From NCBI GenBank assembly GCA_026014725.1, contig JAOZHV010000001.1:1-64000 (forward strand): DNA of 64,000 nucleotides, written 5' to 3'. Source of the DNA: Candidatus Bathyarchaeota archaeon (lineage in GTDB: Archaea; Thermoproteota; Bathyarchaeia; Bathyarchaeales; Bathycorpusculaceae). Positions 1-64,000 of the stretch are shown here, piece by piece. The notes under the pieces were generated by a model. That model did not search any database. It saw only the letters and a list, made by a program, of their open reading frames with translations, and was not told where the DNA came from. The number at the start of each line of letters is the position of its first letter. Position 1 is the first letter of the stretch. A program made the translations under genes and the position numbers.

Positions 1-204
1 TTCCACAGCCACTGCAACGTTGTCTCCGAAATTGCATGCTTGAGCGAAAGCGTAGTCTGCTAGCGAAAAGATTGCGCCGCCATGCGTGAAGCCCAAAGCG
101 TTTGTGTGCAGTTTCTCAACTTTCATAGAAACTTTTGCGTACCCATCCCTAACTTCGACAAGCTTAATCCCTAATGCTTCTGCAAAATGATCTGTTCCCT
201 TCAT
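1..204 (-). CDS. PaaI-like hotdog acyl-CoA thioesterase, partial (C-terminus beyond the left edge)
   Basis: The 68 visible codons form the N-terminal half of a hotdog-fold thioesterase of the PaaI family. The family signature THGGAIFSLAD is present at residues 40-50; its HGG turn and the following Asp belong to the acyl-CoA hydrolysis site in characterised members. The ATG at 204-202 overlaps the livM stop codon in an ATGA arrangement, so it is translationally coupled and is the last visible gene of the minus-strand operon. With phenylacetate-CoA ligase and indolepyruvate oxidoreductase in the same cluster, arylacetyl-CoA or a related acyl-CoA is a plausible substrate; this is inference from context. 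Confidence 0.82.
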   Translation of the reverse strand, partial: MKGTDHFAEALGIKLVEVRDGYAKVSMKVEKLHTNALGFTHGGAIFSLADYAFAQACNFGDNVAVAVE

Positions 205-1331
205 TGTTTCTTCTCCCTCTCGAAAATGCGTCCCTTGACCAAGTCATTGAATAAATTACGAAGTTTAGGGCTTGTCCCTTTGAATTTATTGGGCAAAGAT
301 ATCAAACCTTTCGGCGCAAAAATGACAATTAAGACCAAAATGGCTCCAACTGTAATGTACGTAATTGGAGGCCCAACATTGCTAACTTGTGGGAAGTACG
401 AGCCAAGAGAAGAACGCAAAGCTTCAACCACTATTGGCAGCGCAACAATCTGCTGAATCGAAACAAAAAAGATAGAGCCGATTACTGGTCCAGCAACCGT
501 GCCTAACCCTCCTATAACGCTCATAATCAACGGCGTAAAAGAGTGGGCTGGAGAGAATATTGAATTATCAATGAGCCTGATGAAGTAGGCATATAACCCT
601 CCTGATATCCCCGCAAAAAAGGAGCTTATAACAAAAGCGATAAGCTTGTATTTTGCAGTGTTTATCCCAATCATCTTGGCCTCCGCTTCATTCCCATGAA
701 TAGCCTTGAACCCTAACCCTATCCTCGACTTCATAATTATGTACATTACAGTGATAGCCGCCACGGCAAAGAAAACTACCAAAACATAAAATGGATACCC
801 TTTAGGAACAAGAGTTGTCGTTGCATACCCATTAATGCCCTGAGTGATCCAGTCAAACTGACTCGACAAAGTTGCTGCGATGACTGAAAAACCAAAAGTA
901 ACCATAGCTAGATACCACGCCTTTAACCTTACACAGGTTAAACCTATCAACAAACCAATCGCAGCGGAAAGCAAACCGCCAACCAGAACCGCCAAAACCT
1001 GTATGCCGACCGATAAAGGTCCAACTGGCAATTGAGTTATACCCGCTAAGCTTGCTGCACTGTTGGCAATTGAACTCCCGATTATCGCTGAAGAAAACCC
1101 ACCTATACCCAAGAAGACAGCGTGACCCAGTGAACCTTGACCTGAGTTAGCAAGAAAGTTCCAGCTGGCAGCGTAGATCGTGAAAATTACGATAAGAGTC
1201 AAAACAGTTAAGAAAAAATTATCTCCGACAAAAACTGGAATAAGACCTAAAATGCTGAAGAAGCCAACAATAGACAAGAAGCCTTTTGAACGCAGAAAAG
1301 TGTAAATTGATTGTTTAAGTGACATTTTCAT
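201..1331 (-). CDS. livM: Branched-chain amino acid type ABC transporter permease LivM
   Basis: Polytopic inner-membrane permease of the LivHM type, 376 residues, with about eight to ten hydrophobic segments. The ATG at 1331 is preferred over a longer frame reaching 1412, because it overlaps the livH stop codon (ATGA) and gives a normal LivM N-terminus (MKMSLKQSIY). The EAxxxxxxGI loop characteristic of the family (GNEAEAKMIGIN) is visible around residues 215-225 and is where the ATPase subunit docks. It works with LivH, LivF, LivG and the binding protein to import amino acids or similar carboxylates. The last cytoplasmic segment is unusually basic. Substrate is not determined by sequence; the neighbouring aromatic-acid enzymes suggest aromatic as well as branched-chain amino acids. 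Confidence 0.9.
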   Translation of the reverse strand: MKMSLKQSIYTFLRSKGFLSIVGFFSILGLIPVFVGDNFFLTVLTLIVIFTIYAASWNFLANSGQGSLGHAVFLGIGGFSSAIIGSSIANSAASLAGITQLPVGPLSVGIQVLAVLVGGLLSAAIGLLIGLTCVRLKAWYLAMVTFGFSVIAATLSSQFDWITQGINGYATTTLVPKGYPFYVLVVFFAVAAITVMYIIMKSRIGLGFKAIHGNEAEAKMIGINTAKYKLIAFVISSFFAGISGGLYAYFIRLIDNSIFSPAHSFTPLIMSVIGGLGTVAGPVIGSIFFVSIQQIVALPIVVEALRSSLGSYFPQVSNVGPPITYITVGAILVLIVIFAPKGLISLPNKFKGTSPKLRNLFNDLVKGRIFEREKKQ

Positions 1332-2206
1332 TCTCCCTTCTCGCCGAATATTCCGTTCGGTCTGAGGACCAACACAACTATAAGTAGTGCGAAGGCAACA
1401 GCGCTTCCCCAAATCCCGCCGAAGAGCAAAGTTGCCAACTGCTCAGTGATACCGTACAGTAAACCACCGATGATTGCACCTTTAATGCTTCCTAAACCGC
1501 CCATTATTATGATGGCAAACGCTATGATTGTCGGCATGGCTCCGACCTGATAGTCAAACGAAAAAATTATACCGTATAACCCTCCAGCTACAGCGGCCAA
1601 TGCTGCGCCGATGGCGAAAGTAAGCATGTAAATTTTCTCAACGTTTATCCCCATGAGAAGTGCTGTGCTGTTTCTTTGACTGGTTGCTCTCATGGCTAAG
1701 CCCACTTTTGTTTTCTTAATCAAAAACCCAAAGGCTGCAAGTGTGGCAATCACCACAAATACGGCAACGACGCGGTCATAGGTGATGGAAAAGCTGCCGA
1801 AGTTTAGACTTAAGCCATAGAAAGGGCTAACAACCTGCTTGGAAGTAGCTCCCCAAATGAGCATAGCCGCATATTCAAAAATGTAAATCAACCCTAAACT
1901 TACAAAAATCTCGTTCAACTTGTCTGTACCAAGAACTTTGCGGAATGTTAATCTTTCAACAGCAATTCCCAAAAAAGCAACAACAATCATGGCGACTACG
2001 ATGGCCACGTATGCGTTCATTCCCGAGGAAAATGCTATTGTCCATGTCAGAAAAGCACCTAACATGAGCAGTTGTCCATGGGCAAAGTTAACTAGTTTCA
2101 TGACGCCAAAAATAATGTTTAACCCAGTTGCCAATAGTATGTAAACGCAGCCAATGGCGACACCCCAGACTAAAGTTAAGACGACTGTTGGAGCGGTTAT
2201 GTCCAT
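1328..2206 (-). CDS. livH: Branched-chain amino acid type ABC transporter permease LivH
   Basis: 292-residue hydrophobic permease. The N-terminal motif FGVMKLVNFAHGQLLMLGA is typical of LivH, and a GINVEKIY segment matches the ATPase-contact EAA loop. It starts at ATG 2206 behind an AGAGGATAAG ribosome-binding site, and its stop overlaps the livM start. LivH pairs with LivM to form the membrane channel of an importer fed by the periplasmic-type binding protein encoded just upstream. Family assignment is firm; substrate is inferred only from the cluster. Confidence 0.92.
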   Translation of the reverse strand: MDITAPTVVLTLVWGVAIGCVYILLATGLNIIFGVMKLVNFAHGQLLMLGAFLTWTIAFSSGMNAYVAIVVAMIVVAFLGIAVERLTFRKVLGTDKLNEIFVSLGLIYIFEYAAMLIWGATSKQVVSPFYGLSLNFGSFSITYDRVVAVFVVIATLAAFGFLIKKTKVGLAMRATSQRNSTALLMGINVEKIYMLTFAIGAALAAVAGGLYGIIFSFDYQVGAMPTIIAFAIIIMGGLGSIKGAIIGGLLYGITEQLATLLFGGIWGSAVAFALLIVVLVLRPNGIFGEKGE

Positions 2207-2311
2207 ATTTGAGCTTATCCTCTCTATAACGATTAATGGGTTGACATAAATTCTCCTGTTAACTATTTAAAATATGCTGGAAACAAAAGAAAAGAAGAGG
2301 TTTAAGATAAT

Positions 2312-3682
2312 TTACTGTCCAGGTTGATAGCCTGTTGGTAGCGTGAAGTCAGCTTGCTTTAGGTTGGTTCCGCTGATCGGTACCCAAACGATTTGTGAGG
2401 TAAGATGGTTGGTTGCTGCGTCCCATTTGAGTTGCTCAACGAAGGTTATAGGCTCAATTTCATGGTAGTTGACGCCTGTGCTGAAGCTTATTTTGCCTGT
2501 CTTTGTTGGGAACAACCTTTGGTCCAGATTTGTGTTTTCGATTGCATCTCTAACGGATGCTTTGTCAACTGTTCCTGCTCTCGTAATCGCGTCTTTAGCT
2601 ATGTAGAAAGCGTCATAGGTGCCTGCACCCATCATTCCAGGCATTACATGTGGATATAGTTGGTTGAACTTCTCTGTGTACGTCTGCACGGCTGTTGAGT
2701 ATGAGGGTTGCATGAAAGGGTTAAATCTCGACTCAAGAAGTTGACCGTTTCCAGTTTCGCCTAAGAGGTCATAGAATGCGGGGTCTTGATTGTTTTCAAT
2801 CACGATGTAAACAGTCTTTAAGCCGACATCGTTCCATCCTTGCTTTATTATTTGAGGTGATTTGTCTGGGTTGTCAACTACGAGCACTCCATCAGGTTTC
2901 GCGCTTGCCACCGCTGTCAAATCAGTCTGGTAATTGGTTGTTGCTGGGTCATAGCTTCTGTCTGCTACTAGGGTTATCGGTAAGCTTAGATTCTGTATCC
3001 AGTACTTTGTAGCTTGCTGAACACCTTGGCCGAATGCATCGTTCCTGTAGAGTATTGCAAGGTTGAAGTTTCGGTTTGGTGCAACCATGGGCTTCATCTC
3101 GTTGGCAAAGAATTCAACTACTGTTTTGCTGTAGTGGTAGGTTGTCGTGCAGTAATGGAACATGTAGCTCATTCCTTCGGCATCAGAAACACTATTGGGT
3201 CCATTTGGTCCAAAACCACCGTAGTTGCCTTGTGGGCCTCTTCGGGTGACTAGTTCGTTTGAGGCTCCAGTGATAATGAATGGGACTTTGTTATCAATGG
3301 CTACCATTTGGTTAGCAAGTGTGCCTGCGCTACCATACCCGCCTATGAGGAGGTCAACTTGGTCTGTTTCGACGGCTCTTGTTACTGGTGTGACTGCGTT
3401 GGCTGGGGCGTCGTTTATGGTGTCAGCAATTATGAGGGTTATGTTCACATTGGTGTGCCATTCATCGACATAGATACCACCTGCGTTATTTATCTCGTCT
3501 ACTGCCATGCGAGCGGCGCGCTCCATATCCTGGCCGATTGGTGAGCCTGATATTGGTGCAACTAGGCCTATCTTTATGTTTCTGGCTTCTGCTGATGGTG
3601 CTTTTGGTGCTAACTGCAAAGCTGCTACTGTTGCAACGATTATAATTATAGCTACGATTATGGCTATTATTTTCTTTTGCAA
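2312..3682 (-). CDS. LivK-like extracytoplasmic substrate-binding protein
   Basis: 456-residue type I periplasmic-binding-fold protein (Peripla_BP_6/ANF-receptor family). A hydrophobic N-terminal signal or anchor (about residues 4-25) precedes IKIGLVAPISGSPIGQDM, the usual first beta strand and ligand loop. The start is TTG at 3682, supported by an AGAGG site about 9 bases upstream. It captures ligand outside the membrane and delivers it to LivHM. It is longer than the bacterial LivK (about 370 residues), mostly in the C-terminal half. The gene sits between iorB and livH on the same strand, so transport and catabolism are probably co-expressed. Confidence 0.88.
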   Translation of the reverse strand: MQKKIIAIIVAIIIIVATVAALQLAPKAPSAEARNIKIGLVAPISGSPIGQDMERAARMAVDEINNAGGIYVDEWHTNVNITLIIADTINDAPANAVTPVTRAVETDQVDLLIGGYGSAGTLANQMVAIDNKVPFIITGASNELVTRRGPQGNYGGFGPNGPNSVSDAEGMSYMFHYCTTTYHYSKTVVEFFANEMKPMVAPNRNFNLAILYRNDAFGQGVQQATKYWIQNLSLPITLVADRSYDPATTNYQTDLTAVASAKPDGVLVVDNPDKSPQIIKQGWNDVGLKTVYIVIENNQDPAFYDLLGETGNGQLLESRFNPFMQPSYSTAVQTYTEKFNQLYPHVMPGMMGAGTYDAFYIAKDAITRAGTVDKASVRDAIENTNLDQRLFPTKTGKISFSTGVNYHEIEPITFVEQLKWDAATNHLTSQIVWVPISGTNLKQADFTLPTGYQPGQ

Positions 3683-3735
3683 ATTAAATCCTCTCTTTTT
3701 TATTCTCTCAATATCGAAGCAGTGTGTTAATAAAA

Positions 3736-4326
3736 TTAACTCTTTAACACGCTTTCTCTGCCTAGTTGGAAGGCTTTGAGGTTCAAATTGATGTATTTTT
3801 CCTTAAGCCTGCCCGCTATGGCTTGCTTGAAAGATTCACTCTTCACGGGAATTTGCGGAAGAGCCGAAAGCGCTCCCAAAAGAACCGTGTTAACAACCAG
3901 TAAGTTGCCTAACTGTTGCGCGATGCCTATGCCGTCTACTTCATAAACCTTGGCTTTAGCCCTAAGCATCGCCAGCAACTCCTCAGTTTTTTTAGGTTTA
4001 ACGCCAACTGTGGCGCAGCTTGGCGGAATATACTTCATGTTCACGATTACAGTGCCGTTTTTCTTTAGCATCGGCAGGGCTCTTGCAGTTTCAAGAATTT
4101 CAAAACCGACAATCGCGTCAGCTTTTCCTGTTTCGATGAGGGGGGATTCAACCTTGGCGCCGATTCGCGCGTACGCTACGATTGAACCGCCGCGCTGTGC
4201 CATGCCGTGAATTTCCGCTTTCGCCGCATCAAACCCGTCTATCATTGCCGCTTCACAGTAAATGTCACTTAGAACCACAACGCCTTGTCCACCTACACCG
4301 CTAAAAACAATGTCGAGGCTTTTCAT
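3736..4326 (-). CDS. iorB: Indolepyruvate ferredoxin oxidoreductase, beta subunit
   Basis: 196-residue gamma-type domain of 2-oxoacid:ferredoxin oxidoreductases. The opening DIVFSGVGGQGVVVLSDI and the HGMAQRGGSI motif are diagnostic for IorB. With IorA it oxidatively decarboxylates aryl pyruvates (from Trp, Phe and Tyr transamination) to arylacetyl-CoA, reducing ferredoxin. The ATG at 4326 overlaps the iorA stop (ATGA), indicating coupled translation and a 1:1 complex. Length is normal for the family. Confidence 0.94.
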   Translation of the reverse strand: MKSLDIVFSGVGGQGVVVLSDIYCEAAMIDGFDAAKAEIHGMAQRGGSIVAYARIGAKVESPLIETGKADAIVGFEILETARALPMLKKNGTVIVNMKYIPPSCATVGVKPKKTEELLAMLRAKAKVYEVDGIGIAQQLGNLLVVNTVLLGALSALPQIPVKSESFKQAIAGRLKEKYINLNLKAFQLGRESVLKS

Positions 4327-6515
4327 TTTTCCGTCTCCTTTATGGCTTCAAAGGGGCAGACAACTTGGCATACGCCGCACCCGTAGCAGAGCGTGCTGTC
4401 TATTTCGGCTCGTTCATTTGAGAGCGCGATGGCTGGGCAGCCGAAGGCTTTTACGCATACTCCGCAACCGTTGCATTTGTCGGTGACTTCTCTGGGTCTG
4501 CCTCTTTCGACAAGAAGCGGGCAGGCTCTTTGCGAAATAATAACTGATGGCGCGTTGTATTCCATGATTTCTCTTATCGCTTGGGTTGTGCCCTTAATGT
4601 CGTAGGGGTCAACGGTTACGATTTTTTCTATGCCAACCCCCTTCGCGATGTCTTGCAAACGAACAACTTTGGCGTCTGTGCCCATAGCAGTTTTCCCTGA
4701 ACCCGGAGTTGGCTGATGCCCAGTCATGGCGACGACGCTGTTATCCAAGATTATCACGCAAATGTTTGCTTTGTTATACACAGCGTTCAAAAGTCCTGGC
4801 ATGCCTGCGTGGAAGAACGTGGAGTCTCCGATAACCGCAAATGCCTTGTCTTTCACACCAGCATGAACCATCCCTGCGGCTTGAGCAATTCCAGCGCCCA
4901 TGCAAAGGCATGTTTGAACCGAGTTTACAGGCGGCAAAACACCCAGCGTATAACAGCCAATATCGCCAGTAACGATTTTATCGTCTGATTTACCAGTTAA
5001 ACTCAGTGCACTCTCTGGACACAGCGGAATACATTTTGGGTCGCCCCCACACATGTCGCACACTATTGCTTTGTGGCTGGTCGGATGCAGGGTTATGGCG
5101 CCGTATTTGCAGGCTTCTATACACCAATCACAGCCTTTGCATTTTTCTTCATCAACAATTATTGCGCCCGTTTTGCTGGATACGGCTAAGGCGTCTTCGG
5201 GGCAAGCGGTTATGCAGGGAGTATCTATGCATCCTTTGCAGGTTACTGCCGTGTTAAAGGTTTGTCCAATCCGAATCGAACGGATTCTTGATTTTAATGG
5301 GTTGAAGACTTTCTCTTTTTCATATGAGCAGACGTACTCGCAGATGTCACAGCCCACACATTTGTCATTGTCGCATTCAATGTGCTGGTTAACCATGTTC
5401 AAAGCGTAATAGAACGCTCGGTGAGGACAGCCAGGACAAAGGGCTGGCGGTCTGGGCGGCAGCTTCACAAGTTCTGGCTCTTCTGCTTTCTCTGTCAATT
5501 TTCGACTAGCTAGGGCTTTGCGTACGCTGTCGGGTGTTAACTCGCCGATTTCCTCTAAGCCTAACTGGTCTTTTCCTATTACGCGCAAGCCTAAGCGCTG
5601 AATGTTCTCTTCTAGATAGGGTCTTAGTTCTTCGATTACTATGAGTTTTTTAACTTTAAGTGCAAACCTTTTTACGATTTCTTGCGGGAAGGGGTAAACA
5701 AAACCCAGTTTTAGCCAAGAGAACTTTTTTGTGTCAAGCACTGAGCGGGCGTAGTAGTAGCCTACTCCGCTTCCTATGACGCCGATGTCGCTACCGTTGT
5801 CTTCAATGAAGTTGAATTTTGAGTGGTTGGCAAGTGTTTTAGCCTCTGCCATCTTCACCTCTAAAACTCGGTGCTGGCGAATGGCGTTTGATGGCACCAT
5901 AACCCATTTTGAACCGACCTTGTCGAATTCTGGCTTGCGTTTTAGTCTTTGGAAATCACCGAGTTTAACCTTGGCTTTGCTATGCGCAACTCTTGTTGTG
6001 AGACGGAGAATTACGGGCAGATGCAGTTTTTCGCTGATTTCAAAGGCTTCCTTTGCCATATCATGGGCTTCTTGCGGGTTCCCAGCGTCAAGCAGTGGCA
6101 GTTTTGCGTGAACAGCAAAGTAACGGGTGTCTTGCTCGTTTTGGCTACTGTGCAACGCTGGGTCATCACAGACGGCAATAACCATCCCGCCTTCAACGCC
6201 CGTGTAAGCCAAGGTCATGGCTGCGTCAGCGGCAACGTTAAGTCCAACATGCTTCATTGACGCTATAGAGCGCACGCCAGCCATGGAAGCACCAGCGGCA
6301 ACTTCCACAGCCACAATCTCGTTAACGCTCCACTCGGCATAGATATCTAATTCTTTAGCAACTTCGGCTATTGCTTCCAAAATTTCAGTTGCAGGCGTGC
6401 CTGGGTAAGAGGCTGCAACTTTAACGGTGGCTTCCACTGCCCCACGTGCAACTGCCTCATCTCCGTTAAGCAAGGCAAAACTGCCCGGCTTATCAACTGC
6501 AATCTTGGAAGTCAT
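4323..6515 (-). CDS. iorA: Indolepyruvate ferredoxin oxidoreductase, alpha subunit, with an internal polyferredoxin insertion
   Basis: 730 residues, longer than typical IorA (roughly 600-650). Domain order: pyruvate-ferredoxin-oxidoreductase N-terminal domain (1-180), middle domain (about 200-350), the LCPGCPHRAF motif (about 360), then about 130 inserted residues (378-508) with around sixteen cysteines in four 4Fe-4S-type clusters (CDNDKCVGCDICEYVC, CKGCIDTPCITACP, CKGCDWCIEAC, CDMCGGDPKCIPLC). The TPP-binding core then resumes at VTGDIGCYTLG, followed by the usual C-terminal 2[4Fe-4S] ferredoxin domain (about 675-730). SD and ATG at 6515 are clear. The core chemistry is thiamine-dependent oxidation of aryl pyruvates; the insertion should add electron-transfer clusters. 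Confidence 0.93.
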   Translation of the reverse strand: MTSKIAVDKPGSFALLNGDEAVARGAVEATVKVAASYPGTPATEILEAIAEVAKELDIYAEWSVNEIVAVEVAAGASMAGVRSIASMKHVGLNVAADAAMTLAYTGVEGGMVIAVCDDPALHSSQNEQDTRYFAVHAKLPLLDAGNPQEAHDMAKEAFEISEKLHLPVILRLTTRVAHSKAKVKLGDFQRLKRKPEFDKVGSKWVMVPSNAIRQHRVLEVKMAEAKTLANHSKFNFIEDNGSDIGVIGSGVGYYYARSVLDTKKFSWLKLGFVYPFPQEIVKRFALKVKKLIVIEELRPYLEENIQRLGLRVIGKDQLGLEEIGELTPDSVRKALASRKLTEKAEEPELVKLPPRPPALCPGCPHRAFYYALNMVNQHIECDNDKCVGCDICEYVCSYEKEKVFNPLKSRIRSIRIGQTFNTAVTCKGCIDTPCITACPEDALAVSSKTGAIIVDEEKCKGCDWCIEACKYGAITLHPTSHKAIVCDMCGGDPKCIPLCPESALSLTGKSDDKIVTGDIGCYTLGVLPPVNSVQTCLCMGAGIAQAAGMVHAGVKDKAFAVIGDSTFFHAGMPGLLNAVYNKANICVIILDNSVVAMTGHQPTPGSGKTAMGTDAKVVRLQDIAKGVGIEKIVTVDPYDIKGTTQAIREIMEYNAPSVIISQRACPLLVERGRPREVTDKCNGCGVCVKAFGCPAIALSNERAEIDSTLCYGCGVCQVVCPFEAIKETEK

Positions 6516-6525
6516 CTTTAAATCC

Positions 6526-7845
6526 TTACATTTTGCCCTTACGCAAGTCCAGAACCCGTTTTGCTTTGCCCTCTGTTCTTGGGAGTTCGCCTGGCTTTAC
6601 GATTTCCACTTCAGCGGTTATGCCTGTTACAATGTGGATTCTCTTTTGAATTTCGCTCTTGAGGGCGTTGATGTTTAGGTTCGGGTCTTTGGACGCTTTC
6701 TCAGATAATTCAACCTTAACAACGAAGGTGTCCAGTGCTCCTGGTCTATCTACAACTATAAGGTATTGAGTAGCCAGTTCTGAGAAGCACATTACTGCAA
6801 ACTCGATTTGCGAGGGGAAAACGTTTACTCCGCGGATAATGAGCATGTCATCTGATCTTCCATGAACTCGCATCATTCTGGCGTGGGTGCGTCCGCATTT
6901 GCATGGGGCAGTTTCTATTTTTGAGATGTCCCGTGTACGGTATCTGAGCATTGGCAACGCTGTTTTAGTCAGTGTTGTGAAGACTAGCTCCCCTTCTTCA
7001 CCAGGAGACAAAACCTCGCCCGTGTCAGGGTTTATGGTTTCAACGATAAAATGGTCTTCCCAAACATGTAATCCGTCATGCTCCTCACACTCCACGGAGA
7101 CACCTGGACCGCAAAGCTCGGTTAACCCGTAAATGTCAAAGGCTTGGATTCCAGTGTCTTTTTCTAGTCTTTCCCTAATTTTGTTTGACCATGGTTCAGC
7201 GCCGAACATGCCGATTCTGAGTTTGAGGTCTCTTCTGGGGTCGATGCCTTCTTGAGCCATGGTTTCTGCAAGATAAACCGCAAAACTTGGCGTGCACGCA
7301 AGGATGGTTGCGCCCAAGTCTTTCATGAGTTTAATTTGGCGCTGCGTCATGCCACCGCTTGCTGGAATAATTTTGGCTCCGATTTTTTGAGCGCCATAGT
7401 GGAAGCCTAAGCCGCCAGTGAATAAGCCGTAGCCGTAAGCAATGTGGATGACATCTTGGCGTCTGCCACCTACAGTATAGATAGAGCGCGCCATAAGTTC
7501 AGACCAGACATCCATGTCACTTTGCGTGTAGGCACCGATGATTGGGTTTCCAGTTGTTCCGCTGGAAGCATGAATCTCTACCACTTCGTCTGATTTGACT
7601 GTGACCATGCCGAACGGGTAGTTATCCCTCAAATCGTTTTTTACTGTAAAAGGAATTTTTTGTAGGTCCTCAAGAGAGCGTATGTCTTGAGGTTTCAGCC
7701 CTACGCTGTCAAACTTTTTGCGGTAAAAACTGCTGTTTTCATAGCAGTGCTTGACTTGTTCTTTGAGTTTTTTGAGTTGATAGTTTTTGAGTTCTTCAGT
7801 GTGCATGGTTTCTATTTTTTCGTTCCAGTACTTGCCATTGGCCAT
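6526..7845 (-). CDS. paaK: Phenylacetate-CoA ligase (AMP-forming)
   Basis: 439-residue ANL-superfamily adenylate-forming enzyme of the PaaK family. The P-loop-like motif SSGTTGNPI (A3) is at about residue 95, followed by YGLTELCGPG (A5) and YRTRD (A7), with the C-terminal lid domain. It activates phenylacetate or related aryl acids to CoA thioesters. Length matches archaeal and bacterial PaaK. It lies 10 bases upstream of iorA, whose product forms arylacetyl-CoA; the two may share a product pool, with this enzyme re-activating free acid taken up by the cell. Confidence 0.92.
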   Translation of the reverse strand: MANGKYWNEKIETMHTEELKNYQLKKLKEQVKHCYENSSFYRKKFDSVGLKPQDIRSLEDLQKIPFTVKNDLRDNYPFGMVTVKSDEVVEIHASSGTTGNPIIGAYTQSDMDVWSELMARSIYTVGGRRQDVIHIAYGYGLFTGGLGFHYGAQKIGAKIIPASGGMTQRQIKLMKDLGATILACTPSFAVYLAETMAQEGIDPRRDLKLRIGMFGAEPWSNKIRERLEKDTGIQAFDIYGLTELCGPGVSVECEEHDGLHVWEDHFIVETINPDTGEVLSPGEEGELVFTTLTKTALPMLRYRTRDISKIETAPCKCGRTHARMMRVHGRSDDMLIIRGVNVFPSQIEFAVMCFSELATQYLIVVDRPGALDTFVVKVELSEKASKDPNLNINALKSEIQKRIHIVTGITAEVEIVKPGELPRTEGKAKRVLDLRKGKM

Positions 7846-7864
7846 GATTCTGTCCCTCTCTCTT

Positions 7865-8569
7865 TTATAGGCCTAGATACACTTCTTTTATGTGACTATT
7901 AGATAAAAGTTCCCTACTCTTGCCTTCCAATATAATCTTTCCCTGCTCAAGAACATAGCCTCGGTCAGCCACGTTTAAACTGTCATGAATGTTTTGTTCC
8001 ACCAGCAAGACGGTTACGCCTTCTTCGTTGATTGTTCGCACAGTGTCGAGAACTTTCTCCACGATCATGGGTGCTAAACCCAGTGAGGGCTCATCTAAAA
8101 TTAACAGTTGCGGATTCGACATTAGGCTTCGACAGATAACCAGCATCTGCTGTTCGCCGCCGCTGAGTGTTTGCGCGAGTGATTTTTCCTTCTTTTTGAG
8201 CACTGGAAAGATTTCGTAGACTTTCTCTTTGTTTTCCATGACGCTTTTTTTGTCTTTTATGGTGTAAGCGCCAAGCAACAGGTTTTCTTCAACAGTCATG
8301 CGGGGAAAGATTTCTCTGCCCTCAGGAATCATAGTGAGTCCACGTTTGACTCGTTCGTAAGGGGGCAGTTTGCCTATGTCTTCGCCCTTAAACTTGATTG
8401 ACCCTGTTTTTGGCTGCAGAAAGCCCATGATGGTTTTGACGAGGGTGGTTTTTCCTGCACCGTTAGGTCCGATTATACTGACGATTTCTTTTTCGTTAAT
8501 CTTGAAAGTTACCTCTCTTAGAATCTGCACCAGTCCATAAGCAGCAGACAAGTTTTCTATTTCCAGCAC
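7865..8569 (-). CDS. livF: ABC transporter ATPase LivF
   Basis: 234-residue cytoplasmic ATPase. Walker A GPNGAGKTT (about residues 34-42), signature LSGGEQQ, Walker B LLILDEPSLGL and the H-loop are all intact. The short family-typical C-terminus VYLGL is present. It is one of the two nucleotide-binding subunits of the Liv-type importer; the permeases and binding protein are encoded downstream beyond paaK and iorAB. It is separated from livG by three bases. Confidence 0.93.
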   Translation of the reverse strand: MLEIENLSAAYGLVQILREVTFKINEKEIVSIIGPNGAGKTTLVKTIMGFLQPKTGSIKFKGEDIGKLPPYERVKRGLTMIPEGREIFPRMTVEENLLLGAYTIKDKKSVMENKEKVYEIFPVLKKKEKSLAQTLSGGEQQMLVICRSLMSNPQLLILDEPSLGLAPMIVEKVLDTVRTINEEGVTVLLVEQNIHDSLNVADRGYVLEQGKIILEGKSRELLSNSHIKEVYLGL

Positions 8570-8572
8570 GCC

Positions 8573-9316
8573 TTATTCTTCCTCCCCTGAAAGCAGAAAT
8601 CGCTTGCCTAAGTAAACCTTCACCACGTGCTGGTCGTTGCATACGTGTTGCGGTGTGCCTTCGCAGATTTTTTCGCCATGGTGCAATACGATAACTCTGT
8701 TGCAAAGCCCCATGATTACACGCATCACGTGCTCAACTATGAGTACCGTAACTCCTTGCTTGTTTATCTGTTTGATAAGTTCGATTGCCTCGTCACATTC
8801 TTTCGGTGTTAAACCCGTTAGCAACTCATCAAGTAAAAGCAGTTTAGGGTTTGTTGCGAGCGCCTTGGCAAGTTGAATTTTGCGCAGTTCAACAACGTTT
8901 AGGCTTTTCGCTGAAACACCAAACTTTTCTTTACTTAAACCCACAAAGCCCAAGAGCTCCTCAGCCCTCAGCAGGGCATCCGTTCTTTCTGTTGATTTTT
9001 CCTTGTTAAATAGTACACTTGTAAGTACATTTTCGACCGCGGTCATTTCGGGAAAAGACTGAACCGTTTGCGCTGTTTTGGTGATGCCTTTAGCGCAAAT
9101 TCGGTAAGGCGGAAGCTTAGAAATGTCCTCGTCTAAAAACAGGATTTGACCTGAATCAGGTTTGTAGACGCCGCTGATTAGGTTTAAGAGTGTGGATTTG
9201 CCTGACCCGTTGGGTCCAACAAGCCCTGCTATTTCACCGCTTTCTATCGTGAAATCGACGTTTTTTAGGGCTTGGAGTCCTCCGAAACGCTTGGAGACTT
9301 GGGTACATTTTAGCAA
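8573..9316 (-). CDS. livG: ABC transporter ATPase LivG
   Basis: 247-residue ATPase paired with LivF. Walker A GPNGSGKSTLLNL and Walker B LLLLDELLTGL are visible, and the C-terminal YLGKRFL is LivG-like. The signature region reads SLNVVELRKIQLAKAL, the divergent LivG form. The TTG at 9316 is chosen as start: a GGAGAAC site lies about 10 bases upstream, and the TATA box at 9355-9369 would place transcription start near 9336, downstream of the alternative GTG at 9352. It is the first gene of the minus-strand transport and catabolic operon. Confidence 0.88.
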   Translation of the reverse strand: MLKCTQVSKRFGGLQALKNVDFTIESGEIAGLVGPNGSGKSTLLNLISGVYKPDSGQILFLDEDISKLPPYRICAKGITKTAQTVQSFPEMTAVENVLTSVLFNKEKSTERTDALLRAEELLGFVGLSKEKFGVSAKSLNVVELRKIQLAKALATNPKLLLLDELLTGLTPKECDEAIELIKQINKQGVTVLIVEHVMRVIMGLCNRVIVLHHGEKICEGTPQHVCNDQHVVKVYLGKRFLLSGEEE

Positions 9317-9354
9317 ATTAGCTGTTCTCCGAATAGCAAACAAATATCCCACGT

Positions 9355-9369
9355 GAAAATATAAAGCTT
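9355..9369 (-). promoter_or_regulatory. TATA-box promoter of the livG operon
   Basis: On the minus strand the sequence reads AAGCTTTATATTTTC, a good archaeal TATA element. Initiation about 25 bases downstream would fall near 9336, just ahead of the SD and TTG start of livG. No other convincing TATA element occurs in the gap to the next gene. Confidence 0.6.
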
Positions 9370-9418
9370 GGCGAAAACGATGGCTATGAAGGGTCCCTCT
9401 TCCACACGCTCTTTTTTT

Positions 9419-9835
9419 CTAAATTTTGCGGGGGTCTATTCTTTTTATCCCTGGCAAGCAATCAAACACTTTGTCCGTTGAAATTATTGTGTGGTCTTCA
9501 ACCTGGTTTAGTGCAGTTGCCGCGTAATAGGCATCAAAAATGGATGTAAAACGGTATTGCTTTAGTAATGTTAACGCAAGTAAATCAATTAGGTATGTAG
9601 TATCTAGAAAAACCAAGTTTTCAATGGCTGTTAGAGTGGCACCTCTGGCAACTATTTCATCTATAGAGACTCCTTCTTCCTGCGACACATAATATATTTC
9701 ATGCAAGGATTCTCTAGAAGCATAAACCGTCCCATAGTTTCCTTTTACTATTTTTGAAAATAGGTTTTTTGCGGTTGGTTTTAGCCAGTCTTCTTCTTTG
9801 ACATAGGCATACAGCATATCAGTTTCAAGCATCAA
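9419..9835 (-). CDS. PIN-domain ribonuclease (VapC-like toxin)
   Basis: 138-residue PIN-domain protein. The acidic residues that coordinate metal in PIN nucleases are visible: Asp in LETDMLYAYV near the N-terminus, Glu in SLHEIYY, Asp in SIFDAYYAATAL and Asp in IISTDKVFD. PIN proteins of this size usually cleave RNA and act as toxins of type II modules. The gene overlaps the upstream AbrB-domain gene by four bases, the standard antitoxin-then-toxin order. Its target is unknown. Confidence 0.82.
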   Translation of the reverse strand: MMLETDMLYAYVKEEDWLKPTAKNLFSKIVKGNYGTVYASRESLHEIYYVSQEEGVSIDEIVARGATLTAIENLVFLDTTYLIDLLALTLLKQYRFTSIFDAYYAATALNQVEDHTIISTDKVFDCLPGIKRIDPRKI

Positions 9836-10149
9836 AGTTGTTGTCGCCTTTTAGCGCGTTTTACTGCGTCTTGTCTAGCGAGTTTTTCTGCTTCGTCTTT
9901 TAACTCCCGCCGTTCCTTATCGGTGTGCAGCCATCCTTCGGCTTCTTTCTGAGGAATAGTGGGAAGAGGTATGGTAACAAAAAATGAGCCAGCGGGGATT
10001 ACTACGGCTCTTGTTTTTCTTAGCCCTAACTTTTTTGGTACTGTCATTCTTCCCCTTTCGTCAATTTCAACCACAGACACTATGAATCCCTGAAAAATAG
10101 AATAAACCCTCATTTTTATAATTTTCCCCATTTTGGGATTTTTACCCAT
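9832..10149 (-). CDS. AbrB/SpoVT-type antitoxin (VapB-like)
   Basis: 105 residues. The swapped-hairpin AbrB motif VVEIDERGRMTVPKKLGL lies at about residues 26-43, and a charged helical C-terminus (residues 65-105) would wrap the partner toxin. It probably binds its own promoter and neutralises the PIN protein encoded next. Start choice is uncertain: ATG 10149, or the in-frame ATG at 10113, which follows a GGGGAAAATTATAAAA stretch. An AT-rich 50-base gap separates it from the divergent ACT gene. Confidence 0.75.
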   Translation of the reverse strand: MGKNPKMGKIIKMRVYSIFQGFIVSVVEIDERGRMTVPKKLGLRKTRAVVIPAGSFFVTIPLPTIPQKEAEGWLHTDKERRELKDEAEKLARQDAVKRAKRRQQL

Positions 10150-10199
10150 AAATTCAACGCATTAATTAAAAGTTAAATATTAAGTGAACCTACTCTCAT

Positions 10200-10658
10200 A
10201 TGGTGTCTTGTTTGCCAATAACACAAGTAAGCATTTTCCTCGACAACAGACCAGGCTCACTCTACGAAGCCATGACCCAACTTGACCAAAACAAAATAAA
10301 AATCTACGCCCTATCCATCGCCGACGCAGGCGAATTCGGCTTAATACGCCTAATCACTGAGGAGCCGCAGAAAGCCGCCAAACTGTTGGAAGATGCCGAT
10401 TTTAACTTGGCAAAGTCGAAAAAGAACACGGAAGTCACAGCGATTTTCAGTTCAAAACATGATAGGCTATCAAAAATCACCAGGATTCTTGGTGACGCTG
10501 GAATAAACATAGAATACGCGTACTCTTCTGCTGTTCATGTTGATGGCAAGGTCGCATTAATCCTGCGCCCAAGCAATGTTGAAAAGGCAGAGCAGATGTT
10601 GGCGGAAAACGGTATTGAAGTTCTCTCTCTGGAGCAGATTAAAAAGTACTTTCAGTAA
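10200..10658 (+). CDS. Tandem ACT-domain amino-acid-sensing protein
   Basis: 152 residues made almost entirely of two ACT domains. The first starts ITQVSIFLDNRPGSLYE (residues 7-23), with the Gly at the strand-helix turn that usually lines the amino-acid site. The second starts with HDRLSKITRILGDAGINIEY (about 80-99). ACT pairs bind amino acids as dimers. The gene lies between the aryl-acid operon and the ADP-forming acyl-CoA synthetase, so it may signal amino-acid status for this locus; that role is inferred. A TATA-like GTTAAATATTAAG sits about 25 bases before the ATG, suggesting a leaderless transcript. Confidence 0.82.
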   Translation: MVSCLPITQVSIFLDNRPGSLYEAMTQLDQNKIKIYALSIADAGEFGLIRLITEEPQKAAKLLEDADFNLAKSKKNTEVTAIFSSKHDRLSKITRILGDAGINIEYAYSSAVHVDGKVALILRPSNVEKAEQMLAENGIEVLSLEQIKKYFQ

Positions 10659-10804
10659 CTAGACTATTGGTAGCGCTGTCGCCAGCTAAACTTTAAACAC
10701 TAGCTTTACCATAATAATGCTGATTTCTGTTCAACGAATCAATATTCTTGAACGATAAGATTTAATTTAGACGGTTGCGGGACGATAGCGCAGAGGTAAA
10801 ATAG

Positions 10805-13630
10805 ATGGTAACAACCAACCTTGACAAGATTTTTAATCCTCAAGTTGTAGCTATCATTGGCGCCAGCGATGCGGAAGGCTCAGTAGGCTATGCTATTGTG
10901 AAGAATTTTACTCAACTGGGCTATGCTGGCAAAGTGTATTTTGTTAACATTCGCAAACCAGAAATTTTGGGCGTTAAAACTTACCAGTCGGTTGATCAGA
11001 TTCCTGAACCTGTAGATTTAGCCATGATTGCCACACCAGCCAAGACGGTTCCCGATGTAATGGAGGAATGTGGAAGAGCAAACGTGAAAGGCGTAATAAT
11101 CGTTTCAGCTGGCTTTAAAGAAACTGGCGCTGCAGGAAAAGCGCTGGAAGAAAAAATTCTGCAGATTGCACGGAAATACGGCATCCGCGTTATCGGTCCA
11201 AACTGCATCGGAATAATTCGACCCCGAAAGAACCTTAACGCTACTTTCCTTGATAAAATGCCAAAGCCTGGCAATATTGCTTTTCTGTCTCAAAGTGGTG
11301 CTTTGGGCTCAGCTATCCTTGATTGGGCAATCAATGAAAACATCGGCTTTAGCAACTTTGTCTCTGTCGGCTCAATGATTGATGTGGACTTTGGCGATTT
11401 GATTGATTACTTTGGTGGTGACCCTAAAACTAAGAGCATACTAATGTATGTGGAAGGCATAACTGAAGCCCGCAAGTTCATGAGTGCCGCACGGCACTTC
11501 GCAAGAACCAAACCCATAATTGTCGTGAAATCAGGCAAGTTTGCTGAAAGCGCGAAAGCTGCTGCTTCTCACACGGGTTCTCTTTCAGGCGAGGATGACA
11601 TTTATGATGCTGCATTCAAGCGTGCTGGTATTGTTCGTGTGGATGAAATAGCTGACTTATTTAACGCTGCTGAGGTTTTGGGGACTCAACCCTTGCCTAA
11701 AGGTCCAAGACTTGCTGTGATAACTAATGCTGGTGGGCCAGGTGTGATGGCTACTGATTCTCTGATTGCTCAAGGGGGCAGGTTGGCTCATTTAAGCCAA
11801 AAAACCTTGGATTCTCTCAACGCTGTTTTGCCTCCGTTTTGGAGCCGCGGCAACCCAATTGATGTTCTCGGTGATGCTCATGCTGACCGTTACAGGATTG
11901 CGGTTGAAGCCTGCTTAAACGATGAGAATATTGATGGCATTTTGATTGTTTACACTCAGCAGGCTGTTTCTGAATCGGTTGAAATAGCCAAAAGCATAGT
12001 GGAGCTTGTACGTAGTAAAACTTACCAGAACAAAACTATATTGACTTCTTTCATGGGTTCTGGTGCGGTGCAGGAAGCAAACAAAATCCTCAATGCTAAC
12101 AATATCCCGACTTATTCAACGCCTGAGCAAGCCATCAAAACCTACATGTACATGTACAATTACCAACGGAACATTGATTTGCTGTATGAAACACCTGAAG
12201 AGTTGCCTGTTGATGCTGCGCCTCCAAAACGTCCAATTCAAGTTATTCTTAGAAATGCGGCTTTTGAAGACCGTGAAGTGCTAACTGAAGATGAAGCTAA
12301 AAGAATACTAAAGTACTACAATTTCCCAGTCGTGAGGACTGCTGTTGCTAACAATGTCGATGAGGCGGTTGCGTACGCGCAAGACATGGGTTTCCCTGTT
12401 GTCTTAAAGATTTTGTCACCGCAAATCGTGCACAAAAGCGATGCTGGCGGCGTAATCCTTAATGTGAATTCTGCACGTGAAGTGCGTGAAGCGTTTGAAA
12501 CTTTAATTCAAAGAGCAACAGCTTACAATCCTAACGCTCAAATAATCGGTGTTACAGTTCAGCCCATGATTGAGAAGAAAGGCTACGAAATCATCCTCGG
12601 CGGCAAAACTGACCCTGTTTTTGGCCCCGTAATCCTCTTTGGCATGGGCGGAGTAGGCGTGGAACTGTTTAAGGATTACGCGATTGGGTTGCCACCGCTA
12701 AACACTGCGCTTATTGACAGGATGATGGAAGAAACCAAGGTTTATCGGCTTCTCAAAGGCTATCGCGGTGAAAACCCCGTTGACCTCAAACGACTCTATG
12801 AAACTATGTTGCTATTCTCCCAGTTGCTGGTTGATTTTCCGCAGATAAAAGAAATAGACATCAACCCCCTGTTAATCAACGAGAAAGAAGCCTGCATACT
12901 TGATGCGCGAATTGTTATCGACAAAGACAAAGTCTGCAAGCAATTTGAGCCCCATGAACACATGGTAATTAGTCCTTACCCCAAAAAATACGAGCTCCTT
13001 TGGACGCTCAAAAACGGGCAAGAAGTAATGCTTCGACCTATAAAACCTGAAGATGAACCTTTATGGCTACAGTGGTTCCAAAGCCTCTCAGAGGAAGCCA
13101 TACGTTACCGTTTCTTCCAGATGTTAAAGGATACGCCGCATGAAGTTCGAGTCCGCTACTGCAACATTGATTACGACAGAGAAATCGCCATTGTCGCCGA
13201 AATGGTGGAGGACAGCAAGAAGAAAATTCTTGGCGTAAGCCGCCTCAGCATCGAGCCAGATGGCAAGAGCGGGGAGATGGCTTTTATTGTTAGTGACTAC
13301 TGGCAGGGCTTGGGTTTAGGCACTAAGATGGTTGATTACACGCTTGACATCGCCAAAGAGAAGGGTGTTGAAAGCGTTTACGCAATCATGCTGCCTGACA
13401 ACTATAGAGCTTTGAGCCTCACTAAGAAAATGGGCTTCGACATTGAATACCTAAACGATGGCACCGTCAAAGGAGAACTCGACCTCAAAAATGAAGACAT
13501 AGACATTCGTTGTCTACGGCAAAAAATAACGTTGGAAACGCCAATAGAAGAAAAGACGGCAATACAAGCAGTGCCAAAAGAAGCTAAGCGTGAAGCGAAA
13601 CAGCGGCAACCAGAAGTTGCCTCTGCTTAA
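10805..13630 (+). CDS. ADP-forming acyl-CoA synthetase (alpha-beta fusion) with C-terminal GNAT acetyltransferase domain
   Basis: 941 residues. Order: CoA-binding Rossmann domain (1-130), succinyl-CoA-ligase-like domains (130-460), ATP-grasp domain (about 485-715) and a GNAT domain (about 740-900). The phosphohistidine motif ASHTGSLSGED and the ATP-grasp motif IVHKSDAGGV keep their histidines, so the synthetase half looks catalytically competent. The GNAT part has an acetyl-CoA loop at YWQGLGLGTKMV. The synthetase converts acyl-CoA, ADP and Pi to acid, CoA and ATP. Bacterial Pat/YfiQ lysine acetyltransferases share this architecture, so protein acetylation is also possible. SD GAGGT precedes ATG 10805. 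The C-terminal 35 residues are charged and low-complexity. Confidence 0.9.
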   Translation: MVTTNLDKIFNPQVVAIIGASDAEGSVGYAIVKNFTQLGYAGKVYFVNIRKPEILGVKTYQSVDQIPEPVDLAMIATPAKTVPDVMEECGRANVKGVIIVSAGFKETGAAGKALEEKILQIARKYGIRVIGPNCIGIIRPRKNLNATFLDKMPKPGNIAFLSQSGALGSAILDWAINENIGFSNFVSVGSMIDVDFGDLIDYFGGDPKTKSILMYVEGITEARKFMSAARHFARTKPIIVVKSGKFAESAKAAASHTGSLSGEDDIYDAAFKRAGIVRVDEIADLFNAAEVLGTQPLPKGPRLAVITNAGGPGVMATDSLIAQGGRLAHLSQKTLDSLNAVLPPFWSRGNPIDVLGDAHADRYRIAVEACLNDENIDGILIVYTQQAVSESVEIAKSIVELVRSKTYQNKTILTSFMGSGAVQEANKILNANNIPTYSTPEQAIKTYMYMYNYQRNIDLLYETPEELPVDAAPPKRPIQVILRNAAFEDREVLTEDEAKRILKYYNFPVVRTAVANNVDEAVAYAQDMGFPVVLKILSPQIVHKSDAGGVILNVNSAREVREAFETLIQRATAYNPNAQIIGVTVQPMIEKKGYEIILGGKTDPVFGPVILFGMGGVGVELFKDYAIGLPPLNTALIDRMMEETKVYRLLKGYRGENPVDLKRLYETMLLFSQLLVDFPQIKEIDINPLLINEKEACILDARIVIDKDKVCKQFEPHEHMVISPYPKKYELLWTLKNGQEVMLRPIKPEDEPLWLQWFQSLSEEAIRYRFFQMLKDTPHEVRVRYCNIDYDREIAIVAEMVEDSKKKILGVSRLSIEPDGKSGEMAFIVSDYWQGLGLGTKMVDYTLDIAKEKGVESVYAIMLPDNYRALSLTKKMGFDIEYLNDGTVKGELDLKNEDIDIRCLRQKITLETPIEEKTAIQAVPKEAKREAKQRQPEVASA

Positions 13631-13805
13631 TCAATTTTTTCACTTTGTTTAGAAATATAGACTAACTCGCAAAGACGTCTGAGCGGGCTTCAGATAGCAT
13701 AATCAAGATGCTCGCATCTCACCATAGTTTGCTTTTCCACTTTTCTCCTTAAAGAAAACTACCAAAAGCCCCAGCAAGACTCTAAACAGCAGGGTATAGC
13801 TAGAG

Positions 13806-14594
13806 CTAGAACTTATACTCTTGGCTCTCATTCCACGTTTTTTCAAAATAATTCTTAAATATCTCGACGCAACCACGGTGATTAGTTTTCAGCAACTGCA
13901 TTTTTGAAATTGGATTAGATATCAGATGTAAAGATGCAGTTTTCCTGTCCGTAATTATAACTTCGACTTGAGGTCTGTTGGATAAAAATCTGATCTGAAA
14001 GTTAACGCATTTTGTAAACGGGTATATTTCTTTATTAAATTTATCAAAGGCTGTTCTCTCTGTAATAATACGATATTCAATCCCGCGCTTAACGCAGTCG
14101 AGTTGTTCTGCGGCTAAGTTGATGAATAAATGAGTAAAAACTATCTCGCTAATTATTAGGTCGAAGCTTTGGTTCACTTCTTTTAAAAGATTTATTACGC
14201 GTTGTTCCATCGCTTTCTTTGGTTTTGTTATTATCTTAAATTCGCAACTTTCTACGTCTGTCGGTGTTTCTAAGTTGCTTGAGTCAAAGAAATTATTTGC
14301 CTCTTTTTCGAGCGATTTAAACTCGTCTTCTTTTGATTTGAGAAGTATTGAAACTGCCTCTTTCACAGGCAAGGATTCGTAAAGATTTGGCTTTCCGAGT
14401 ATTTGAGTGGTCAATCCAATTTCTTGCAGCTTCCTGATTACGTTATAAGCGTTTGATCGGTCTATACCTGCCAAGCTTGCTATTCTTTCAATTTTTTGTC
14501 TCCCTATTCTTGAAGACACTATGAAAATTCTTGCTTCTAACGGAGTTAATCCAAGTCTATGAAAGATTGCGACATCTTGTTCTTTGATATTCAT
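13806..14594 (-). CDS. TrmB-family transcriptional regulator
   Basis: 262 residues. The N-terminal winged helix (residues 8-75) has the TrmB pattern LGLTPLEARIFIVSSRIG followed by IASLAGIDRSNAYNVIRKL, the recognition-helix region. A coiled segment (about 85-105) leads to a C-terminal effector-like domain without the full sugar-binding TrmB signature. TrmB proteins repress or activate transport and catabolic genes. It diverges from the large secreted beta-propeller gene 180 bases away, which is its most likely target. Confidence 0.78.
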   Translation of the reverse strand: MNIKEQDVAIFHRLGLTPLEARIFIVSSRIGRQKIERIASLAGIDRSNAYNVIRKLQEIGLTTQILGKPNLYESLPVKEAVSILLKSKEDEFKSLEKEANNFFDSSNLETPTDVESCEFKIITKPKKAMEQRVINLLKEVNQSFDLIISEIVFTHLFINLAAEQLDCVKRGIEYRIITERTAFDKFNKEIYPFTKCVNFQIRFLSNRPQVEVIITDRKTASLHLISNPISKMQLLKTNHRGCVEIFKNYFEKTWNESQEYKF

Positions 14595-14775
14595 TCGCTA
14601 TCCGCCCTTTAGCAATCAAGAAGTTTGTTCTGAATTTGGAATTTAATTTTTTCCTTTTTCAGGAGATTGGCGGTCGCTGCTGCAAACTAAGCAGTTTTGT
14701 GTCATAGATTGCATAACACCACTTCTTTAATAGCAAAAAAGCGATGTCAAATTCACCAAATAAAAGGAGATAAAA

Positions 14776-17211
14776 ATGATTAGAATACTTCATAAAAATC
14801 AAAAGCAAGTATCAGCGACGATATTGCTGACACTGCTCTTTGTTTCAATTGGAGCAGCTCTAAGTATACCAGTTGCTAGCGCTATTGACGTTACAACGTA
14901 TGCATGGATAGCCGTTTCACCTAACCCTGCCGGGGTCGGTCAGTCTGTGTTGGTTTCCTTCTGGGTTATGCCCCTTTCTCCGACATTTAACGATACTGCA
15001 ACCGGTGAACACTTCCACGACTATACAGTAAAAATCACCATGCCCGACGGAAAAACCGAAATACAAGGACCGTACACCCCACCAGCAGTAGGCTCTACGT
15101 ACTTTATGTACACACCCACACAGCTAGGCGAGTATACATTTACGTTCAGCTACCCTGGACAAACAATGGGTAACGGAAACAAGTATCTTCCAAGTAACAA
15201 TACTGCAACACTTACAGTAACTGAACAGCCAATAGCACAATTAGAGAACCTTCCACTGCCAACCGAATACTGGTCAAGACCAATAAGCGGTGAAACCAGA
15301 GGATGGGCTTCGATTTCAGGACCATGGCTAATGACCAACTACGACGCATTCCAAGTTCCATTCGGCTCACAAGCAGGCTACAATCCATACACAGAAGCAC
15401 CAAAATCTGGACACATACTCTGGACCAAACAGATCGCAGCAGGCGGTATTGCCGGCGGTCAACTAGAAGATTATAGCTTCTATCCAGGCTTGTCATATGA
15501 ACTTCGTCTTACGCCCCCAATCATTATGGACGGAAAACTATACTACAACCTATTCCCTAACGCTTTTGCAGGTGGAACAGCAAGAAACGGATTTGCATGC
15601 GTAGATCTTAGAACAGGACAAGAACTATGGCGGGTAAATGACAACCGAGTAACTTGTGGACAGCAAATATTCATCAGCGACGCAAACCAAGTCGGTGTTT
15701 TCCAGTATGTTTGGGCTATGACTGGAACAACATGGACAGCATATGATCCACTAAATGGCGCAGTGATGTTTACAATCGCGAACGCAACTTCGGGCAGAGT
15801 TACTTTCGATAGTACAGGAAACATGTTAGTATACGTTTTCAGCGGAACATCAGGCAGACAATGGGCAGGTATGTGGAACCTATCAAAAGCAATACCTCAG
15901 CTATACAGCGGATATTCCATGTGGCAGCCAAGCGGAACTTACAACTGGCCAAACGGTATGCAATGGAACATGACATTACCCTACAACGGCACATTCATGG
16001 GCTCAGGAAACCAAAATCTAATTTACTTTAATGGCAAGCAAGGAGTAGCTGCAATAACAACCTTTAACGGCGGACCGGCTGTGCACATAGGCTATGACTT
16101 CACAGACAACAAAGTCAGACTACTTTGGACAAAGGAACGCGACTTCAATTCAATTACATGCTTTGGAGCTATAGGTCAAGATGTTTACGTTCAGTTAAAC
16201 TCAGCTGATGGCAGGATCTATGCATACAGCCTTGCCACTGGTGAAAGAGTGTGGGTAACTGATCCTCCGACCAATGCGTGGGCAACCCAGCCAGGTAACC
16301 CAACAATTGCAGACGGAAGACTCTATGTGCCAGGATACGATGGCTATGTACATGTCTATAACGTAACAAACGGAGTCAAACTGTTCGATTTCTTCGGAGC
16401 TCAAACAGCTGAAGTACCTTACGGTCAATATCCACTGTACACTGGACCAATAATCGGTGGTGACGTTGCATTTGTACCTACCATGGAGCACTCGCCAACA
16501 ATGCCTCTCTATAAAGGAGAAACCCTGTATGCTTTCGACAAGAATACTGGCGAGTTCTTATGGAATATAACTGGCTACTACCAGACCGGTGCCATAGCAG
16601 AAGGCAACCTAATACTCTACAACGCCTATGACGGCAGCATCTACAACTTTGGCAAAGGCCCAAGCGCAATGACGTTAACCGCACCAAACACTGCCTCAAC
16701 ACTTGGAACACCCATTGTATTACGTGGTACAGTAATCGATATCGCTACGGGCACAAAACAAAACGAGCAGGCAGCACGCTTCCCCAATGGTGTCCCAGCA
16801 GTGTCTGACGAGAGCCAAAGCGCATGGATGGAATACGTCTACATGAATCATCCAAAACCGACAGATGTAACTGGTGTACCAATCACGCTGAGTGTGATTG
16901 ACTCTAACGGCAACTACCGAACCATCGGCAACACAAAAAGCGATGCAAACGGCATGTTTACCTATACATGGACACCTGACATCGAAGGCGACTTCACTGT
17001 TATCGCTACATTCGCTGGATCTAACTCGTACTATGGCTCATCTGCTCAATCCTCATTCACCGTCATGGCTGCAGAACCGATAGCAACACCGCAGTCAGTG
17101 CTTACTCTTCCACCAACTGAAATGTACATCTTAGGCGCAACAGCCGCAATCATCATTGCAATCGCCATTGTTGGCGCTGTAATGTTGATGACGATTAAAA
17201 AACGACAATAA
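14776..17211 (+). CDS. Secreted, membrane-anchored PQQ-like beta-propeller protein with Ig-like domains
   Basis: 811 residues. A signal peptide (about 1-36, ending PVASA) is followed by an Ig-like domain (40-150), a PQQ-type propeller (about 200-620, with repeats such as LYAFDKNTGEFLW, IYAYSLATGERVW and VDLRTGQELWRV), a second Ig-like domain (640-765) and one C-terminal transmembrane helix with a KKRQ cytoplasmic end. No PQQ dehydrogenase active site was recognised, so the propeller is probably a binding or structural module at the cell surface. AAAGGAGAT precedes the ATG. Codon choice is markedly A/C-ending, unlike its neighbours, which may reflect high expression. Confidence 0.8.
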   Translation: MIRILHKNQKQVSATILLTLLFVSIGAALSIPVASAIDVTTYAWIAVSPNPAGVGQSVLVSFWVMPLSPTFNDTATGEHFHDYTVKITMPDGKTEIQGPYTPPAVGSTYFMYTPTQLGEYTFTFSYPGQTMGNGNKYLPSNNTATLTVTEQPIAQLENLPLPTEYWSRPISGETRGWASISGPWLMTNYDAFQVPFGSQAGYNPYTEAPKSGHILWTKQIAAGGIAGGQLEDYSFYPGLSYELRLTPPIIMDGKLYYNLFPNAFAGGTARNGFACVDLRTGQELWRVNDNRVTCGQQIFISDANQVGVFQYVWAMTGTTWTAYDPLNGAVMFTIANATSGRVTFDSTGNMLVYVFSGTSGRQWAGMWNLSKAIPQLYSGYSMWQPSGTYNWPNGMQWNMTLPYNGTFMGSGNQNLIYFNGKQGVAAITTFNGGPAVHIGYDFTDNKVRLLWTKERDFNSITCFGAIGQDVYVQLNSADGRIYAYSLATGERVWVTDPPTNAWATQPGNPTIADGRLYVPGYDGYVHVYNVTNGVKLFDFFGAQTAEVPYGQYPLYTGPIIGGDVAFVPTMEHSPTMPLYKGETLYAFDKNTGEFLWNITGYYQTGAIAEGNLILYNAYDGSIYNFGKGPSAMTLTAPNTASTLGTPIVLRGTVIDIATGTKQNEQAARFPNGVPAVSDESQSAWMEYVYMNHPKPTDVTGVPITLSVIDSNGNYRTIGNTKSDANGMFTYTWTPDIEGDFTVIATFAGSNSYYGSSAQSSFTVMAAEPIATPQSVLTLPPTEMYILGATAAIIIAIAIVGAVMLMTIKKRQ

Positions 17212-17238
17212 GGCGAAATCTATGGGAACTATTGTCCC

Positions 17239-17250
17239 TCCTTTTTTTAG
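17239..17250 (+). terminator. T-rich terminator after the beta-propeller gene
   Basis: A run of seven T (17242-17248), preceded by a pyrimidine stretch, lies 30 bases after the stop codon. Archaeal transcription commonly stops at such oligo-T tracts. Assignment rests on position and composition only. Confidence 0.4.
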
Positions 17251-17273
17251 TTTAAATTTAAGGTTAAGTCAAG

Positions 17274-17391
17274 TTGGGGCTGAGTAGGCTTCTGGCTGAA
17301 ATGTTTCCACGTTACCTCTAGCCTGAGAGTCGTGGTGTAGCATTTTTCTATTCTCCTGTAAAGTTTGGGCCAGAAGCCTCAGCAAACCCAA
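17274..17391 (+). ncRNA. Candidate structured RNA or long imperfect inverted repeat
   Basis: The outer arms pair TTGGG-GCTGAG-(TAG bulge)-GCTTCTGGC (17274-17296) with GCCAGAAGC-CTCAGC-(AAA bulge)-CCCAA (17369-17391), about 20 base pairs. Nested inside are CCACG (17307-17311) with CGTGG (17331-17335), and CTCT (17316-17319) with AGAG (17326-17329). Two-level pairing of this extent is unlikely by chance in a 417-base gap. The strand is arbitrary because a hairpin reads the same way from both sides. Function unknown; no match to tRNA, SRP RNA or RNase P RNA hallmarks was seen. Confidence 0.4.
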
Positions 17392-17408
17392 AGTGCCTGC
17401 TGTCTAAG

Positions 17409-17540
17409 CTGTTTTTTACTCGCTTTTTTGTGTGGCAAAATTTGCTTATAGAGGTGGTTGGTTGCTTGTGTGGTGACGGGCGAAGTTTGCCAAAATGGGC
17501 AAGCAAACTTTCCTAGTGCGTATATACAAACGTATATACA
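17409..17540 (+). repeat. Dispersed intergenic repeat, copy B
   Basis: The 5' part (17419-17457, containing GGCAAAATTTGCTTATAG) closely matches 27685-27720. The 3' part (17499-17540) matches 28002-28042. It carries the hairpin AAGTTTGC/GCAAACTT (17483-17490 and 17503-17510) and the direct repeat GTATATAC-AAAC-GTATATAC (17520-17539). Relative to copy A, the middle section is absent or diverged. Confidence 0.6.
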
Positions 17541-17628
17541 GCACCTACCCCCCTCCCTGAGCCTTTACACACTCGTACTAACAACTAATGAACACAGTCT
17601 CGAACAAAAGGAAAAAGTAAAAGAAGGC

Positions 17629-18939
17629 TTATACGAAATGAACTTTTACAGCGTGTGTTGAGCAGCTGATGCAGGGGTCGTAGGCTCTAACCAGCATTTC
17701 CAGCGTTAATTCAATTTCTTTTTCCGATTTATCGAGTATTTTTGGTACCAGATTTTTCATGTCGAGTTCAATGTTTCCATGGTTCTGGTTGGTCGGGATT
17801 ACGCAGTTGGCTTTGGTGCAGTACCCTTTGTCATTATAGGTGTAATCATGGAACAGTATGCCTCTTGGCACTTCAACAGCGCCCACACCATGTCCAGCTT
17901 TAACTTTGATTTCTGGTTTGTTATAATCTGGTTGACCCTTTAAGCCCACTGCTTCCAATTCGTCAATGAGTCTAATCGAATCTTCGACACAGTGAACCAC
18001 TTCTACAAGCTGAGCGATATTATTCATGAAGGGATTATGGCACACAGGTTTGAGTTCAAAGAGTTCGGCTGTCTGCTTAGCCAACGGCAACAGCTTATCA
18101 GCATTTAGGTTGAATCTGGCAAGTGCACCAACCATGTAAGAGTCACGGGAGTGTTTTGCACGTTTAGCAGTAGACATTGGGACAACGTATTCGTTGGTGT
18201 ATGAGAGGTACTCGTTTGCTGGTGCGGCGCAGGTGTCGGTTGAGCCTATTTTTCCATCGTAGAACGCATACTCGTCTGGGCTGGTTAAGGCAATGAACTC
18301 TGTTTCTCTGGTGAAATCAGGTAGTTTACTGGAAACGCTCTTGAATAATTGTGCGACTGCTTGAAGGTCGGGGACTGAGTCTTTCAGTTTTTGTCTAAGT
18401 GTTGCTAATTCTTTCATGGAAGGAATCTTTGAGAAGCCGCCAGGCAATAGCCTCTGGGGATGGGTAGTTCGCCCGCAGAGAAGGTCAGACATTTCATTTG
18501 CCAGTCTGTGCAGGCGGAGAACGGTTTTTACTTCTTTTGGGTTTGAGGCTGCAAGCGGAATCACTGAGCCAACACCAAGCAGGTCAGGCAAGACAAGGAA
18601 TCCAAGGTGCAGGATGTGGCTTTGCAGGTTTTCGCCGTGAAGCGCCAGTTTTCTTAGTTTTAGGTCTTGTTCGTTTATTTTTACGCCCAGAGCTGCCTCA
18701 GTTGCCTTCAGCGATGCAAGGGTGTGTCCTATGGAGCAGATTCCGCATATTCGGCTGGTTATGTGGTGTAGTTCACTGTATGGTCGTCCCACAACCATGG
18801 CTTCGAAGAATCTGGGGGCCTCAGGGATTGCCCATTCACATCTTTCTAACTTTCCATCGCGCAAATTTACGTATATGTTGCCGTGCCCCTCGACACGTGT
18901 AACATAGTGCACTGCTAGGTCTAAATTACGGTTTTTCAT
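17629..18939 (-). CDS. hydA: NiFe hydrogenase large (alpha) subunit, group 3b-like
   Basis: 436-residue catalytic subunit. The four cysteine ligands of the NiFe site are in RICGICSIGH (L1, about residues 63-72) and DPCISCSTH (L2) near the C-terminus. The sequence ends only seven residues after the L2 His, so the peptide removed at maturation would be very short. ATG 18939 is preferred over 18957: it has an AGGAGAGG site 5 bases upstream and overlaps the hydD stop (ATGA). The operon order beta-gamma, delta, alpha matches the cytosolic sulfhydrogenase of Thermococcales, which couples H2 to NADP(H). Confidence 0.92.
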   Translation of the reverse strand: MKNRNLDLAVHYVTRVEGHGNIYVNLRDGKLERCEWAIPEAPRFFEAMVVGRPYSELHHITSRICGICSIGHTLASLKATEAALGVKINEQDLKLRKLALHGENLQSHILHLGFLVLPDLLGVGSVIPLAASNPKEVKTVLRLHRLANEMSDLLCGRTTHPQRLLPGGFSKIPSMKELATLRQKLKDSVPDLQAVAQLFKSVSSKLPDFTRETEFIALTSPDEYAFYDGKIGSTDTCAAPANEYLSYTNEYVVPMSTAKRAKHSRDSYMVGALARFNLNADKLLPLAKQTAELFELKPVCHNPFMNNIAQLVEVVHCVEDSIRLIDELEAVGLKGQPDYNKPEIKVKAGHGVGAVEVPRGILFHDYTYNDKGYCTKANCVIPTNQNHGNIELDMKNLVPKILDKSEKEIELTLEMLVRAYDPCISCSTHAVKVHFV

Positions 18940-19673
18940 TTTTTCCTCTCCTGCCAACCAAAGTATAACCTAAACTTACTAATCGCATCATCAATCGTTA
19001 AGCCATATTTGATTAAAACTTCTTTTTGGGCGTTCTCGTTAGGGTTGTCTACTAAGCCGCGGCATCCCCAGCATATAGTTCCTTCGTTGACACAGCAAGA
19101 GTTGCAACCTGCTCTGGTGACTGGTCCCACGCAGAATTGTCCTCTTTCGAAGGCGCAGACATTTTCATTTTTCTTGCACTCAACGCAAACAGGATATGTG
19201 GGTATGTCTGGTCTTTTTCCAAGTAAGAGCGATTTTACCACGCTAAGGAATTCTTCCTTGTTTATAGGACACCCGTGAACGTAGGCGTCTACAGTTATTA
19301 CCGCGTCTATGGGTCTTGCTGTATAAGCATCGAAATACTTTGCGTTATCACCATAAACGATTCTTTTGACATCGTCTAGCTCTCGGTAGTTTCTTAGCGA
19401 ATTTATGCCGCCGATGGTTGCGCACGAGCCGATGGCAACAACTATCTTGGCATTCTTTCGGATTTGTTTTAATCGGTCTTCATCTTGGAGTCTTGTGCAT
19501 GACCCCTCGATGAATGCTATGTCATAGTTATCGCTGTGTTCTTTCATGACTTCTCTAAAGCTCACCACTTCCACTTGTTGCAGAAGTGCCAGCAAATCTT
19601 CTTCCAGATTGGCGATTTGCAGTTGGTCTCCTTCGCAGCCTGCAAAATCAAAGAAAGCTACTTTCGGTTTCAT
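18936..19673 (-). CDS. hydD: NiFe hydrogenase small (delta) subunit, group 3b-like
   Basis: 245 residues. The N-terminal flavodoxin-like half carries the proximal-cluster cysteines in FAGCEGDQ, EGSCTR, GSCATIGG and HGCPINKEEF. The C-terminal half adds further iron-sulfur ligands (CVECKKNENVC, CVGPVTRAGCNSCC, CWGCRG). It relays electrons from the NiFe site to the beta-gamma subunit. It abuts the upstream fused subunit and overlaps hydA, consistent with stoichiometric translation. Confidence 0.92.
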   Translation of the reverse strand: MKPKVAFFDFAGCEGDQLQIANLEEDLLALLQQVEVVSFREVMKEHSDNYDIAFIEGSCTRLQDEDRLKQIRKNAKIVVAIGSCATIGGINSLRNYRELDDVKRIVYGDNAKYFDAYTARPIDAVITVDAYVHGCPINKEEFLSVVKSLLLGKRPDIPTYPVCVECKKNENVCAFERGQFCVGPVTRAGCNSCCVNEGTICWGCRGLVDNPNENAQKEVLIKYGLTIDDAISKFRLYFGWQERKK

Positions 19674-21590
19674 TTAGAGTGCCTCCGGGATACCTTTTAT
19701 TTTTGAATAATTAAACACGGGTCCATCCTTGCAGACGTAGACTTGGTTAATTTGGCAGTGACCGCACTTGCCTACCCCGCATTTCATCCTTCGTTCTAAA
19801 GATATTATAATATGGTCGTCTGGAACATTCCTGGCTTTTAAGTCTGCAATGACGAACTTGTACATTATGGGTGGACCGCAAATTACAGCGTAGGTTTTCT
19901 CAGGGTCAAAGTCTACTTGTGGAATCAGTGTTGTGATTACGCCTATGTTCCCTGCCCATGTTTCGTTTTCAGGACACCAGTTAACTGTAGGCTTAAAGTC
20001 AACATCGTCTCTTTTTGCAAGAGCAATAAGTTCGTCAGCAAAAAGTAGTTCTCTGGGTTCTTTGCATCCGTAGAGCAGGGTAACTTTGCCGTAATCCTTT
20101 CGGTTATCAAGTACATAGTTGAACAGTGACCGCAGTGGTGCAAGACCAAGGCCTCCGGCTATGAAGAGTAAGTCTTTGTTTTTGAGTGCTTCAGCGTCAA
20201 ACCCGTTTCCGAATGGTCCTCTTATACCAACTTTATCGCCCACGTTTAGGGTGTGCATCTTGTTTGTTACGTTGCCAAGTTTGCGGATGCACAGTTCAAA
20301 CGTGTCTTTCTTGGTAGGCGGAGATGACACGGATATTGGTGCTTCGCCGATTCCGAAAACTGAAACTTCCACGAATTGACCTGGTTTGTGACCAAGCGTT
20401 GACCTATCGTCTAGCTCGATTTCAAATAATGTTTCGTTGGCGGTCATGGCTTGTTTCTTTATGATTGTTGCTAGCCTAGGTACATAGTCGATATTGCCTT
20501 CAGTTTTAATCTGCACGTCAGGGGCTTCTGCGGCGGTAACATGTACCCCGCTCACGAGGCTTTCAACGTACATATCGTTGAATAAGTTAACAGGATTAGC
20601 AATATCTGGCAGGCAGTTTGAAGAGCATCTGCCACAGCCTACGCAGGATATGAAGCCGAAGCGGTCGTAGAGGTATTTGCCTTTTTTGAAGTAACGATGT
20701 CTGTATCGTGTTGGCCTTGTCGGGCGGAAGTTTTCTCCCGAAGCGATTTTGGCAAAATCTTCTAGCAAGCATCCGTCCCATGTTCTAACCCGTTCGCCTT
20801 GCTCTAGCGATAAGTCGGGGTTATCTTTAACGTCAAAGCAGTAGCATGTGGGGCAGACGAGGACGCAAGAACCGCAAGCTAAACATTTCTCTGAGTGCTT
20901 TTCCCAAAAAGAGCTTTTTTCATAACTTTTACTGAGCAGCTCAGGGATTAATTCAGGTGAGAAATCTAACCTTTGTTGTGTCATTGCAATTACTTCTCTT
21001 TTCTTTTGCCCGACCAGTTGGATGTCTCTTGCAAGCGCGTTAGTAACGTTTTTAGCATATTTTTCTAAAAGTTCTTCACCTTTCTGTGAGCCGATGTTAA
21101 TGGCGTAGCGGTTTCCAAGGTCAGTGAGCATAAGGTCGTAGCCATACTCTACTGTGGCGCAACCCATGTAAGAGGCGAAACACCACTTAGACATTCTTTG
21201 AATGTTTACACCAATGATTATTGATGATTTTCGCTTTTCAAAATAGTATGGGTCTGATTTGGTTTCGGCAAAGATTTCGTCCATGTGAAGAAGAGCCACT
21301 ATATCGTACGGGTGGACTCCGATTAGTACAATTGGTTTGGTCTCAGTCTGGTTTCTGGCTGAAAAGCCTTTCCCCACATTATAGGTTACTAAGGTTTCTC
21401 TTTGCGGAAAGAAATACTTCTTGGGTGGCAGAAGCGTGATGTCATAATCCATCCTCAAGTCACTAGCGGATTCTAAGGGGCCAAAAGCAAACTTGTCACC
21501 CTTAGCTTTTACGCCAATAACGTTGAAAGTTTCATTCTTAATCAGGGCATTTACGAAGTCCGCAAAGTTTTCTTTTGATATTATACGCAT
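19674..21590 (-). CDS. Fused beta-gamma subunit of group 3b-like hydrogenase (iron-sulfur plus FAD/NAD(P)-binding)
   Basis: 638 residues joining two proteins that are separate in Thermococcales. Residues 1-350 are HydB-like, with 4Fe-4S motifs CLACGSCVLVCPTC (about 235) and CVGCGRCSSNC (about 317). Residues 365-638 are HydG-like: a ferredoxin-reductase FAD domain (KPGQFVEVSVFG), an NAD(P) domain (LLFIAGGLGLAPLRSL, CGPPIMYKF) and a C-terminal cluster motif CGVGKCGHCQ. The sum of the separate subunits (about 660) fits one fused polypeptide. It should pass electrons between the hydrogenase core and NAD(P)H. GGAAAG precedes ATG 21590. Confidence 0.9.
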   Translation of the reverse strand: MRIISKENFADFVNALIKNETFNVIGVKAKGDKFAFGPLESASDLRMDYDITLLPPKKYFFPQRETLVTYNVGKGFSARNQTETKPIVLIGVHPYDIVALLHMDEIFAETKSDPYYFEKRKSSIIIGVNIQRMSKWCFASYMGCATVEYGYDLMLTDLGNRYAINIGSQKGEELLEKYAKNVTNALARDIQLVGQKKREVIAMTQQRLDFSPELIPELLSKSYEKSSFWEKHSEKCLACGSCVLVCPTCYCFDVKDNPDLSLEQGERVRTWDGCLLEDFAKIASGENFRPTRPTRYRHRYFKKGKYLYDRFGFISCVGCGRCSSNCLPDIANPVNLFNDMYVESLVSGVHVTAAEAPDVQIKTEGNIDYVPRLATIIKKQAMTANETLFEIELDDRSTLGHKPGQFVEVSVFGIGEAPISVSSPPTKKDTFELCIRKLGNVTNKMHTLNVGDKVGIRGPFGNGFDAEALKNKDLLFIAGGLGLAPLRSLFNYVLDNRKDYGKVTLLYGCKEPRELLFADELIALAKRDDVDFKPTVNWCPENETWAGNIGVITTLIPQVDFDPEKTYAVICGPPIMYKFVIADLKARNVPDDHIIISLERRMKCGVGKCGHCQINQVYVCKDGPVFNYSKIKGIPEAL

Positions 21591-21775
21591 CTTTCCAATT
21601 CTCCGCTTTTCTTTTGTAAGCGTTTTCCTATACTAACAATGATGAACAATAAAATATTTTCTGAAAGAATACAATAAATCTGTTGAAAAAGATTACCTAT
21701 AAGAATTTAAAAACGATTTTTAGACTTTTGAATGCCAAGATAAGACCTTAAAATTGTGTTTTATTGCCCTTTAAG

Positions 21776-21786
21776 CTTTTATATGG
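21776..21786 (+). promoter_or_regulatory. TATA-box promoter of the hox operon
   Basis: CTTTTATATGG is a strong archaeal TATA element. Transcription would begin near 21808, 44 bases ahead of the TTG start of hoxE and past upstream in-frame ATG codons at 21783 and 21798, arguing against those as starts. Confidence 0.55.
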
Positions 21787-21851
21787 GTCCCTTCTGTATG
21801 CCTAAACGTTTATGCATAAAAATGTGCATAACACATCGGAGGACAAACATC

Positions 21852-22328
21852 TTGGAAAAAGATGACAAGCGCCGTTTAATGCTAGAAAAAGTGCTTAAAG
21901 AGCATGATTATCAGGAAAGCGCTTTGCTTGAGATTTTGCATCGCGCTCAGGAAATTTATGGTTATTTAGACAAAGAGTTGTTAATGGATGTCGCGGGGTC
22001 ATTAAATATTCCGCCAAGCCATGTGTTTGGTGTGGCGACGTTCTATAGTTTTTTCAAAATGCGAAAGCCTGGGCAACATATTGTTACAAGCTGTTTGGGG
22101 ACTGCATGTTATGTTAAGGGCGCTGAAGAAATCGTGCAAGCCATCGAGAAAGAATTCAAGCTTAAACGAGGCGGCTCCACAGAGGATGGGAAGCTTTCTC
22201 TGCTTGCTACTCGTTGCATCGGTGCCTGTGCGATGGCGCCAACCTTAGTTGTTGATGACGAAGTCATCCCTAAGGCTACAAAAGAAGTTGTGATTCAAAA
22301 AATTAAACAAGTTTTAGGAGGCAAGTAA
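21852..22328 (+). CDS. hoxE: HoxE/NuoE-like [2Fe-2S] subunit of bidirectional hydrogenase
   Basis: 158 residues with the thioredoxin-like [2Fe-2S] fold of NuoE/HoxE. Cluster ligands are in SCLGTACYVKGAEE (C-x4-C) and RCIGACAMAP (C-x3-C). The TTG at 21852 is taken as start because GGAGG (21838-21842) lies nine bases upstream; a longer frame back to 21756 would begin before the predicted transcription start. It is the first gene of a five-gene hox operon and relays electrons at the diaphorase end of the complex. Confidence 0.87.
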   Translation: MEKDDKRRLMLEKVLKEHDYQESALLEILHRAQEIYGYLDKELLMDVAGSLNIPPSHVFGVATFYSFFKMRKPGQHIVTSCLGTACYVKGAEEIVQAIEKEFKLKRGGSTEDGKLSLLATRCIGACAMAPTLVVDDEVIPKATKEVVIQKIKQVLGGK

Positions 22329-22332
22329 TCTG
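22317..22332 (+). promoter_or_regulatory. GGAGG site directing a probable CTG start of hoxF
   Basis: GGAGG at 22317-22321 is followed after eight bases by CTG at 22330-22332. No ATG, GTG or TTG lies in frame between this site and the GTG at 22426, which is already inside the conserved N-terminal domain. The site therefore points to non-canonical initiation. Confidence 0.5.
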
Positions 22333-23976
22333 AATCTAGCTGATATTCAAAAAATAGCTGAACAAGAAGTAGATTTTGAGAGAGCATACAAATACCGCAT
22401 CAACGTTTGCTGCTCAAGCGGCTGTGTGCCTCTTGGCGCGTTGAACCTCTTAAAAGCGTTTGAAAACGCTGTGAAGGAGTTTGGCGTAGAGAAAGAATGC
22501 AAAGTTGCACGAACTGGATGCCCAGGAACCTGCGCTGTTGGTCCAGCAGTAATGATTGAGCCCGGCGACTACTTGTATCAGCAAGTAACTCCTGATAAGG
22601 TTAGAGAAATCGTCAGAGACCACATCGTTCTGGGCTTGCCTGTTAAGGACATGTTATACAGGAATGAGGGTTTCTACAAGAAACAGCACAGGCTTGTCTT
22701 GCGTAACGCTGGCAAAATTGACCCGCAGAGAATTCAAGATTACATAGCTATGGGCGGTTACTCTGCCATTGTGAAGTGTCTGGCAACGATGACTCCGCAG
22801 GGTGTTATCTACGAGGTTGCAACTAGCGGTTTGAGAGGCAGAGGCGGTGCAGGTTTTCCAACAGGGCAGAAGTGGGGTCTTGTGGCGCGGGCGCATGGGT
22901 CGCCGAAGTATATTGTTGCTAATTTAGATGAAGGTGACCCGGGAGTTTTCGCTAACCGTACCTTAGCTGAGGCTGATCCGCATGCGATTATTGAGGGTAT
23001 GTTGATTGCTGCTTATGCTGTTGGGGCAGAGAAGGGTTACTTGTATATCCGCTCAGAGTATCCGCTGGCGATTCAGACTTTGCAGAAAGCGATAGCTCAA
23101 GCTAGGTCAATTTCTCTTTTGGGCAATAATGTTCTTGACACCAATTTCAAGTTTGATTTGGAACTTCGGTTTGGCGCTGGAGCTTTCGTTGCTGGAGAAG
23201 AAACAGCTATTCTTGCTTCTGTGGAGGGTCGCAGAGCTATGCCTCGTCCGCGTCCGCCTTACCCAGCAAACTCTGGTTTATACGGTAAACCGACACTGAT
23301 TCAAAATGTAGAAACGCTCGCAAACATCCCCATTATAATCCAGAATGGCGGTGCATGGTTTAGCAAAATCGGTTCACCCAAGTGCACGGGAACCAAATGT
23401 TTCTCGCTCACAGGCAAAACTAACAATCCAGGACTCATTGAAGTTCCCATGGGCATCACTCTGCGCGAAGTCGTTTTCGATATAGGCGGGGGCGTTCCGA
23501 AAGGTAGAGAATTCAAGGCAGTGCTGGTTGGTGGTCCTTCAGGCGGTTGTCTGCCAGATACTCTGTTGGATTTGCCGATTGATTATGATTCGCTTACGCG
23601 TGTAGGTGCAATCATGGGTTCAGGCGGGCTAGTTGTTCTTGATGACGAAACGTGCATGGTTGACACTGCCAAGTTCTTTACTGAATTTTGTGTTGACGAA
23701 TCATGCGGAAAATGCACTCCTTGCAGGGCAGGGCTGATTCGGGTCAAAGAGATATTTGACAGGATTACAACGGGTGTCGGCAAGATTGAGGATATTTCGG
23801 CTTTGGAGAAGGCTGGAGTTTTTATTCGTGAAGCCAGCCTTTGCGGTCTGGGACAAACTGCGCCTAACCCTGTTTTGACGACTCTGCGCTACTTCAAAGA
23901 CGAGTATATTCAACATATTAAAGAGAAGAAGTGTCCAGCGGGTAAATGCTTCAAAAAGACGCAGGAGGAATTCTAG
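22330..23976 (+). CDS. hoxF: HoxF/NuoF-like NADH- and FMN-binding diaphorase subunit, probable CTG start
   Basis: 548 residues from CTG 22330. The N-terminal thioredoxin-like domain has cluster ligands INVCCSSGC and RTGCPGTC; the first lies upstream of the nearest canonical start (GTG 22426), so that start would cut the domain. The core has the FMN/NADH loop GLRGRGGAGFPTGQKW and NLDEGDPGVFANRT, and a 4Fe-4S motif ESCGKCTPCRAG. The C-terminus ends KKCPAGKCFKK. It oxidises or reduces NAD(H) and feeds HoxU. All domains are intact. Confidence 0.88.
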   Translation: MNLADIQKIAEQEVDFERAYKYRINVCCSSGCVPLGALNLLKAFENAVKEFGVEKECKVARTGCPGTCAVGPAVMIEPGDYLYQQVTPDKVREIVRDHIVLGLPVKDMLYRNEGFYKKQHRLVLRNAGKIDPQRIQDYIAMGGYSAIVKCLATMTPQGVIYEVATSGLRGRGGAGFPTGQKWGLVARAHGSPKYIVANLDEGDPGVFANRTLAEADPHAIIEGMLIAAYAVGAEKGYLYIRSEYPLAIQTLQKAIAQARSISLLGNNVLDTNFKFDLELRFGAGAFVAGEETAILASVEGRRAMPRPRPPYPANSGLYGKPTLIQNVETLANIPIIIQNGGAWFSKIGSPKCTGTKCFSLTGKTNNPGLIEVPMGITLREVVFDIGGGVPKGREFKAVLVGGPSGGCLPDTLLDLPIDYDSLTRVGAIMGSGGLVVLDDETCMVDTAKFFTEFCVDESCGKCTPCRAGLIRVKEIFDRITTGVGKIEDISALEKAGVFIREASLCGLGQTAPNPVLTTLRYFKDEYIQHIKEKKCPAGKCFKKTQEEF

Positions 23977-24684
23977 ATGAGTGGATCTTTGGTTAAGTTA
24001 AAAATTGATGGCGTTGAGGTAACTGTGCCTGAAGGTACTATGATACTTAAGGCTGCTAAAGACAACGGGATAATTATTCCTACCCTTTGCAGCTTGGAGG
24101 GCTTAACGCCTTATGGCGGTTGCCGCTTGTGCCTAGTTGAAGTTAGTGGTTCACCCAAGCTTTTCCCAGCATGCATAACTCCTGTAAGCATGGGAATGGA
24201 AATTACAACCAATTCAGAGAAACTAAAAGACTACCGTAGAATGGTCGTACAGTTACTTCTTGCTGAGAGAACCCACGTATGCTCGGTCTGCATAGCCAAC
24301 GAGCACTGTGAATTGCAAGCTATGGCAAACCAGCTTGGCGTTGACCACGTTATGTTTGAACGTAACTTTAGCAGTGACGCAATTGACTTGTCGCATGATT
24401 TCTTAACGATTGACCGCAACAGGTGCATATTGTGTACGCGATGCATCCGAGTGTGTGATGAAATTGAAGGCGTTCACACGCTGGATTTGAAGCTTCGCGG
24501 CAAAGATGCTGAAGTTATTATGGATTTGGATGAGAAGTGGGCTAATTCTTGCTCTTGCACTTCATGCCGCAAATGTGCCAAGGTTTGCCCTGTGGGTGCC
24601 ATTTACATTGAAGGAGAACCGATTGAGCATACTAAGCGTAAAGATATTGCGGAATTCATTAAGGCAAGGAGGGCGCGCAAATGA
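23977..24684 (+). CDS. hoxU: HoxU-like iron-sulfur subunit of bidirectional hydrogenase
   Basis: 235 residues matching the N-terminal part of NuoG. A [2Fe-2S] ferredoxin domain (TLCSLEGLTPYGGCRLC, about residues 36-52) is followed by a His/Cys-ligated cluster region (HVCSVCIANEHCELQ) and a double 4Fe-4S ferredoxin (RCILCTRCIRVC; SCSCTSCRKCAKVCPVG). GGAGG precedes ATG 23977. It wires HoxF to the hydrogenase small subunit. Its TGA overlaps the hoxY ATG. Confidence 0.92.
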   Translation: MSGSLVKLKIDGVEVTVPEGTMILKAAKDNGIIIPTLCSLEGLTPYGGCRLCLVEVSGSPKLFPACITPVSMGMEITTNSEKLKDYRRMVVQLLLAERTHVCSVCIANEHCELQAMANQLGVDHVMFERNFSSDAIDLSHDFLTIDRNRCILCTRCIRVCDEIEGVHTLDLKLRGKDAEVIMDLDEKWANSCSCTSCRKCAKVCPVGAIYIEGEPIEHTKRKDIAEFIKARRARK

Positions 24685-25223
24685 CCAAGACTGAAAAAGT
24701 TAGAGTTGCAACCGTGTGGCTAAGCGGTTGCTCTGGTTGCCACATGTCGTTTCTTGACTTAGACGAGCGGCTAATTGATTTGGCAAAGAAAATAACTGTT
24801 GTTTATAGCCCCATCGCTGATGTGAAAGAGTTTCCAGAGAACGTTGTTGTGACGCTAATTGAGGGCGCAGTGGCAAATGAGGAGCAATTGGAGCTACTGA
24901 AGAAGATGCGGTCTCGAACAAAAATCCTCATAGCGCTTGGCGACTGCGCTGTCACTGGCAACGTTACGGCTCTGCGTAACTCTTGGCGTAACAGTGACCA
25001 AGCAGTTCTGGAACGCGCATATAAGGCTCCTGAGGACCTGAACGCTGCCATCCCAACGGCAGTGCCTAAACTGCTCATTAAGGCTCATCCGTTGCATGAG
25101 GCTGTTAAAGTTGACTTTTTCATTCCTGGGTGTCCGCCGTCGGCTGACCTGATTTACTACGTGCTAACGGAGTTGTTGGCTGGCAGGACGCCTGTGATGG
25201 AGGGAAGATCAAAGTATGGTTAA
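24681..25223 (+). CDS. hoxY: HoxY-like NiFe hydrogenase small subunit
   Basis: 180 residues, the compact small subunit of group 3 hydrogenases, carrying only the proximal 4Fe-4S cluster. Ligands are in SGCSGCHMS, GDCAVTGN and PGCPPSAD. It contacts HoxH directly. An AAGGAGGG site and an ATGA overlap with hoxU support the start. Its stop overlaps the hoxH start by eight bases. Confidence 0.92.
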   Translation: MTKTEKVRVATVWLSGCSGCHMSFLDLDERLIDLAKKITVVYSPIADVKEFPENVVVTLIEGAVANEEQLELLKKMRSRTKILIALGDCAVTGNVTALRNSWRNSDQAVLERAYKAPEDLNAAIPTAVPKLLIKAHPLHEAVKVDFFIPGCPPSADLIYYVLTELLAGRTPVMEGRSKYG

Positions 25224-26658
25224 AGCAAAAACTGAAAAGAAAATTGTGATTAGCCCTGTTACTCGAATTGAGGGGCACGCGCAAGTCACGATTCTGTTGA
25301 ATGATGATGACTCAGTAAAAGAAGCACTCTTCAAAGTTGTGGACTTCCGCGGCTTCGAGAAATTTACTGAAGGCAGGCCGTTCTATGAAATGCCTGGCAT
25401 AACCAGTCGTTCATGCGGTATCTGCCCAGTTAGCCACCTCTTAGCCAGCGCTAAAGCATGCGACGCCATAGTCGGCGTTGCTCCGCCTGACGCTGCGGTT
25501 TTGCTGCGTCGTCTGATGCACATGGGGCAATTGATTCAGTCACATGCGTTGAGTTTCTTCCATTTGTGCTCGCCTGACTTGTTGTTAGGGATGGATTCTG
25601 ACCCTGCTCAGCGAAACATTTTCGGCTTATTGGAGAAGAAACCTGAACTGGCAAAACGTGGCATACGACTGCGCAAGTTTGGTCAAGAAATAATCGAAAA
25701 AGTCGCAGGCAAAAAAATTCATTCAAGCGAGTGGATTCAGCCTGGCGGTGCCAAGTGGCCGCTGACTAAGGAGCGGGCTGATTATCTTCGCGGTTACTTG
25801 CCTGAAGCTATTGACAGTACGCAAAAGACGATTGAGATGTACAAGAAGATGCTTGACGGTTTCGAGGAGGAGGTTGAGAACTTTGGCAACTTCCCAAGCT
25901 ATTATATGGGTTTGGTTACTCCTGAGGGCTGTTTGGAGCATTACGATGGCAAGATCCGCATTATGGACCAGAACGGCAAAGTGGTAGCTGAATGCGTTGA
26001 CCCAACCAAGTACCAAAACTTCATCGGCGAGGCTGTTGAGCCATGGTCATTCATGAAGTTCCCGTACTTCAAAGCCATCGGTTACCCAGACGGCGCCTAC
26101 CGAGTTGGACCACTGGCAAGGTTAAATGTTGCTTCGCGTTGCGGCACGCCTTTGGCTGACGCAGAGTTCAAAGAGTTCAAGAAGCTAGGCAAAAACGGCG
26201 TTGTGCAGAGTACTTTCCACTATCACTATGCACGGCTCATTGAGTTGCTGTTCTGTGTTGAAACCGCTAAGAAGCTGCTGAAGAACCCTGAAATCCTCTC
26301 TGAACATGTCGGTGCTAAAGCTTTAGTTAATCGTTATGAAGGTGTCGGCGTTGCTGAAGCGCCCAGAGGCACCTTGATTCACCACTACAAGGTTGACCGC
26401 ACTGGATTGATTACGTGGAACAACATGATTATCGCTACAGAACACAACAACATCGCCTACAACAAGGCTATAACGCAGGTGGCTAAAAAATACGTTAAAG
26501 CCCGCCAACTCCAAGAAGGCATGCTGAACCGCGTTGAAGCAGTTATTCGCGCTTTTGACCCGTGCCTCAGCTGTGCAACCCACGCGGTGGGGCAGATGCC
26601 GCTTGACGTTCAACTTGTTGATGCACAGGGCAGACTGGTTGACAGAAAACTAAGATAA
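25216..26658 (+). CDS. hoxH: HoxH-like NiFe hydrogenase large subunit, group 3d-like
   Basis: 480 residues. NiFe ligands are in [10 protein letters not shown] (L1, about 63-72) and DPCLSCATH (L2, about 448-456). The 24 residues after L2 would be the maturation peptide. The enzyme interconverts H2 and protons at a NiFe(CN)2CO site, with NAD(H) as partner through HoxYUFE. The order E-F-U-Y-H is the same as in bacterial bidirectional hydrogenases. Assignment to group 3d rather than another group 3 branch rests on operon composition and needs a tree. Confidence 0.92.
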
Positions 26659-26660
26659 GT

Positions 26661-26686
26661 CCCTCTTCTCTATTTTTTATCTTCTT
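26661..26686 (+). terminator. Pyrimidine/T-rich terminator after hoxH
   Basis: A CCCTCTTCTC stretch leads into six T (26673-26678), directly after the hoxH stop and ahead of a convergent gene. This is typical of archaeal intrinsic termination; support is composition only. Confidence 0.4.
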
Positions 26687-26703
26687 AATTTGGGCTGAGA
26701 TAG

Positions 26704-27333
26704 TTAAGCGGTTATTATTGCCCAGTCATTTATCGTGTAACAGTTGCCTGTGGAGTTCCAGCAGCCCGCCAACGTTGGCATACAGGTTACAACAATTAAT
26801 GAACTGCCGCTTTGAGCTTCCACGCTGGCGCTGAAAGAAAAACCTGCGGCGTTCTGGTCGATTTCAAAGAATACTGGTTTGCTCTCTGTTGCCCTATTTA
26901 ATTCTTGGAAGGAGAAGGGAATTTTGAGCGTTGTGCTGTTTACTTTGAGGTAGTCCTGCGGGTTTTGAGCGGTGAAGCTGGCGTTGACACTATGCAGGAC
27001 AACGTAGAAGTTGGCGGTTCTAAAGCCACTGTTGGAGCAAGTAACGTTAAACTGATTGGTGTGCCCAGAGGAAAACTCACCACCGCAATCAAACATGTAG
27101 GAGATGTGGGTTGGACCTATGGCTACATCATGTGCCTGAAAAACCAGCAAAACCGCAACCATCGCAACTGCACCGTAAATGAGAAGGTTTCTTTTTTTGC
27201 GGTATTGCTTCAGCGAGGGGAACTTGAAAAATAACGTTAAGACGATGAGAGCGAGCACTGTGACAGCTATGGCGTAGGGAAAAGCATACACGCTTGGATC
27301 AACGATTGCCAGCACAACAGAATTGAACGTCAT
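26704..27333 (-). CDS. Membrane protein with an extracytoplasmic domain, unknown function
   Basis: 209 residues. Two predicted transmembrane helices (about 15-36 and 49-66) are joined by a short basic loop (KFPSLKQYRKKRN). A roughly 140-residue Ser/Asn/Thr-rich beta-type domain follows outside, with several Asn-x-Ser/Thr sites and cysteines in FDCGGE, VTCSNS, VVTCMPTLAGC and GNCYT that could form disulfides. No family was recognised. It converges on hoxH and is probably unrelated to it. Confidence 0.6.
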   Translation of the reverse strand: MTFNSVVLAIVDPSVYAFPYAIAVTVLALIVLTLFFKFPSLKQYRKKRNLLIYGAVAMVAVLLVFQAHDVAIGPTHISYMFDCGGEFSSGHTNQFNVTCSNSGFRTANFYVVLHSVNASFTAQNPQDYLKVNSTTLKIPFSFQELNRATESKPVFFEIDQNAAGFSFSASVEAQSGSSLIVVTCMPTLAGCWNSTGNCYTINDWAIITA

Positions 27334-27417
27334 TTACTGCTTCATCGCTTGACACTAGAATTCAGCTTTTTAATTTTAAAAACTTTACGAAAGTAAGGCT
27401 ATTAGTCGTTAGAAGAT

Positions 27418-27609
27418 TTACGTACCTACCTCTTCAATTAGCTCTTCTATAGGGCGGGTTTTTCCTTGGTCAACTTCTTTTAGGGCGGCTTTGAGTTCTT
27501 TGGCGATTTGTTTGTCTTCGGTTACTTCTATGGTTTCTAAGAGTTCCTCCATGAGGTTAGCGGCTCTTGCTAGCAGCTCTTTTTCTTCGGTTGTTAGCAT
27601 GGCAGTCAC
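27418..27609 (-). CDS. Small charged helical protein, possible orphan antitoxin
   Basis: 63 residues, strongly acidic and helical, with the C-terminal pattern GKTRPIEELIEE reminiscent of the linker and tail of RelB/VapB-type antitoxins. The N-terminus lacks a clear DNA-binding motif. Start is GTG 27609, with GGTGA seven bases upstream, or ATG 27600, which would suit a leaderless transcript from the TATA-like GCATATAAAG at 27625-27635. No toxin gene is adjacent. Function is unassigned; antitoxin is a weak suggestion. Confidence 0.5.
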   Translation of the reverse strand: MTAMLTTEEKELLARAANLMEELLETIEVTEDKQIAKELKAALKEVDQGKTRPIEELIEEVGT

Positions 27610-28197
27610 GTTTGGTTCACCATCACTTTATATGCGGTGATGGGTTTCTTAACTTTTGCCCTTAAAACAAACTGCCTATTTTAATCGGCTTTTTGAGCGG
27701 CAAAATTGCTTATAGGGTGGGTTTGGGCTGTTTTTTTTGTTAATGTGGAAAGATGCAAGACTGCGCGAGGTGAGACATGGCATAAACCCGCGGCTTTTCT
27801 GGGCGATTCTTGTAAGCCCACTTCACTGGCAATGCGCTCTCTACCCAAAATTGCGTAGCTCACCAACCTATTAGGAGCCTATTTGGATGCTATTAGAAAT
27901 TCTATGCAGAAACTATAGAGGGGTAGGTGAAATTACCGTTTTTCAACGCCAACAGCATGCTGAAAATCTCGCCTTTAAATAGGGGGATAGGGTCTAATGG
28001 CAGAGCAAGCAAACTTGCTACCGTACATACAAACGTACATGCTTTCACACACACGAACAATCGCCAAGCCCACAACCAAACAGCAACCCAAACCAGACGC
28101 AGACACAAAAAAGCAATCTTTAACACGGATGTTGTCCACAACAAACCACCACTCAACAACAACTAACCAAAAAACTAACCAACAAGACAAGCCATTT
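27610..28197. other. 588-base gap of repeat-derived and possibly structured sequence
   Basis: The gap lies between the small helical protein and the PUA-domain gene, both on the minus strand. It contains repeat sections at 27671-27720 and 27906-28042, a possible branched RNA fold at 27769-27864, the perfect palindrome CAGCATGCTG (27953-27962), and an A/C-rich tail (28043-28197). An open frame at 27997-28323 overlaps the PUA gene antisense and is not accepted as coding. Confidence 0.65.
27671..28042 (+). repeat. Dispersed intergenic repeat, copy A (most complete)
   Basis: The left section (27685-27720) matches copy B. The right section (27906-28042) matches copies C and D. It contains GCAGAAACTATAGAGGGG, then CTTTAAATAGGGGGATAG, then the hairpin AGCAAG-caaa-CTTGCT (28004-28019) and the direct repeat GTACATAC-AAAC-GTACATGC (28023-28042). 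A perfect 26-base segment (27971-27996) recurs inverted at 51092-51117. Confidence 0.65.
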
Positions 28198-28701
28198 CTA
28201 AGCAACAAGAGTTTTTATGTAATCCCAAACCTTATCGCCAACATAATGCAGGGTTTTAACAACAGGACCCTTCTTGGTCTGCCGTACCGTTGCCGCATCA
28301 AACAGGCTCTCACCCACAGCTAAAGCTTTACCATACTTCACATCTGCTACCAAAACTAATTCGCCAACCCCAAATTCGCCTTCAACGCGCACGATACCCG
28401 GCGCCATCACCGTTGCTCCCTTACAGACGTACGGGACTGCACCCATGTCCACGATGATTTTCGGAGCTTTCGCAGCGAATTCGGAGAACAGCAAAGTCGG
28501 CAGAAATTTGTCACTTGCCTTGTAGAGAACAGCCTTCCCACCGATGAGGTAAATCAAGCCCACATCCGACTCAACCACTTCCACGCTGGCTTTAGCGCCG
28601 AAAACCTCCTCCAAATTGAACTTGAGCTTCTGCTGGGCTTCTTCTAAGATTTGCTTGGCTTCTTTGGCTTTTAGGGGGTATCGGCGTTGTTTGGTGGGCA
28701 T
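28198..28701 (-). CDS. PUA-domain RNA-binding protein (MCT-1/Tma20-like)
   Basis: 167 residues. A pre-PUA domain (about 1-75) is followed by a PUA domain (about 78-155) with the characteristic VPYVCKGATVMAPGIVRVEG and GELVLVADVKYGKALAVG strands. PUA proteins of this type bind structured RNA or associate with the ribosome; eukaryotic MCT-1 is the nearest described analogue. The start lies inside the 3' end of the upstream membrane-protein gene (31-base overlap), suggesting coupling. Confidence 0.82.
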   Translation of the reverse strand: MPTKQRRYPLKAKEAKQILEEAQQKLKFNLEEVFGAKASVEVVESDVGLIYLIGGKAVLYKASDKFLPTLLFSEFAAKAPKIIVDMGAVPYVCKGATVMAPGIVRVEGEFGVGELVLVADVKYGKALAVGESLFDAATVRQTKKGPVVKTLHYVGDKVWDYIKTLVA

Positions 28702-29342
28702 TTATTCTCTTCCTGTACTGCGTCTTTTTGTTGGTTATTAGGTTTTTCCTCCTCTGCTTGGGCTTTTGGTTTCTTGCGCAAGATTCTCTCTATCCACTTG
28801 CTAAAATCCACTTTCAAAAGCATGATGGTTATGATGATGGTTAACACGACAGAGAGGGCAATCATCACTTCTTGGCTTATCCAATCGGAGACAGAAGTCT
28901 CGATGTAACCACCCAAAAAAGCACCTACGATGGCGATGGTGAGTTTGCCAAAAAAATAGGCACTGAAGAATTTCACTGGACTATACTTCATGAGCCCCAA
29001 CGGGATAACTATGGGTTCGTCGGGAATCGGCGACGTCGCCGCCAAAAACAGCAGTGGAAAAGCCCAACGCCGAACCTTCACTGCATCAGCATCCAAACGC
29101 TTTCGCCTCTGCTCGCTCAACCTGCCGCTGATGATGAACGTAATCATGTAGTGGCTCCCCTTGGCTATGGCAGCGCCTAACGCAACCAGAAAACCCACAA
29201 TTACCAACGTAGTGGCGTCAGCGCCTACTAGGAGGTTGGGGAACCATGTGGGAATGAGAATGTTTGAGGGACCAGCGAACGGAATCGCGTTCACCCCAAG
29301 GGAAAAGGCGAAAACTATCAAGAATTCAAGTATCGACGCCAT
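28671..29342 (-). CDS. VTT/DedA-like membrane protein
   Basis: 223 residues with about five hydrophobic segments and a soluble charged C-terminus (about 185-223). The central ATSPIPDEPIVIPLGLMKY and the GKL segment resemble the VTT (SNARE-associated, DedA) family, which includes membrane lipid scramblases and transporters. Glycine- and proline-rich re-entrant stretches are visible. Its substrate cannot be read from sequence. Confidence 0.7.
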   Translation of the reverse strand: MASILEFLIVFAFSLGVNAIPFAGPSNILIPTWFPNLLVGADATTLVIVGFLVALGAAIAKGSHYMITFIISGRLSEQRRKRLDADAVKVRRWAFPLLFLAATSPIPDEPIVIPLGLMKYSPVKFFSAYFFGKLTIAIVGAFLGGYIETSVSDWISQEVMIALSVVLTIIITIMLLKVDFSKWIERILRKKPKAQAEEEKPNNQQKDAVQEENKCPPNNADTP

Positions 29343-29481
29343 GCTCGGTTATTCACATTCCTCTCCCCAAATTTAGTGCATGCCACGCTTATAAAGTGCA
29401 AGCGTAAAAAATGCTCAAAAATAGTTTACTTAGCTGTTGCATCAAGTTCTGGGTTAAGGGTGTGGCATCAACAGTTCATTA

Positions 29482-30072
29482 CTACTCGTTGTTTTGAAAA
29501 TAAGTCAACAATTTCGCAAGTTCTGTCTTACCTAAAGGAGTTAACGCAATAACCTCATTATCCAGATTTGTGAATAAGCCTGCCCTGTTCTTAAAGTTAT
29601 TAATAAAATCAGTTTCATAAACATTATAGTCTACACATCTCTGCCTAGCAGTCTTCATTTGAAACTCCAACGCGCCGCTGGGAGTTACCAATGCATTCTC
29701 AAACGCTGTTAGCAAGGCTACTTGAATTTGTGCAACTGCCTTCTTTTTTTCTGCAATCTTATAAATCGGTCGCGCTTCCCCTCTTGCTCTCAAAAACAGC
29801 TTATTCACCGTTTCTTCGGATATCCTGTTTTCTTGTAGGAAAGTTTGGAGTTCAAGTGGGATATCTTGGGGTACAGGTACGATATCCTCTTCTTGTATTG
29901 ACGCGCTAACTTTCATCTCTACGCCCTTGGATAAATAGCGGTTCAATAGAACTTCAAAGCATTTTTCACGGTATCTTTCGTCAATTGTGTTAGTGAATTT
30001 AATTATGTCTTGTATGGGTTTTCTAAGTTTCTCGAAGTCGTAAGCTTCATTTGAGCTATTGGCGGTTGACAT
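29482..30072 (-). CDS. Conserved-looking hypothetical protein, soluble and helical
   Basis: 196 residues, no signal or membrane segment. Residues 15-50 are predicted helical (IQDIIKFTNTIDERYREKCF), and the C-terminal third ends with a winged-helix-like LTPLGKTELAKLL. Codon use resembles neighbouring genes, and the frame is long for chance. No family was recognised. It is divergent from the LSm-eL37 operon. Confidence 0.6.
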   Translation of the reverse strand: MSTANSSNEAYDFEKLRKPIQDIIKFTNTIDERYREKCFEVLLNRYLSKGVEMKVSASIQEEDIVPVPQDIPLELQTFLQENRISEETVNKLFLRARGEARPIYKIAEKKKAVAQIQVALLTAFENALVTPSGALEFQMKTARQRCVDYNVYETDFINNFKNRAGLFTNLDNEVIALTPLGKTELAKLLTYFQNNE

Positions 30073-30275
30073 TTACAGTTAGCCTCTTTTAGACATACGG
30101 AATTTTAGGCAAATAAGATTTGCGTTGCAAACCTCTAATAATGTTCAACTATCTAGCAATGGAGTATCTGCTCAACACCAGCAAAACCCCTTAGTCGTTT
30201 TCTGTAGTCCATGAGATAGGTTTAAATGTTGAGATATAAAGTATAGAAGAGAACAAGATAGATGAGGATTCCAGA

Positions 30276-30503
30276 ATGAGCGAAATGACAACCGAAATCC
30301 TTGAACAAAACCTTGGCAAAATCGTACTCGTCCGCCTAAAAGGTGGAAAGAGCCTGCGGGGTAGACTGAAGGGTTTCGACCAGCACCTAAACCTAGTTCT
30401 AGAAGAAACCGAAGACACAACTGTAGTGGAAAACCAAAAGAAGCTAGGACTCATAATCGTCCGAGGAGACAACGTAGTCCTTATCTCACCACCGCCTAGG
30501 TGA
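30276..30503 (+). CDS. LSm (Sm-like archaeal) RNA-binding protein
   Basis: 75 residues with both Sm motifs: Sm1 in VRLKGGKSLRGRLKGFDQHLN and Sm2 in IIVRGDNVVLI. It should form a heptameric ring binding U-rich RNA. It is followed directly by eL37, the gene pair found across archaea. A TATA-like GATATAAAG (about 30232-30240) lies 35 bases upstream. Confidence 0.95.
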   Translation: MSEMTTEILEQNLGKIVLVRLKGGKSLRGRLKGFDQHLNLVLEETEDTTVVENQKKLGLIIVRGDNVVLISPPPR

Positions 30504-30508
30504 TCACC

Positions 30509-30697
30509 GTGGGAAAAGGCACTCCATCCATGGGCAAGCGCCAAGGCAAAACCGTCCACATAATGTGCAGGCGCTGTGGAAGACGCGCATACCATGTGCG
30601 CAATAAGCGATGTGCAGCTTGTGGCTATGGTGAAACAACCACGATTAGACGGTACACTTGGCGAACAAAGACTCTGCAAAGACAAAGAGTCGTATAA
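30509..30697 (+). CDS. rpl37e: Ribosomal protein eL37
   Basis: 62 residues. The start GKGTPSMGKR and the zinc ribbon CRRCGRRAYHVRNKRCAACG are diagnostic. GTG 30509 is chosen because AGGTGATC (30498-30505), fully complementary to the 16S tail, lies just upstream, and homologues begin at this point; an in-frame GTG at 30500 also exists. It is a zinc-binding large-subunit protein. Confidence 0.95.
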   Translation: MGKGTPSMGKRQGKTVHIMCRRCGRRAYHVRNKRCAACGYGETTTIRRYTWRTKTLQRQRVV

Positions 30698-30698
30698 A

Positions 30699-30712
30699 AT
30701 ATTTTTTTAAAA
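30699..30712 (+). terminator. T-tract terminator after eL37
   Basis: Seven T (30702-30708) closely follow the eL37 stop codon, and an A-rich tract comes next. This fits an archaeal oligo-T terminator. Confidence 0.45.
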
Positions 30713-30773
30713 AAAATTACTTTTCCTATAAAAGAAACAAAATTAGAAATAAGAATTAAATTGTGAGCTGTTC

Positions 30774-31388
30774 TCAATCAGTTGCTGTGTTATAGTAGCC
30801 CTTATCTACTTTAACAAAGATAAGTGGACCCTTACTCTGCGCCATTTCACGCGCTTTTCTGAGTGTATTGTTAACCATTCCAAGGATTTTTTCTTTATCA
30901 TTAGTGTAATGAAAGCGTTTTTCTCCCAGTTCAAGTTTAAGCAGATTCTCCGCTAAAATTTCTGTTCCGCAGATTTCGCCGTTCTTTATCAGTGTTGCGA
31001 CAACAACTTCTTGGAGCTGTTGTTTTTGTTCGATTTTACGCCATAATGGTTCAGCTTCGCTTAGTGTTTTTGACATCTTGTTCCATCTGGTAGCGTTCTG
31101 GTCGCCTATTAGTAGTTTCACGCGTTGTTTCCATTTCTTAAACCATGTGCCTATCCAAACCGTGACGAAGGCATTTAGTTCGTCTGAGTCTTCTTTAAAG
31201 AGTTGCTCTATTCTTTCAGCAAGTTCGCATTCGCTTGCTTCTTTTCCAATGAGGTTCCAGTGGAATTTTAAGTAATTTGTAAAATCTCGGCAGGCAACCT
31301 GCAAGACTTTGCGGTCCGAGCCCGTTACATCCAAGGCTGAATCCGCATCTTTTAATTTCTCCCCTATCATTATCTCTATGAAGTTCAT
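30774..31388 (-). CDS. Hypothetical protein, unknown function
   Basis: 204 residues, soluble, predicted mostly helical, with a Trp/Lys-rich centre (VWIGTWFKKWKQRVKLL). The last 80 residues look like a winged helix (ATLIKNGEICGTEILAENLL), ending in a KVDKGYYNT strand. It could be a nucleic-acid-binding protein, but no family was recognised. The frame is clean and flanked by intergenic sequence on both sides. Confidence 0.6.
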   Translation of the reverse strand: MNFIEIMIGEKLKDADSALDVTGSDRKVLQVACRDFTNYLKFHWNLIGKEASECELAERIEQLFKEDSDELNAFVTVWIGTWFKKWKQRVKLLIGDQNATRWNKMSKTLSEAEPLWRKIEQKQQLQEVVVATLIKNGEICGTEILAENLLKLELGEKRFHYTNDKEKILGMVNNTLRKAREMAQSKGPLIFVKVDKGYYNTATD

Positions 31389-31525
31389 TATGATTCCCGC
31401 TCTCTAAGCCCTCTCCATACTGACTAAAGTCGAGGTTTTAATTAAACTTTATTTTTTATTCACATATAATTGCCTTAGTCGCATTATGACAATATTCCGT
31501 ATTTCGATATAACCCTAAAAACGCC

Positions 31526-32182
31526 TTATTTAATGAAATGAGGAAGTGCAGTAACATCTGGCAAAATCAAATCAGGCTGCTCATTTGCCAGTTCTTGGCG
31601 GTCAAACAGGCCTGAAAGCACTGCTACGGTTCGTGCGCCCGCAGCTTTGCCCGCCCGTACATCATTAACTGAGTCGCCAGCGATAATGCAGTCACTTATT
31701 TCTAAGTCCAAGGCTTTCATGCATCGTATTAATGCTTCTGGGGCTGGCTTCGGCTTAGACGTATCCAAGGCGGTCACGATGTGCGCAAAGTATCTTGAGA
31801 CTCCCAGATAGTCAAGTTCTTTTTGGATGGTTTGGTTTGGAACATGCCGCATGGTAATCAACGCAAGCTTAGCCTTTCCAGACAGCGTCTCCAACGCGGC
31901 TGAAACGTTCGGCAATAGTTTTGTTTTAGTCTCGGTGATGGAGTAATAAGCATCCAAATAGACCTGCAGGAACCGTTTCTTATCGCCATTAATTATGTCG
32001 CTGAAGGGTAAGCCCTGCTCGATTCTTCGCGGGATTTCAAGCGTAAGCTTTTTGTGAGGCGGTTTTTGTCCAACGGCTTGGAAAGCTATCCTTGCGGCTT
32101 CTATGTAGGCTTCGGTAGAGTCAACTATCGTGCCGTCCAAATCTAAGAAAATTCCCTTCGCTTTTAACCCATTTTGATTCAT
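31526..32182 (-). CDS. HAD-superfamily phosphatase (phosphoglycolate-phosphatase-like)
   Basis: 218 residues. HAD motif I is FLDLDGTIVDST (Asp nucleophile), motif II LITMRH, motif III around KPKPAPEAL, and motif IV AGDSVNDVRAGKAAG. A helical cap (about 20-90) fits subfamily IA phosphatases such as Gph. It hydrolyses a small phosphomonoester. It lies next to the phosphate-uptake genes, which may be coincidental. Length is normal. Confidence 0.88.
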   Translation of the reverse strand: MNQNGLKAKGIFLDLDGTIVDSTEAYIEAARIAFQAVGQKPPHKKLTLEIPRRIEQGLPFSDIINGDKKRFLQVYLDAYYSITETKTKLLPNVSAALETLSGKAKLALITMRHVPNQTIQKELDYLGVSRYFAHIVTALDTSKPKPAPEALIRCMKALDLEISDCIIAGDSVNDVRAGKAAGARTVAVLSGLFDRQELANEQPDLILPDVTALPHFIK

Positions 32183-32270
32183 TGCTTTCTGTTTTTGAAT
32201 GGTGTGGTTGTTTCTTAAAGCTTTCTCACTGTTTCAATGCAAATCCTTGTTTTCAGCACTATATTTTCTA

Positions 32271-32281
32271 TATAGTCTATA
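32271..32281. promoter_or_regulatory. Palindromic operator candidate TATAG-T-CTATA
   Basis: A perfect 5-1-5 inverted repeat. The wider 15-base block CTATATAG-T-CTATAA differs by one base from the sequence around 35059-35069, between the AbrB-PhoU gene and pstS2. Here it lies 67 bases ahead of a small cysteine-rich gene. It is proposed as a phosphate-regulon site. Confidence 0.45.
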
Positions 32282-32347
32282 ATGGCTATCTCTATAGGTT
32301 ACTCAATACTATGTTCTTTTTTGAAAAAAGGTAAAGGTGAAAAAAGA

Positions 32348-32518
32348 ATGCTTTCAAGAGATTGTGATGGTTGCTCCCTGCTAAAGGCATGCAGCACACG
32401 CTACAAAAAAGCTGTAGTAGGCGATAAAGTCTATTGCCCAGACGGAACAGCTCACCTAATTGACAGTCACAGCGTAGATCAGAATACGGAAATAATCTGC
32501 CTCATAGAAGAGTGTTAG
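32348..32518 (+). CDS. Small cysteine-rich protein, possibly phosphate-regulated
   Basis: 56 residues with CDGCSLLKAC near the N-terminus and three later cysteines (KVYCPDG, IICLIEEC), suggesting zinc or disulfide binding. ATG 32348 is preferred over a longer frame from 32282, because AGGTGA (32334-32339) lies eight bases upstream and the longer start overlaps the promoter palindrome. No family was recognised. It is transcribed toward pstS1. Confidence 0.6.
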   Translation: MLSRDCDGCSLLKACSTRYKKAVVGDKVYCPDGTAHLIDSHSVDQNTEIICLIEEC

Positions 32519-32713
32519 GCGACCAAGACAAAGGTCTGCTCGGGTTAACGGTGAATGCACGATAACCCTGATTTTTTATTTACTGATTTTTTTCTATAAT
32601 TCAATTTATCATCAAAAATATTTATTATATGTTCTTCTATAATGCCTTCGTATTCTATATTCAGCGCCTATATTACCCACTTTTTCAATACTTCCGCACC
32701 GAGGAAAAAACAA

Positions 32714-33820
32714 ATGAATACAACATACAAAATCTTAGGCGCTTTAACGATAATCATAGTTATTGCAGCAACTCCAGCCCCAACTGCATCACCAGCCCCA
32801 ACACCCACCCCTGAACCCGCAACATTGAATGGTGCAGGCGCATCCTTCCCATACCCATTAATCAACGCCATGATAACCAACTACACAGCCACTAGACCGT
32901 GGGCAACCATCAACTACCAATCAATTGGCAGCGGAGGGGGCATCAATGCATTGCAACAAAAAACCGTTGACTTTGCAGGTTCAGATGCACCGCTGACAGC
33001 AACCGAGACAAACAACATACCTAACGCACTACATATTCCAGAAACTATCGGCGCCGTAACAGTGACCTATAACTTACCCGGTATACCTACAGGTTTGAAA
33101 TTAACTGGGCCAGTCATCGCTGGCATCTACCTAGGAACCATAACCATGTGGAACGACAGCGCCATTAAAGCTCTTAACCCAACCGTTACATTGCCAGGCC
33201 AAGCCATCATGGTTGTCCGCCGAGCTGAGAGTTCAGGAACAACCTTTGTCTTCACAAGCTACCTTAGTGCAGTAAGCAGTACATGGGCTAGCACGGTTGG
33301 ACAAGGCAAATCAGTCGCTTGGCCAGTTGGTGTTGGTGCCAACAATAACGCTGGTGTTGCTGCAACTGTTGAAGGAAACGCCTACGCAATCGGCTATGTT
33401 GAACTCGCCTACACAATAGAGAACCAAATGAAGGTCGCCGCAATCCAAAACGCCGCCGGCAACTTTGTCATGCCAACCCTCGCAACCACAACTGCAGCTG
33501 CCCAATCAGTCGCCTCGGCAGGTTTACCTGCAGGTAGCGCAAGCTGGTCAAGTGTAAATATTCTAAACGCTCCAGGTGCAGACTCTTACCCAATCGTGAG
33601 CTTTAGCTACATTATCGTCTATAAAGAACTAAACGTAATTCCAACAATGACTCAAGCCAAAGCAGTTGCCCTTGTGCAATGGTTATGGTACATGGTACAT
33701 GACGGACAAAACTTGGCGTCAGGCTTATCATATGCACCTTTGCCATCCAACGTTGTCACAGTCAACGAAGCAACTATAAGATCAATTACCTACAACGGCG
33801 CACAAGTTTACACATCCTAA
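32714..33820 (+). CDS. pstS: Phosphate-binding protein PstS (paralogue 1)
   Basis: 368 residues. A short signal or anchor (about 5-18) and a Pro/Thr-rich linker precede LNGAGASFPYPLINAM, the PstS phosphate loop. Further PstS motifs are IGSGGGI, FAGSDAPLT and RAESSGTTFVF. It captures phosphate outside the cell for PstCAB. ATG 32714 has GAGG nine bases upstream; the longer frame (32642) adds a non-homologous leader. It is exactly as long as the second PstS at 35136, with many identical blocks, so the pair is a duplication. Confidence 0.92.
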   Translation: MNTTYKILGALTIIIVIAATPAPTASPAPTPTPEPATLNGAGASFPYPLINAMITNYTATRPWATINYQSIGSGGGINALQQKTVDFAGSDAPLTATETNNIPNALHIPETIGAVTVTYNLPGIPTGLKLTGPVIAGIYLGTITMWNDSAIKALNPTVTLPGQAIMVVRRAESSGTTFVFTSYLSAVSSTWASTVGQGKSVAWPVGVGANNNAGVAATVEGNAYAIGYVELAYTIENQMKVAAIQNAAGNFVMPTLATTTAAAQSVASAGLPAGSASWSSVNILNAPGADSYPIVSFSYIIVYKELNVIPTMTQAKAVALVQWLWYMVHDGQNLASGLSYAPLPSNVVTVNEATIRSITYNGAQVYTS

Positions 33821-33824
33821 AACC

Positions 33825-33845
33825 CATTTTATTTTTTTAATTTTA
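33825..33845 (+). terminator. T-rich terminator after pstS1
   Basis: Two T tracts (33827-33830 and 33832-33838) directly follow the gene, with a further TTTTAAT after. This fits an archaeal T-rich terminator separating pstS1 from the convergent AbrB-PhoU gene. Confidence 0.45.
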
Positions 33846-33905
33846 ATACACTATTCTCCATGCGCTCATAGCAACTGATTTTGGATTCTTTGCAGATAGC
33901 CATTG

Positions 33906-33940
33906 ACTATAGAGGTAACTACTGGCGTTCTCAGCAACCG
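33906..33940 (+). repeat. Degenerate dispersed-repeat fragment, copy E
   Basis: ACTATAGAGG followed by CTACTGGCGTTCTCAGCAAC resembles copy D (61629-61668), which reads ACTATAGGGG then CTATTGGCGTTTTGCCGAGC. It is only a short partial match and could be chance. Confidence 0.3.
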
Positions 33941-33955
33941 TTTAATATAAGAAGT

Positions 33956-35041
33956 TCAGCTTAAGACTGATTCAACGTTCAGGTTCAGGACAACTTCAGA
34001 AATATCGGTTGCGTATTCTGCGGTTCGTCTAACGCTCTCAATTAGCAATCTAAGGTTAACAATTTCTTCTATTTTGGCGGTCTGTGTAGAAAGAACCGTT
34101 TCTTTCTCCAACTTGTAGACTTGACTTAGCCTTTCAATAACGCTTTCAGCTAAGTTAAAGTCATGCTTAAACAGAGCCTCCATGGCATTCTCAAACATTA
34201 AAATAGCCAAATTGCTGAGCCGACCTATCCGCTCCAAAACCTCGGCGTTAACAGGGTCTTTGAGCAGCAGTGTATTTTCAGCGATTTTTGTTGCGTGGTC
34301 CGCGGTTCTTTCAACTGACTTAGCTATTAGCCTATAACCGAGGCATTCTCTTTGGTTGCTTAAGCCGATTTCTTTAACTATTCTCTGGTTTGAAACAGCC
34401 AACTTGAGAAGCCGCACGATGTAGAGGCTAAAACGGTTAACTTCGCGGTCAGTTTTGATAACTGATTTAGCGCTTGTATAATCAAGATTCTTCAATGCCA
34501 ATAGGGCTTCTTTATGCATGGATGAGGCGATAATTGACATACGGCTTAGGGCATTTTGAACCGTTAGTTCAGGATAATTAAGCAAAACCTGCAGGGTCAA
34601 ATCAGTCTGAGTGTCAATCACTATTTCAGTGCCCACCAAATAGTGCCTAGCAAAACCCTTGAGGTGATTGCGCAACTCAGAGGAGAGCGTTTTCTGCCCC
34701 TGCGCCCTAATGTGGATAATGTTGTACCCGCTCAAGTAAGCAGAAATCGCTGTTCTCATAACAGCGTAAGGATTATCGTTTACTGAAACTTTGATGAAAG
34801 CTTCGTCATGTTTTTCTTTTTTAGGCAAACTCGAAGGCGCAATAGACAGCGAGCCGTCTTCTTCCTCGCGCACAATCATTGAGCTTCCGCGTTTAAGCTC
34901 GTTTTTTATTGCCCAATCCTTTGGCAAAGAGAGAATGAATGTTGATCCGCCTGTGACTTGGAGCTTGCGTTGCTCTTCGTTTACTTTTTCTGCTTTTTTC
35001 GCCACTGTTGACTCCAAGTTACTCTTTCTATGGTTTTTCAT
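33956..35041 (-). CDS. AbrB-PhoU fusion regulator of phosphate transport
   Basis: 361 residues. An AbrB-like DNA-binding domain (about 25-75, VTGGSTFILSLPKDWAIKNEL) is fused to tandem PhoU helical repeats (about 115-350), with PhoU metal-site patterns such as SVERTADHATKIAENT and SVRRTAEYATDISEVV. Archaeal proteins of this design are thought to regulate pst genes. Its promoter overlaps that of pstS2 and both contain the TATAG-W-CTATA palindrome, so self-control and control of pst are likely. Confidence 0.88.
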   Translation of the reverse strand: MKNHRKSNLESTVAKKAEKVNEEQRKLQVTGGSTFILSLPKDWAIKNELKRGSSMIVREEEDGSLSIAPSSLPKKEKHDEAFIKVSVNDNPYAVMRTAISAYLSGYNIIHIRAQGQKTLSSELRNHLKGFARHYLVGTEIVIDTQTDLTLQVLLNYPELTVQNALSRMSIIASSMHKEALLALKNLDYTSAKSVIKTDREVNRFSLYIVRLLKLAVSNQRIVKEIGLSNQRECLGYRLIAKSVERTADHATKIAENTLLLKDPVNAEVLERIGRLSNLAILMFENAMEALFKHDFNLAESVIERLSQVYKLEKETVLSTQTAKIEEIVNLRLLIESVRRTAEYATDISEVVLNLNVESVLS

Positions 35042-35058
35042 TATATTAGGTATATCTA

Positions 35059-35069
35059 TATAGACTATA
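35059..35069. promoter_or_regulatory. Palindromic operator candidate TATAG-A-CTATA in the divergent pst promoter
   Basis: A perfect 5-1-5 inverted repeat lies between the AbrB-PhoU gene (ATG 35041, minus) and pstS2 (ATG 35136, plus). TATA-like elements for both directions overlap it (minus TTTATAG; plus ACTATAAATT). Binding here would block both promoters. Confidence 0.5.
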
Positions 35070-35135
35070 AATTTTATGGAGATTTGCTATATAACCAATG
35101 ATGTTTTTTATGTGCATAAAAACAAGGATGAAAAT

Positions 35136-36242
35136 ATGAGGTCTAAATATATAGTTTTAATCGCTATAGTCGCTATCGCCATAATCCTTAGTTCAGTCGT
35201 TGCATACGTTTACCTTTCACAATCAGGCTCACAAGAAACGACAATAAACTTGAATGGTTCGGGCGCAACATTTCCCTATCCCCTCTTAAACAGCATCATC
35301 ACAAAATACACAAGCGAAGTCAAGCCTAACGTGCAGATTAACTATCAAGCCATCGGCAGCGGCGGCGGAATTTCTGATTTAAAAAACAAAAACGTTGATT
35401 TCGCAGGAACAGACGCTCCGTTAACTTCCTCTGAAGCAGTTGATGCTCCAAACGCTCTCCACCTCCCTGAAACAATCGGCGCCGTAACAGTAGCCTACAA
35501 CCTTCCCGGTATTCCTTCTGGTCTCCGTCTAACAGGCAAGGTCATAGCTGACATTTTCCAAGGAAAAATAACCATGTGGAATGACCCAGCCATCCAGAAC
35601 CTAAACCCCAACACCGCCCTTCCAGCGAAGGGAATCAACACAGTTCACCGCTCAGACGGTTCAGGAACCACCTACATCTTCACAGGATACCTTAGCGCTT
35701 CAAGCACAGATTGGCGCGATAACGTTGGACAAGGCAAATCAGTACAATGGCCAAGCGGAAGCGGCTCAAACGGCAACACAGGCGTTGCTTCAATCGTCAA
35801 CAGCACCCAATACTCCATCGGCTATGTCGAACTAGCCTATACAATAGAGAACGGTATGACGGTTGCAGCAGTGCAAAACCCCTCCGGCAACTACGTCTTG
35901 CCAACATTAGCCTCCACGACAGCAGCAGCCGCCTCTGGAGCCAGCAGTTTACCCCCAGGAGATGCAAGCTGGCTTAACGTCAGTTTGCTTAACACTCAAG
36001 GAGAAGACCCATACCCAATTGTAAGCTTCACTTACCTATTAGTATACAAAGAACTCAATGTCATACATGGAATGACTAAAGAACGTGCAACCGCACTGGT
36101 TGAGTTCTTATGGTACGTTGTGCATGATGGACAACAGATAGCTCCAGCACTTGATTACGCGCCTTTGCCAAACGATGTTGTACACCTCAACGAAGCAACA
36201 ATTCGGTCAATAACGTTTAACGGACAACAACTCATAACGTAG
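35136..36242 (+). CDS. pstS: Phosphate-binding protein PstS (paralogue 2)
   Basis: 368 residues. An N-terminal membrane anchor (about 5-26) is followed by LNGSGATFPYPLLNSI and the PstS motifs IGSGGGI, FAGTDAPLT and RSDGSGTTYIF. ATG 35136 lies behind AAGGATG and after the predicted transcription start. It is the first gene of pstS-pstC-pstA-pstB-phoU. It lacks the long Pro/Thr linker of paralogue 1. Confidence 0.94.
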   Translation: MRSKYIVLIAIVAIAIILSSVVAYVYLSQSGSQETTINLNGSGATFPYPLLNSIITKYTSEVKPNVQINYQAIGSGGGISDLKNKNVDFAGTDAPLTSSEAVDAPNALHLPETIGAVTVAYNLPGIPSGLRLTGKVIADIFQGKITMWNDPAIQNLNPNTALPAKGINTVHRSDGSGTTYIFTGYLSASSTDWRDNVGQGKSVQWPSGSGSNGNTGVASIVNSTQYSIGYVELAYTIENGMTVAAVQNPSGNYVLPTLASTTAAAASGASSLPPGDASWLNVSLLNTQGEDPYPIVSFTYLLVYKELNVIHGMTKERATALVEFLWYVVHDGQQIAPALDYAPLPNDVVHLNEATIRSITFNGQQLIT

Positions 36243-37229
36243 GTGGATCAAGCTCTGAAACAGCTCCACTTCCAAAACTTTTTTACAACAAAAATAAGAT
36301 TAACAGGCGACTTTATTTTCAAGAATTTAACCGCTGTCATCGCGGCGTCAGCATTAATCATCCTCATCGTTACAGGATACGTCTTAACAACTGGTTCAGG
36401 TCCAGTCTTACAACAGTTCGGAACAGGCTTCCTATTTGGCACCTCATGGAACCCAGTTGAAGGCAAAGAAATCTACGGCGCTCTCCCATACGTACTGGGA
36501 ACTCTTGTCACTTCAAGCATTGCACTCCTAATCGGGGTGCCTTTAAGCTTGGGCATCGCAATTTTTCTTGTAGAAATGGCTCCCCGCGGACTCAGAGTGC
36601 CAGTCGGCTACCTAGTGGAGCTTTTAGCGGCAGTTCCAAGCGTAATTTATGGCCTTTGGGGACTGTTCATTTTCCGTTTCTGGATACGTGATTTTATTGA
36701 AATTCCCATTTCAACCTATTTAGGTTGGATTCCGATTTTTAGCGGGTCACCGTTTGGCTTAGACATTTTCACAGCTGGGTGCCTCCTCGCAATCATGATT
36801 ATTCCCACGGTAGCTTCCATCTCAAGAGAAGTGATAAGCGCTGTTCCCAACAGCATCCGCGAAGGCGCCTACAGCATCGGCGCGACAAAGTGGGAAGTCA
36901 TCCGTCACTGGGTCATAAGCTACGGGCGCTCAGGCATTTTCGGCGCCGTAATCCTCGGTTTAGGGCGAGCGGTGGGCGAAACAATGGCGGTTTCAATGGT
37001 CATCGGCAACGCGCCCGGTGCAGCAGCCATGCCCACCTCACTGTTTAAGCCAGGGCAAACCATGGCTTCTCTTATCGCTAACGGCTTTTTGGAGTCAACA
37101 GGAACCCTTGAAACCTCAGCCTACATAGGTGTTGGCTTAATCTTGCTAGTGGTAAGTTTACTCATCAACGTGGGCGCACACTTGATGGTGACGCGTGTCC
37201 TAAAGGTTAAAGGAGGCGCAGTCGAATAA
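36243..37229 (+). CDS. pstC: Phosphate ABC transporter permease PstC
   Basis: 328 residues with six main transmembrane segments. The permease signature region EGAYSIGATKWEVIRHWV is followed by the conserved LGLGRAVGETMAVSMVIGN. GTG 36243 directly follows the pstS2 stop codon. It forms half of the membrane channel with PstA. The first extracellular loop is well conserved (GTSWNPVEGKEIYGALPYVLGT). Confidence 0.94.
   Translation: MDQALKQLHFQNFFTTKIRLTGDFIFKNLTAVIAASALIILIVTGYVLTTGSGPVLQQFGTGFLFGTSWNPVEGKEIYGALPYVLGTLVTSSIALLIGVPLSLGIAIFLVEMAPRGLRVPVGYLVELLAAVPSVIYGLWGLFIFRFWIRDFIEIPISTYLGWIPIFSGSPFGLDIFTAGCLLAIMIIPTVASISREVISAVPNSIREGAYSIGATKWEVIRHWVISYGRSGIFGAVILGLGRAVGETMAVSMVIGNAPGAAAMPTSLFKPGQTMASLIANGFLESTGTLETSAYIGVGLILLVVSLLINVGAHLMVTRVLKVKGGAVE
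37212..37228 (+). promoter_or_regulatory. GGAGG site directing a probable ATA start of pstA
   Basis: GGAGG at 37212-37216 lies nine bases before ATA 37226-37228. No ATG, GTG or TTG is in frame until GTG 37292, which would remove part of the first transmembrane helix. An ATC follows at 37229 as an alternative. Confidence 0.4.
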
Positions 37230-38056
37230 TCTCCAACTATGCCTTCAGAAAATTCAAAAACCGCCTCTTCTTCGTTCTCTGCGCGACTTGCGTGGTCATA
37301 GCGGTTACTCCCCTTGCAAGCATCCTATACGAGGTCATTGCAAGAGGCGCACCACAAATCAGCCTAAACTTTCTCATTCAAACCAATGCCAACGGTGGCA
37401 TCGGACCAGCAATACAGGGCACATTGATTCTTATCGGGTTAACAAGCGTAATCGGTGTTCCAGTCGGAATATTATCAGGCGTTTACCTTGCAGAGTTCGG
37501 CAACAACAAGTACGCATCCGCAATGCGCTCCATTAACGACATTTTAACCGAGTTTCCATCAATCGTAGTTGGAATAACTGCTTACGGTGTAATCGTAATC
37601 GCCCTAATAGGCAGTTACTCTGCCATTGCAGGCGCCATAGCATTATCATTCATACTAATCCCAATTGTTGCCCGAACAACCGAAGAATCCCTAAAACTCG
37701 TACCAAACAGCATGCGAGAAGCATCGTTGGCGCTGGGTGCACACAAATGGCGGACAACCCTTAGTGTAGTGCTGCCTTCAGCAAAAAGCGGTTTGATAAC
37801 AGGCACGCTCCTTGCAGTCGCTCGCATTGCAGGCGAAACTGCACCCTTAACCATGACTATTCTCGGCAACAGGTACTTCTTTCAAGGTCTAAACCAGCCC
37901 ATGGCAGCCTTACCCCTTGAAATTTGGAGAAACTCTTTACAGCCCTCAGCTAGTATGCAAGCGCAAGGTTGGGGTGCCGCCTTGATTTTGATTCTTATCG
38001 TGTTAAGTTTGAACATTGCAGTTAGAGTAGCAACCAGAGGTAGATTGAGAAAATGA
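37226..38056 (+). CDS. pstA: Phosphate ABC transporter permease PstA, probable non-canonical start
   Basis: 276 residues from ATA 37226. The N-terminus [15 protein letters not shown] is the usual basic lead-in to PstA helix 1, which starts upstream of the first canonical codon (GTG 37292). The signature [16 protein letters not shown] and the [17 protein letters not shown] motif identify PstA. It pairs with PstC. Its TGA overlaps the pstB ATG. If the start is really GTG 37292, the protein is 254 residues and lacks most of helix 1. Confidence 0.82.
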
Positions 38057-38865
38057 CAATCGAGAATACACCAGAAGAGAAAACCCTTGACAAACAACCA
38101 GTCGATGCAGACCTAAAAATGCAAAGCATCAACTTTAGCGCTTGGTTTGGACAAAAACAAGTCCTAAAAGACATAAATTTAAACATAAAAAGCAACGCTG
38201 TAACCGCCATAATTGGGCCCTCAGGATGCGGCAAATCCACATTCATCAGAGGTCTCAACCGCATGCATGAACTTGTACCCAACGCCAAAACGGCTGGACA
38301 AGTGCTTCTAGATGGCGAAAACATTTACGACAAACAAGTTGACCCAGTACAGATACGACGCAGAGTCGGCATGGTCTTCCAAAAACCCAACCCATTCCCA
38401 ACAATGTCCATTTACGATAACGTTGCGGCTGGCTTAAAGTTAACTGGCGCAAAAAAAGGCAAAGACCTCGACGAAATAGTCAAAAAAAGCCTAGAGCAAG
38501 CTACACTGTGGGACGAAGTGAAAGACGACCTAAAAAAACCTGGCACAAGCATCTCAGGCGGTCAACAGCAACGGCTTTGCATAGCTCGCGCAATTGCTCT
38601 GCAGCCTGAGGTCATATTAATGGATGAACCCTGCTCCGCTTTGGACCCTATTGCTACAGCTAAAATTGAGAAGCTAGTGGTAGAACTCAAGCAGGATTAC
38701 ACAGTGGTCATAGTTACTCATAACATGCAGCAAGCCTCACGAGTTTCAGACTACACTGCGTTTCTGTATTTAGGCGAGTTAGTTGAATTTGGAAAAACCA
38801 AAGACATTTTTGAATCTCCAAAAAACCCATTAACAGAAAAATACATAACAGGAGAATTCGGATAG
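38053..38865 (+). CDS. pstB: Phosphate ABC transporter ATPase PstB
   Basis: 270 residues. Walker [11 protein letters not shown], signature [13 protein letters not shown] and Walker [14 protein letters not shown] are intact, and [15 protein letters not shown] is the PstB H-loop region. It powers PstCA. The ATGA overlap with pstA and the 11-base gap to phoU indicate one operon. Confidence 0.96.
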
Positions 38866-38876
38866 GAGAAAAGAGT

Positions 38877-39521
38877 ATGAGCAGAATAATCGACAAAGGC
38901 TTAGAAGAACAATCCGTTATGCTTGTAAGAATGGGAGAGTTAACCTACGAAACCTTGGCTCTTTCCATACAAGGCTACCTCACCGGAAAAAGCGTTCAAA
39001 AACAAGTCAAAGAACTTTCAGATGAACTCATAGCCATGGCAGATAAAATCGAAGACCAAACCTTCCAGTTAATCGCCCGCTTCCAACCCGTGGCCTCTGA
39101 CCTGCGAACGATAAAATCCTACATGAAAATAGGCTATGACTTCGCAAGATACGGACGGTACGCTCTTGACATCGCATACATCAACGACCAGTTGAACGGT
39201 TTAAGTGAATGTGCGTCGTGGAACAAATATTATATCGAAGACATGAGCAAAAAAGTTCTCTCCATGGTAAAAATCAGTATAGATGCTCTCAGAAAACACA
39301 ATGTAACGCTCGCTAAAACTGTCTCTGAGACCGAACGAGAAGTAGACAAAATGTACTTTGCATACTTGGACAAGTTACTTAACCAAAAACGTGTTAGTAG
39401 TAAATGCGTAATCTCAACTGTGCTGATGACGCGGTACTTAGAACGAATTGCTGATCACGCAACGTACGTTTGCGAATCCATCGTGTACATAGCGACAGGT
39501 GAAAAAATCATCTTGAGATAA
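38877..39521 (+). CDS. phoU: Phosphate-signalling protein PhoU
   Basis: 214 residues, two three-helix PhoU repeats. Metal-site motifs are visible in the second repeat (RYLERIADHATYVCES), with the matching first-repeat helix at MKIGYDFARYGRYALD. It restrains PstSCAB activity according to phosphate status. AGGAGAAAAG precedes ATG 38877. It is distinct from the AbrB-PhoU fusion upstream. Confidence 0.93.
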   Translation: MSRIIDKGLEEQSVMLVRMGELTYETLALSIQGYLTGKSVQKQVKELSDELIAMADKIEDQTFQLIARFQPVASDLRTIKSYMKIGYDFARYGRYALDIAYINDQLNGLSECASWNKYYIEDMSKKVLSMVKISIDALRKHNVTLAKTVSETEREVDKMYFAYLDKLLNQKRVSSKCVISTVLMTRYLERIADHATYVCESIVYIATGEKIILR

Positions 39522-39697
39522 TTTTCTGTCTTGTAAAAGTTATTCGGTTAAGAATATGTTAAAACATTAAAAGCAAAAAACTCAGGCTATTAGGCCAACT
39601 CTTCTTTCCTTACGCAATTAAGCTTTTCTTATGCAACTATTCCCGCTTTTTCTTCTCGATTAGAGCTTTGCTACGATTGTATCATGAAAGTGAATGT

Positions 39698-40333
39698 TTA
39701 AACATTCACCCATGAACCTGCCGGCATTGACTCTGGGATAGTGAATTCTAACGTGAGCGGCGCAGTCTTCTCTAACCTGATTTCAATAGTTACCTGTGAC
39801 CGCACTAGTGCTGCGTTATCTAAGCTTAAAGACACAACGAGAAAACCTTTTTCGCTTGAATCTAAGGCTTGATCGCCGTTGCTATTTTGAATGTAGAGCA
39901 TAGCGTTGTCTTCTGTCACGCCTGATACCATGTTGTCGAATGTTTCACCGGGTGTTGATGCGCTGCTTCCTTCGTAAACATTTGGCCATGCGTTTGAGCC
40001 TATTTTGAGAGTTACTACAGTTGTTTCCTCGTTCATTGAAACATATTTTGTTCCGAAGGTTTTCAACGGAATGAGTATGGCTGTTACGTTTGCGCCGTCT
40101 GCGGAAGTCTTTACGAATGTAGTTCCATCAACTGATAATGGTGTGCTAGCTTGCTGTAAACCTTGCTGGATTACAGTCTTCCCCTGTTCCGTTGCAAAAA
40201 GTCCTTGGTTAACGACCATGAAGCTGAAAACAGCTGCAATTATAACAAATGCAATGAGAATTATCGCGGCTTCTAAACCAACTATAGCTCGCTTTTGTTT
40301 TACAAAGTTGCATAGGTTTTTTTTCCAGTTCAT
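39698..40333 (-). CDS. arlB: Archaellin (archaellum filament subunit) 1
   Basis: 211 residues. The N-terminus has a basic leader (KQKRAIVG) and the hydrophobic class III signal LEAAIILIAFVIIAAVFSF, cleaved by an ArlK/PibD-type peptidase. The hydrophobic helix packs the filament core; the rest is a surface beta domain. AGGAAAG precedes ATG 40333. It is the last gene of the archaellum cluster, about 170 bases after archaellin 2, with which it shares the N-terminal 50 residues almost exactly. Confidence 0.9.
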   Translation of the reverse strand: MNWKKNLCNFVKQKRAIVGLEAAIILIAFVIIAAVFSFMVVNQGLFATEQGKTVIQQGLQQASTPLSVDGTTFVKTSADGANVTAILIPLKTFGTKYVSMNEETTVVTLKIGSNAWPNVYEGSSASTPGETFDNMVSGVTEDNAMLYIQNSNGDQALDSSEKGFLVVSLSLDNAALVRSQVTIEIRLEKTAPLTLEFTIPESMPAGSWVNV

Positions 40334-40501
40334 TTTACTTTCCTCTTAATGTTACCTCACTAAAAGGCTGTTTTTATATTAATCATTTATGAACTGGCAA
40401 TACTGATTTCTGATATTTCAAGATGCTTTGTTTGTTAAAAATGAGAAAGATGCTTGCGTTAATCGCCGCTCCCCCAACGACGAATTATCGCTAGCTTTTT
40501 C

Positions 40502-41374
40502 CTAATACAGCGGGACATAACTGTTTGCTGGCATAGATGCAGGTACAGTAAACACTATTGAAATCGTTGCGCTGTTCTCTATTCTCAACTCAAGAGTTAT
40601 TGGTGCTCTAGCAGTTGCTTCATCGCCTGAGCCAAGCGCCACTAAGAGGTAACCCTCCTCACCTGAGTTTAATGCTTCATCTCCGTTGCTGTTCGAAACC
40701 GCAAAGACCACTCCTGTTGTCAAACCCTTTGCGTGTCCAGCACTGTAAGTTTCATTTACGTAGATGTTGCATGGTTGTCCACTTGTTGTTTGCAGTGCTA
40801 ATTGGAAGCCCGCGAATTCATCGAATTGTTTGCCTGTCGGATCATAAACTATGCTTGTCGCGTTGTAGCTTGTTCCGTCGCTTTCACCTACATGCAGTGT
40901 ACCTAGATATGCGTTTGCCCATGCTTTCTCGCCTACCGTTAATATTATGCTTGTTTGGTTTCTTCCCATGTTGATGAAGTTTGATCCGAATGCTTTTATG
41001 GGAATTATCGCGTAGTTAACGGCTGTTCCAGCGGGATTGGTTCGGACAAGAATTGTTCCATCAACAATTAACGGTGTGCTAGCTTGCTGTAGACCCTGCT
41101 GCATTACTGTCTTGCCTCGGTCGGTGGCGTACAAGCCTTGGTTAACGACCATGAAGCTGAAGGCAGCTGCAATTATGACAAAGGCTATCAGTATTATGGC
41201 TGTTTCTAAGCCTACAATGCCTCGTTTATGTTGGACAAAATTGATGATTTGTGCTCGTACAGAATTGCGGATTTTTTGGTTGCATGAAGGACAACTTACC
41301 ATCTGAAGTTTTGATCTAGTGTGCCACTCGTAATTGCATTTTGTGCATTTTATGTTTGGTTTTTCTTTGTTCAA
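40502..41374 (-). CDS. arlB: Archaellin 2 with an N-terminal zinc ribbon before the class III signal
   Basis: 290 residues from TTG 41374. Residues 1-45 contain CTKC (10-13) and CPSC (28-31), a zinc-ribbon pair. The basic HKRGIVG site and hydrophobic LETAIILIAFVIIAAAFSF (about 52-72) follow. Processing by the signal peptidase would release the ribbon into the cytoplasm. The mature part resembles archaellin 1 but has an enlarged surface domain. A GGTGG site lies four bases before TTG. The archaellin call is firm; the role of the ribbon is unknown. Confidence 0.88.
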   Translation of the reverse strand: MNKEKPNIKCTKCNYEWHTRSKLQMVSCPSCNQKIRNSVRAQIINFVQHKRGIVGLETAIILIAFVIIAAAFSFMVVNQGLYATDRGKTVMQQGLQQASTPLIVDGTILVRTNPAGTAVNYAIIPIKAFGSNFINMGRNQTSIILTVGEKAWANAYLGTLHVGESDGTSYNATSIVYDPTGKQFDEFAGFQLALQTTSGQPCNIYVNETYSAGHAKGLTTGVVFAVSNSNGDEALNSGEEGYLLVALGSGDEATARAPITLELRIENSATISIVFTVPASMPANSYVPLY

Positions 41375-41386
41375 TTTCCACCACTT

Positions 41387-41414
41387 CTACTTATACTACT
41401 ACTTACACTACTTA
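41387..41414 (-). repeat. Three CTACTTA repeats in the archaellin 2 leader
   Basis: CTACTTA occurs at 41387-41393, 41399-41405 and 41408-41414 (TAAGTAG on the coding strand), with a diverged fourth copy at 41382-41386. They lie 13-40 bases upstream of the archaellin 2 start, between a TATA-like AAATATTAA and the SD. They could be a regulator or RNA-protein site. Confidence 0.45.
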
Positions 41415-41579
41415 TTATTAGTATGTATTAAGAGTTAATATTTAATAAACGTTGCGGTTTTTGAAGCATACAACAGCAAAGTTTACCATAAAAGCATGGT
41501 AATTTTATGCCGCAACCTTATTTTTAGCATATTTTTTGAGAAAAATCTAATTAGGCTGTATTACTCGAAAAATCTTAAC

Positions 41580-43211
41580 TTATATTATTGCCGTTGGTAA
41601 CCCTAAACTTGGCATCGAATTTAAAGCGCCTTGTATTAGCGTATGCGATGCTATTGATGCTATGCCGCTTATAGTAAGCAAGATTCCAAGATTCAAGAAG
41701 AAAGTCCCCCAGTATCCGCCTGAAACGGCTTTAACGGTTAAAGCGTTCATTATGGCCATTATGAAGATTACGACTGTGTTGCTGATTTGTATTAATGTTA
41801 TCGGCAGGACGTTGAAGCCAAAATATGACAGTCCTGTTAAGTATTGAGACATAAAAATTGCCAAAACTTCCAAAACTGTAAGAAGAACAACAATTAAAGG
41901 TTGAGTAACCAAAACTACCATCTGAAAACTGTTGGCAACCACATCACGCATTTTTCTGAGTTCAAGAAATTTTACCACCCTGTTTCCTAATGCGTTACCT
42001 AATACTAAGGGGTCAGCTCCCCTTCCTAAAGAATCAAGCAGTATTTTATTGCTCATGTGAACATGGTATGATGCGGCCTCTTCAGAAAGTGTTTCTAACG
42101 CTTGCCTGTGGTTAATTTCCAATTTTACTCTTGATAAAGCTGAGTTGACAAGGTTGCGTAGGGGACCAAGTTCCATATGGAGAATAAAGGAAAGGGACGT
42201 TTTCAAATCAGACGTGGAAGCCATGTTCTCGCCCAGAGCCTTCAGGAAACTGGGGTAGTTCTTGTCAATTTTGGCAACTTCTCTCTCTAACATGTAGCCG
42301 AAAATGCCTGGAACAATAGCTCCCAAACCAAAAATAATAAACGCATACGGCGCGCCGAGTCGGATGTAGGAAAAAACGGCTAGTACAGCAGATGCAGGAA
42401 TAATCGTCAGAATGCTTAGCCTCATATACTTGTATATTTTTGGCGGGTACTTGCCAATGTAGACGATTTGTTCGGTGGGCGCTGCAGATTTAAAAAGCCC
42501 ATACATCATTATTGTTGCCAAAACCGAGATTATGTAACCTAAAATTATTACGCCCGAATCAATCATGAAAACTGACATGATAACAAGTGTCATGATCAAG
42601 AAGACAGTTACACTCTGGAAAGTTGTAGATATACCGCCTAAAGTCTCTAATGTTTTAACCGTTCGTGAATAATATCCCGAATACTCTTCCATCAGCATCG
42701 AAGATTCGATTTCTAAATATCCTTTAGGTTCAACGCTGGAGAATGTGTTTGTGCAACGGACAAGAATATCTTTTAATGGTGACTTGACAGTTTTGGCGAT
42801 TTGGGCTGTGGCGTTGGTGATTCCGTAACCGAAATGTTTTGCCAAGTTTTGAATCTTCTTAAAGACAATGGAGTAAAATCCGTATTCTCGGTTTTCAGCA
42901 ATTATTGTAATTAAATCTGAGGGGGTTGTTTCTCCCAAAGATAAACTGTACATATGAAAGATGGCTGTTGTGAGCGCTTGGTCAATCCTGCTTCTGACGC
43001 TTCGTTTTTCCATGTATTTTAACATGCCTAAAACAGCTAATCCCAGTACAAGACTAATCATGGCTTCAATGAGTTCTTTGTTAACCACAAAGTAGAGGAA
43101 AAAAAGCATCGAAGGGGTTAGCACCAGAACTAATTTTTTGTGTTGCCTCGTCATCAGTAGGTTTTTTTGTGTTTCATTACTTAGTCGAATAAATTTTTGA
43201 TTCAAACCCAC
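41580..43211 (-). CDS. arlJ: Archaellum membrane platform protein ArlJ
   Basis: 543 residues, polytopic, with the two T2SF-type cytoplasmic domains of ArlJ/FlaJ. The second contains LGENMASTSDLKTSLSF and LLDSLGRGADPLVLGN. About nine transmembrane helices are arranged in clusters. It anchors the motor ATPase ArlI and overlaps its 3' end by ten bases. Length is typical. Confidence 0.9.
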   Translation of the reverse strand: MGLNQKFIRLSNETQKNLLMTRQHKKLVLVLTPSMLFFLYFVVNKELIEAMISLVLGLAVLGMLKYMEKRSVRSRIDQALTTAIFHMYSLSLGETTPSDLITIIAENREYGFYSIVFKKIQNLAKHFGYGITNATAQIAKTVKSPLKDILVRCTNTFSSVEPKGYLEIESSMLMEEYSGYYSRTVKTLETLGGISTTFQSVTVFLIMTLVIMSVFMIDSGVIILGYIISVLATIMMYGLFKSAAPTEQIVYIGKYPPKIYKYMRLSILTIIPASAVLAVFSYIRLGAPYAFIIFGLGAIVPGIFGYMLEREVAKIDKNYPSFLKALGENMASTSDLKTSLSFILHMELGPLRNLVNSALSRVKLEINHRQALETLSEEAASYHVHMSNKILLDSLGRGADPLVLGNALGNRVVKFLELRKMRDVVANSFQMVVLVTQPLIVVLLTVLEVLAIFMSQYLTGLSYFGFNVLPITLIQISNTVVIFIMAIMNALTVKAVSGGYWGTFFLNLGILLTISGIASIASHTLIQGALNSMPSLGLPTAII

Positions 43212-44884
43212 GGGACTTTCATCTCTTTAACTCGACGGTGGACCTCCCATATGCCTAAAGTTTTGGCAGTTGTCATTGCTTTGGAGACTTCGGTATGGGT
43301 TGGGAAATTTTCTGCAAGATAATTGAGTATTTCAGCTCTGACTTTCATTTCCTCGTAAATGTCTCGGATTCTGTCTTCACCCCATCCCCTGAACGCAAGA
43401 ACTCGGTTTTCTAGATGGAAGCTTGAACCCATGAAGCGAAATTGATCTAAATCTTCATCGTACATAAAAGTAGGCAGATAGTTTAGTCTGCCTTCGTCAG
43501 GTTCATAACCGATAACTTCGTTAATTGAGGTGCAACGCCGGATGAATTTGCTTCCTCTTTCTATTCTTGCTTGGAAAATGACTAGGTTTAAGCCGTCGAT
43601 GTGGCTTTTGGGTACATCAATTGGGTATGAGGTCAGTCTCTGGAACAGTTGCCCAAGGTTACCTGCGTGCATCGTTGATAGAACAGGGTGACCAGTTTCA
43701 ACGGCTTGGAAGGCTATCTTGCCCTCTTCGCCTCGCAATTCGCCTACGATGATGTAATCTGGTCTTTGTCTTAGGGCTGCTTTTAGGAGGTCAAACATTG
43801 TTATTTGAACTCCTGTGTGGAGTCTGGTGATTTCTCTAATCCAGTTTTTGTGATAAACGTTGATTTCTGGTGTTTCTTCTATGCTGATAATTTTTGAGTC
43901 GGCACCGATGAATGTTGTCAGGGCGTTGAGCGTTGTTGTTTTGCCTGAGGCTGTTTCTCCGCAGACCAAGGCAGTTATTCCTACTTCAAAGAGCATCCAT
44001 AAATAAGCAGCCAGTTCAGGTGTGAGTGTATGCCATTTGATTAGTTGTGCAACTGAAATTGGTTCTTTGGGGAACTTTCTTATGGTGAAGTTGCTGCCTC
44101 TCAGGCTGATGTCTTCGCCAAAGACTATGTTAAGTCTTGAGCCGTCGTTCAAGTGAATGTCAATTATGGGGTGGGTATAGCTTAGGACTTTCCCGTGTCT
44201 TTCAGCTATATTTCTCAGTAGCTCGTTGATGGCTTGTTGTGATACGTCCACGCTTGTTTGAAGGTTACCAAAAGTTCTATGATAAACAAAAACACTGCCT
44301 TCGCCAGGAATGCTAATGTCTTCAAGGCCAGGATCTGCTAAAAATCCATCTAAAAAGCCATGCCCTATTTTTTCTCTCAAAAAATGATAAAGCAAAATTT
44401 CTTCATCGGTTCCTTTTGGCAATTTAACCATTTTTTTCTTGATTGTTTGTCTAAAAAGAGAGGCTAAAATTATGGCTTTTTGGTCACCATAATCTTTGCC
44501 TTCTACGAGTCTTGCGACTGCTGTTTCTATTTCAGCCAATATTTTTCGGTCTGGATTTGGCGGCTCAATGATGTTGTATCTGTTGGCTGATTCGCCCATT
44601 GTGATATGAGCGTAAATGCCTAACCCTAATGGATATAATACATTAACTTTTTCTTCGAAGGGTACTTCTTCTATGTTCGTCGTATATTTTGGCTGTTCAG
44701 GCAATCCTTTAACGTAGGACGCCAAGTAAGGATGCGTTTCCATAGCGCTTTGCAGAGTTTTACAAACGACTGTGTTGAACAAACCCAAATCTTGTTCTTG
44801 TTCATTAAATGTTTCAATACGCGGAGTTCTGAATTTTAGCCTGATGAATTGCCTTAGCTTAGTTAAACTTGCGTAATCGGGCAT
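43202..44884 (-). CDS. arlI: Archaellum motor ATPase ArlI
   Basis: 560-residue type II/IV secretion ATPase. Walker A is GETASGKTTTLNAL, Walker B YIIVGELRGEEG, and the His box includes TMHAGNLGQLFQRL. An N-terminal domain (1-220) precedes the core. ArlI drives both assembly and rotation. Start ATG 44884 follows arlH by about 13 bases. Confidence 0.95.
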   Translation of the reverse strand: MPDYASLTKLRQFIRLKFRTPRIETFNEQEQDLGLFNTVVCKTLQSAMETHPYLASYVKGLPEQPKYTTNIEEVPFEEKVNVLYPLGLGIYAHITMGESANRYNIIEPPNPDRKILAEIETAVARLVEGKDYGDQKAIILASLFRQTIKKKMVKLPKGTDEEILLYHFLREKIGHGFLDGFLADPGLEDISIPGEGSVFVYHRTFGNLQTSVDVSQQAINELLRNIAERHGKVLSYTHPIIDIHLNDGSRLNIVFGEDISLRGSNFTIRKFPKEPISVAQLIKWHTLTPELAAYLWMLFEVGITALVCGETASGKTTTLNALTTFIGADSKIISIEETPEINVYHKNWIREITRLHTGVQITMFDLLKAALRQRPDYIIVGELRGEEGKIAFQAVETGHPVLSTMHAGNLGQLFQRLTSYPIDVPKSHIDGLNLVIFQARIERGSKFIRRCTSINEVIGYEPDEGRLNYLPTFMYDEDLDQFRFMGSSFHLENRVLAFRGWGEDRIRDIYEEMKVRAEILNYLAENFPTHTEVSKAMTTAKTLGIWEVHRRVKEMKVPWV

Positions 44885-44897
44885 TTTTTATCGTCTC

Positions 44898-45608
44898 CTA
44901 TAATCTCACTCCGCTAAGTGGCATCACCCGTAAGCCTATTTGGGGATTAATTGCAAGGGTTATAGAGCTCTTTCTTTCGCCAGTTACTCCCCATAGCTTT
45001 ACTGTTTTGAGAAGTTTAACGTCTATACCTGAGATGCAGGCGTTTTCTAGTACAAAGTAAGCGTCAGAGTTTGCTCTGAGTTTCATCACTGATTCTTGAG
45101 AAAGAAAATCTGGGTGAATGGTAATTATTACGGTTTTTCCATCAGAAACTAGATTCTTTACCCTTGTAATGAACGTTAAAAATTCATAGAGCGGCGTATC
45201 CACTGTTAAAACACTAAGGCTGTCTATAATTACAACATCATATTTTTGTTTCTGTGTCTCAAGAAAGTTTGCCGTTACCATCAAAAAGAAGGAACTCATG
45301 GCTTGGCTCCATCTTCCGCCTTCAATATGCAGTGGATAGATTTTGAGATGCCCATAAAGAAAGTAACTGTAAGGGTCAAGCTTAATTGACTCCATCATTG
45401 CGAGATATTCTTTTGTCATGGCCTCGCTGGAGACGACGTAAACACGTAATCTGTTTTTGAGCATTGCGTAGACCATTTGCTGGACGAATACGGTTTTCCC
45501 TGAGCCGTGGCCGCCTTCAATCAATATCAAGCTGGGGGTGGGTATTCCGCCTCCAAGGTCTCTGTCCAATTCGGGTATACCTAAGCGGACTACGTTTGTG
45601 CCATTCAT
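44898..45608 (-). CDS. arlH: Archaellum ATP-binding regulator ArlH
   Basis: 236-residue RecA/KaiC-like protein. Walker A is GGHGSGKTVFVQQM and Walker B VVIIDSLSVL. It binds ATP and joins ArlI in the motor. Its start overlaps the arlF stop by four bases. Confidence 0.93.
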   Translation of the reverse strand: MNGTNVVRLGIPELDRDLGGGIPTPSLILIEGGHGSGKTVFVQQMVYAMLKNRLRVYVVSSEAMTKEYLAMMESIKLDPYSYFLYGHLKIYPLHIEGGRWSQAMSSFFLMVTANFLETQKQKYDVVIIDSLSVLTVDTPLYEFLTFITRVKNLVSDGKTVIITIHPDFLSQESVMKLRANSDAYFVLENACISGIDVKLLKTVKLWGVTGERKSSITLAINPQIGLRVMPLSGVRL

Positions 45609-46129
45609 GCAATCACACCTTCCGATGATGCTGTAGTCCCATAGTGGGAAGCAAATGTTACAGAAACTACGTCTTGGCTTGTGATTTCAGGTGCCCCGCT
45701 GGGGAGGTTAAGGCTGATGCTTACTTGTTCTCCCGGGTTTATGAAGTTATGAGTTGCTATGTTGAAAGTAGTGGTGGTTCCTGTTACCTTGATTTCAGTA
45801 ATCGTGTAGCTTTCAATGGTGTAAGAGTGCCAATCTGAGCTACTTCCGTAAGATAAGATTATGGTGTTCCAGTTGTATCCGTTGGAGTTCTGGAGGAAGA
45901 TTGTTTTTGAGCCTATGTTTTTGATGGTGATGTCGCTTGTTGTGGCGGTTACTGAATCAACGGTTAGTTGCATCTGCGTGCTGATTTTGTCTTTTTGGTT
46001 GCTTATGTATTCGTTTGCTACGTAGGAGACTTCTTGAACGCTTGTAAAGAACGCTGTGCAGACCGTGGAGAAAATAGCTATAAAGCCTATAAGCACAATA
46101 AACGATGCTAACCCAATGGAAAATCCCAT
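45605..46129 (-). CDS. arlF: Archaellum stator protein ArlF
   Basis: 174 residues: an N-terminal signal-anchor helix (SIGLASFIVLIGFIAIF, about 4-20) and an extracellular beta-sandwich domain. The opening pattern matches ArlF rather than ArlG (FIVLIGF versus the THIIIVIAS of the next gene upstream). It binds S-layer components and anchors the motor. It lies between arlG and arlH. Confidence 0.8.
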   Translation of the reverse strand: MGFSIGLASFIVLIGFIAIFSTVCTAFFTSVQEVSYVANEYISNQKDKISTQMQLTVDSVTATTSDITIKNIGSKTIFLQNSNGYNWNTIILSYGSSSDWHSYTIESYTITEIKVTGTTTTFNIATHNFINPGEQVSISLNLPSGAPEITSQDVVSVTFASHYGTTASSEGVIA

Positions 46130-46137
46130 ATAATCAC

Positions 46138-46635
46138 CTACGTTGTTGGCGCTGAAAAGAGGTAGTCACTTCCGATTCCTTTTGAAGGAACAATTTTAGC
46201 TTCTAATACTGTCCCGTCGATACTGCCTGTTGGATAAGCATATATTGTTGCGGTTTCACGGGGCTCCCATACGCCGTTGCCATTTGCGTCAGTTAAACTG
46301 AACTTTCCGCTTCCGGCACCAGCAGTCACATCATAAGTATAAAGTTGTGCTGCGCCATAATTGCCCACGTAAATATCTAGATATGTAAAATCGTTAATGG
46401 GCAGTTTGCCCGTGTTTTTCGCGTATATCGCGTAAACAGGGGAGCCTGTTGTGTTTGCTGTGGCATAAACTATGTCTAATTGAGTATCGATTATGCTTTT
46501 CGCGTCTTTGACACCTTGTGTGAATTCGCTTTGGACAATATTACCAGTGTAGAGGGCGCAAGCAACAAAGGAGCTGGCTACGATTACTGACGCTATAACA
46601 ATGATTATATGCGTAATTGTAACCGAAAAACCCAT
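46138..46635 (-). CDS. arlG: Archaellum stator protein ArlG
   Basis: 165 residues: an N-terminal helix (THIIIVIASVIVASS) typical of ArlG, then a beta-sandwich extracellular domain. Residues 115-130 (LTDANGNGVWEPRETAT) resemble a calcium-type loop. It partners ArlF outside the membrane. The order G-F-H-I-J is the crenarchaeal type. Confidence 0.8.
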   Translation of the reverse strand: MGFSVTITHIIIVIASVIVASSFVACALYTGNIVQSEFTQGVKDAKSIIDTQLDIVYATANTTGSPVYAIYAKNTGKLPINDFTYLDIYVGNYGAAQLYTYDVTAGAGSGKFSLTDANGNGVWEPRETATIYAYPTGSIDGTVLEAKIVPSKGIGSDYLFSAPTT

Positions 46636-46638
46636 TAT

Positions 46639-47568
46639 TTAATGCCTTCTGCTCTTCTTCTTTTTGGGTCTCAGTTTTTGATCGATTAAACTCTTCTTCT
46701 TTTTAGACCTTCGCTTGGTTAAATCGCTCTTCTTTTTAGGTCTCAATTGTTGTTGGATAGTTATCTCGTTTTTTTCTTTAGCTCTCAAATGTTGATCGGT
46801 TAAATCGAAGAGCTTCGCCATGTCCTCTGAGTCTAAATTGGTTTTAGAAATTGACGCTGCCTTGTACATGAATAACAGCAAATGGCTTTTGTTGTAGCCT
46901 ATTGACCTGATTTTTTCGGCTGTGACCGCCAAAGAGCAAATAAACTCGCTGGCTTGCTTTGGCAAATAGTTTGTCATTTCGCATAAGTTGGCAAGTTGGT
47001 GTATGTTCTCTGCGGTTAGTCCTGTGTCTAAAAGTTCCCAGATCCAGTCTATGTATGCTGATGGCTTGATTGGTTTCGATGGAGCGATTGCTTGTGGTGT
47101 TATTGCAGGTTTTTCTTTAGTCGGGGCTTCTGTTTGGGGGGCAGGTTCAGATTTTTTCGGTGAAATCTCTGTAAGCTCTTTTTCGCTTATGGTATTTTCT
47201 TCGGGTTTTCCCAATACTATCGATTTTACACCTGGAGGCAATCTGGCTGCGTTTAGCTTCTCTAGCTCTTTATCGTTTGTGACTGTTCTTAAAACGTTGA
47301 ATGGATTTTCCATCTCACTTACTGTTGACCGAAGGTCTGCAATCGATTTCTTTAGGTCACCTACAGCAGTATGTACGTCGTTTGATAGCGCGTCAACATC
47401 AGACCTGAGTTCGCTTAATTCGGTCTTTTCAGTAGCGTTTATTAAAAAACCAACTTTTTCCTTACCGATTTCGCGGTTTACGTATCCGTCTGAGCTGCTG
47501 CTGTCGTTAGACAAACCTAGTTTTCTCCTAGTATAGCTGTTTTTATTCATTTGTCGTCTTGAGAACAA
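46639..47568 (-). CDS. ArlD/ArlE-like archaellum cytosolic ring protein with a basic tail
   Basis: 309 residues. A coiled segment (55-90), a Pro/Thr-rich linker (135-165) and an ArlCE/D-like domain (about 168-265, with YIDWIWELLDTG and NYLPKQASEFICSLA) lead into an extreme basic C-terminus with repeats such as LRPKKKS. ArlC/D/E proteins form the cytosolic ring and link the motor to chemotaxis in Euryarchaeota, whereas crenarchaeal species use ArlX here. It is the first gene of the operon. Confidence 0.72.
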   Translation of the reverse strand: MFSRRQMNKNSYTRRKLGLSNDSSSSDGYVNREIGKEKVGFLINATEKTELSELRSDVDALSNDVHTAVGDLKKSIADLRSTVSEMENPFNVLRTVTNDKELEKLNAARLPPGVKSIVLGKPEENTISEKELTEISPKKSEPAPQTEAPTKEKPAITPQAIAPSKPIKPSAYIDWIWELLDTGLTAENIHQLANLCEMTNYLPKQASEFICSLAVTAEKIRSIGYNKSHLLLFMYKAASISKTNLDSEDMAKLFDLTDQHLRAKEKNEITIQQQLRPKKKSDLTKRRSKKKKSLIDQKLRPKKKKSRRH

Positions 47569-47807
47569 TATCTAATTTATGAATTTCAAATCAATATAGG
47601 AAATAATGGATTGGTTGCGCAATGTATTTGCTCCTATTTTTTATGTTAGCCTCTTTGTGTAGCTTTTAGTTGCTGATCCTTTGGTTCTCCTTGAAAGTCA
47701 TCATAATAAAACAGGTAAAGATATATCCTAAGGGCAGACTCTATCCGCGAGCTTTAAATGTGTGAGCCCCGAACATATTGCGTAAATGTAGTAAAAGGGC
47801 GATATTT

Positions 47808-48494
47808 TTGGCTGTTTACTTATCCAGCATCGTTGGAAGCGCAAGCATAGGCGTGTACTCGCTTGCAACAGAAGACATAGTGATAATTCCAGTTATAGTG
47901 CCGCAGAAAAAGGCACAAGAGTTCGCTGACTGGTTAAAGGTTAAACTTGCTTACACATCCATCAGCGGCTCGGTTCTTGCAGGTGTGTTAGCATGTGCAA
48001 ACTCGAACGGGATTTTGCTTCCTAATTCTGTTCGGGATGAAGAATTAAAGCGCCTTAAGGAAGTTTTTGAGGGCAATGTCACGGTCATGGAGACGAAGAA
48101 AACTGCTTATGGCAACCTTGTTTTAGCCAACGATAAAGGCGCAGTGGTTGATCCACGCTTAAAACCTGCCGATATTAAACAGGTTTCTGATACGTTGGGC
48201 GTGGAAGTTGTGCCAACGGAAATCGCGGCGTTACCATACGTTGGCTCTTTAGCTGTGGCGACCAACAAGGGCGTGTTGGCTCATCCGTTGCTAAGGGAAG
48301 AAGAGAAAAAAATCCTTGAGAGTGTTTTTAAGGTTCCTGTGGATGTGGGCACAATAAACTGTGGCATCCCCTATGTTGGCACTGGTTTAATCGCTAACAG
48401 TCATGCGGCAGTGGCTGGTTCTATGACAACTGGACCCGAGATGTTTATTATTGGGAATGCATTGGATGTTGTGCAGGAAGAGAAATTACCATGA
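47808..48494 (+). CDS. eif6: Translation initiation factor aIF6
   Basis: 228 residues with the fivefold pentein repeat. Typical segments include SIGVYSLATEDIVIIP, GVLACANSNGILLP and LVLANDKGAVVDP. It binds the 50S subunit and prevents premature joining. TTG 47808 is preferred over the TTG at 47778, because AAAGGG lies seven bases upstream and homologues begin there. It heads the aIF6-eL18a-prefoldin-ftsY cluster; the eL39 and eL31 genes that commonly precede it are not here. Confidence 0.92.
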   Translation: MAVYLSSIVGSASIGVYSLATEDIVIIPVIVPQKKAQEFADWLKVKLAYTSISGSVLAGVLACANSNGILLPNSVRDEELKRLKEVFEGNVTVMETKKTAYGNLVLANDKGAVVDPRLKPADIKQVSDTLGVEVVPTEIAALPYVGSLAVATNKGVLAHPLLREEEKKILESVFKVPVDVGTINCGIPYVGTGLIANSHAAVAGSMTTGPEMFIIGNALDVVQEEKLP

Positions 48495-48718
48495 AAGCTT
48501 TCAAAGTAACTGGCGAAATCAACAAGCCAAAACTGAACACTCCGTTCGTTAAAGAAGTAATTGCTGAAAAAAGTGAGAATGCTGTGGAGCAAGTTTACGC
48601 CGAAATTGGCAGCAAGCACCGAGTAAAACGCTTCCACATTAAGGTCTCCAAAGTTGAAGAAATTCCAGTTGAAGAAATTGAGAATCCAGTGCTAAAGAAA
48701 CTGGTTAGTGGGGAATAG
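48491..48718 (+). CDS. rplX: Ribosomal protein eL18a/LX
   Basis: 75 residues. FKVTGEINKPKLNTPFVKEV and the IGSKHRVKRFHIKV strand identify LX. It is a short archaeal form of eukaryotic eL20. The ATGA overlap with aIF6 shows coupling. Confidence 0.92.
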   Translation: MKAFKVTGEINKPKLNTPFVKEVIAEKSENAVEQVYAEIGSKHRVKRFHIKVSKVEEIPVEEIENPVLKKLVSGE

Positions 48719-48722
48719 GCAC

Positions 48723-49163
48723 TTGGCAAAAAGAGCCCAAGCTGAAGAGGATCTTCGCAAACTCAGCGTTGAAATGCGCTATCTTGAGCAAACCGCAGAG
48801 ACGCTTCAGCAACGCATCAGCATGGTAAACGCCGCAATCACCGATTTGACATATGCAAACATGACCTTAGACGGCATTGAACAAGAGAATGATAACGCTG
48901 AGATGCTTGTTCCAATCGGCGGGAGCTCTTATGTAAAAGTCAAGCTTGCAGACAAAAACACGGTGGTCGTTGGCATAGGTGCGGGTGTAAGCATCGAGAA
49001 AACTCTTCCAGAAGCCAAAGCAACCCTGAAAGAACGTTTAGATGAATTGGAGAAGACCATGAATGCGGCTCAGCAGCAGTTCGCTCAGGTGGCTGAACGC
49101 ATCAACGCGGGCAGAGCTAGGCTTGAAACTTTGCTTTCTAGCGTAAGAGAAGGGAAACAGTAG
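48723..49163 (+). CDS. pfdA: Prefoldin alpha subunit
   Basis: 146 residues. Two long coiled-coil helices (about 4-45 and 95-145) flank a beta-hairpin core with PIGGSSYVKVKL. It forms the hexameric jellyfish chaperone with the beta subunit. TTG 48723 has a GGGGAA site nine bases upstream; GTG 48708 is a less supported alternative that adds five residues. Confidence 0.88.
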   Translation: MAKRAQAEEDLRKLSVEMRYLEQTAETLQQRISMVNAAITDLTYANMTLDGIEQENDNAEMLVPIGGSSYVKVKLADKNTVVVGIGAGVSIEKTLPEAKATLKERLDELEKTMNAAQQQFAQVAERINAGRARLETLLSSVREGKQ

Positions 49164-49167
49164 CGCG

Positions 49168-50073
49168 ATGTTTGAGAAGCTCAAGTCAGGGTTTAAAGGG
49201 TTAGTTACTAAGGTAACTACGACTGAGCTTAAAGCTGAAAGCCTAAGACCTATTTTGTCAGATTTTAAGATGAGTTTGGTTGAGAATGATGTGGCTTTTC
49301 CTGTTGCAGACAAAATCTGCGATGAACTGGAGAAACGGTTGGTGGGCGTTCAGGTTAAGCGTCTGGAAGATAGGAAAAAAATTGTAGATGAAAACCTCAG
49401 ACAAGTGCTTCTTGAAGTTATGCTTACTAATGTGAAGATTGATTTGCTTAAAGTGGCGGAGCAGAAACGCAAGAAAGCTGAACCGCTGGTTTTAATGTTT
49501 GTTGGCATCAACGGTACAGGAAAAACTACGACTATTGCTAAGGTTGCACAGTTTTTCCGTGATAAAAGCTACTCAGTGGTTCTCGCTGCCGCTGACACGT
49601 ACCGTGCTGGCTCCATTGAGCAGTTGGAAGAGCATGGCAAGCGTTTAGGCATGCGTGTGATTAAGAGCATATATGGCGGTGACCCTGCCGCGGTCGCTTA
49701 TGACGCGGTTAATCATGCTAAGGCTCATGGGATTAACGTGGTTTTGATCGATACTGCTGGACGGATGCAGACAAATCAGAACTTGATGAACGAGTTGATT
49801 AAGGTTAGGCGTGTGGTTGGTCCTGACTTAACGATTTTTACGGTAGATTCATTGATTGGTAATGATGCAGTTACACAGGCTGAAGAGTTCAACAAAGCGG
49901 TGGGCATCGATGCCACAATATTGACAAAGGTGGATGCTGACGTTAAAGGTGGCTCAGCGCTTAGCGTGACTTACGTGACTCAAAAGCCGATTTTGTTCAT
50001 CGGGGTGGGGCAAACGTACAAGGATTTGGAATTGTTTAATCCTGAAAAATTCGTGAATATGGTGCTTCGGTAG
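49168..50073 (+). CDS. ftsY: SRP receptor FtsY
   Basis: 301 residues with a short N-terminal helical domain and an SRP-type GTPase. G1 is GINGTGKTTTIAK, then DTYRAGSIEQL, G3 DTAGRMQTN, G4 TKVDAD, and GVGQTYKDLELF closes the domain. It docks SRP-ribosome complexes at the membrane. The acidic N-terminal extension of bacterial FtsY is missing, as in most archaea. Confidence 0.95.
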   Translation: MFEKLKSGFKGLVTKVTTTELKAESLRPILSDFKMSLVENDVAFPVADKICDELEKRLVGVQVKRLEDRKKIVDENLRQVLLEVMLTNVKIDLLKVAEQKRKKAEPLVLMFVGINGTGKTTTIAKVAQFFRDKSYSVVLAAADTYRAGSIEQLEEHGKRLGMRVIKSIYGGDPAAVAYDAVNHAKAHGINVVLIDTAGRMQTNQNLMNELIKVRRVVGPDLTIFTVDSLIGNDAVTQAEEFNKAVGIDATILTKVDADVKGGSALSVTYVTQKPILFIGVGQTYKDLELFNPEKFVNMVLR

Positions 50074-50102
50074 ACCTTGTCTTTTGTTGGAGGAGGAATC
50101 AG

Positions 50103-50621
50103 GTGATAATTAGGCAAGAGAAGCCATCAGAATATTCTGCCATATATGACTTCGTTAAAGTTGCCTTTAAAACGGCTAAAGTTGCCGATGGTAACGAGCA
50201 GGATTACGTGGACAAATTGCGTGCCAGCGGTAATTATGTTCCTGAACTTGCGTTAGTGGCAGAAGAAGACGGCAAAATCGTTGGGCACATAATGCTGACA
50301 AAAACCTACGTTGAAAAGGGCAACTCAAGGTTTGAAGCGCTTCTGTTGGCGCCTCTTTCTGTCGCATTAGAATATCGCGGACGCGGTATTGGTTCAAAAC
50401 TAGTTCTCTACAGCTTTGACTTGGCAAAAAAGTTAGGTTACATGGCTGTTTTTGTCGTGGGTGACCCTGCATACTATGGCAGGTTTGGTTTTAAGTCGTC
50501 TGCCCCCTTTGGAATCAAACATGCCCAACCGATGGCGATTCCTGACGAGAACCTCATGGTTTACGAGTTATCCGCTGGTGCATTGGCAGGCGTTACTGGA
50601 ACCGTAAATTTCCCAACTTGA
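50103..50621 (+). CDS. GNAT-family N-acetyltransferase (YhbS-like)
   Basis: 172 residues with the acetyl-CoA loop EYRGRGIGSKLV and the YhbS-type tail VVGDPAYYGRFGF. GGAGGAGGAATCAG precedes GTG 50103. Substrate unknown. Confidence 0.85.
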   Translation: MIIRQEKPSEYSAIYDFVKVAFKTAKVADGNEQDYVDKLRASGNYVPELALVAEEDGKIVGHIMLTKTYVEKGNSRFEALLLAPLSVALEYRGRGIGSKLVLYSFDLAKKLGYMAVFVVGDPAYYGRFGFKSSAPFGIKHAQPMAIPDENLMVYELSAGALAGVTGTVNFPT

Positions 50622-50627
50622 TGCCGC

Positions 50628-51026
50628 TTAAGGTTCTTCTAGGCTGTCGAGTTGGAAGCGGATTTTGCTTGGGTAGAGCCAGTATGCTTTTATGAAGTTC
50701 TCTATGCTTTGGTCGATGTCGAGGGCTTGAAAGAAATTGATGTAATCGGCGTCTATGTCGTTTAGATTTTTTGACGTGTAGACTTTCAGGTTAGCCAAGT
50801 ACTCCTTGTTGGTTTCTACGTTTTGCATCTGTATGGTCTGGGGTACTTCGATAGCAATTGTTAGGTTGGTTAAAATGTCTAAGGCTGCAATTTTGCGTAC
50901 TTTATCATTTTTTGTTTTAACTACAACGAGGCGTTTGTCAAAAACTCTAAAATTCCAGTTGCTGGCAACATCTAAAGAAGCTGACATAAGCGTCACACAA
51001 ACAAACCATTCCAACCTTAAAAACAT
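50628..51026 (-). CDS. Hypothetical protein
   Basis: About 132 residues. Core features are a beta-rich start (NWNFRVFDKRLVVVK) and a helical acidic end (DIDADYINFFQALDID). Start uncertain: ATG 51026, TTG 51029, or ATG 50987, which would give a cleaner soluble protein without the hydrophobic stretch FVCVTLM. A TATA-like CTTTAAATAG within the nearby repeat (minus strand, about 51104-51115) is suitably placed to drive it. No family recognised. Confidence 0.55.
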   Translation of the reverse strand: MFLRLEWFVCVTLMSASLDVASNWNFRVFDKRLVVVKTKNDKVRKIAALDILTNLTIAIEVPQTIQMQNVETNKEYLANLKVYTSKNLNDIDADYINFFQALDIDQSIENFIKAYWLYPSKIRFQLDSLEEP

Positions 51027-51059
51027 CAACCTACTTTTATGTTACTTTTCAGTGTATCG

Positions 51060-51160
51060 TCTATTCATTTTCAAAGTTTGTTGCTTTCTGGTAGACCCTA
51101 TCCCCCTATTTAAAGGCGGATTTTTCAGGGGGTTTCAATATTTTTCGGAGTGTTTCTGCA
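51060..51160 (-). repeat. Dispersed intergenic repeat, copy C (inverted)
   Basis: On the minus strand it reads GCAGAAAC (51152-51159), later TGAAAA, then the 26-base block shared exactly with copy A (51092-51117), then AGCAACAAACTTT. Order and spacing agree with copy A at 27906-28016. It lies in the gap between two divergent genes. Confidence 0.65.
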
Positions 51161-51307
51161 CCAAGTAGAATAGACTCAAGGTTTTTGCGGTTGCACTTGT
51201 TGCTACTTAACGCGTGACGCGCAGGGCATACAGAAAAATGCTGTCTATTGCTTTTTGCGCCCTAAAAAACGCTGGGTTTTTTCGGAAAGGTTGAACAATG
51301 ATGGCTT

Positions 51308-51991
51308 ATGTCAAATAAGGCTTTAAGGGAGAGGGGCAAAGGTTTGAGCAAACGCGTTGTCCTAATTATAGTGTTACTCTTGGTGGGCGCAGTTCTTTTA
51401 ATCAACAGCTTAAACATTGGCTTCGACATTGGGTCAGTGTGGTTTGGAGAACAAGCCACTTCGCAGTGGCGCATGAACAACTACATTTTCTTAGAAGCAC
51501 AGTACGCTTACGGATTCTTTGGACTAGCAACTCTGGCAATCGGAGGATTAGCAACAGGCATAGCGTTACCAGCGTTCTTTTTCTTCGCAAAATCTAGAAA
51601 AGTCAGGATTGCATCGGCTGGCTTCTTCTTTGGCGCAATAATTCTTACAGGTTTAGGGTTTAATACACTTGATTTCATGCTGGGCTGCTTTTACTGGACT
51701 AACATGACGTATCCACCGCCAGTACACGTAGCCGTTTTGGGCTATGTTGATGTGTGGAACTTTTACTTTTACCTGTTTGTTGTGCCGCTGTGGTTGGGGG
51801 GATTCTTAATGGGGCTGGCAATGTCCTTCGGCGCAATGGTTCATCCACAAAAGGCATTAACCGCCAATTACGCTTTGAGCAAACAATTAAAGTTGCCGGG
51901 TTTGATTATGCAGGAAACTGGACAGCCGCAAGAGTACTTTGCTGAATCCAGAGTATTCACAAGAAAACGCAAAATAACCAAGAGTAAATAG
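51308..51991 (+). CDS. Polytopic membrane protein, unknown function
   Basis: 227 residues with about five hydrophobic segments (19-38, 68-92, 99-120, 135-155, 160-180). A conserved-looking acidic/aromatic loop (GSVWFGEQATSQWRMNNYIF) separates the first two. The basic C-terminus is cytoplasmic. No family was recognised. Confidence 0.6.
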   Translation: MSNKALRERGKGLSKRVVLIIVLLLVGAVLLINSLNIGFDIGSVWFGEQATSQWRMNNYIFLEAQYAYGFFGLATLAIGGLATGIALPAFFFFAKSRKVRIASAGFFFGAIILTGLGFNTLDFMLGCFYWTNMTYPPPVHVAVLGYVDVWNFYFYLFVVPLWLGGFLMGLAMSFGAMVHPQKALTANYALSKQLKLPGLIMQETGQPQEYFAESRVFTRKRKITKSK

Positions 51992-52225
51992 GCAACAGGA
52001 TTTTTCTTAATATATGCATCATAAAACTTTTCTAAAATTACGCATATTTTTTATAGCTCGTCAGAAATCGAACTGCTCTTTTCAGCCTTTCGCTTGGTTG
52101 CTTCCGCCATAAAAGCAGACCTCGGTCCCTTTATCTTGCTTATACTCTCTTCTAGAGTGCTTAATGCATTTAAGATTAATCGAAAAAGAAAACACTATTA
52201 AGAAAAGAGGTGAAGAATAGCTTTT

Positions 52226-52714
52226 TTAGACCATGCGTTTTACAAGGTCGTTTATTGCTTCGCCACGGTAGCCTGCTTCGCCGCCTGCACGGAAGCCCTT
52301 CTTGGTCTTGCCCTTGTAGCCCTTGCGTGGCGGATGCAACCTGAAACGTGTTTGTACATCTGGTAGTTTTTTGAATTCTACTTTGCAGTTTACTATGGCT
52401 TCTGCGAGGTCATCGAAGGATTTGTAGCCTACTTTCTGCAGGTATTCTTCGGTTAGTTTTTTGTCGCCTGCTAAACGTGCGCGTTTCTGAAGCATCAGCG
52501 CTATGGTTTCTTTTGTGGGTTCGCCCCATGTGACGTAACTGTGGACGCGTTGTAGCATGCCCTTGTAGGCTGGGCGGCTGTCAATGATTACTGCATGGTT
52601 AGTGTGGGTTAAGTTGAGCAGCTCAAGGGTTTCTCGGGCTTCACGCTGAGCCTCAACGGTGCCTCGAATCTTGACCGCTACTAAGCATTTGCATTGTTCA
52701 GTTTTTGGCGCCAT
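52226..52714 (-). CDS. rpl30: Ribosomal protein uL30
   Basis: 162-residue archaeal-type L30. CLVAVKIRGTVEAQREARETL opens the ferredoxin-like fold, and the C-terminus RLHPPRKGYKGKTKKGFRAG is typical. It is the last gene of the ribosomal operon; uL15 and secY, usually next, are absent. Confidence 0.95.
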   Translation of the reverse strand: MAPKTEQCKCLVAVKIRGTVEAQREARETLELLNLTHTNHAVIIDSRPAYKGMLQRVHSYVTWGEPTKETIALMLQKRARLAGDKKLTEEYLQKVGYKSFDDLAEAIVNCKVEFKKLPDVQTRFRLHPPRKGYKGKTKKGFRAGGEAGYRGEAINDLVKRMV

Positions 52715-52715
52715 T

Positions 52716-53363
52716 CTATTTCACCCAATCCGTCTGAGTAATCAAATTGTAAGTCTTGCGTAAACCGTCAAATATTGCACATGCGTAAGAGGGCACGGTT
52801 CTTGTTGAGCCGTAGCTTCTCATCCACAGGTCTTTGACGCCTGCTAAGCCCAAAATGACCTTGGCAACCTCGCTGGAAACCAAGCCTAAGCCTCTTGGAC
52901 CTGGAACGATTACTACTCGGACGCCGCCGCACTTGCCTTCCACTTGGAAAGGAACAGAATGTGGTTTACCGCAACCGCATTCCCAACTGCCGCATCCACG
53001 TTTTACTGGTGTGATGTTTAAGCGGGCGTTCGCTGCGGCTTTTTCAATGGCATTGCGTACTTGGCTGGCTTTCCCCTGCCCTAACCCGATGTAACCGTCT
53101 CTGTTTCCGACGGCGACAATGGCTTTGAAGCGGGATTTTTCTCCAGCGTCAGTTTGCTTTTGAACTAGGTTAACGTTTATGACTTCTTCTTGAAGGTCAG
53201 GGATTAATGCATCAACGATTTGTGGCTCGCTGATTTTTATGCCACTTAGGATTACGTCTTCGATTGTTGTTAGTTTGCCTTCTTGTATCATTTTACCCAA
53301 ACGGGTTTTAGGAACCCATTGTTCTAGGTTAGTTTCTCGTTGTTCTCTTTCTCTTCGACTCAT
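52716..53363 (-). CDS. rps5: Ribosomal protein uS5
   Basis: 215 residues. The S5 dsRBD contains FKAIVAVGNRDGYIGLGQGK, and the C-terminal domain VIVPGPRGLGLVSSEVAK. The ATG overlaps the uL18 stop (ATGA). Confidence 0.96.
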   Translation of the reverse strand: MSRREREQRETNLEQWVPKTRLGKMIQEGKLTTIEDVILSGIKISEPQIVDALIPDLQEEVINVNLVQKQTDAGEKSRFKAIVAVGNRDGYIGLGQGKASQVRNAIEKAAANARLNITPVKRGCGSWECGCGKPHSVPFQVEGKCGGVRVVIVPGPRGLGLVSSEVAKVILGLAGVKDLWMRSYGSTRTVPSYACAIFDGLRKTYNLITQTDWVK

Positions 53364-54217
53364 TCTTTCTTTACACCCTTCTTAGTTGCCTTTTCTTTTG
53401 GTGCTTTCTCTTTCGGTGCAGCTTTTGCCTTGGTGGTTTTTTCTTTAGCAGGCTTTTCTTTGGGAGCCTTTTCCTTTGCGGCTTTCGCCTTTGGTGCTAC
53501 CTCAGCTTTTTCTTCAGCTTTCGGTGCTTTGGCTGCTTTTGGTTCAGCTTTGGGTTCAGCTTTCATTTCAGGTTTCGGTTCTGCTTTTGGCGCAGGTTTT
53601 GGTGCAATCTCAGCAGGCGCCTTAGCAACACCTTTGAATGCACTCAAAATGTCAGCTTTAACCTTGGTGAAGTGTTCTGGGATTTTTTCTGGCGCTACAC
53701 TTTGTGCTACGTAGTTTGAGAATTTTTTAGAATACTCTTCTGAACCTGAGCCTAAACTTTTTGCGTACTTGGCGATGTGGTCGCCTTTGATGCGTTCCTT
53801 AACGAGTTTTTCTTCATTGTGGGGAACATTTACACCTGCATCTAAAACGCCGCTCAACACGGCGAAAACCTTCGAGCCTTTGGTGGGCACAACTAATCCT
53901 ATGTCTAGGATGGCTTCTTCCACGCCTGCGGCTTTAGCTTTCAAACCGCACAGCAAGCCTGTAAGGTAAGCTGCTGGAGTGTTGCCTGTCGGGGCTTTCC
54001 AACCGTAAGTTTTAATGAGTTCTCGGCTGTTTGCCGCTGCTAAAACTTGGTCGCCGTTTCGTTTTGCGATTATAATTTGTGCTGTCACGTTTTTTAGTGA
54101 TGTTCGAGCAACAAGCCGTGGCTTTCCAGAAATAACCATAGCCTTTCGTGCTTGGTAATCAGTCTTTCCTTCGCGCCTGCGTCTTAATTGTACACGGTAA
54201 CTGCTACCTTTTGCCAT
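53360..54217 (-). CDS. rpl18: Ribosomal protein uL18 with a long Ala/Lys/Pro/Glu tail
   Basis: 285 residues. Residues 1-190 are normal archaeal L18 (YRVQLRRRREGKTDYQARK; GLLCGLKAKAAGVEEAILDI). The last about 85 residues are a low-complexity tail of KAEPK, APK and KEKAPKEK units. Archaeal L18 usually ends near 190-200 residues. The tail is basic overall and probably disordered on the ribosome surface near 5S rRNA. Confidence 0.95.
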   Translation of the reverse strand: MAKGSSYRVQLRRRREGKTDYQARKAMVISGKPRLVARTSLKNVTAQIIIAKRNGDQVLAAANSRELIKTYGWKAPTGNTPAAYLTGLLCGLKAKAAGVEEAILDIGLVVPTKGSKVFAVLSGVLDAGVNVPHNEEKLVKERIKGDHIAKYAKSLGSGSEEYSKKFSNYVAQSVAPEKIPEHFTKVKADILSAFKGVAKAPAEIAPKPAPKAEPKPEMKAEPKAEPKAAKAPKAEEKAEVAPKAKAAKEKAPKEKPAKEKTTKAKAAPKEKAPKEKATKKGVKKE

Positions 54218-54218
54218 C

Positions 54219-54674
54219 TTAACGTTTCCTCCATAAATCGTTCGCCTTTAAATTACGCTCTAAGTCAGCAATAGATTCGAATCTGCCACTGCCCGCCATG
54301 CGGTAATATTGCGTGTAAGTATCTTCAGTGATGATTCTGCTTGCTTTAAGCTCGCGCAACTTGCGCCTAAGAGAGCGAATCTTTTTCATCCAAGCTTCTT
54401 TCTTAGTAACAGTTGCGTAGCCTGCACCAGTGTAACTTCCAGGTCCACCGCGTCTGCCCTTACGCTTCTTTCCTTGAATAACTTTTGCTCTGGAACGGCT
54501 TACGCCTTTCTCTGGCAGTGAAATGATGATTTTTTCATGGATTAGTTTTCTTACTTCTTCGCGTGTAATTGCGCCTTCGACATCATCCATGCGGTCAGGA
54601 TTAATCCAGACGCGGTTTTGTCCTATCTTTAGGATTTGAGCGGCTAAACGTCTTTGGTTGCTTAGGTTGGTCAT
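54219..54674 (-). CDS. rpl19e: Ribosomal protein eL19
   Basis: 151 residues, normal length. NQRRLAAQILKIGQNRVWIN and GRRGGPGSYTGAGYA are diagnostic. Its start overlaps the eL32 stop. Confidence 0.96.
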   Translation of the reverse strand: MTNLSNQRRLAAQILKIGQNRVWINPDRMDDVEGAITREEVRKLIHEKIIISLPEKGVSRSRAKVIQGKKRKGRRGGPGSYTGAGYATVTKKEAWMKKIRSLRRKLRELKASRIITEDTYTQYYRMAGSGRFESIADLERNLKANDLWRKR

Positions 54675-55282
54675 TGTTCTTTCTTCTCCTTTTTCTTTGG
54701 TTTAGGTTTGCTTTTCTTAGGCTTCTCTTTCTTCTCTTTCTTTGGCTTTGGCTCTTCCGCTTCCTTTTCCTCTTCTGCTTCGGCTTCTTCAGATTCTTGC
54801 TCTTCTTCCGCTTCTTCTACCTCGGCTTCTTCACCCTCAGCTTCAGCCGCTTCCTCTTCAGTCGCCTCAGTCTCTTCAGTTTCAGGTGAAACTTTAATGT
54901 TTAAGATTTTAATCTCAAGTTTTTTGGCTTCAGCTATAATGAGGGCTCGTTTGCGTTTGCCGACAGTGTGCGCAATGCGTACAGCCTGAGTTGCAGGGTC
55001 AACCGCCGATAATTCCTGCAAGTTATGAACTAGAACTTCACGGTAACCAGAAGGATGTAAACCACGGGCGATTTTTGGTCCCTTGTAACCTGTGCTTGGT
55101 GCTGGGGGCCAGCCTTTAATTTTTCGACGTATCTTATTGTCTAAGCCGCGTTGTTTACGCCAGCTTGGGCTGAAGCGTGAGTACCGCCAGCTTTCAGATC
55201 TTAGGAATTTTGGTTTCTTGTTTTTAGCGCGTGCTCTTGCTTGGAGTGCTTTGCGTGAAGGGGATTGTTTTTTCTCGGTCAT
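54671..55282 (-). CDS. rpl32e: Ribosomal protein eL32 with an acidic-then-basic C-terminal tail
   Basis: 203 residues. The core (about 20-135) has FLRSESWRYSRFSPSWRKQR and GLHPSGYREVLVHNL. The last 65 residues are a run of Glu/Ala (about 137-175) followed by Lys/Pro-rich sequence. Archaeal eL32 is commonly near 130-160 residues, so the tail is an addition. Confidence 0.95.
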   Translation of the reverse strand: MTEKKQSPSRKALQARARAKNKKPKFLRSESWRYSRFSPSWRKQRGLDNKIRRKIKGWPPAPSTGYKGPKIARGLHPSGYREVLVHNLQELSAVDPATQAVRIAHTVGKRKRALIIAEAKKLEIKILNIKVSPETEETEATEEEAAEAEGEEAEVEEAEEEQESEEAEAEEEKEAEEPKPKKEKKEKPKKSKPKPKKKEKKEQ

Positions 55283-55827
55283 TATGCCATACCCTCGTTT
55301 CGTTCATACGTATATATGCCGTCAAGGAAAACACGTGGGTCTTTTCGTCTAACTTTGGTGGATTGCTCGATGTTGGCGGCGCTTTGGCTGACATCTTCTA
55401 GATTTATGCCTTCAATGATTATATCTTCGGATTCAATTTTGACTTTTACATCGCCAATAAGTTTGACTTTGCGTGCTCGTCTCTCGCCCGTAAAGTTTTC
55501 AATTATGACATTTTTGTTTTGATATTTCACGGTAATTGGAAAGTGTGAGAAGACGATTTTCATCTTGTAAGAGTAGCCTTTTGTTACGCCTGTTATCATG
55601 TTTTTGATGTGTGATTCAATTGTTCCCACAAGCGCTGCTTCTTTCTTGCGCGGCCACTTTGCCCAGACACGGATGTTTTTGCCTTCACTATCGATTGAGA
55701 CTGGTGCATGAGAGAAGTCGCGTGTTAAGGAACCTTTTGCGCCTTTAACGATTACTTTTTTGCCTTCTAGGCTAACGTTAACGTCATCAGGGACTTCGAT
55801 TGTTCGGGAAATTTCTGGGAGCCGCAT
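55282..55827 (-). CDS. rpl6: Ribosomal protein uL6
   Basis: 181 residues, two L6 repeats. ISRTIEVPDDVNVSLEGKKV opens, and GVTKGYSYKMKIVFSHFPI marks the repeat junction. The stop shares one base with the eL32 start. Confidence 0.96.
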   Translation of the reverse strand: MRLPEISRTIEVPDDVNVSLEGKKVIVKGAKGSLTRDFSHAPVSIDSEGKNIRVWAKWPRKKEAALVGTIESHIKNMITGVTKGYSYKMKIVFSHFPITVKYQNKNVIIENFTGERRARKVKLIGDVKVKIESEDIIIEGINLEDVSQSAANIEQSTKVRRKDPRVFLDGIYTYERNEGMA

Positions 55828-55837
55828 AGACTACACC

Positions 55838-56221
55838 TCAATACACGAAGGCTAACAGCCTTCCTCCAAGATTTTTTTCTTCAGCATCTTTGTGAGCGAT
55901 AACGCCTTTGGATGTTGAAACAACCATGATGCCCACGTCTCTGGAGGGCAAGAAGCGTTTTTCCCATTCCTCATAGTCGGCTGCTTTTACAGCGAAGCGT
56001 GGTTTAACTGGGCCACACTTGTTTATTCTGCCTAAGAGTTGAACTTTGAATTTCCCTGAGCGCCCATCGTCTATGAATTCGAATTCGCCGATGTAGCCGT
56101 TTAGTTGCATGATGCGCAGGACGCGCCCTAAAAGTTTAGAGGCAGGACTAATTACGCATTCACGCTTGTTGCGTGTTTCGTTGTTTATGATGGCGATGAG
56201 ACCATTTGTTAAAGTGTCCAT
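55838..56221 (-). CDS. rps8: Ribosomal protein uS8
   Basis: 127 residues of the archaeal S8 family. Features are [20 protein letters not shown] and the C-terminal [19 protein letters not shown]. Normal length. Confidence 0.96.
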
Positions 56222-56236
56222 TGTTTTGCCTTGCTC

Positions 56237-56401
56237 CTACTCATATTTTTTGAATCCTAATTTAGGTGCGGCTTCTCTAAAACAGTGCCTACATAAATAT
56301 AAATTGTAACGTCGAATAACTGGTCCATACGAGCCGCATCTTACGCATGGTCTTGAACCTTTGCCGTATTTTCGTTCTTTCTTAACTTGCTGTTTTCCCA
56401 T
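56237..56401 (-). CDS. rps14: Ribosomal protein uS14 (zinc-binding)
   Basis: 54 residues translated directly from the gap between uS8 and uL5. [19 protein letters not shown] and the following [12 protein letters not shown] provide the four zinc cysteines (CxxC...CxxC). It belongs in the canonical order uL5-uS14-uS8. ATG 56401. Confidence 0.95.
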
Positions 56402-56412
56402 ACATTCACACT

Positions 56413-56955
56413 CTAGACGATTTCTACTCCTAAAGTTTGTTTTACAAAGGCGATTGATTCTTCAGGCGTTAACAAATGCTTCTTGCCAACTGACCTGGCT
56501 TGCCGCTTTCTGAGCTTTATTCTGTGACCTGGACGGCTTACAGCTACACTGATGTCCATGCCGAAGATGCCGATTTCAGGGTCGTAGCGGACGCCTGGAA
56601 TTTCAATGTGTTCTTTGAGACCGAAAGAGAAATTACCACGTACATCGAAAGCTCGCCTTGAAACCTTGTTATCAACCACTGGCAACACTTTCTTTAAGAA
56701 GTCTATTGCTGGCTGCTTTCGCAAGGTCACAACCACAGCGATGGATTCGCCTTCGCGTATGCCGAAGTCTCGGATGGTTTTTTTAGCTTTCTTTTTGACG
56801 GGTGTTTGACCTGTGATTTCTTGGAGAACTTTGTTGGCTTTTTCGAGCGGTTCGCCTGATTTGCCAACGTTAAGGTTAACCACGACTTTTTCGATGCGTG
56901 GCTTGAGCATGGGGTGCTCTTCCCAAGTTTTAAGGTAAGCTTCTTCCTCAGACAC
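56413..56955 (-). CDS. rpl5: Ribosomal protein uL5
   Basis: 180 residues. [20 protein letters not shown] and GRSV-type loop equivalents are visible, with [20 protein letters not shown]. It binds 5S rRNA. The start overlaps the eS4 stop by eight bases. Confidence 0.96.
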
Positions 56956-57712
56956 TTGGGGATGCCTCCTGTAATGTTATGAGCGGTTGGGCTTCACCTA
57001 CGCAAAAGACGTAGTCGAGGATTGTTTGGTATCTTGCGCCTTGTTGGTCTTCGATTACGACGAGAGCTTGGCGGCGTTTTTTAGCTTCGACTTTTTCTAT
57101 TTCCACGATTTTGCCTTGTTTGCCGATGTTTTTTCCGCCTGTAATTACTGCAAAGTTTCCCTCTTTGGTTTTGAGGGTTTGCACTACTTCTTTTTGTGGA
57201 ACAGTTATCCTTAGTGTGTCGAATGTTTCGTATTGAACTTCTTGAGGATTTTTTGGGTCTGCAACTTTGACGAGCAGGTTGGTGCCGTCATGGAGTGCTA
57301 TTTGGACGCCGCTTTTGACGGTGTGTTTGTCTTCTACTCTGACAAGCTTGGTTTGGGCTTCTTCTTTGCTGATCGGAACCAGCGTTAAGCCTTTGTGCGA
57401 GGACATGACGCGGTAGTATTTGTCCATGTCTGACAGTGAGATAACATCCATTAAACCTACAGGGAAGTCATTGCTTTTTCGGATTTTACCGTCAACTTGA
57501 ACTTTGCCTTGGTCTAGGATTGTTTTTGCTTCTTTTCTTGTTTGTGCTACGCCTAAAACGTCTCGTAGAACAAGCGTTAATGGTAAGCACTCATTGAGCG
57601 AGTGTGAACCAGATGATGGCCTCACTATCCATGGTAATTCTTTTCTGTGAATGGGCCAGAATTTTGGCGCTGGCTTACGTTTGAGCCTTGATGGTTTTCC
57701 TCTTTTTCCCAA
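56948..57712 (-). CDS. rps4e: Ribosomal protein eS4
   Basis: 254 residues: an S4 RNA-binding domain (about 40-100), the RS4 central domain and a KOW motif near 185. It opens GKRGKPSRLKRKPAPKFWPI, as in other archaea. Normal length. Confidence 0.95.
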   Translation of the reverse strand: MGKRGKPSRLKRKPAPKFWPIHRKELPWIVRPSSGSHSLNECLPLTLVLRDVLGVAQTRKEAKTILDQGKVQVDGKIRKSNDFPVGLMDVISLSDMDKYYRVMSSHKGLTLVPISKEEAQTKLVRVEDKHTVKSGVQIALHDGTNLLVKVADPKNPQEVQYETFDTLRITVPQKEVVQTLKTKEGNFAVITGGKNIGKQGKIVEIEKVEAKKRRQALVVIEDQQGARYQTILDYVFCVGEAQPLITLQEASPSV

Positions 57713-57714
57713 AT

Positions 57715-58395
57715 TTATTGTCCTCCCTTAGGAGTTGTTTTTTTAGCTCGCGGTTTAGGCGCGGCTTCTGCTGACTCGTTCTTTTTGGCTTCGGGCGCTT
57801 TCTTTGCTGTTGCTTTAGGTTTTGCTACTTTTTTGGCTGGCGCCTCTTCTTGTGCTGGTGCTTCTTTTTTAGCAGTTGGTTTTTTTGCGGCAGGTTTCTT
57901 TTCGGCGGCTTCCTTTGGTTTTGGTGCTTCCTCTTCGATTATTGGTTCTTCCACGATTTCTTCTTCAGCCTTTGGTTTTTCAGCTTTCTTTGCTGGTTTA
58001 GCTTTCGGTTTCCCCTTCTTTTCCACGGGCTGTTTTCTTGTCAGAACGTCTTTTCGCCATTTGTCGTCGAGGTTTAGGTTTCTGATTTGTACTTTGGATG
58101 GGTGAATTGGTAAGAAGATGTTTGTTCCGTCTACTTTTTCGCGGGTTAAGCCTTCAAGGTATATACGGTATGCTTTGAGGTCTACGCGTGAGACTTTGCC
58201 TTCAAAGCCTTTGTTGTCTCCGCGAAGGATACGTACGGTGTCTCCTTTTCTTACTGGAAGAGTTTTAGCGCCTCTTTGGGCGGCCAGTTCGTTTGATAGG
58301 GGTGCCGCCATTAGTTTGTGACGTATGTGAGCTGGCGCGTTGAAGAGTTTTTTGCGCTGTTTGCGGGGGTTTTTTACGCTTTTTGTGTCTTGCAT
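57715..58395 (-). CDS. rpl24: Ribosomal protein uL24 with an extended C-terminal tail
   Basis: 226 residues from ATG 58395, chosen because AGGTG lies eight bases upstream and homologues start QDTKSVKNPRKQRKK; a longer frame to 58446 would run into uL14. The core (1-125) has the KOW motif GDTVRILRGDNKGFEG. Residues 130-226 are a Lys/Ala/Glu/Pro tail; archaeal L24 is usually near 120 residues. Confidence 0.94.
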   Translation of the reverse strand: MQDTKSVKNPRKQRKKLFNAPAHIRHKLMAAPLSNELAAQRGAKTLPVRKGDTVRILRGDNKGFEGKVSRVDLKAYRIYLEGLTREKVDGTNIFLPIHPSKVQIRNLNLDDKWRKDVLTRKQPVEKKGKPKAKPAKKAEKPKAEEEIVEEPIIEEEAPKPKEAAEKKPAAKKPTAKKEAPAQEEAPAKKVAKPKATAKKAPEAKKNESAEAAPKPRAKKTTPKGGQ

Positions 58396-58406
58396 TAATT
58401 TTACAC

Positions 58407-58847
58407 CTATACTATTATGCTTGAGGCGCTTGCTATTCTCGGCCATCTTTCAGCTGCCTCTCTTGCTACTGGCCCGCGGATTTCTGAGCCTTTCATTTCG
58501 CCTTCAGGGGTTATGATGACTGCGGCGTTGTCTTCGAATTGTACCCAGACGCCATCTACACGTCTGAAGGGACGTTTTTGGCGGACTATAACGGCTTGGA
58601 AAATCTTTTTGCGCATGTCAGGTGAGCCTTGGCGGACTGAGACAGTGACTTTGTCACCTACTGTGGCAGAGGGATAGCGTCTTAGTCTGCCTTTGTAACC
58701 GAGGGCTTGAACTAGTCGTAGGACTCGTGCGCCTGTGTTGTCGGTGCACTTCATTTCTGAGCCTGCCTGTAGCCCGCGGCTGATTTTTTGTCCGTGAGAG
58801 AGCATGCCTTTTGCTGTGAGGGCTCTCTGTTTTGCTTTCGCCGCCAT
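58407..58847 (-). CDS. rpl14: Ribosomal protein uL14
   Basis: 146 residues. CTDNTGARVLRLVQALGYKG and the C-terminal GPVAREAAERWPRIAS are diagnostic. Normal length. Confidence 0.96.
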   Translation of the reverse strand: MAAKAKQRALTAKGMLSHGQKISRGLQAGSEMKCTDNTGARVLRLVQALGYKGRLRRYPSATVGDKVTVSVRQGSPDMRKKIFQAVIVRQKRPFRRVDGVWVQFEDNAAVIITPEGEMKGSEIRGPVAREAAERWPRIASASSIIV

Positions 58848-58848
58848 T

Positions 58849-59169
58849 CTACTTTTCCTCTCCTAATTTTTCTACTACAACAAAGGATACTGTTTTGCTG
58901 AGCGGTCGGCATTCCGCAATTTTCACGCGGTCGCCTTCTTTTACGTCAAGGCACGGTGGATTATGCGATGGGATGTGCCCATGTCTGCGTTCGTATCGAA
59001 CGAATTTTGGTGAGAATTGCATGTATTCTCTGTCAACGATTACTGTTTTGTCCATTTTTGCTGTGTGAACGATGCCTTCCAGTACTCGTCCTCGGATGGC
59101 GAGAGTGCCGTGGAAGGGACAGTTTCGGTCGTCACATTTTTTTCTTGGCTTTTTGAATGACATTGACAT
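58849..59169 (-). CDS. rps17: Ribosomal protein uS17
   Basis: 106 residues. GRVLEGIVHTAKMDKTVIV and the CDDRNCPFHG start are typical of archaeal S17. It lies 1 base from uL14 and 3 bases from the Rpp29 gene. Confidence 0.96.
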   Translation of the reverse strand: MSMSFKKPRKKCDDRNCPFHGTLAIRGRVLEGIVHTAKMDKTVIVDREYMQFSPKFVRYERRHGHIPSHNPPCLDVKEGDRVKIAECRPLSKTVSFVVVEKLGEEK

Positions 59170-59172
59170 TTT

Positions 59173-59454
59173 TTACCATAACCTCTTTACGGTTTTTTTG
59201 AGCCTGTCTTCAGGTCTTCCGACTAAAAGTTTACCGTCAATTTCAACGATGGTGCCATCGTCGAATTTGAAGTTGAAAATGGCTGATTCTTTCAGGATGT
59301 TTTTCCGTTTGCCTTCACTGCAAAAGGTGAAGGTATTTTTTGTTTCTCTAATTACTGTGCCGCTTATCCCGACATAGTCTTCATGTGAACTTTTGGCAAC
59401 TTTGCCTTCAGTGCCGATGAACTCGTATCGGATGATGTCAGGGGTTACTTTCAT
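59173..59454 (-). CDS. RNase P protein subunit Rpp29/Pop4
   Basis: 93 residues with the Sm-like fold of Rpp29: IIRYEFIGTEGKVAKSSH, GISGTVIRETKNTFTF and IVEIDGKLLVGRPEDRLKK. It assists RNase P RNA in tRNA 5' processing. In many archaea it sits in the ribosomal operon between uL29 and uS17, as here; the SUI1/aIF1 gene that often accompanies it is missing. Confidence 0.93.
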   Translation of the reverse strand: MKVTPDIIRYEFIGTEGKVAKSSHEDYVGISGTVIRETKNTFTFCSEGKRKNILKESAIFNFKFDDGTIVEIDGKLLVGRPEDRLKKTVKRLW

Positions 59455-59753
59455 TGAGAAGCTTCCTCTTTAGCAGTTTCTTTTTTGACCTTTTTTGCTG
59501 GCTTAGCTTTCGGCTTTTCTTTTTTCTCTGGTTCTTTGGGCGCTTCCCTAAGACCGAGTTTTTGTTCATTTTGCACTGTTAGGATTTGCGCTATTGTTTT
59601 TCGCAGCAGTCTGACTCTTGTGGGGTCTTCGACTGCTCCGCCTGCATTAATCATGGTTTTGACGCGCGCAAGTTCCACACGTAATTCGGTGAGTTTTTTT
59701 TCTCTGTCCTCAGAGGACATGGCAGCGATTTCTTTGATACGCATGATCGGCAT
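59451..59753 (-). CDS. rpl29: Ribosomal protein uL29 with a basic tail
   Basis: 100 residues. The two-helix L29 core (IKEIAAMSSEDREKKLTEL; LRKTIAQILTVQNEQK) ends near residue 70, and the remaining 30 residues are a Lys/Glu/Pro/Ala tail. Archaeal L29 is about 65-75 residues. Confidence 0.95.
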   Translation of the reverse strand: MPIMRIKEIAAMSSEDREKKLTELRVELARVKTMINAGGAVEDPTRVRLLRKTIAQILTVQNEQKLGLREAPKEPEKKEKPKAKPAKKVKKETAKEEASQ

Positions 59754-60533
59754 TTACTGTTTTGCCTCCTCTTTGGGTTCTTCTTTGGCAGCTTCTTTTT
59801 TGGCTGGTTCGTCTGTGACTTCTGTTGCTTGCACTTGTTGCGCGGGTTCTGCTGGTGCAGTGGGTTCTGCGGGTGTTGCTACTTCTGACGCTGGAGCTGG
59901 TGGTTTAGCTTCGACTTGTGGTGGGGCTTCTTCTATGGGTGCTGGAACAATTTCTACTTTGTCGGGGAAGTATGCGTCTGGCGGCATGATTTTTACTCTA
60001 ACACCGATTATGCCGGGTTTTAGTTGTACGTGAGCTTCAGCTGTTTTCATGGCCCGCAATGCTGGCTCCCCGCATCTTGGGAAGTAGCCTGCGCGGAATT
60101 TTTCGAAGCGTGCACGTTCAGTTGTGAGTTTGCCACTAATGACAATTTCTGCGCCAAGTGCACCTGCTTCCATAACTTGGCTTAGCGCCCAAAAACCTGC
60201 GCGCCTAAAGTGAACGCCTCTTTCAAGTGCTGAGGCGACACGGTTTGCTACTACGTGAGCGTTAAATTCTGGAACTTCTATTTCTGATACTGAAATTTGA
60301 GGATTAGAAACTTTGAAATTTTGTTCTAGAGCCTGGGCGAGTTCCTTGATTGTTTCCCCGCCTCTGCCGATAACCAAACCAGGCCTCATAGCGTAAACAA
60401 CAACATGTGTGCCGAGGGGGGTTTTGGAGAGGTTTACTCCGCCGTATCCGGCTCTTTCAAGTTTTTTTTCCAAAAATTCGTCAATTTCTGTGCGTTTGAT
60501 TGATTCTGTTATAAAGCGTTTGACTATACTCAT
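59754..60533 (-). CDS. rps3: Ribosomal protein uS3 with a Pro/Ala-rich tail
   Basis: 259 residues. The KH domain contains VVYAMRPGLVIGRGGETIKE, and the C-terminal S3 domain ends at IMPPDAYFPDKVEIV (about 200). The remaining 55 residues are Pro/Ala/Glu-rich. It lines the mRNA entry site. Confidence 0.96.
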   Translation of the reverse strand: MSIVKRFITESIKRTEIDEFLEKKLERAGYGGVNLSKTPLGTHVVVYAMRPGLVIGRGGETIKELAQALEQNFKVSNPQISVSEIEVPEFNAHVVANRVASALERGVHFRRAGFWALSQVMEAGALGAEIVISGKLTTERARFEKFRAGYFPRCGEPALRAMKTAEAHVQLKPGIIGVRVKIMPPDAYFPDKVEIVPAPIEEAPPQVEAKPPAPASEVATPAEPTAPAEPAQQVQATEVTDEPAKKEAAKEEPKEEAKQ

Positions 60534-61019
60534 TTACTGTTCTCCTTGAGTGGGTTTCTCGTCTAGGACTATTTCGATGTGTGTTGTGATGTCGTATTTT
60601 GGTGAGGCTCTGCCTTGTGCTCTTGGGGTGTAACGTTTGAGTTTTATGCCGGGATATGCTGCTGCATGCATGATGCGGAGGCGGTCTACGTCTAAGCCTT
60701 TGTTTTCTGCGTTGGCTTCGGCGGCTTTGATTATGCGTAAAACTTGCTCGGCGGTTTTGATTGGGTACCTGCCTACAAAGCGTTTTTCCATGCCGCCTTT
60801 GTGCCCTAGTTTTTTTGTGTATCTTGTGTAGGGGATGGTTTTTTTCTTTGCGATTACGTCTCGGAGGAAGGTTTTTGCGGTTGAGAGCTCCATGCCTTTT
60901 ACTGCTTTGCAGACTTCTCGTGCTGCTTTGTGGGATACTTTTATTTCTCTGCCACTGGCTTTCGCTGTTTTTTCTGGATTAAGCATTTCCTCGATTATAG
61001 AGTATCCCCATTTTGGCAT
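60534..61019 (-). CDS. rpl22: Ribosomal protein uL22
   Basis: 161 residues. AKASGREIKVSHKAAREVC and LKRYTPRAQGRASPKYDITT are diagnostic. ATG 61019 is chosen over 61040: GGAGAT lies about eight bases upstream and homologues begin PKWGYS. It is the first gene of the operon, directly behind a promoter. Confidence 0.95.
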   Translation of the reverse strand: MPKWGYSIIEEMLNPEKTAKASGREIKVSHKAAREVCKAVKGMELSTAKTFLRDVIAKKKTIPYTRYTKKLGHKGGMEKRFVGRYPIKTAEQVLRIIKAAEANAENKGLDVDRLRIMHAAAYPGIKLKRYTPRAQGRASPKYDITTHIEIVLDEKPTQGEQ

Positions 61020-61338
61020 TTTTATATCTCCGATGCGCAATCAAACACGTAAAAGCGATTTATATGGCTTTCCGTATGATAACTAACAATTTAGTCGAAA
61101 CTGACTAGCAAGCTCCCTTCTGAAGGGATGAATTTCGATTCGTGAGGTGTACAATTCTGGGATTGCATTTATGCTTTTATAGTTTACCCAAAAACACCTA
61201 TTAAAAACATAATTTAGGGCTTTTTTCGGTTAATTTAGCCTTTTCAAACTCTTTCACTTGTTGCTATAAACCATAGTTTACTATGTGTATCTGGTTCTTC
61301 AAACCGAATAAGTGTGAATAGGGTAAAAGGTTACCGTC
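61020..61338. other. 319-base gap upstream of the ribosomal operon
   Basis: It holds the uL22 leader and promoter (61020-61075). A small hairpin CCCTTC-TGA-GAAGGG-like segment (CCCTTCTGAAGGG, 61116-61128) follows, then AT-rich sequence. No gene was recognised. The uS19, uL2, uL23, uL4 and uL3 genes that normally precede uL22 are not present. Confidence 0.65.
61058..61073 (-). promoter_or_regulatory. TATA-box promoter of the uL22-uL30 ribosomal operon
   Basis: The minus strand reads GGAAAGCCATATAAAT, a purine BRE followed by a clear TATA element. Initiation near 61037 would leave an 18-base leader including the GGAGAT site of uL22. This promoter shows that transcription begins at uL22 here. 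Confidence 0.6.
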
Positions 61339-61554
61339 TTAACGTTTGGAATTTTCGTCGATGTCATCTATGGTTTTTTGCAGGGCTTCTACTGCACGTT
61401 TGATTTTTCCTTCTTTGTCTTCTAGACTAATCATTACGCCGCAGCCTTGGCACTGCACTGTGACTTCTTGTTTGGCTTGTAAGAGGGTTATTGTATTTTT
61501 GTACTTGCATCGGGGGCAGGGCAAGGGTAACTCTAATGAGTCTATGTTTACCAA
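61339..61554 (-). CDS. Small zinc-ribbon protein
   Basis: 71 residues. CPRCKYKN (about 13-20) and CQGCGVMI (about 35-42) form a zinc ribbon, followed by a charged helix (KEGKIKRAVEALQKTIDDI). The start is TTG 61554 with GGTAATG upstream. It resembles archaeal transcription- or translation-associated ribbons, but no specific family was recognised. It lies downstream of ftsZ on the same strand. Confidence 0.65.
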   Translation of the reverse strand: MVNIDSLELPLPCPRCKYKNTITLLQAKQEVTVQCQGCGVMISLEDKEGKIKRAVEALQKTIDDIDENSKR

Positions 61555-61626
61555 GCTTCATTACCGCTTGCCTCTATGCTGTTAAGGCATAAATAATTTA
61601 TTCCAGAATTCAAAATGCTATGTTGT

Positions 61627-61720
61627 AAAAACTATAGGGGGAGAGGTGCTATTGGCGTTTTGCCGAGCCATTAGTCGTTCGCTACTTTATGCAGGGGGAT
61701 GGTGCACTGCAAAGCAAACA
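61627..61720 (+). repeat. Dispersed intergenic repeat, copy D
   Basis: AAAACTATAGGGGGAGAGG, then GGCGTTTTGCC, then ACTTTATGCAGGGGGATGG and GCAAAGCAAACAC match the order of elements in copy A (27909-28014) and partly copy C, with moderate divergence. Confidence 0.5.
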
Positions 61721-61741
61721 CGTTCACGCCATAGCACCTCT
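61642..61741. ncRNA. Candidate structured RNA: 15-base-pair stem closing a 69-base loop
   Basis: AGAGGTGCTAT (61642-61652), a single T bulge and GGCG (61654-61657) pair with CGCC (61727-61730) and ATAGCACCTCT (61731-61741). All 15 pairs are Watson-Crick apart from the bulged base. The loop contains GCAG (61691-61694) and CTGC (61707-61710), which can form a small inner stem. It could be a stable RNA, a processing signal in the ftsZ transcript, or mobile-element termini. Confidence 0.4.
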
Positions 61742-61897
61742 TTGTGCCTAAGGAAGGGAAATTAGAAGAGCATCTATGTGAGCAGTTTTCTTATAGAGAA
61801 GATTTCAGCAGCTTATTGGGTTGAAATGGCAGCAATTGCAGAGAGCGAGAGTTTTAAAGAAAGAGAGAAGAAAAGGAAGAAAGAGAGAGCGCTCGGC

Positions 61898-62980
61898 TTA
61901 CTTGAATTTCAACGGACCGAAATGCTTTGAGTTCTTGCGAAGGAAAGCACTTTCAACGCCCGTAACGACAGCCATAACTGAGACTGCACCTTGCAGATCT
62001 TGCTCCACTCTGGCGCCCCAAATAATCTTTGTGTTTGGTGGCAATGAGCGTTTCATGATCTCTGCAGCTCGGTTGACTTCTGTCAAGGTTAGATCCTCTC
62101 CACCAGAGACGTGAATCAGCAAGCCTTTAGCTTTTGTAACGTCCTCGATATCGAGTAAACGTCCGTTAAGAGCTTTTTCAACTGCTTGTTCTACTCTGGT
62201 TTCGCCGGTACCTTCACCGATGCCGATTGAAGCTAAACCTGACGATGTCATGATTGCTTTGAGGTCTGCGTAGTCCAAGTTTATCAAGCTTGCAGTGGTA
62301 ATGGTTTCAGTTACGCCTTTGATGAATTTGCCCACAGTTGTGTTTGCAACACCTAAAGCTTCACGGAACGGCAAGTTACCTGCAACTTTAACTAGACGGT
62401 TGTTGTCAATTACTACAACGGTGTCACAGACTGCTTTCAGCCTGTTGAGGCCTTTCTTTGCAGCTTCCATTCTTGCAGTTTCAACTTCGAACGGAAGAGT
62501 GACCACACCAACAATCAAAGGTGCTGTAGGAGAACCTGCGAATTTTTTCCGTAGACAGTCAGCTAAACCGACAATTGATCCAGTTCCTGTACCGCCACCC
62601 AGACCAGCTACCATGAATATGATGTTCGATTTAGCTAATTCATGGATAACTTCGTTGGCAGTCTCATAGAGAGCACGCTCACCGACTTCTGGGTAACCTC
62701 CACTTCCTAGACCTCTTGTTAGTTTCTCACCGATCAAAATTCTTTTGTCTGCTTTGGTTATGCGCAAGTGTGTAGCATCAGTGTTTACAGCGACAAGTTT
62801 ACCGCCTGTAATGCCTTTTTCTTTAGCCCATGTAATTACGTTGCAACCTGCACCGCCTAATCCGACAGCGACCACTGATGGCGCTGCCATCCTTGCATAT
62901 TTCTCGATTTTTTCCTCTTGTGTTTCTACATAAGGAGTCTCAGAGTACTCGTAGGGTTGTTGTTCTTGATCTTTTAGCAC
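61898..62980 (-). CDS. ftsZ: Cell-division GTPase FtsZ
   Basis: 360 residues from GTG 62980, behind GGGGGAT. Tubulin/FtsZ motifs are GLGGAGCNVITWA (nucleotide loop), NTDATHLRI, the signature GLGGGTGTGSI (about 120) and TNT-type NLDYADLKAIM (T7 loop, about 225). A divergent 40-residue N-terminal extension precedes the fold. It polymerises into the division ring. Its C-terminus is short and basic, with no obvious SepF-binding tail. Whether it is archaeal FtsZ1 or FtsZ2 needs a tree. Confidence 0.95.
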   Translation of the reverse strand: MLKDQEQQPYEYSETPYVETQEEKIEKYARMAAPSVVAVGLGGAGCNVITWAKEKGITGGKLVAVNTDATHLRITKADKRILIGEKLTRGLGSGGYPEVGERALYETANEVIHELAKSNIIFMVAGLGGGTGTGSIVGLADCLRKKFAGSPTAPLIVGVVTLPFEVETARMEAAKKGLNRLKAVCDTVVVIDNNRLVKVAGNLPFREALGVANTTVGKFIKGVTETITTASLINLDYADLKAIMTSSGLASIGIGEGTGETRVEQAVEKALNGRLLDIEDVTKAKGLLIHVSGGEDLTLTEVNRAAEIMKRSLPPNTKIIWGARVEQDLQGAVSVMAVVTGVESAFLRKNSKHFGPLKFK

Positions 62981-63008
62981 TTTTATCCCCCAAATTATAT
63001 TTATTTAA

Positions 63009-63025
63009 ATCGTAAGAATTACGAT
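63009..63025. promoter_or_regulatory. Operator-like perfect palindrome downstream of the ftsZ TATA box
   Basis: ATCGTAA-GAA-TTACGAT, seven perfect pairs with a 3-base centre, adjoins the TATA element and spans the expected transcription start of ftsZ. This is the classical position of a repressor site in archaea. Confidence 0.5.
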
Positions 63026-63038
63026 ACTATATATAAAG
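63026..63038 (-). promoter_or_regulatory. TATA-box promoter of ftsZ
   Basis: The minus strand reads CTTTATATATAGT, preceded by a purine-containing ACAAAAT. Initiation would fall near 63005-63010, about 25-30 bases before the GTG start. Confidence 0.65.
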
Positions 63039-63095
63039 ATTTTGTAAAAAGCATGTTGAAAAACAAACTGTTAAACACAACTACACTATCACGTT

Positions 63096-63117
63096 TCGTA
63101 ATATAGCTTATATACGA
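63096..63117 (+). promoter_or_regulatory. Promoter with TCGTA/TACGA half-sites ahead of the divergent gene
   Basis: TCGTA (63096-63100) and TACGA (63113-63117) flank the TATA-like GCTTATATACG (63106-63116). The half-sites equal those of the palindrome at 63009-63025, suggesting one regulator for both directions. Confidence 0.4.
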
Positions 63118-63151
63118 CTTCGATGAAAAAATGGGAGAAGGAGAAAACACA

Positions 63152-63550
63152 ATGAAAAAGCTAACACTTATGAAACGTTTCATGAGACATTACGTCGGAA
63201 AAGGCTGCCGCTTAGTGATCAAAGAGAAAGACGGCGCTTTCAAAGTGCATACTATCGAAATTATGCAAAAAACAGACAACACTTGCCCAGTAAAAGACAT
63301 ACCAATCGGCGACTACTTCATCCACCTAGTCGCCACCAACCAAAAAGGAAACGAAGCCTCTATAGTGTGCAACTGGACAGAAGACCTTCTCAAAAGCCTT
63401 ATGGAAAGCTACAAACAAGCAAAAGACGCTGATTACTCAGAAATAACAATGTTCAGAAACCCGCTGTCCAACGATGAAAACAGCTGGCTTCTATCTTGGG
63501 GTGACAAAATCCCAAACCGAAAAACTGACCCCGTGCGATACATTAGTTAA
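63152..63550 (+). CDS. Hypothetical protein divergent from ftsZ
   Basis: 132 residues from ATG 63152, preferred over 63131 because AAGGAG lies seven bases upstream. The sequence is mixed alpha/beta: MKRFMRHYVGKGCRLVIKEK, then a strand pair (IPIGDYFIHLVATN, EASIVCNWTE) and a helical, acidic segment (LLKSLMESYKQAKDAD). No transmembrane segment. No family was recognised. Confidence 0.65.
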   Translation: MKKLTLMKRFMRHYVGKGCRLVIKEKDGAFKVHTIEIMQKTDNTCPVKDIPIGDYFIHLVATNQKGNEASIVCNWTEDLLKSLMESYKQAKDADYSEITMFRNPLSNDENSWLLSWGDKIPNRKTDPVRYIS

Positions 63551-63682
63551 CAATCACTTTCTTCTTTTTGCCTCGCAATAATTTTTAACGAAAAATTCAA
63601 GCAGAACATAGAACCGTATACGATTTGTTTATGTTTACCCCTCAAGATTACCTATGCATCGAAAGCAGAAGGCAATCAAGAA

Positions 63683-64000
63683 TTGACAAATAATGAAAAG
63701 ATTACCATGTTGCATGGCGCTGGCGGCACGGTCATGCATGACCTAGTCAAAAACTATGTTGTAAAGTACTTCGGCGGCATCGGCAACGCTGATGTTCCCT
63801 TGGAAGCCATGGATGACGCAGCAGTGGTCGGTGACGTTGTGTTCAAAAGTGATTCGCATGCGGTTAAGCCCATCTTTTTCCCCGGTGGAGACATAGGGCG
63901 CATCGCAATATCTGGCACTGTTAATGATATTTCTGCGTTGGGTGCAGAGCCGACGGCTTTAGCTTGTGGGCTTGTTCTCGAGGAGGGGTTGCTGCTTTCA
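63683..64000 (+). CDS. hypE: Hydrogenase maturation factor HypE, partial (C-terminus beyond the right edge)
   Basis: 106 visible codons from TTG 63683. ITMLHGAGGTVMHDLV, DDAAVVGDVVFKSDSH and PGGDIGRIAISGTVNDISAL are characteristic of HypE/PurM-type ATP-binding proteins. HypE makes the thiocyanate that becomes the cyanide ligands of the NiFe site, so it serves the two hydrogenases at 17.6-26.7 kb. AAGGCAATCAAGAA precedes the TTG. Confidence 0.93.
   Translation, partial: MTNNEKITMLHGAGGTVMHDLVKNYVVKYFGGIGNADVPLEAMDDAAVVGDVVFKSDSHAVKPIFFPGGDIGRIAISGTVNDISALGAEPTALACGLVLEEGLLLS

Follow-up and report, generated by a model that had tools for sequence, protein, structure and literature searches.

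Why should an archaellin carry a predicted zinc ribbon in the part of its precursor that is expected to be cut away? Archaellin leaders typically comprise 6-12 residues (PMC4307647), whereas one archaellin of a Candidatus Bathyarchaeota archaeon has a leader of 52. The gene lies in a stretch of 64,000 nucleotides (the window), and a sequence-only reading of this stretch had offered three roles for the ribbon: holding the precursor in a competent state, marking it for export, or reporting assembly to gene expression. The gene, its upstream region and its ribbon were compared with orthologues and with relatives of the ribbon on other proteins.

The ribbon leader and its conservation

The ORF reads TTG-NKEKPNIKCTKCNYEWHTRSKLQMVSCPSCNQKIRNSVRAQIINFVQHKRG^IVGLETAIILIAF, where ^ marks the expected class III cut, and matched Arch_flagellin (PF01917) from residue 52 onward with an E value of 1.4e-17 and 65 bits (cut-off 29.5). 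The ribbon takes up about 37 of the leader residues, with CTKC (residues 10-13) and CPSC (residues 28-31) as knuckles. It is followed by a class III signal, HKRG^IVGLETAIILIAF, with basic residues, Gly/Ala at the cut, Gly at +3 and a hydrophobic stretch. Cleavage is predicted after Gly52 (KRG^IVGLE), and the genome contains one A24 prepilin-type peptidase gene. The ORF, the Pfam match and the orthologues confirm the earlier description of an archaellin with two Cys pairs ahead of its processing site, and the leader is indeed well outside the usual length range. The ribbon leader lies at the position first proposed (41220-41374), but the feature is slightly larger: the leader's final codon is 41219-41221, and an array is to be added on the 5' side (Table 1). 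The arlI, arlH, arlF/G-like and ArlJ-like genes are located directly upstream, as expected of an archaellum locus. In the ribbon-bearing family the archaellins stand behind arlJ with a TATA box of their own (39698-43211 in the window); in the ribbon-less relatives L044 and L045 the archaellins head the operon.

Table 1. Features of the ribbon-archaellin locus, in positions of the window.
Feature	Position	Strand	Description	Basis
Second archaellin	39698-40333	minus	17-residue ordinary leader (KQKRA^IVGLE), no ribbon, no array	
Ribbon-leader archaellin gene	40502-41374	minus	290 aa, TTG start, stop included	ORF, PF01917, orthologues
Predicted mature archaellin	40505-41218	minus	IVGLETAIILIAF...	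ORF, PF01917, orthologues
Basic linker and class III processing site	41219-41263	minus	HKRG, residues 38-52	sequence
C4 zinc ribbon (predicted), N-terminal	41264-41374	minus	residues 1-37	conservation, dN/dS, AlphaFold model
Ribbon Cys codons	41345-41347, 41336-41338, 41291-41293, 41282-41284	minus		
GT-rich short-repeat array	41378-41412	minus	AGTAGTGTAAGTAGTAGTATAAGTAGAAGTGGTGG, directly 5' of start codon; proposed operator/5' leader element	
TATA box of the archaellin's own promoter	41441-41449	minus	TTTATTAAA	consensus reading; conserved in orthologues
ArlJ-like membrane protein	41580-43211	minus		position and conserved neighbourhood; no Pfam match
ArlI-type ATPase (T2SSE)	43202-44884	minus		Pfam
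ArlH-type KaiC-like protein	44898-45608	minus		Pfam
Two archaellin-like genes, probably arlG and arlF	45605-46635	minus	PF01917	

The ribbon has the two CxxC knuckles, with invariant Cys, and the paired beta hairpins of a zinc ribbon, the hairpins being present in an AlphaFold model with pLDDT values of 88-90 at residues 11-30 and 78 overall; the four Cys would bind zinc. Foldseek gave weak matches only, to zinc-ribbon-type folds. Searches of Pfam, NCBIfam and PDB sequences returned no specific nucleic-acid-binding family, and assignment to a named ribbon family was abandoned: all matches to the named zinc-ribbon families of Pfam and NCBIfam were under their cut-offs in the tables for member 1. 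A full-length AlphaFold model of the archaellin showed the ribbon followed by a single continuous helix (low confidence), and its quality was too low for reading past the ribbon and this first helix.

Full-length orthologues were found in 13 of the 91 family genomes searched, and all 13 carried the ribbon. One genome of a sister family (G115) encoded both a ribbon-bearing archaellin (L035) and a ribbon-less paralogue (L043) in the same assembly. The search for ribbon-leader archaellins in related genomes, suggested earlier as a check, was thus positive, and these orthologues rule out a read-through frame unique to the strain. A translation start after the ribbon, near 41240, had been named as the other way in which the leader could be an artefact; it fails because the start column (TTG in the window and in L004, GTG in L009 and L011, ATG in most) precedes the ribbon and no start codon is conserved after it. 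The ribbon archaellins belong to a group of uncultured archaea.

Of the 37 ribbon positions, 18 are invariant with Met1 included, among them the 14 positions C10, C13, W17, T19, S21, L23, V26, C28, P29, S30, C31, Q33, K34 and N37. The linker between ribbon and signal differs in length among the orthologues; the processing site is KR[GA]^I[IV]GLE in most, with KKA, RQA or SRA in a few. For the ribbon, dN was 0.05-0.17 at a dS of 0.4-1.5 in the pairs compared, and dN/dS was about 0.05-0.15 in close pairs, for which dN was 0.05-0.09 and dS about 0.4-1.2; the ribbon is under purifying selection. In one further genome (G110; L069 1501-1656) the archaellin body is much more degraded than the ribbon, the array and the TATA box; the start position reads ACG, the linker is followed by a stop, and all that is left of the archaellin signal is a remnant. 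This locus was treated as a decayed copy because of the ACG in the start column and the degraded signal and archaellin remnant after the ribbon; the same features speak against a standalone ribbon gene, from which the released peptide would be made alone.

A GT-rich array upstream of the start codon

What the sequence-only reading had missed is the partner element of the ribbon, the GT-rich array. The final five bases of the array, GGTGG, are Shine-Dalgarno-like. In most orthologues TTTATTA is conserved about 25-31 nt 5' of the array. Among genes with a recognisable TATA-like motif, the median distance from this motif to the start of the array was 27 bases, which puts that start at or just past the expected transcription start. 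The density of RGTR in the window gave a score of 8 for the array and at most 4 elsewhere. Its 22-base core had one other, weak match (3 mismatches) in the 2.56 Mb genome, and exact matches to the GGTGGAG-type core were confined to the ribbon archaellin gene in G045, G046, G047, G049 and G069. The array preceded 14 of 14 ribbon-bearing archaellin genes, and the orthologues that lack the ribbon (L043, L044 and L045) lack the array as well. No RNA structure beyond that of shuffled sequences was found in the 5' leader and array of the window. A promoter and terminator scan, which uses a bacterial consensus, was uninformative for archaea.

Relatives of the ribbon on other proteins were retrieved with a profile, and in most cases they too were accompanied by a short-repeat array between a TATA box and their own start codon. 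Fusions to NuoE-like 2Fe-2S proteins (PF01257) occurred in several genomes, with the array GGTAGGTAGGTAG and the leader GTGGGTAGGTAGGTAGTAA or similar. A fusion to an N6/N4 DNA methylase (PF01555) is followed by the gene of a ThaI-type restriction endonuclease and has an antisense array 5' of its start codon (L189 1297-3033, G239). A ribbon ORF of 35 residues stands directly 5' of cas1 (PF01867), with a CTACTACCACTACTACTT array past the TATA box (L148, G050). No array precedes a ribbon fused to a pyrE-like phosphoribosyltransferase (L214, G488), and G028 and G230 likewise have ribbon genes without a clear array.

Arrays at further ribbons were predicted beforehand, and 398 genomes of the phylum were then searched. 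Most of the ribbons that were new from this search are ORFs of 40-50 residues; those examined abut TnpB genes (PF07282 or PF01385), with IS605-like hairpins upstream and GT arrays in most. Such ORFs within IS605-type elements of Thermoproteota (L198 5012-6266, L199, L203, L204 and L211; G493, G505, G393 and G326) have the GT array in the leader and, in most, the conserved GC hairpin AAAGCCTCGCCTTTTAAGGCGGGGATG upstream; in G493 the ORF is multi-copy. A virus- or plasmid-like region (L190 about 800-1311, G044) has several TATA-like motifs with a GTTAGTTAG array after each; one of these precedes a 123-residue ribbon protein, and together they are possibly a small regulon. Plasmids from a further three archaeal phyla, pSv326-1 (Micrarchaeota), pPO1 (Picrophilus) and pHF2 (Haloferax), carry ribbons of a similar kind, immediately preceded by GT or AC repeats. 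The GT arrays of pPO1 (L232 1138-1201) and pHF2 (L233 1168-1190) come from culturable genera. No ribbons were found in phage records.

Arrays were scored by the best 36-base stretch within 60 bases before the start, with a threshold of at least 5. With this score, which was chosen after the archaellin, NuoE and TnpB-type arrays had been seen, 24 of 30 Bathyarchaeia ribbons reached the threshold as against 13 of 272 control ORFs, the ribbon counts including IS copies, sister species and lineages that are not independent. For the phylum-wide set the figure was 15 of 27 (Mann-Whitney p 6e-10), made up of 14 of 19 close and 1 of 8 distant ribbons, a split that was made after the data had been seen. 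Not all plasmid arrays reach 5: the scores were 4 for pSv326-1, 6 for pPO1 and 4-6 for pHF2, depending on the start chosen.

The proposed role of the ribbon

Since ribbon and array together are what stays constant across unrelated host genes, the array is the most likely target of the ribbon. We put at about 60% the probability that the ribbon of the leader binds nucleic acid and regulates its own gene, having arrived with its own target site as a portable cassette. The ribbon would recognise the GT-rich array that its own gene carries between TATA box and start codon and so adjust expression, probably by switching the gene on or off; negative feedback would be the simplest form. In the archaellin, the ribbon would sit in the cytoplasmic part of the precursor and be removed by an A24-type (ArlK/PibD-like) peptidase, so that the level of ribbon, whether attached or freed, would reflect how much archaellin is made or processed. 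Export could in this way be coupled to expression through a removable ribbon, for which our confidence is lower than for the regulator itself. Several points weigh against the cassette: some ribbon genes have no clear array, not all plasmid arrays reach the threshold, the fold matches are weak and the sequence searches gave no specific nucleic-acid-binding family; a single DNA segment could also have spread repeats and ribbons together with no interaction between them, and a lone small ribbon is a weak candidate for specific DNA binding unless it is oligomeric or binds the array cooperatively.

Alternatively, the ribbon might serve export or assembly, keeping the precursor soluble or competent, or docking to ArlH, ArlI, ArlJ or the peptidase, before it is discarded. 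This would agree with its location exactly in the cleavable part of a class III precursor and in one archaellin only, with its conservation over many genera, and with the model of a ribbon leading into one continuous helix (low confidence). We nevertheless consider such a role unlikely. TnpB, Cas1, DNA methylase and NuoE-like proteins, which are not exported, bear this ribbon or have it next to them, and because it is found there without a class III signal it does not appear to be a part of export or of the archaellum; moreover, the ribbon-less orthologues manage without it, as do sister archaellins of the same cells. Two of the roles first offered, holding the precursor and marking it for export, are weakened by these non-exported carriers, whereas the third, reporting to gene expression, is favoured by the comparisons.

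If the ribbon is a regulator, its target could also be RNA: it might bind its own 5' leader at the Shine-Dalgarno-like GGUGG and control translation or hold the mRNA near the membrane. The array does lie within the predicted transcript up to the start codon, usually runs in the sense direction and shows no RNA structure in the window, but its orientation is opposite in at least five genes with a ribbon (G027, G050, G239, G275 and G306) and on the Micrarchaeota plasmid pSv326-1, and arrays flank the TATA box on both sides in G027 and pPO1. Arrays in either orientation, and on either side of the TATA box, favour double-stranded DNA as the target, and regulation at the RNA level seems about as unlikely as the export role.

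Genes for surface proteins, restriction-modification and transposons are frequently phase variable, and many arrays have GGTGG near the start codon. The arrays might then be slippage-prone repeats or additional ribosome-binding sites that have nothing to do with the ribbon. The runs are, however, short, broken up and poor in perfect units, the antisense arrays lack a Shine-Dalgarno sequence, and arrays go with the close ribbons rather than with the distant ribbons or other genes (14/19 against 1/8 and 13/272), which makes this explanation highly improbable. Least probable of all is passive fusion, the in-frame capture and chance retention of a ribbon ORF from an insertion sequence or plasmid: the nearest non-archaellin ribbons do include TnpB-abutting (IS605-type) and plasmid ORFs, but the low dN/dS, the 14 invariant positions beside a drifting linker and the retention of the ribbon in every family genome with a full-length orthologue speak against it.

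It is conceivable, though on balance doubtful, that an undescribed archaeal cassette, made up of a promoter, a GT-repeat operator and an N-terminal zinc ribbon, moves among mobile elements and host genes, and that in Bathyarchaeia it has become the disposable leader of an archaellin, the cut signal peptide acting as the regulator of the gene and counting filament subunits.

Relation to known systems

To our knowledge, the matching of archaellin synthesis to assembly in archaea is poorly understood. If the proposal is true, a regulator carried in a cleaved leader would answer this problem directly and give a signal peptide a new use, and the cassette would be a portable module of archaeal self-regulation for transposon, CRISPR, restriction-modification, redox and motility genes and for plasmids of several phyla. 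Through pHF2 it would be accessible in the laboratory genus Haloferax, the pPO1 and pHF2 ribbons being useful test cases. A literature search found no description of an archaellin with a zinc ribbon, nor of TnpB with a zinc ribbon upstream.

The window archaellin resembles ordinary archaellins with a class III signal (ArlK(FlaK)/PibD) in its Arch_flagellin domain, the basic residues and Gly/Ala before the cut, Gly at +3 and Glu at +5, as well as in the hydrophobic N-terminal helix and the surrounding archaellum operon. It differs in the leader, 52 residues with a predicted zinc ribbon instead of 6-12 (PMC4307647). TldR proteins are reported to be TnpB-related, RNA-guided regulators of flagellin (PMC13418256), where, as here, a transposon-related part is tied to the regulation of a motility filament gene. 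TldR is guided by RNA, whereas the element described here is a small ribbon ORF beside tnpB and not TnpB itself, and the link to archaellin regulation is one that we infer.

In M.SsoII, an N-terminal region modelled on the phage 434 repressor regulates transcription of its own restriction-modification system (PMC3978073). The ribbon-methylase fusion next to the ThaI-like gene has a comparable arrangement, with an N-terminal, putatively regulatory region acting on its own system, but with a zinc ribbon and a GT-repeat array, in archaea, instead of a 434-repressor-like region. As for a recognition site at the own promoter, the gene-specific, ribbon-associated array is a candidate binding site. 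Neither M.SsoII nor Brz is described, in the portions of the reports cited, as part of an exported protein's leader (PMC2253796, PMC3978073). According to its abstract, the Brz study of Halobacterium salinarum concerns a small CPxCG zinc-finger protein, encoded directly 5' of bop and required for high levels of bop mRNA (PMC2253796). The likeness lies in a small archaeal zinc-motif protein that is encoded just before the gene of a membrane protein and affects its mRNA. Brz is a separate protein, and that abstract mentions no repeat array, whereas the ribbon described here is fused, within a predicted cleavable leader, to the very protein that it would regulate.
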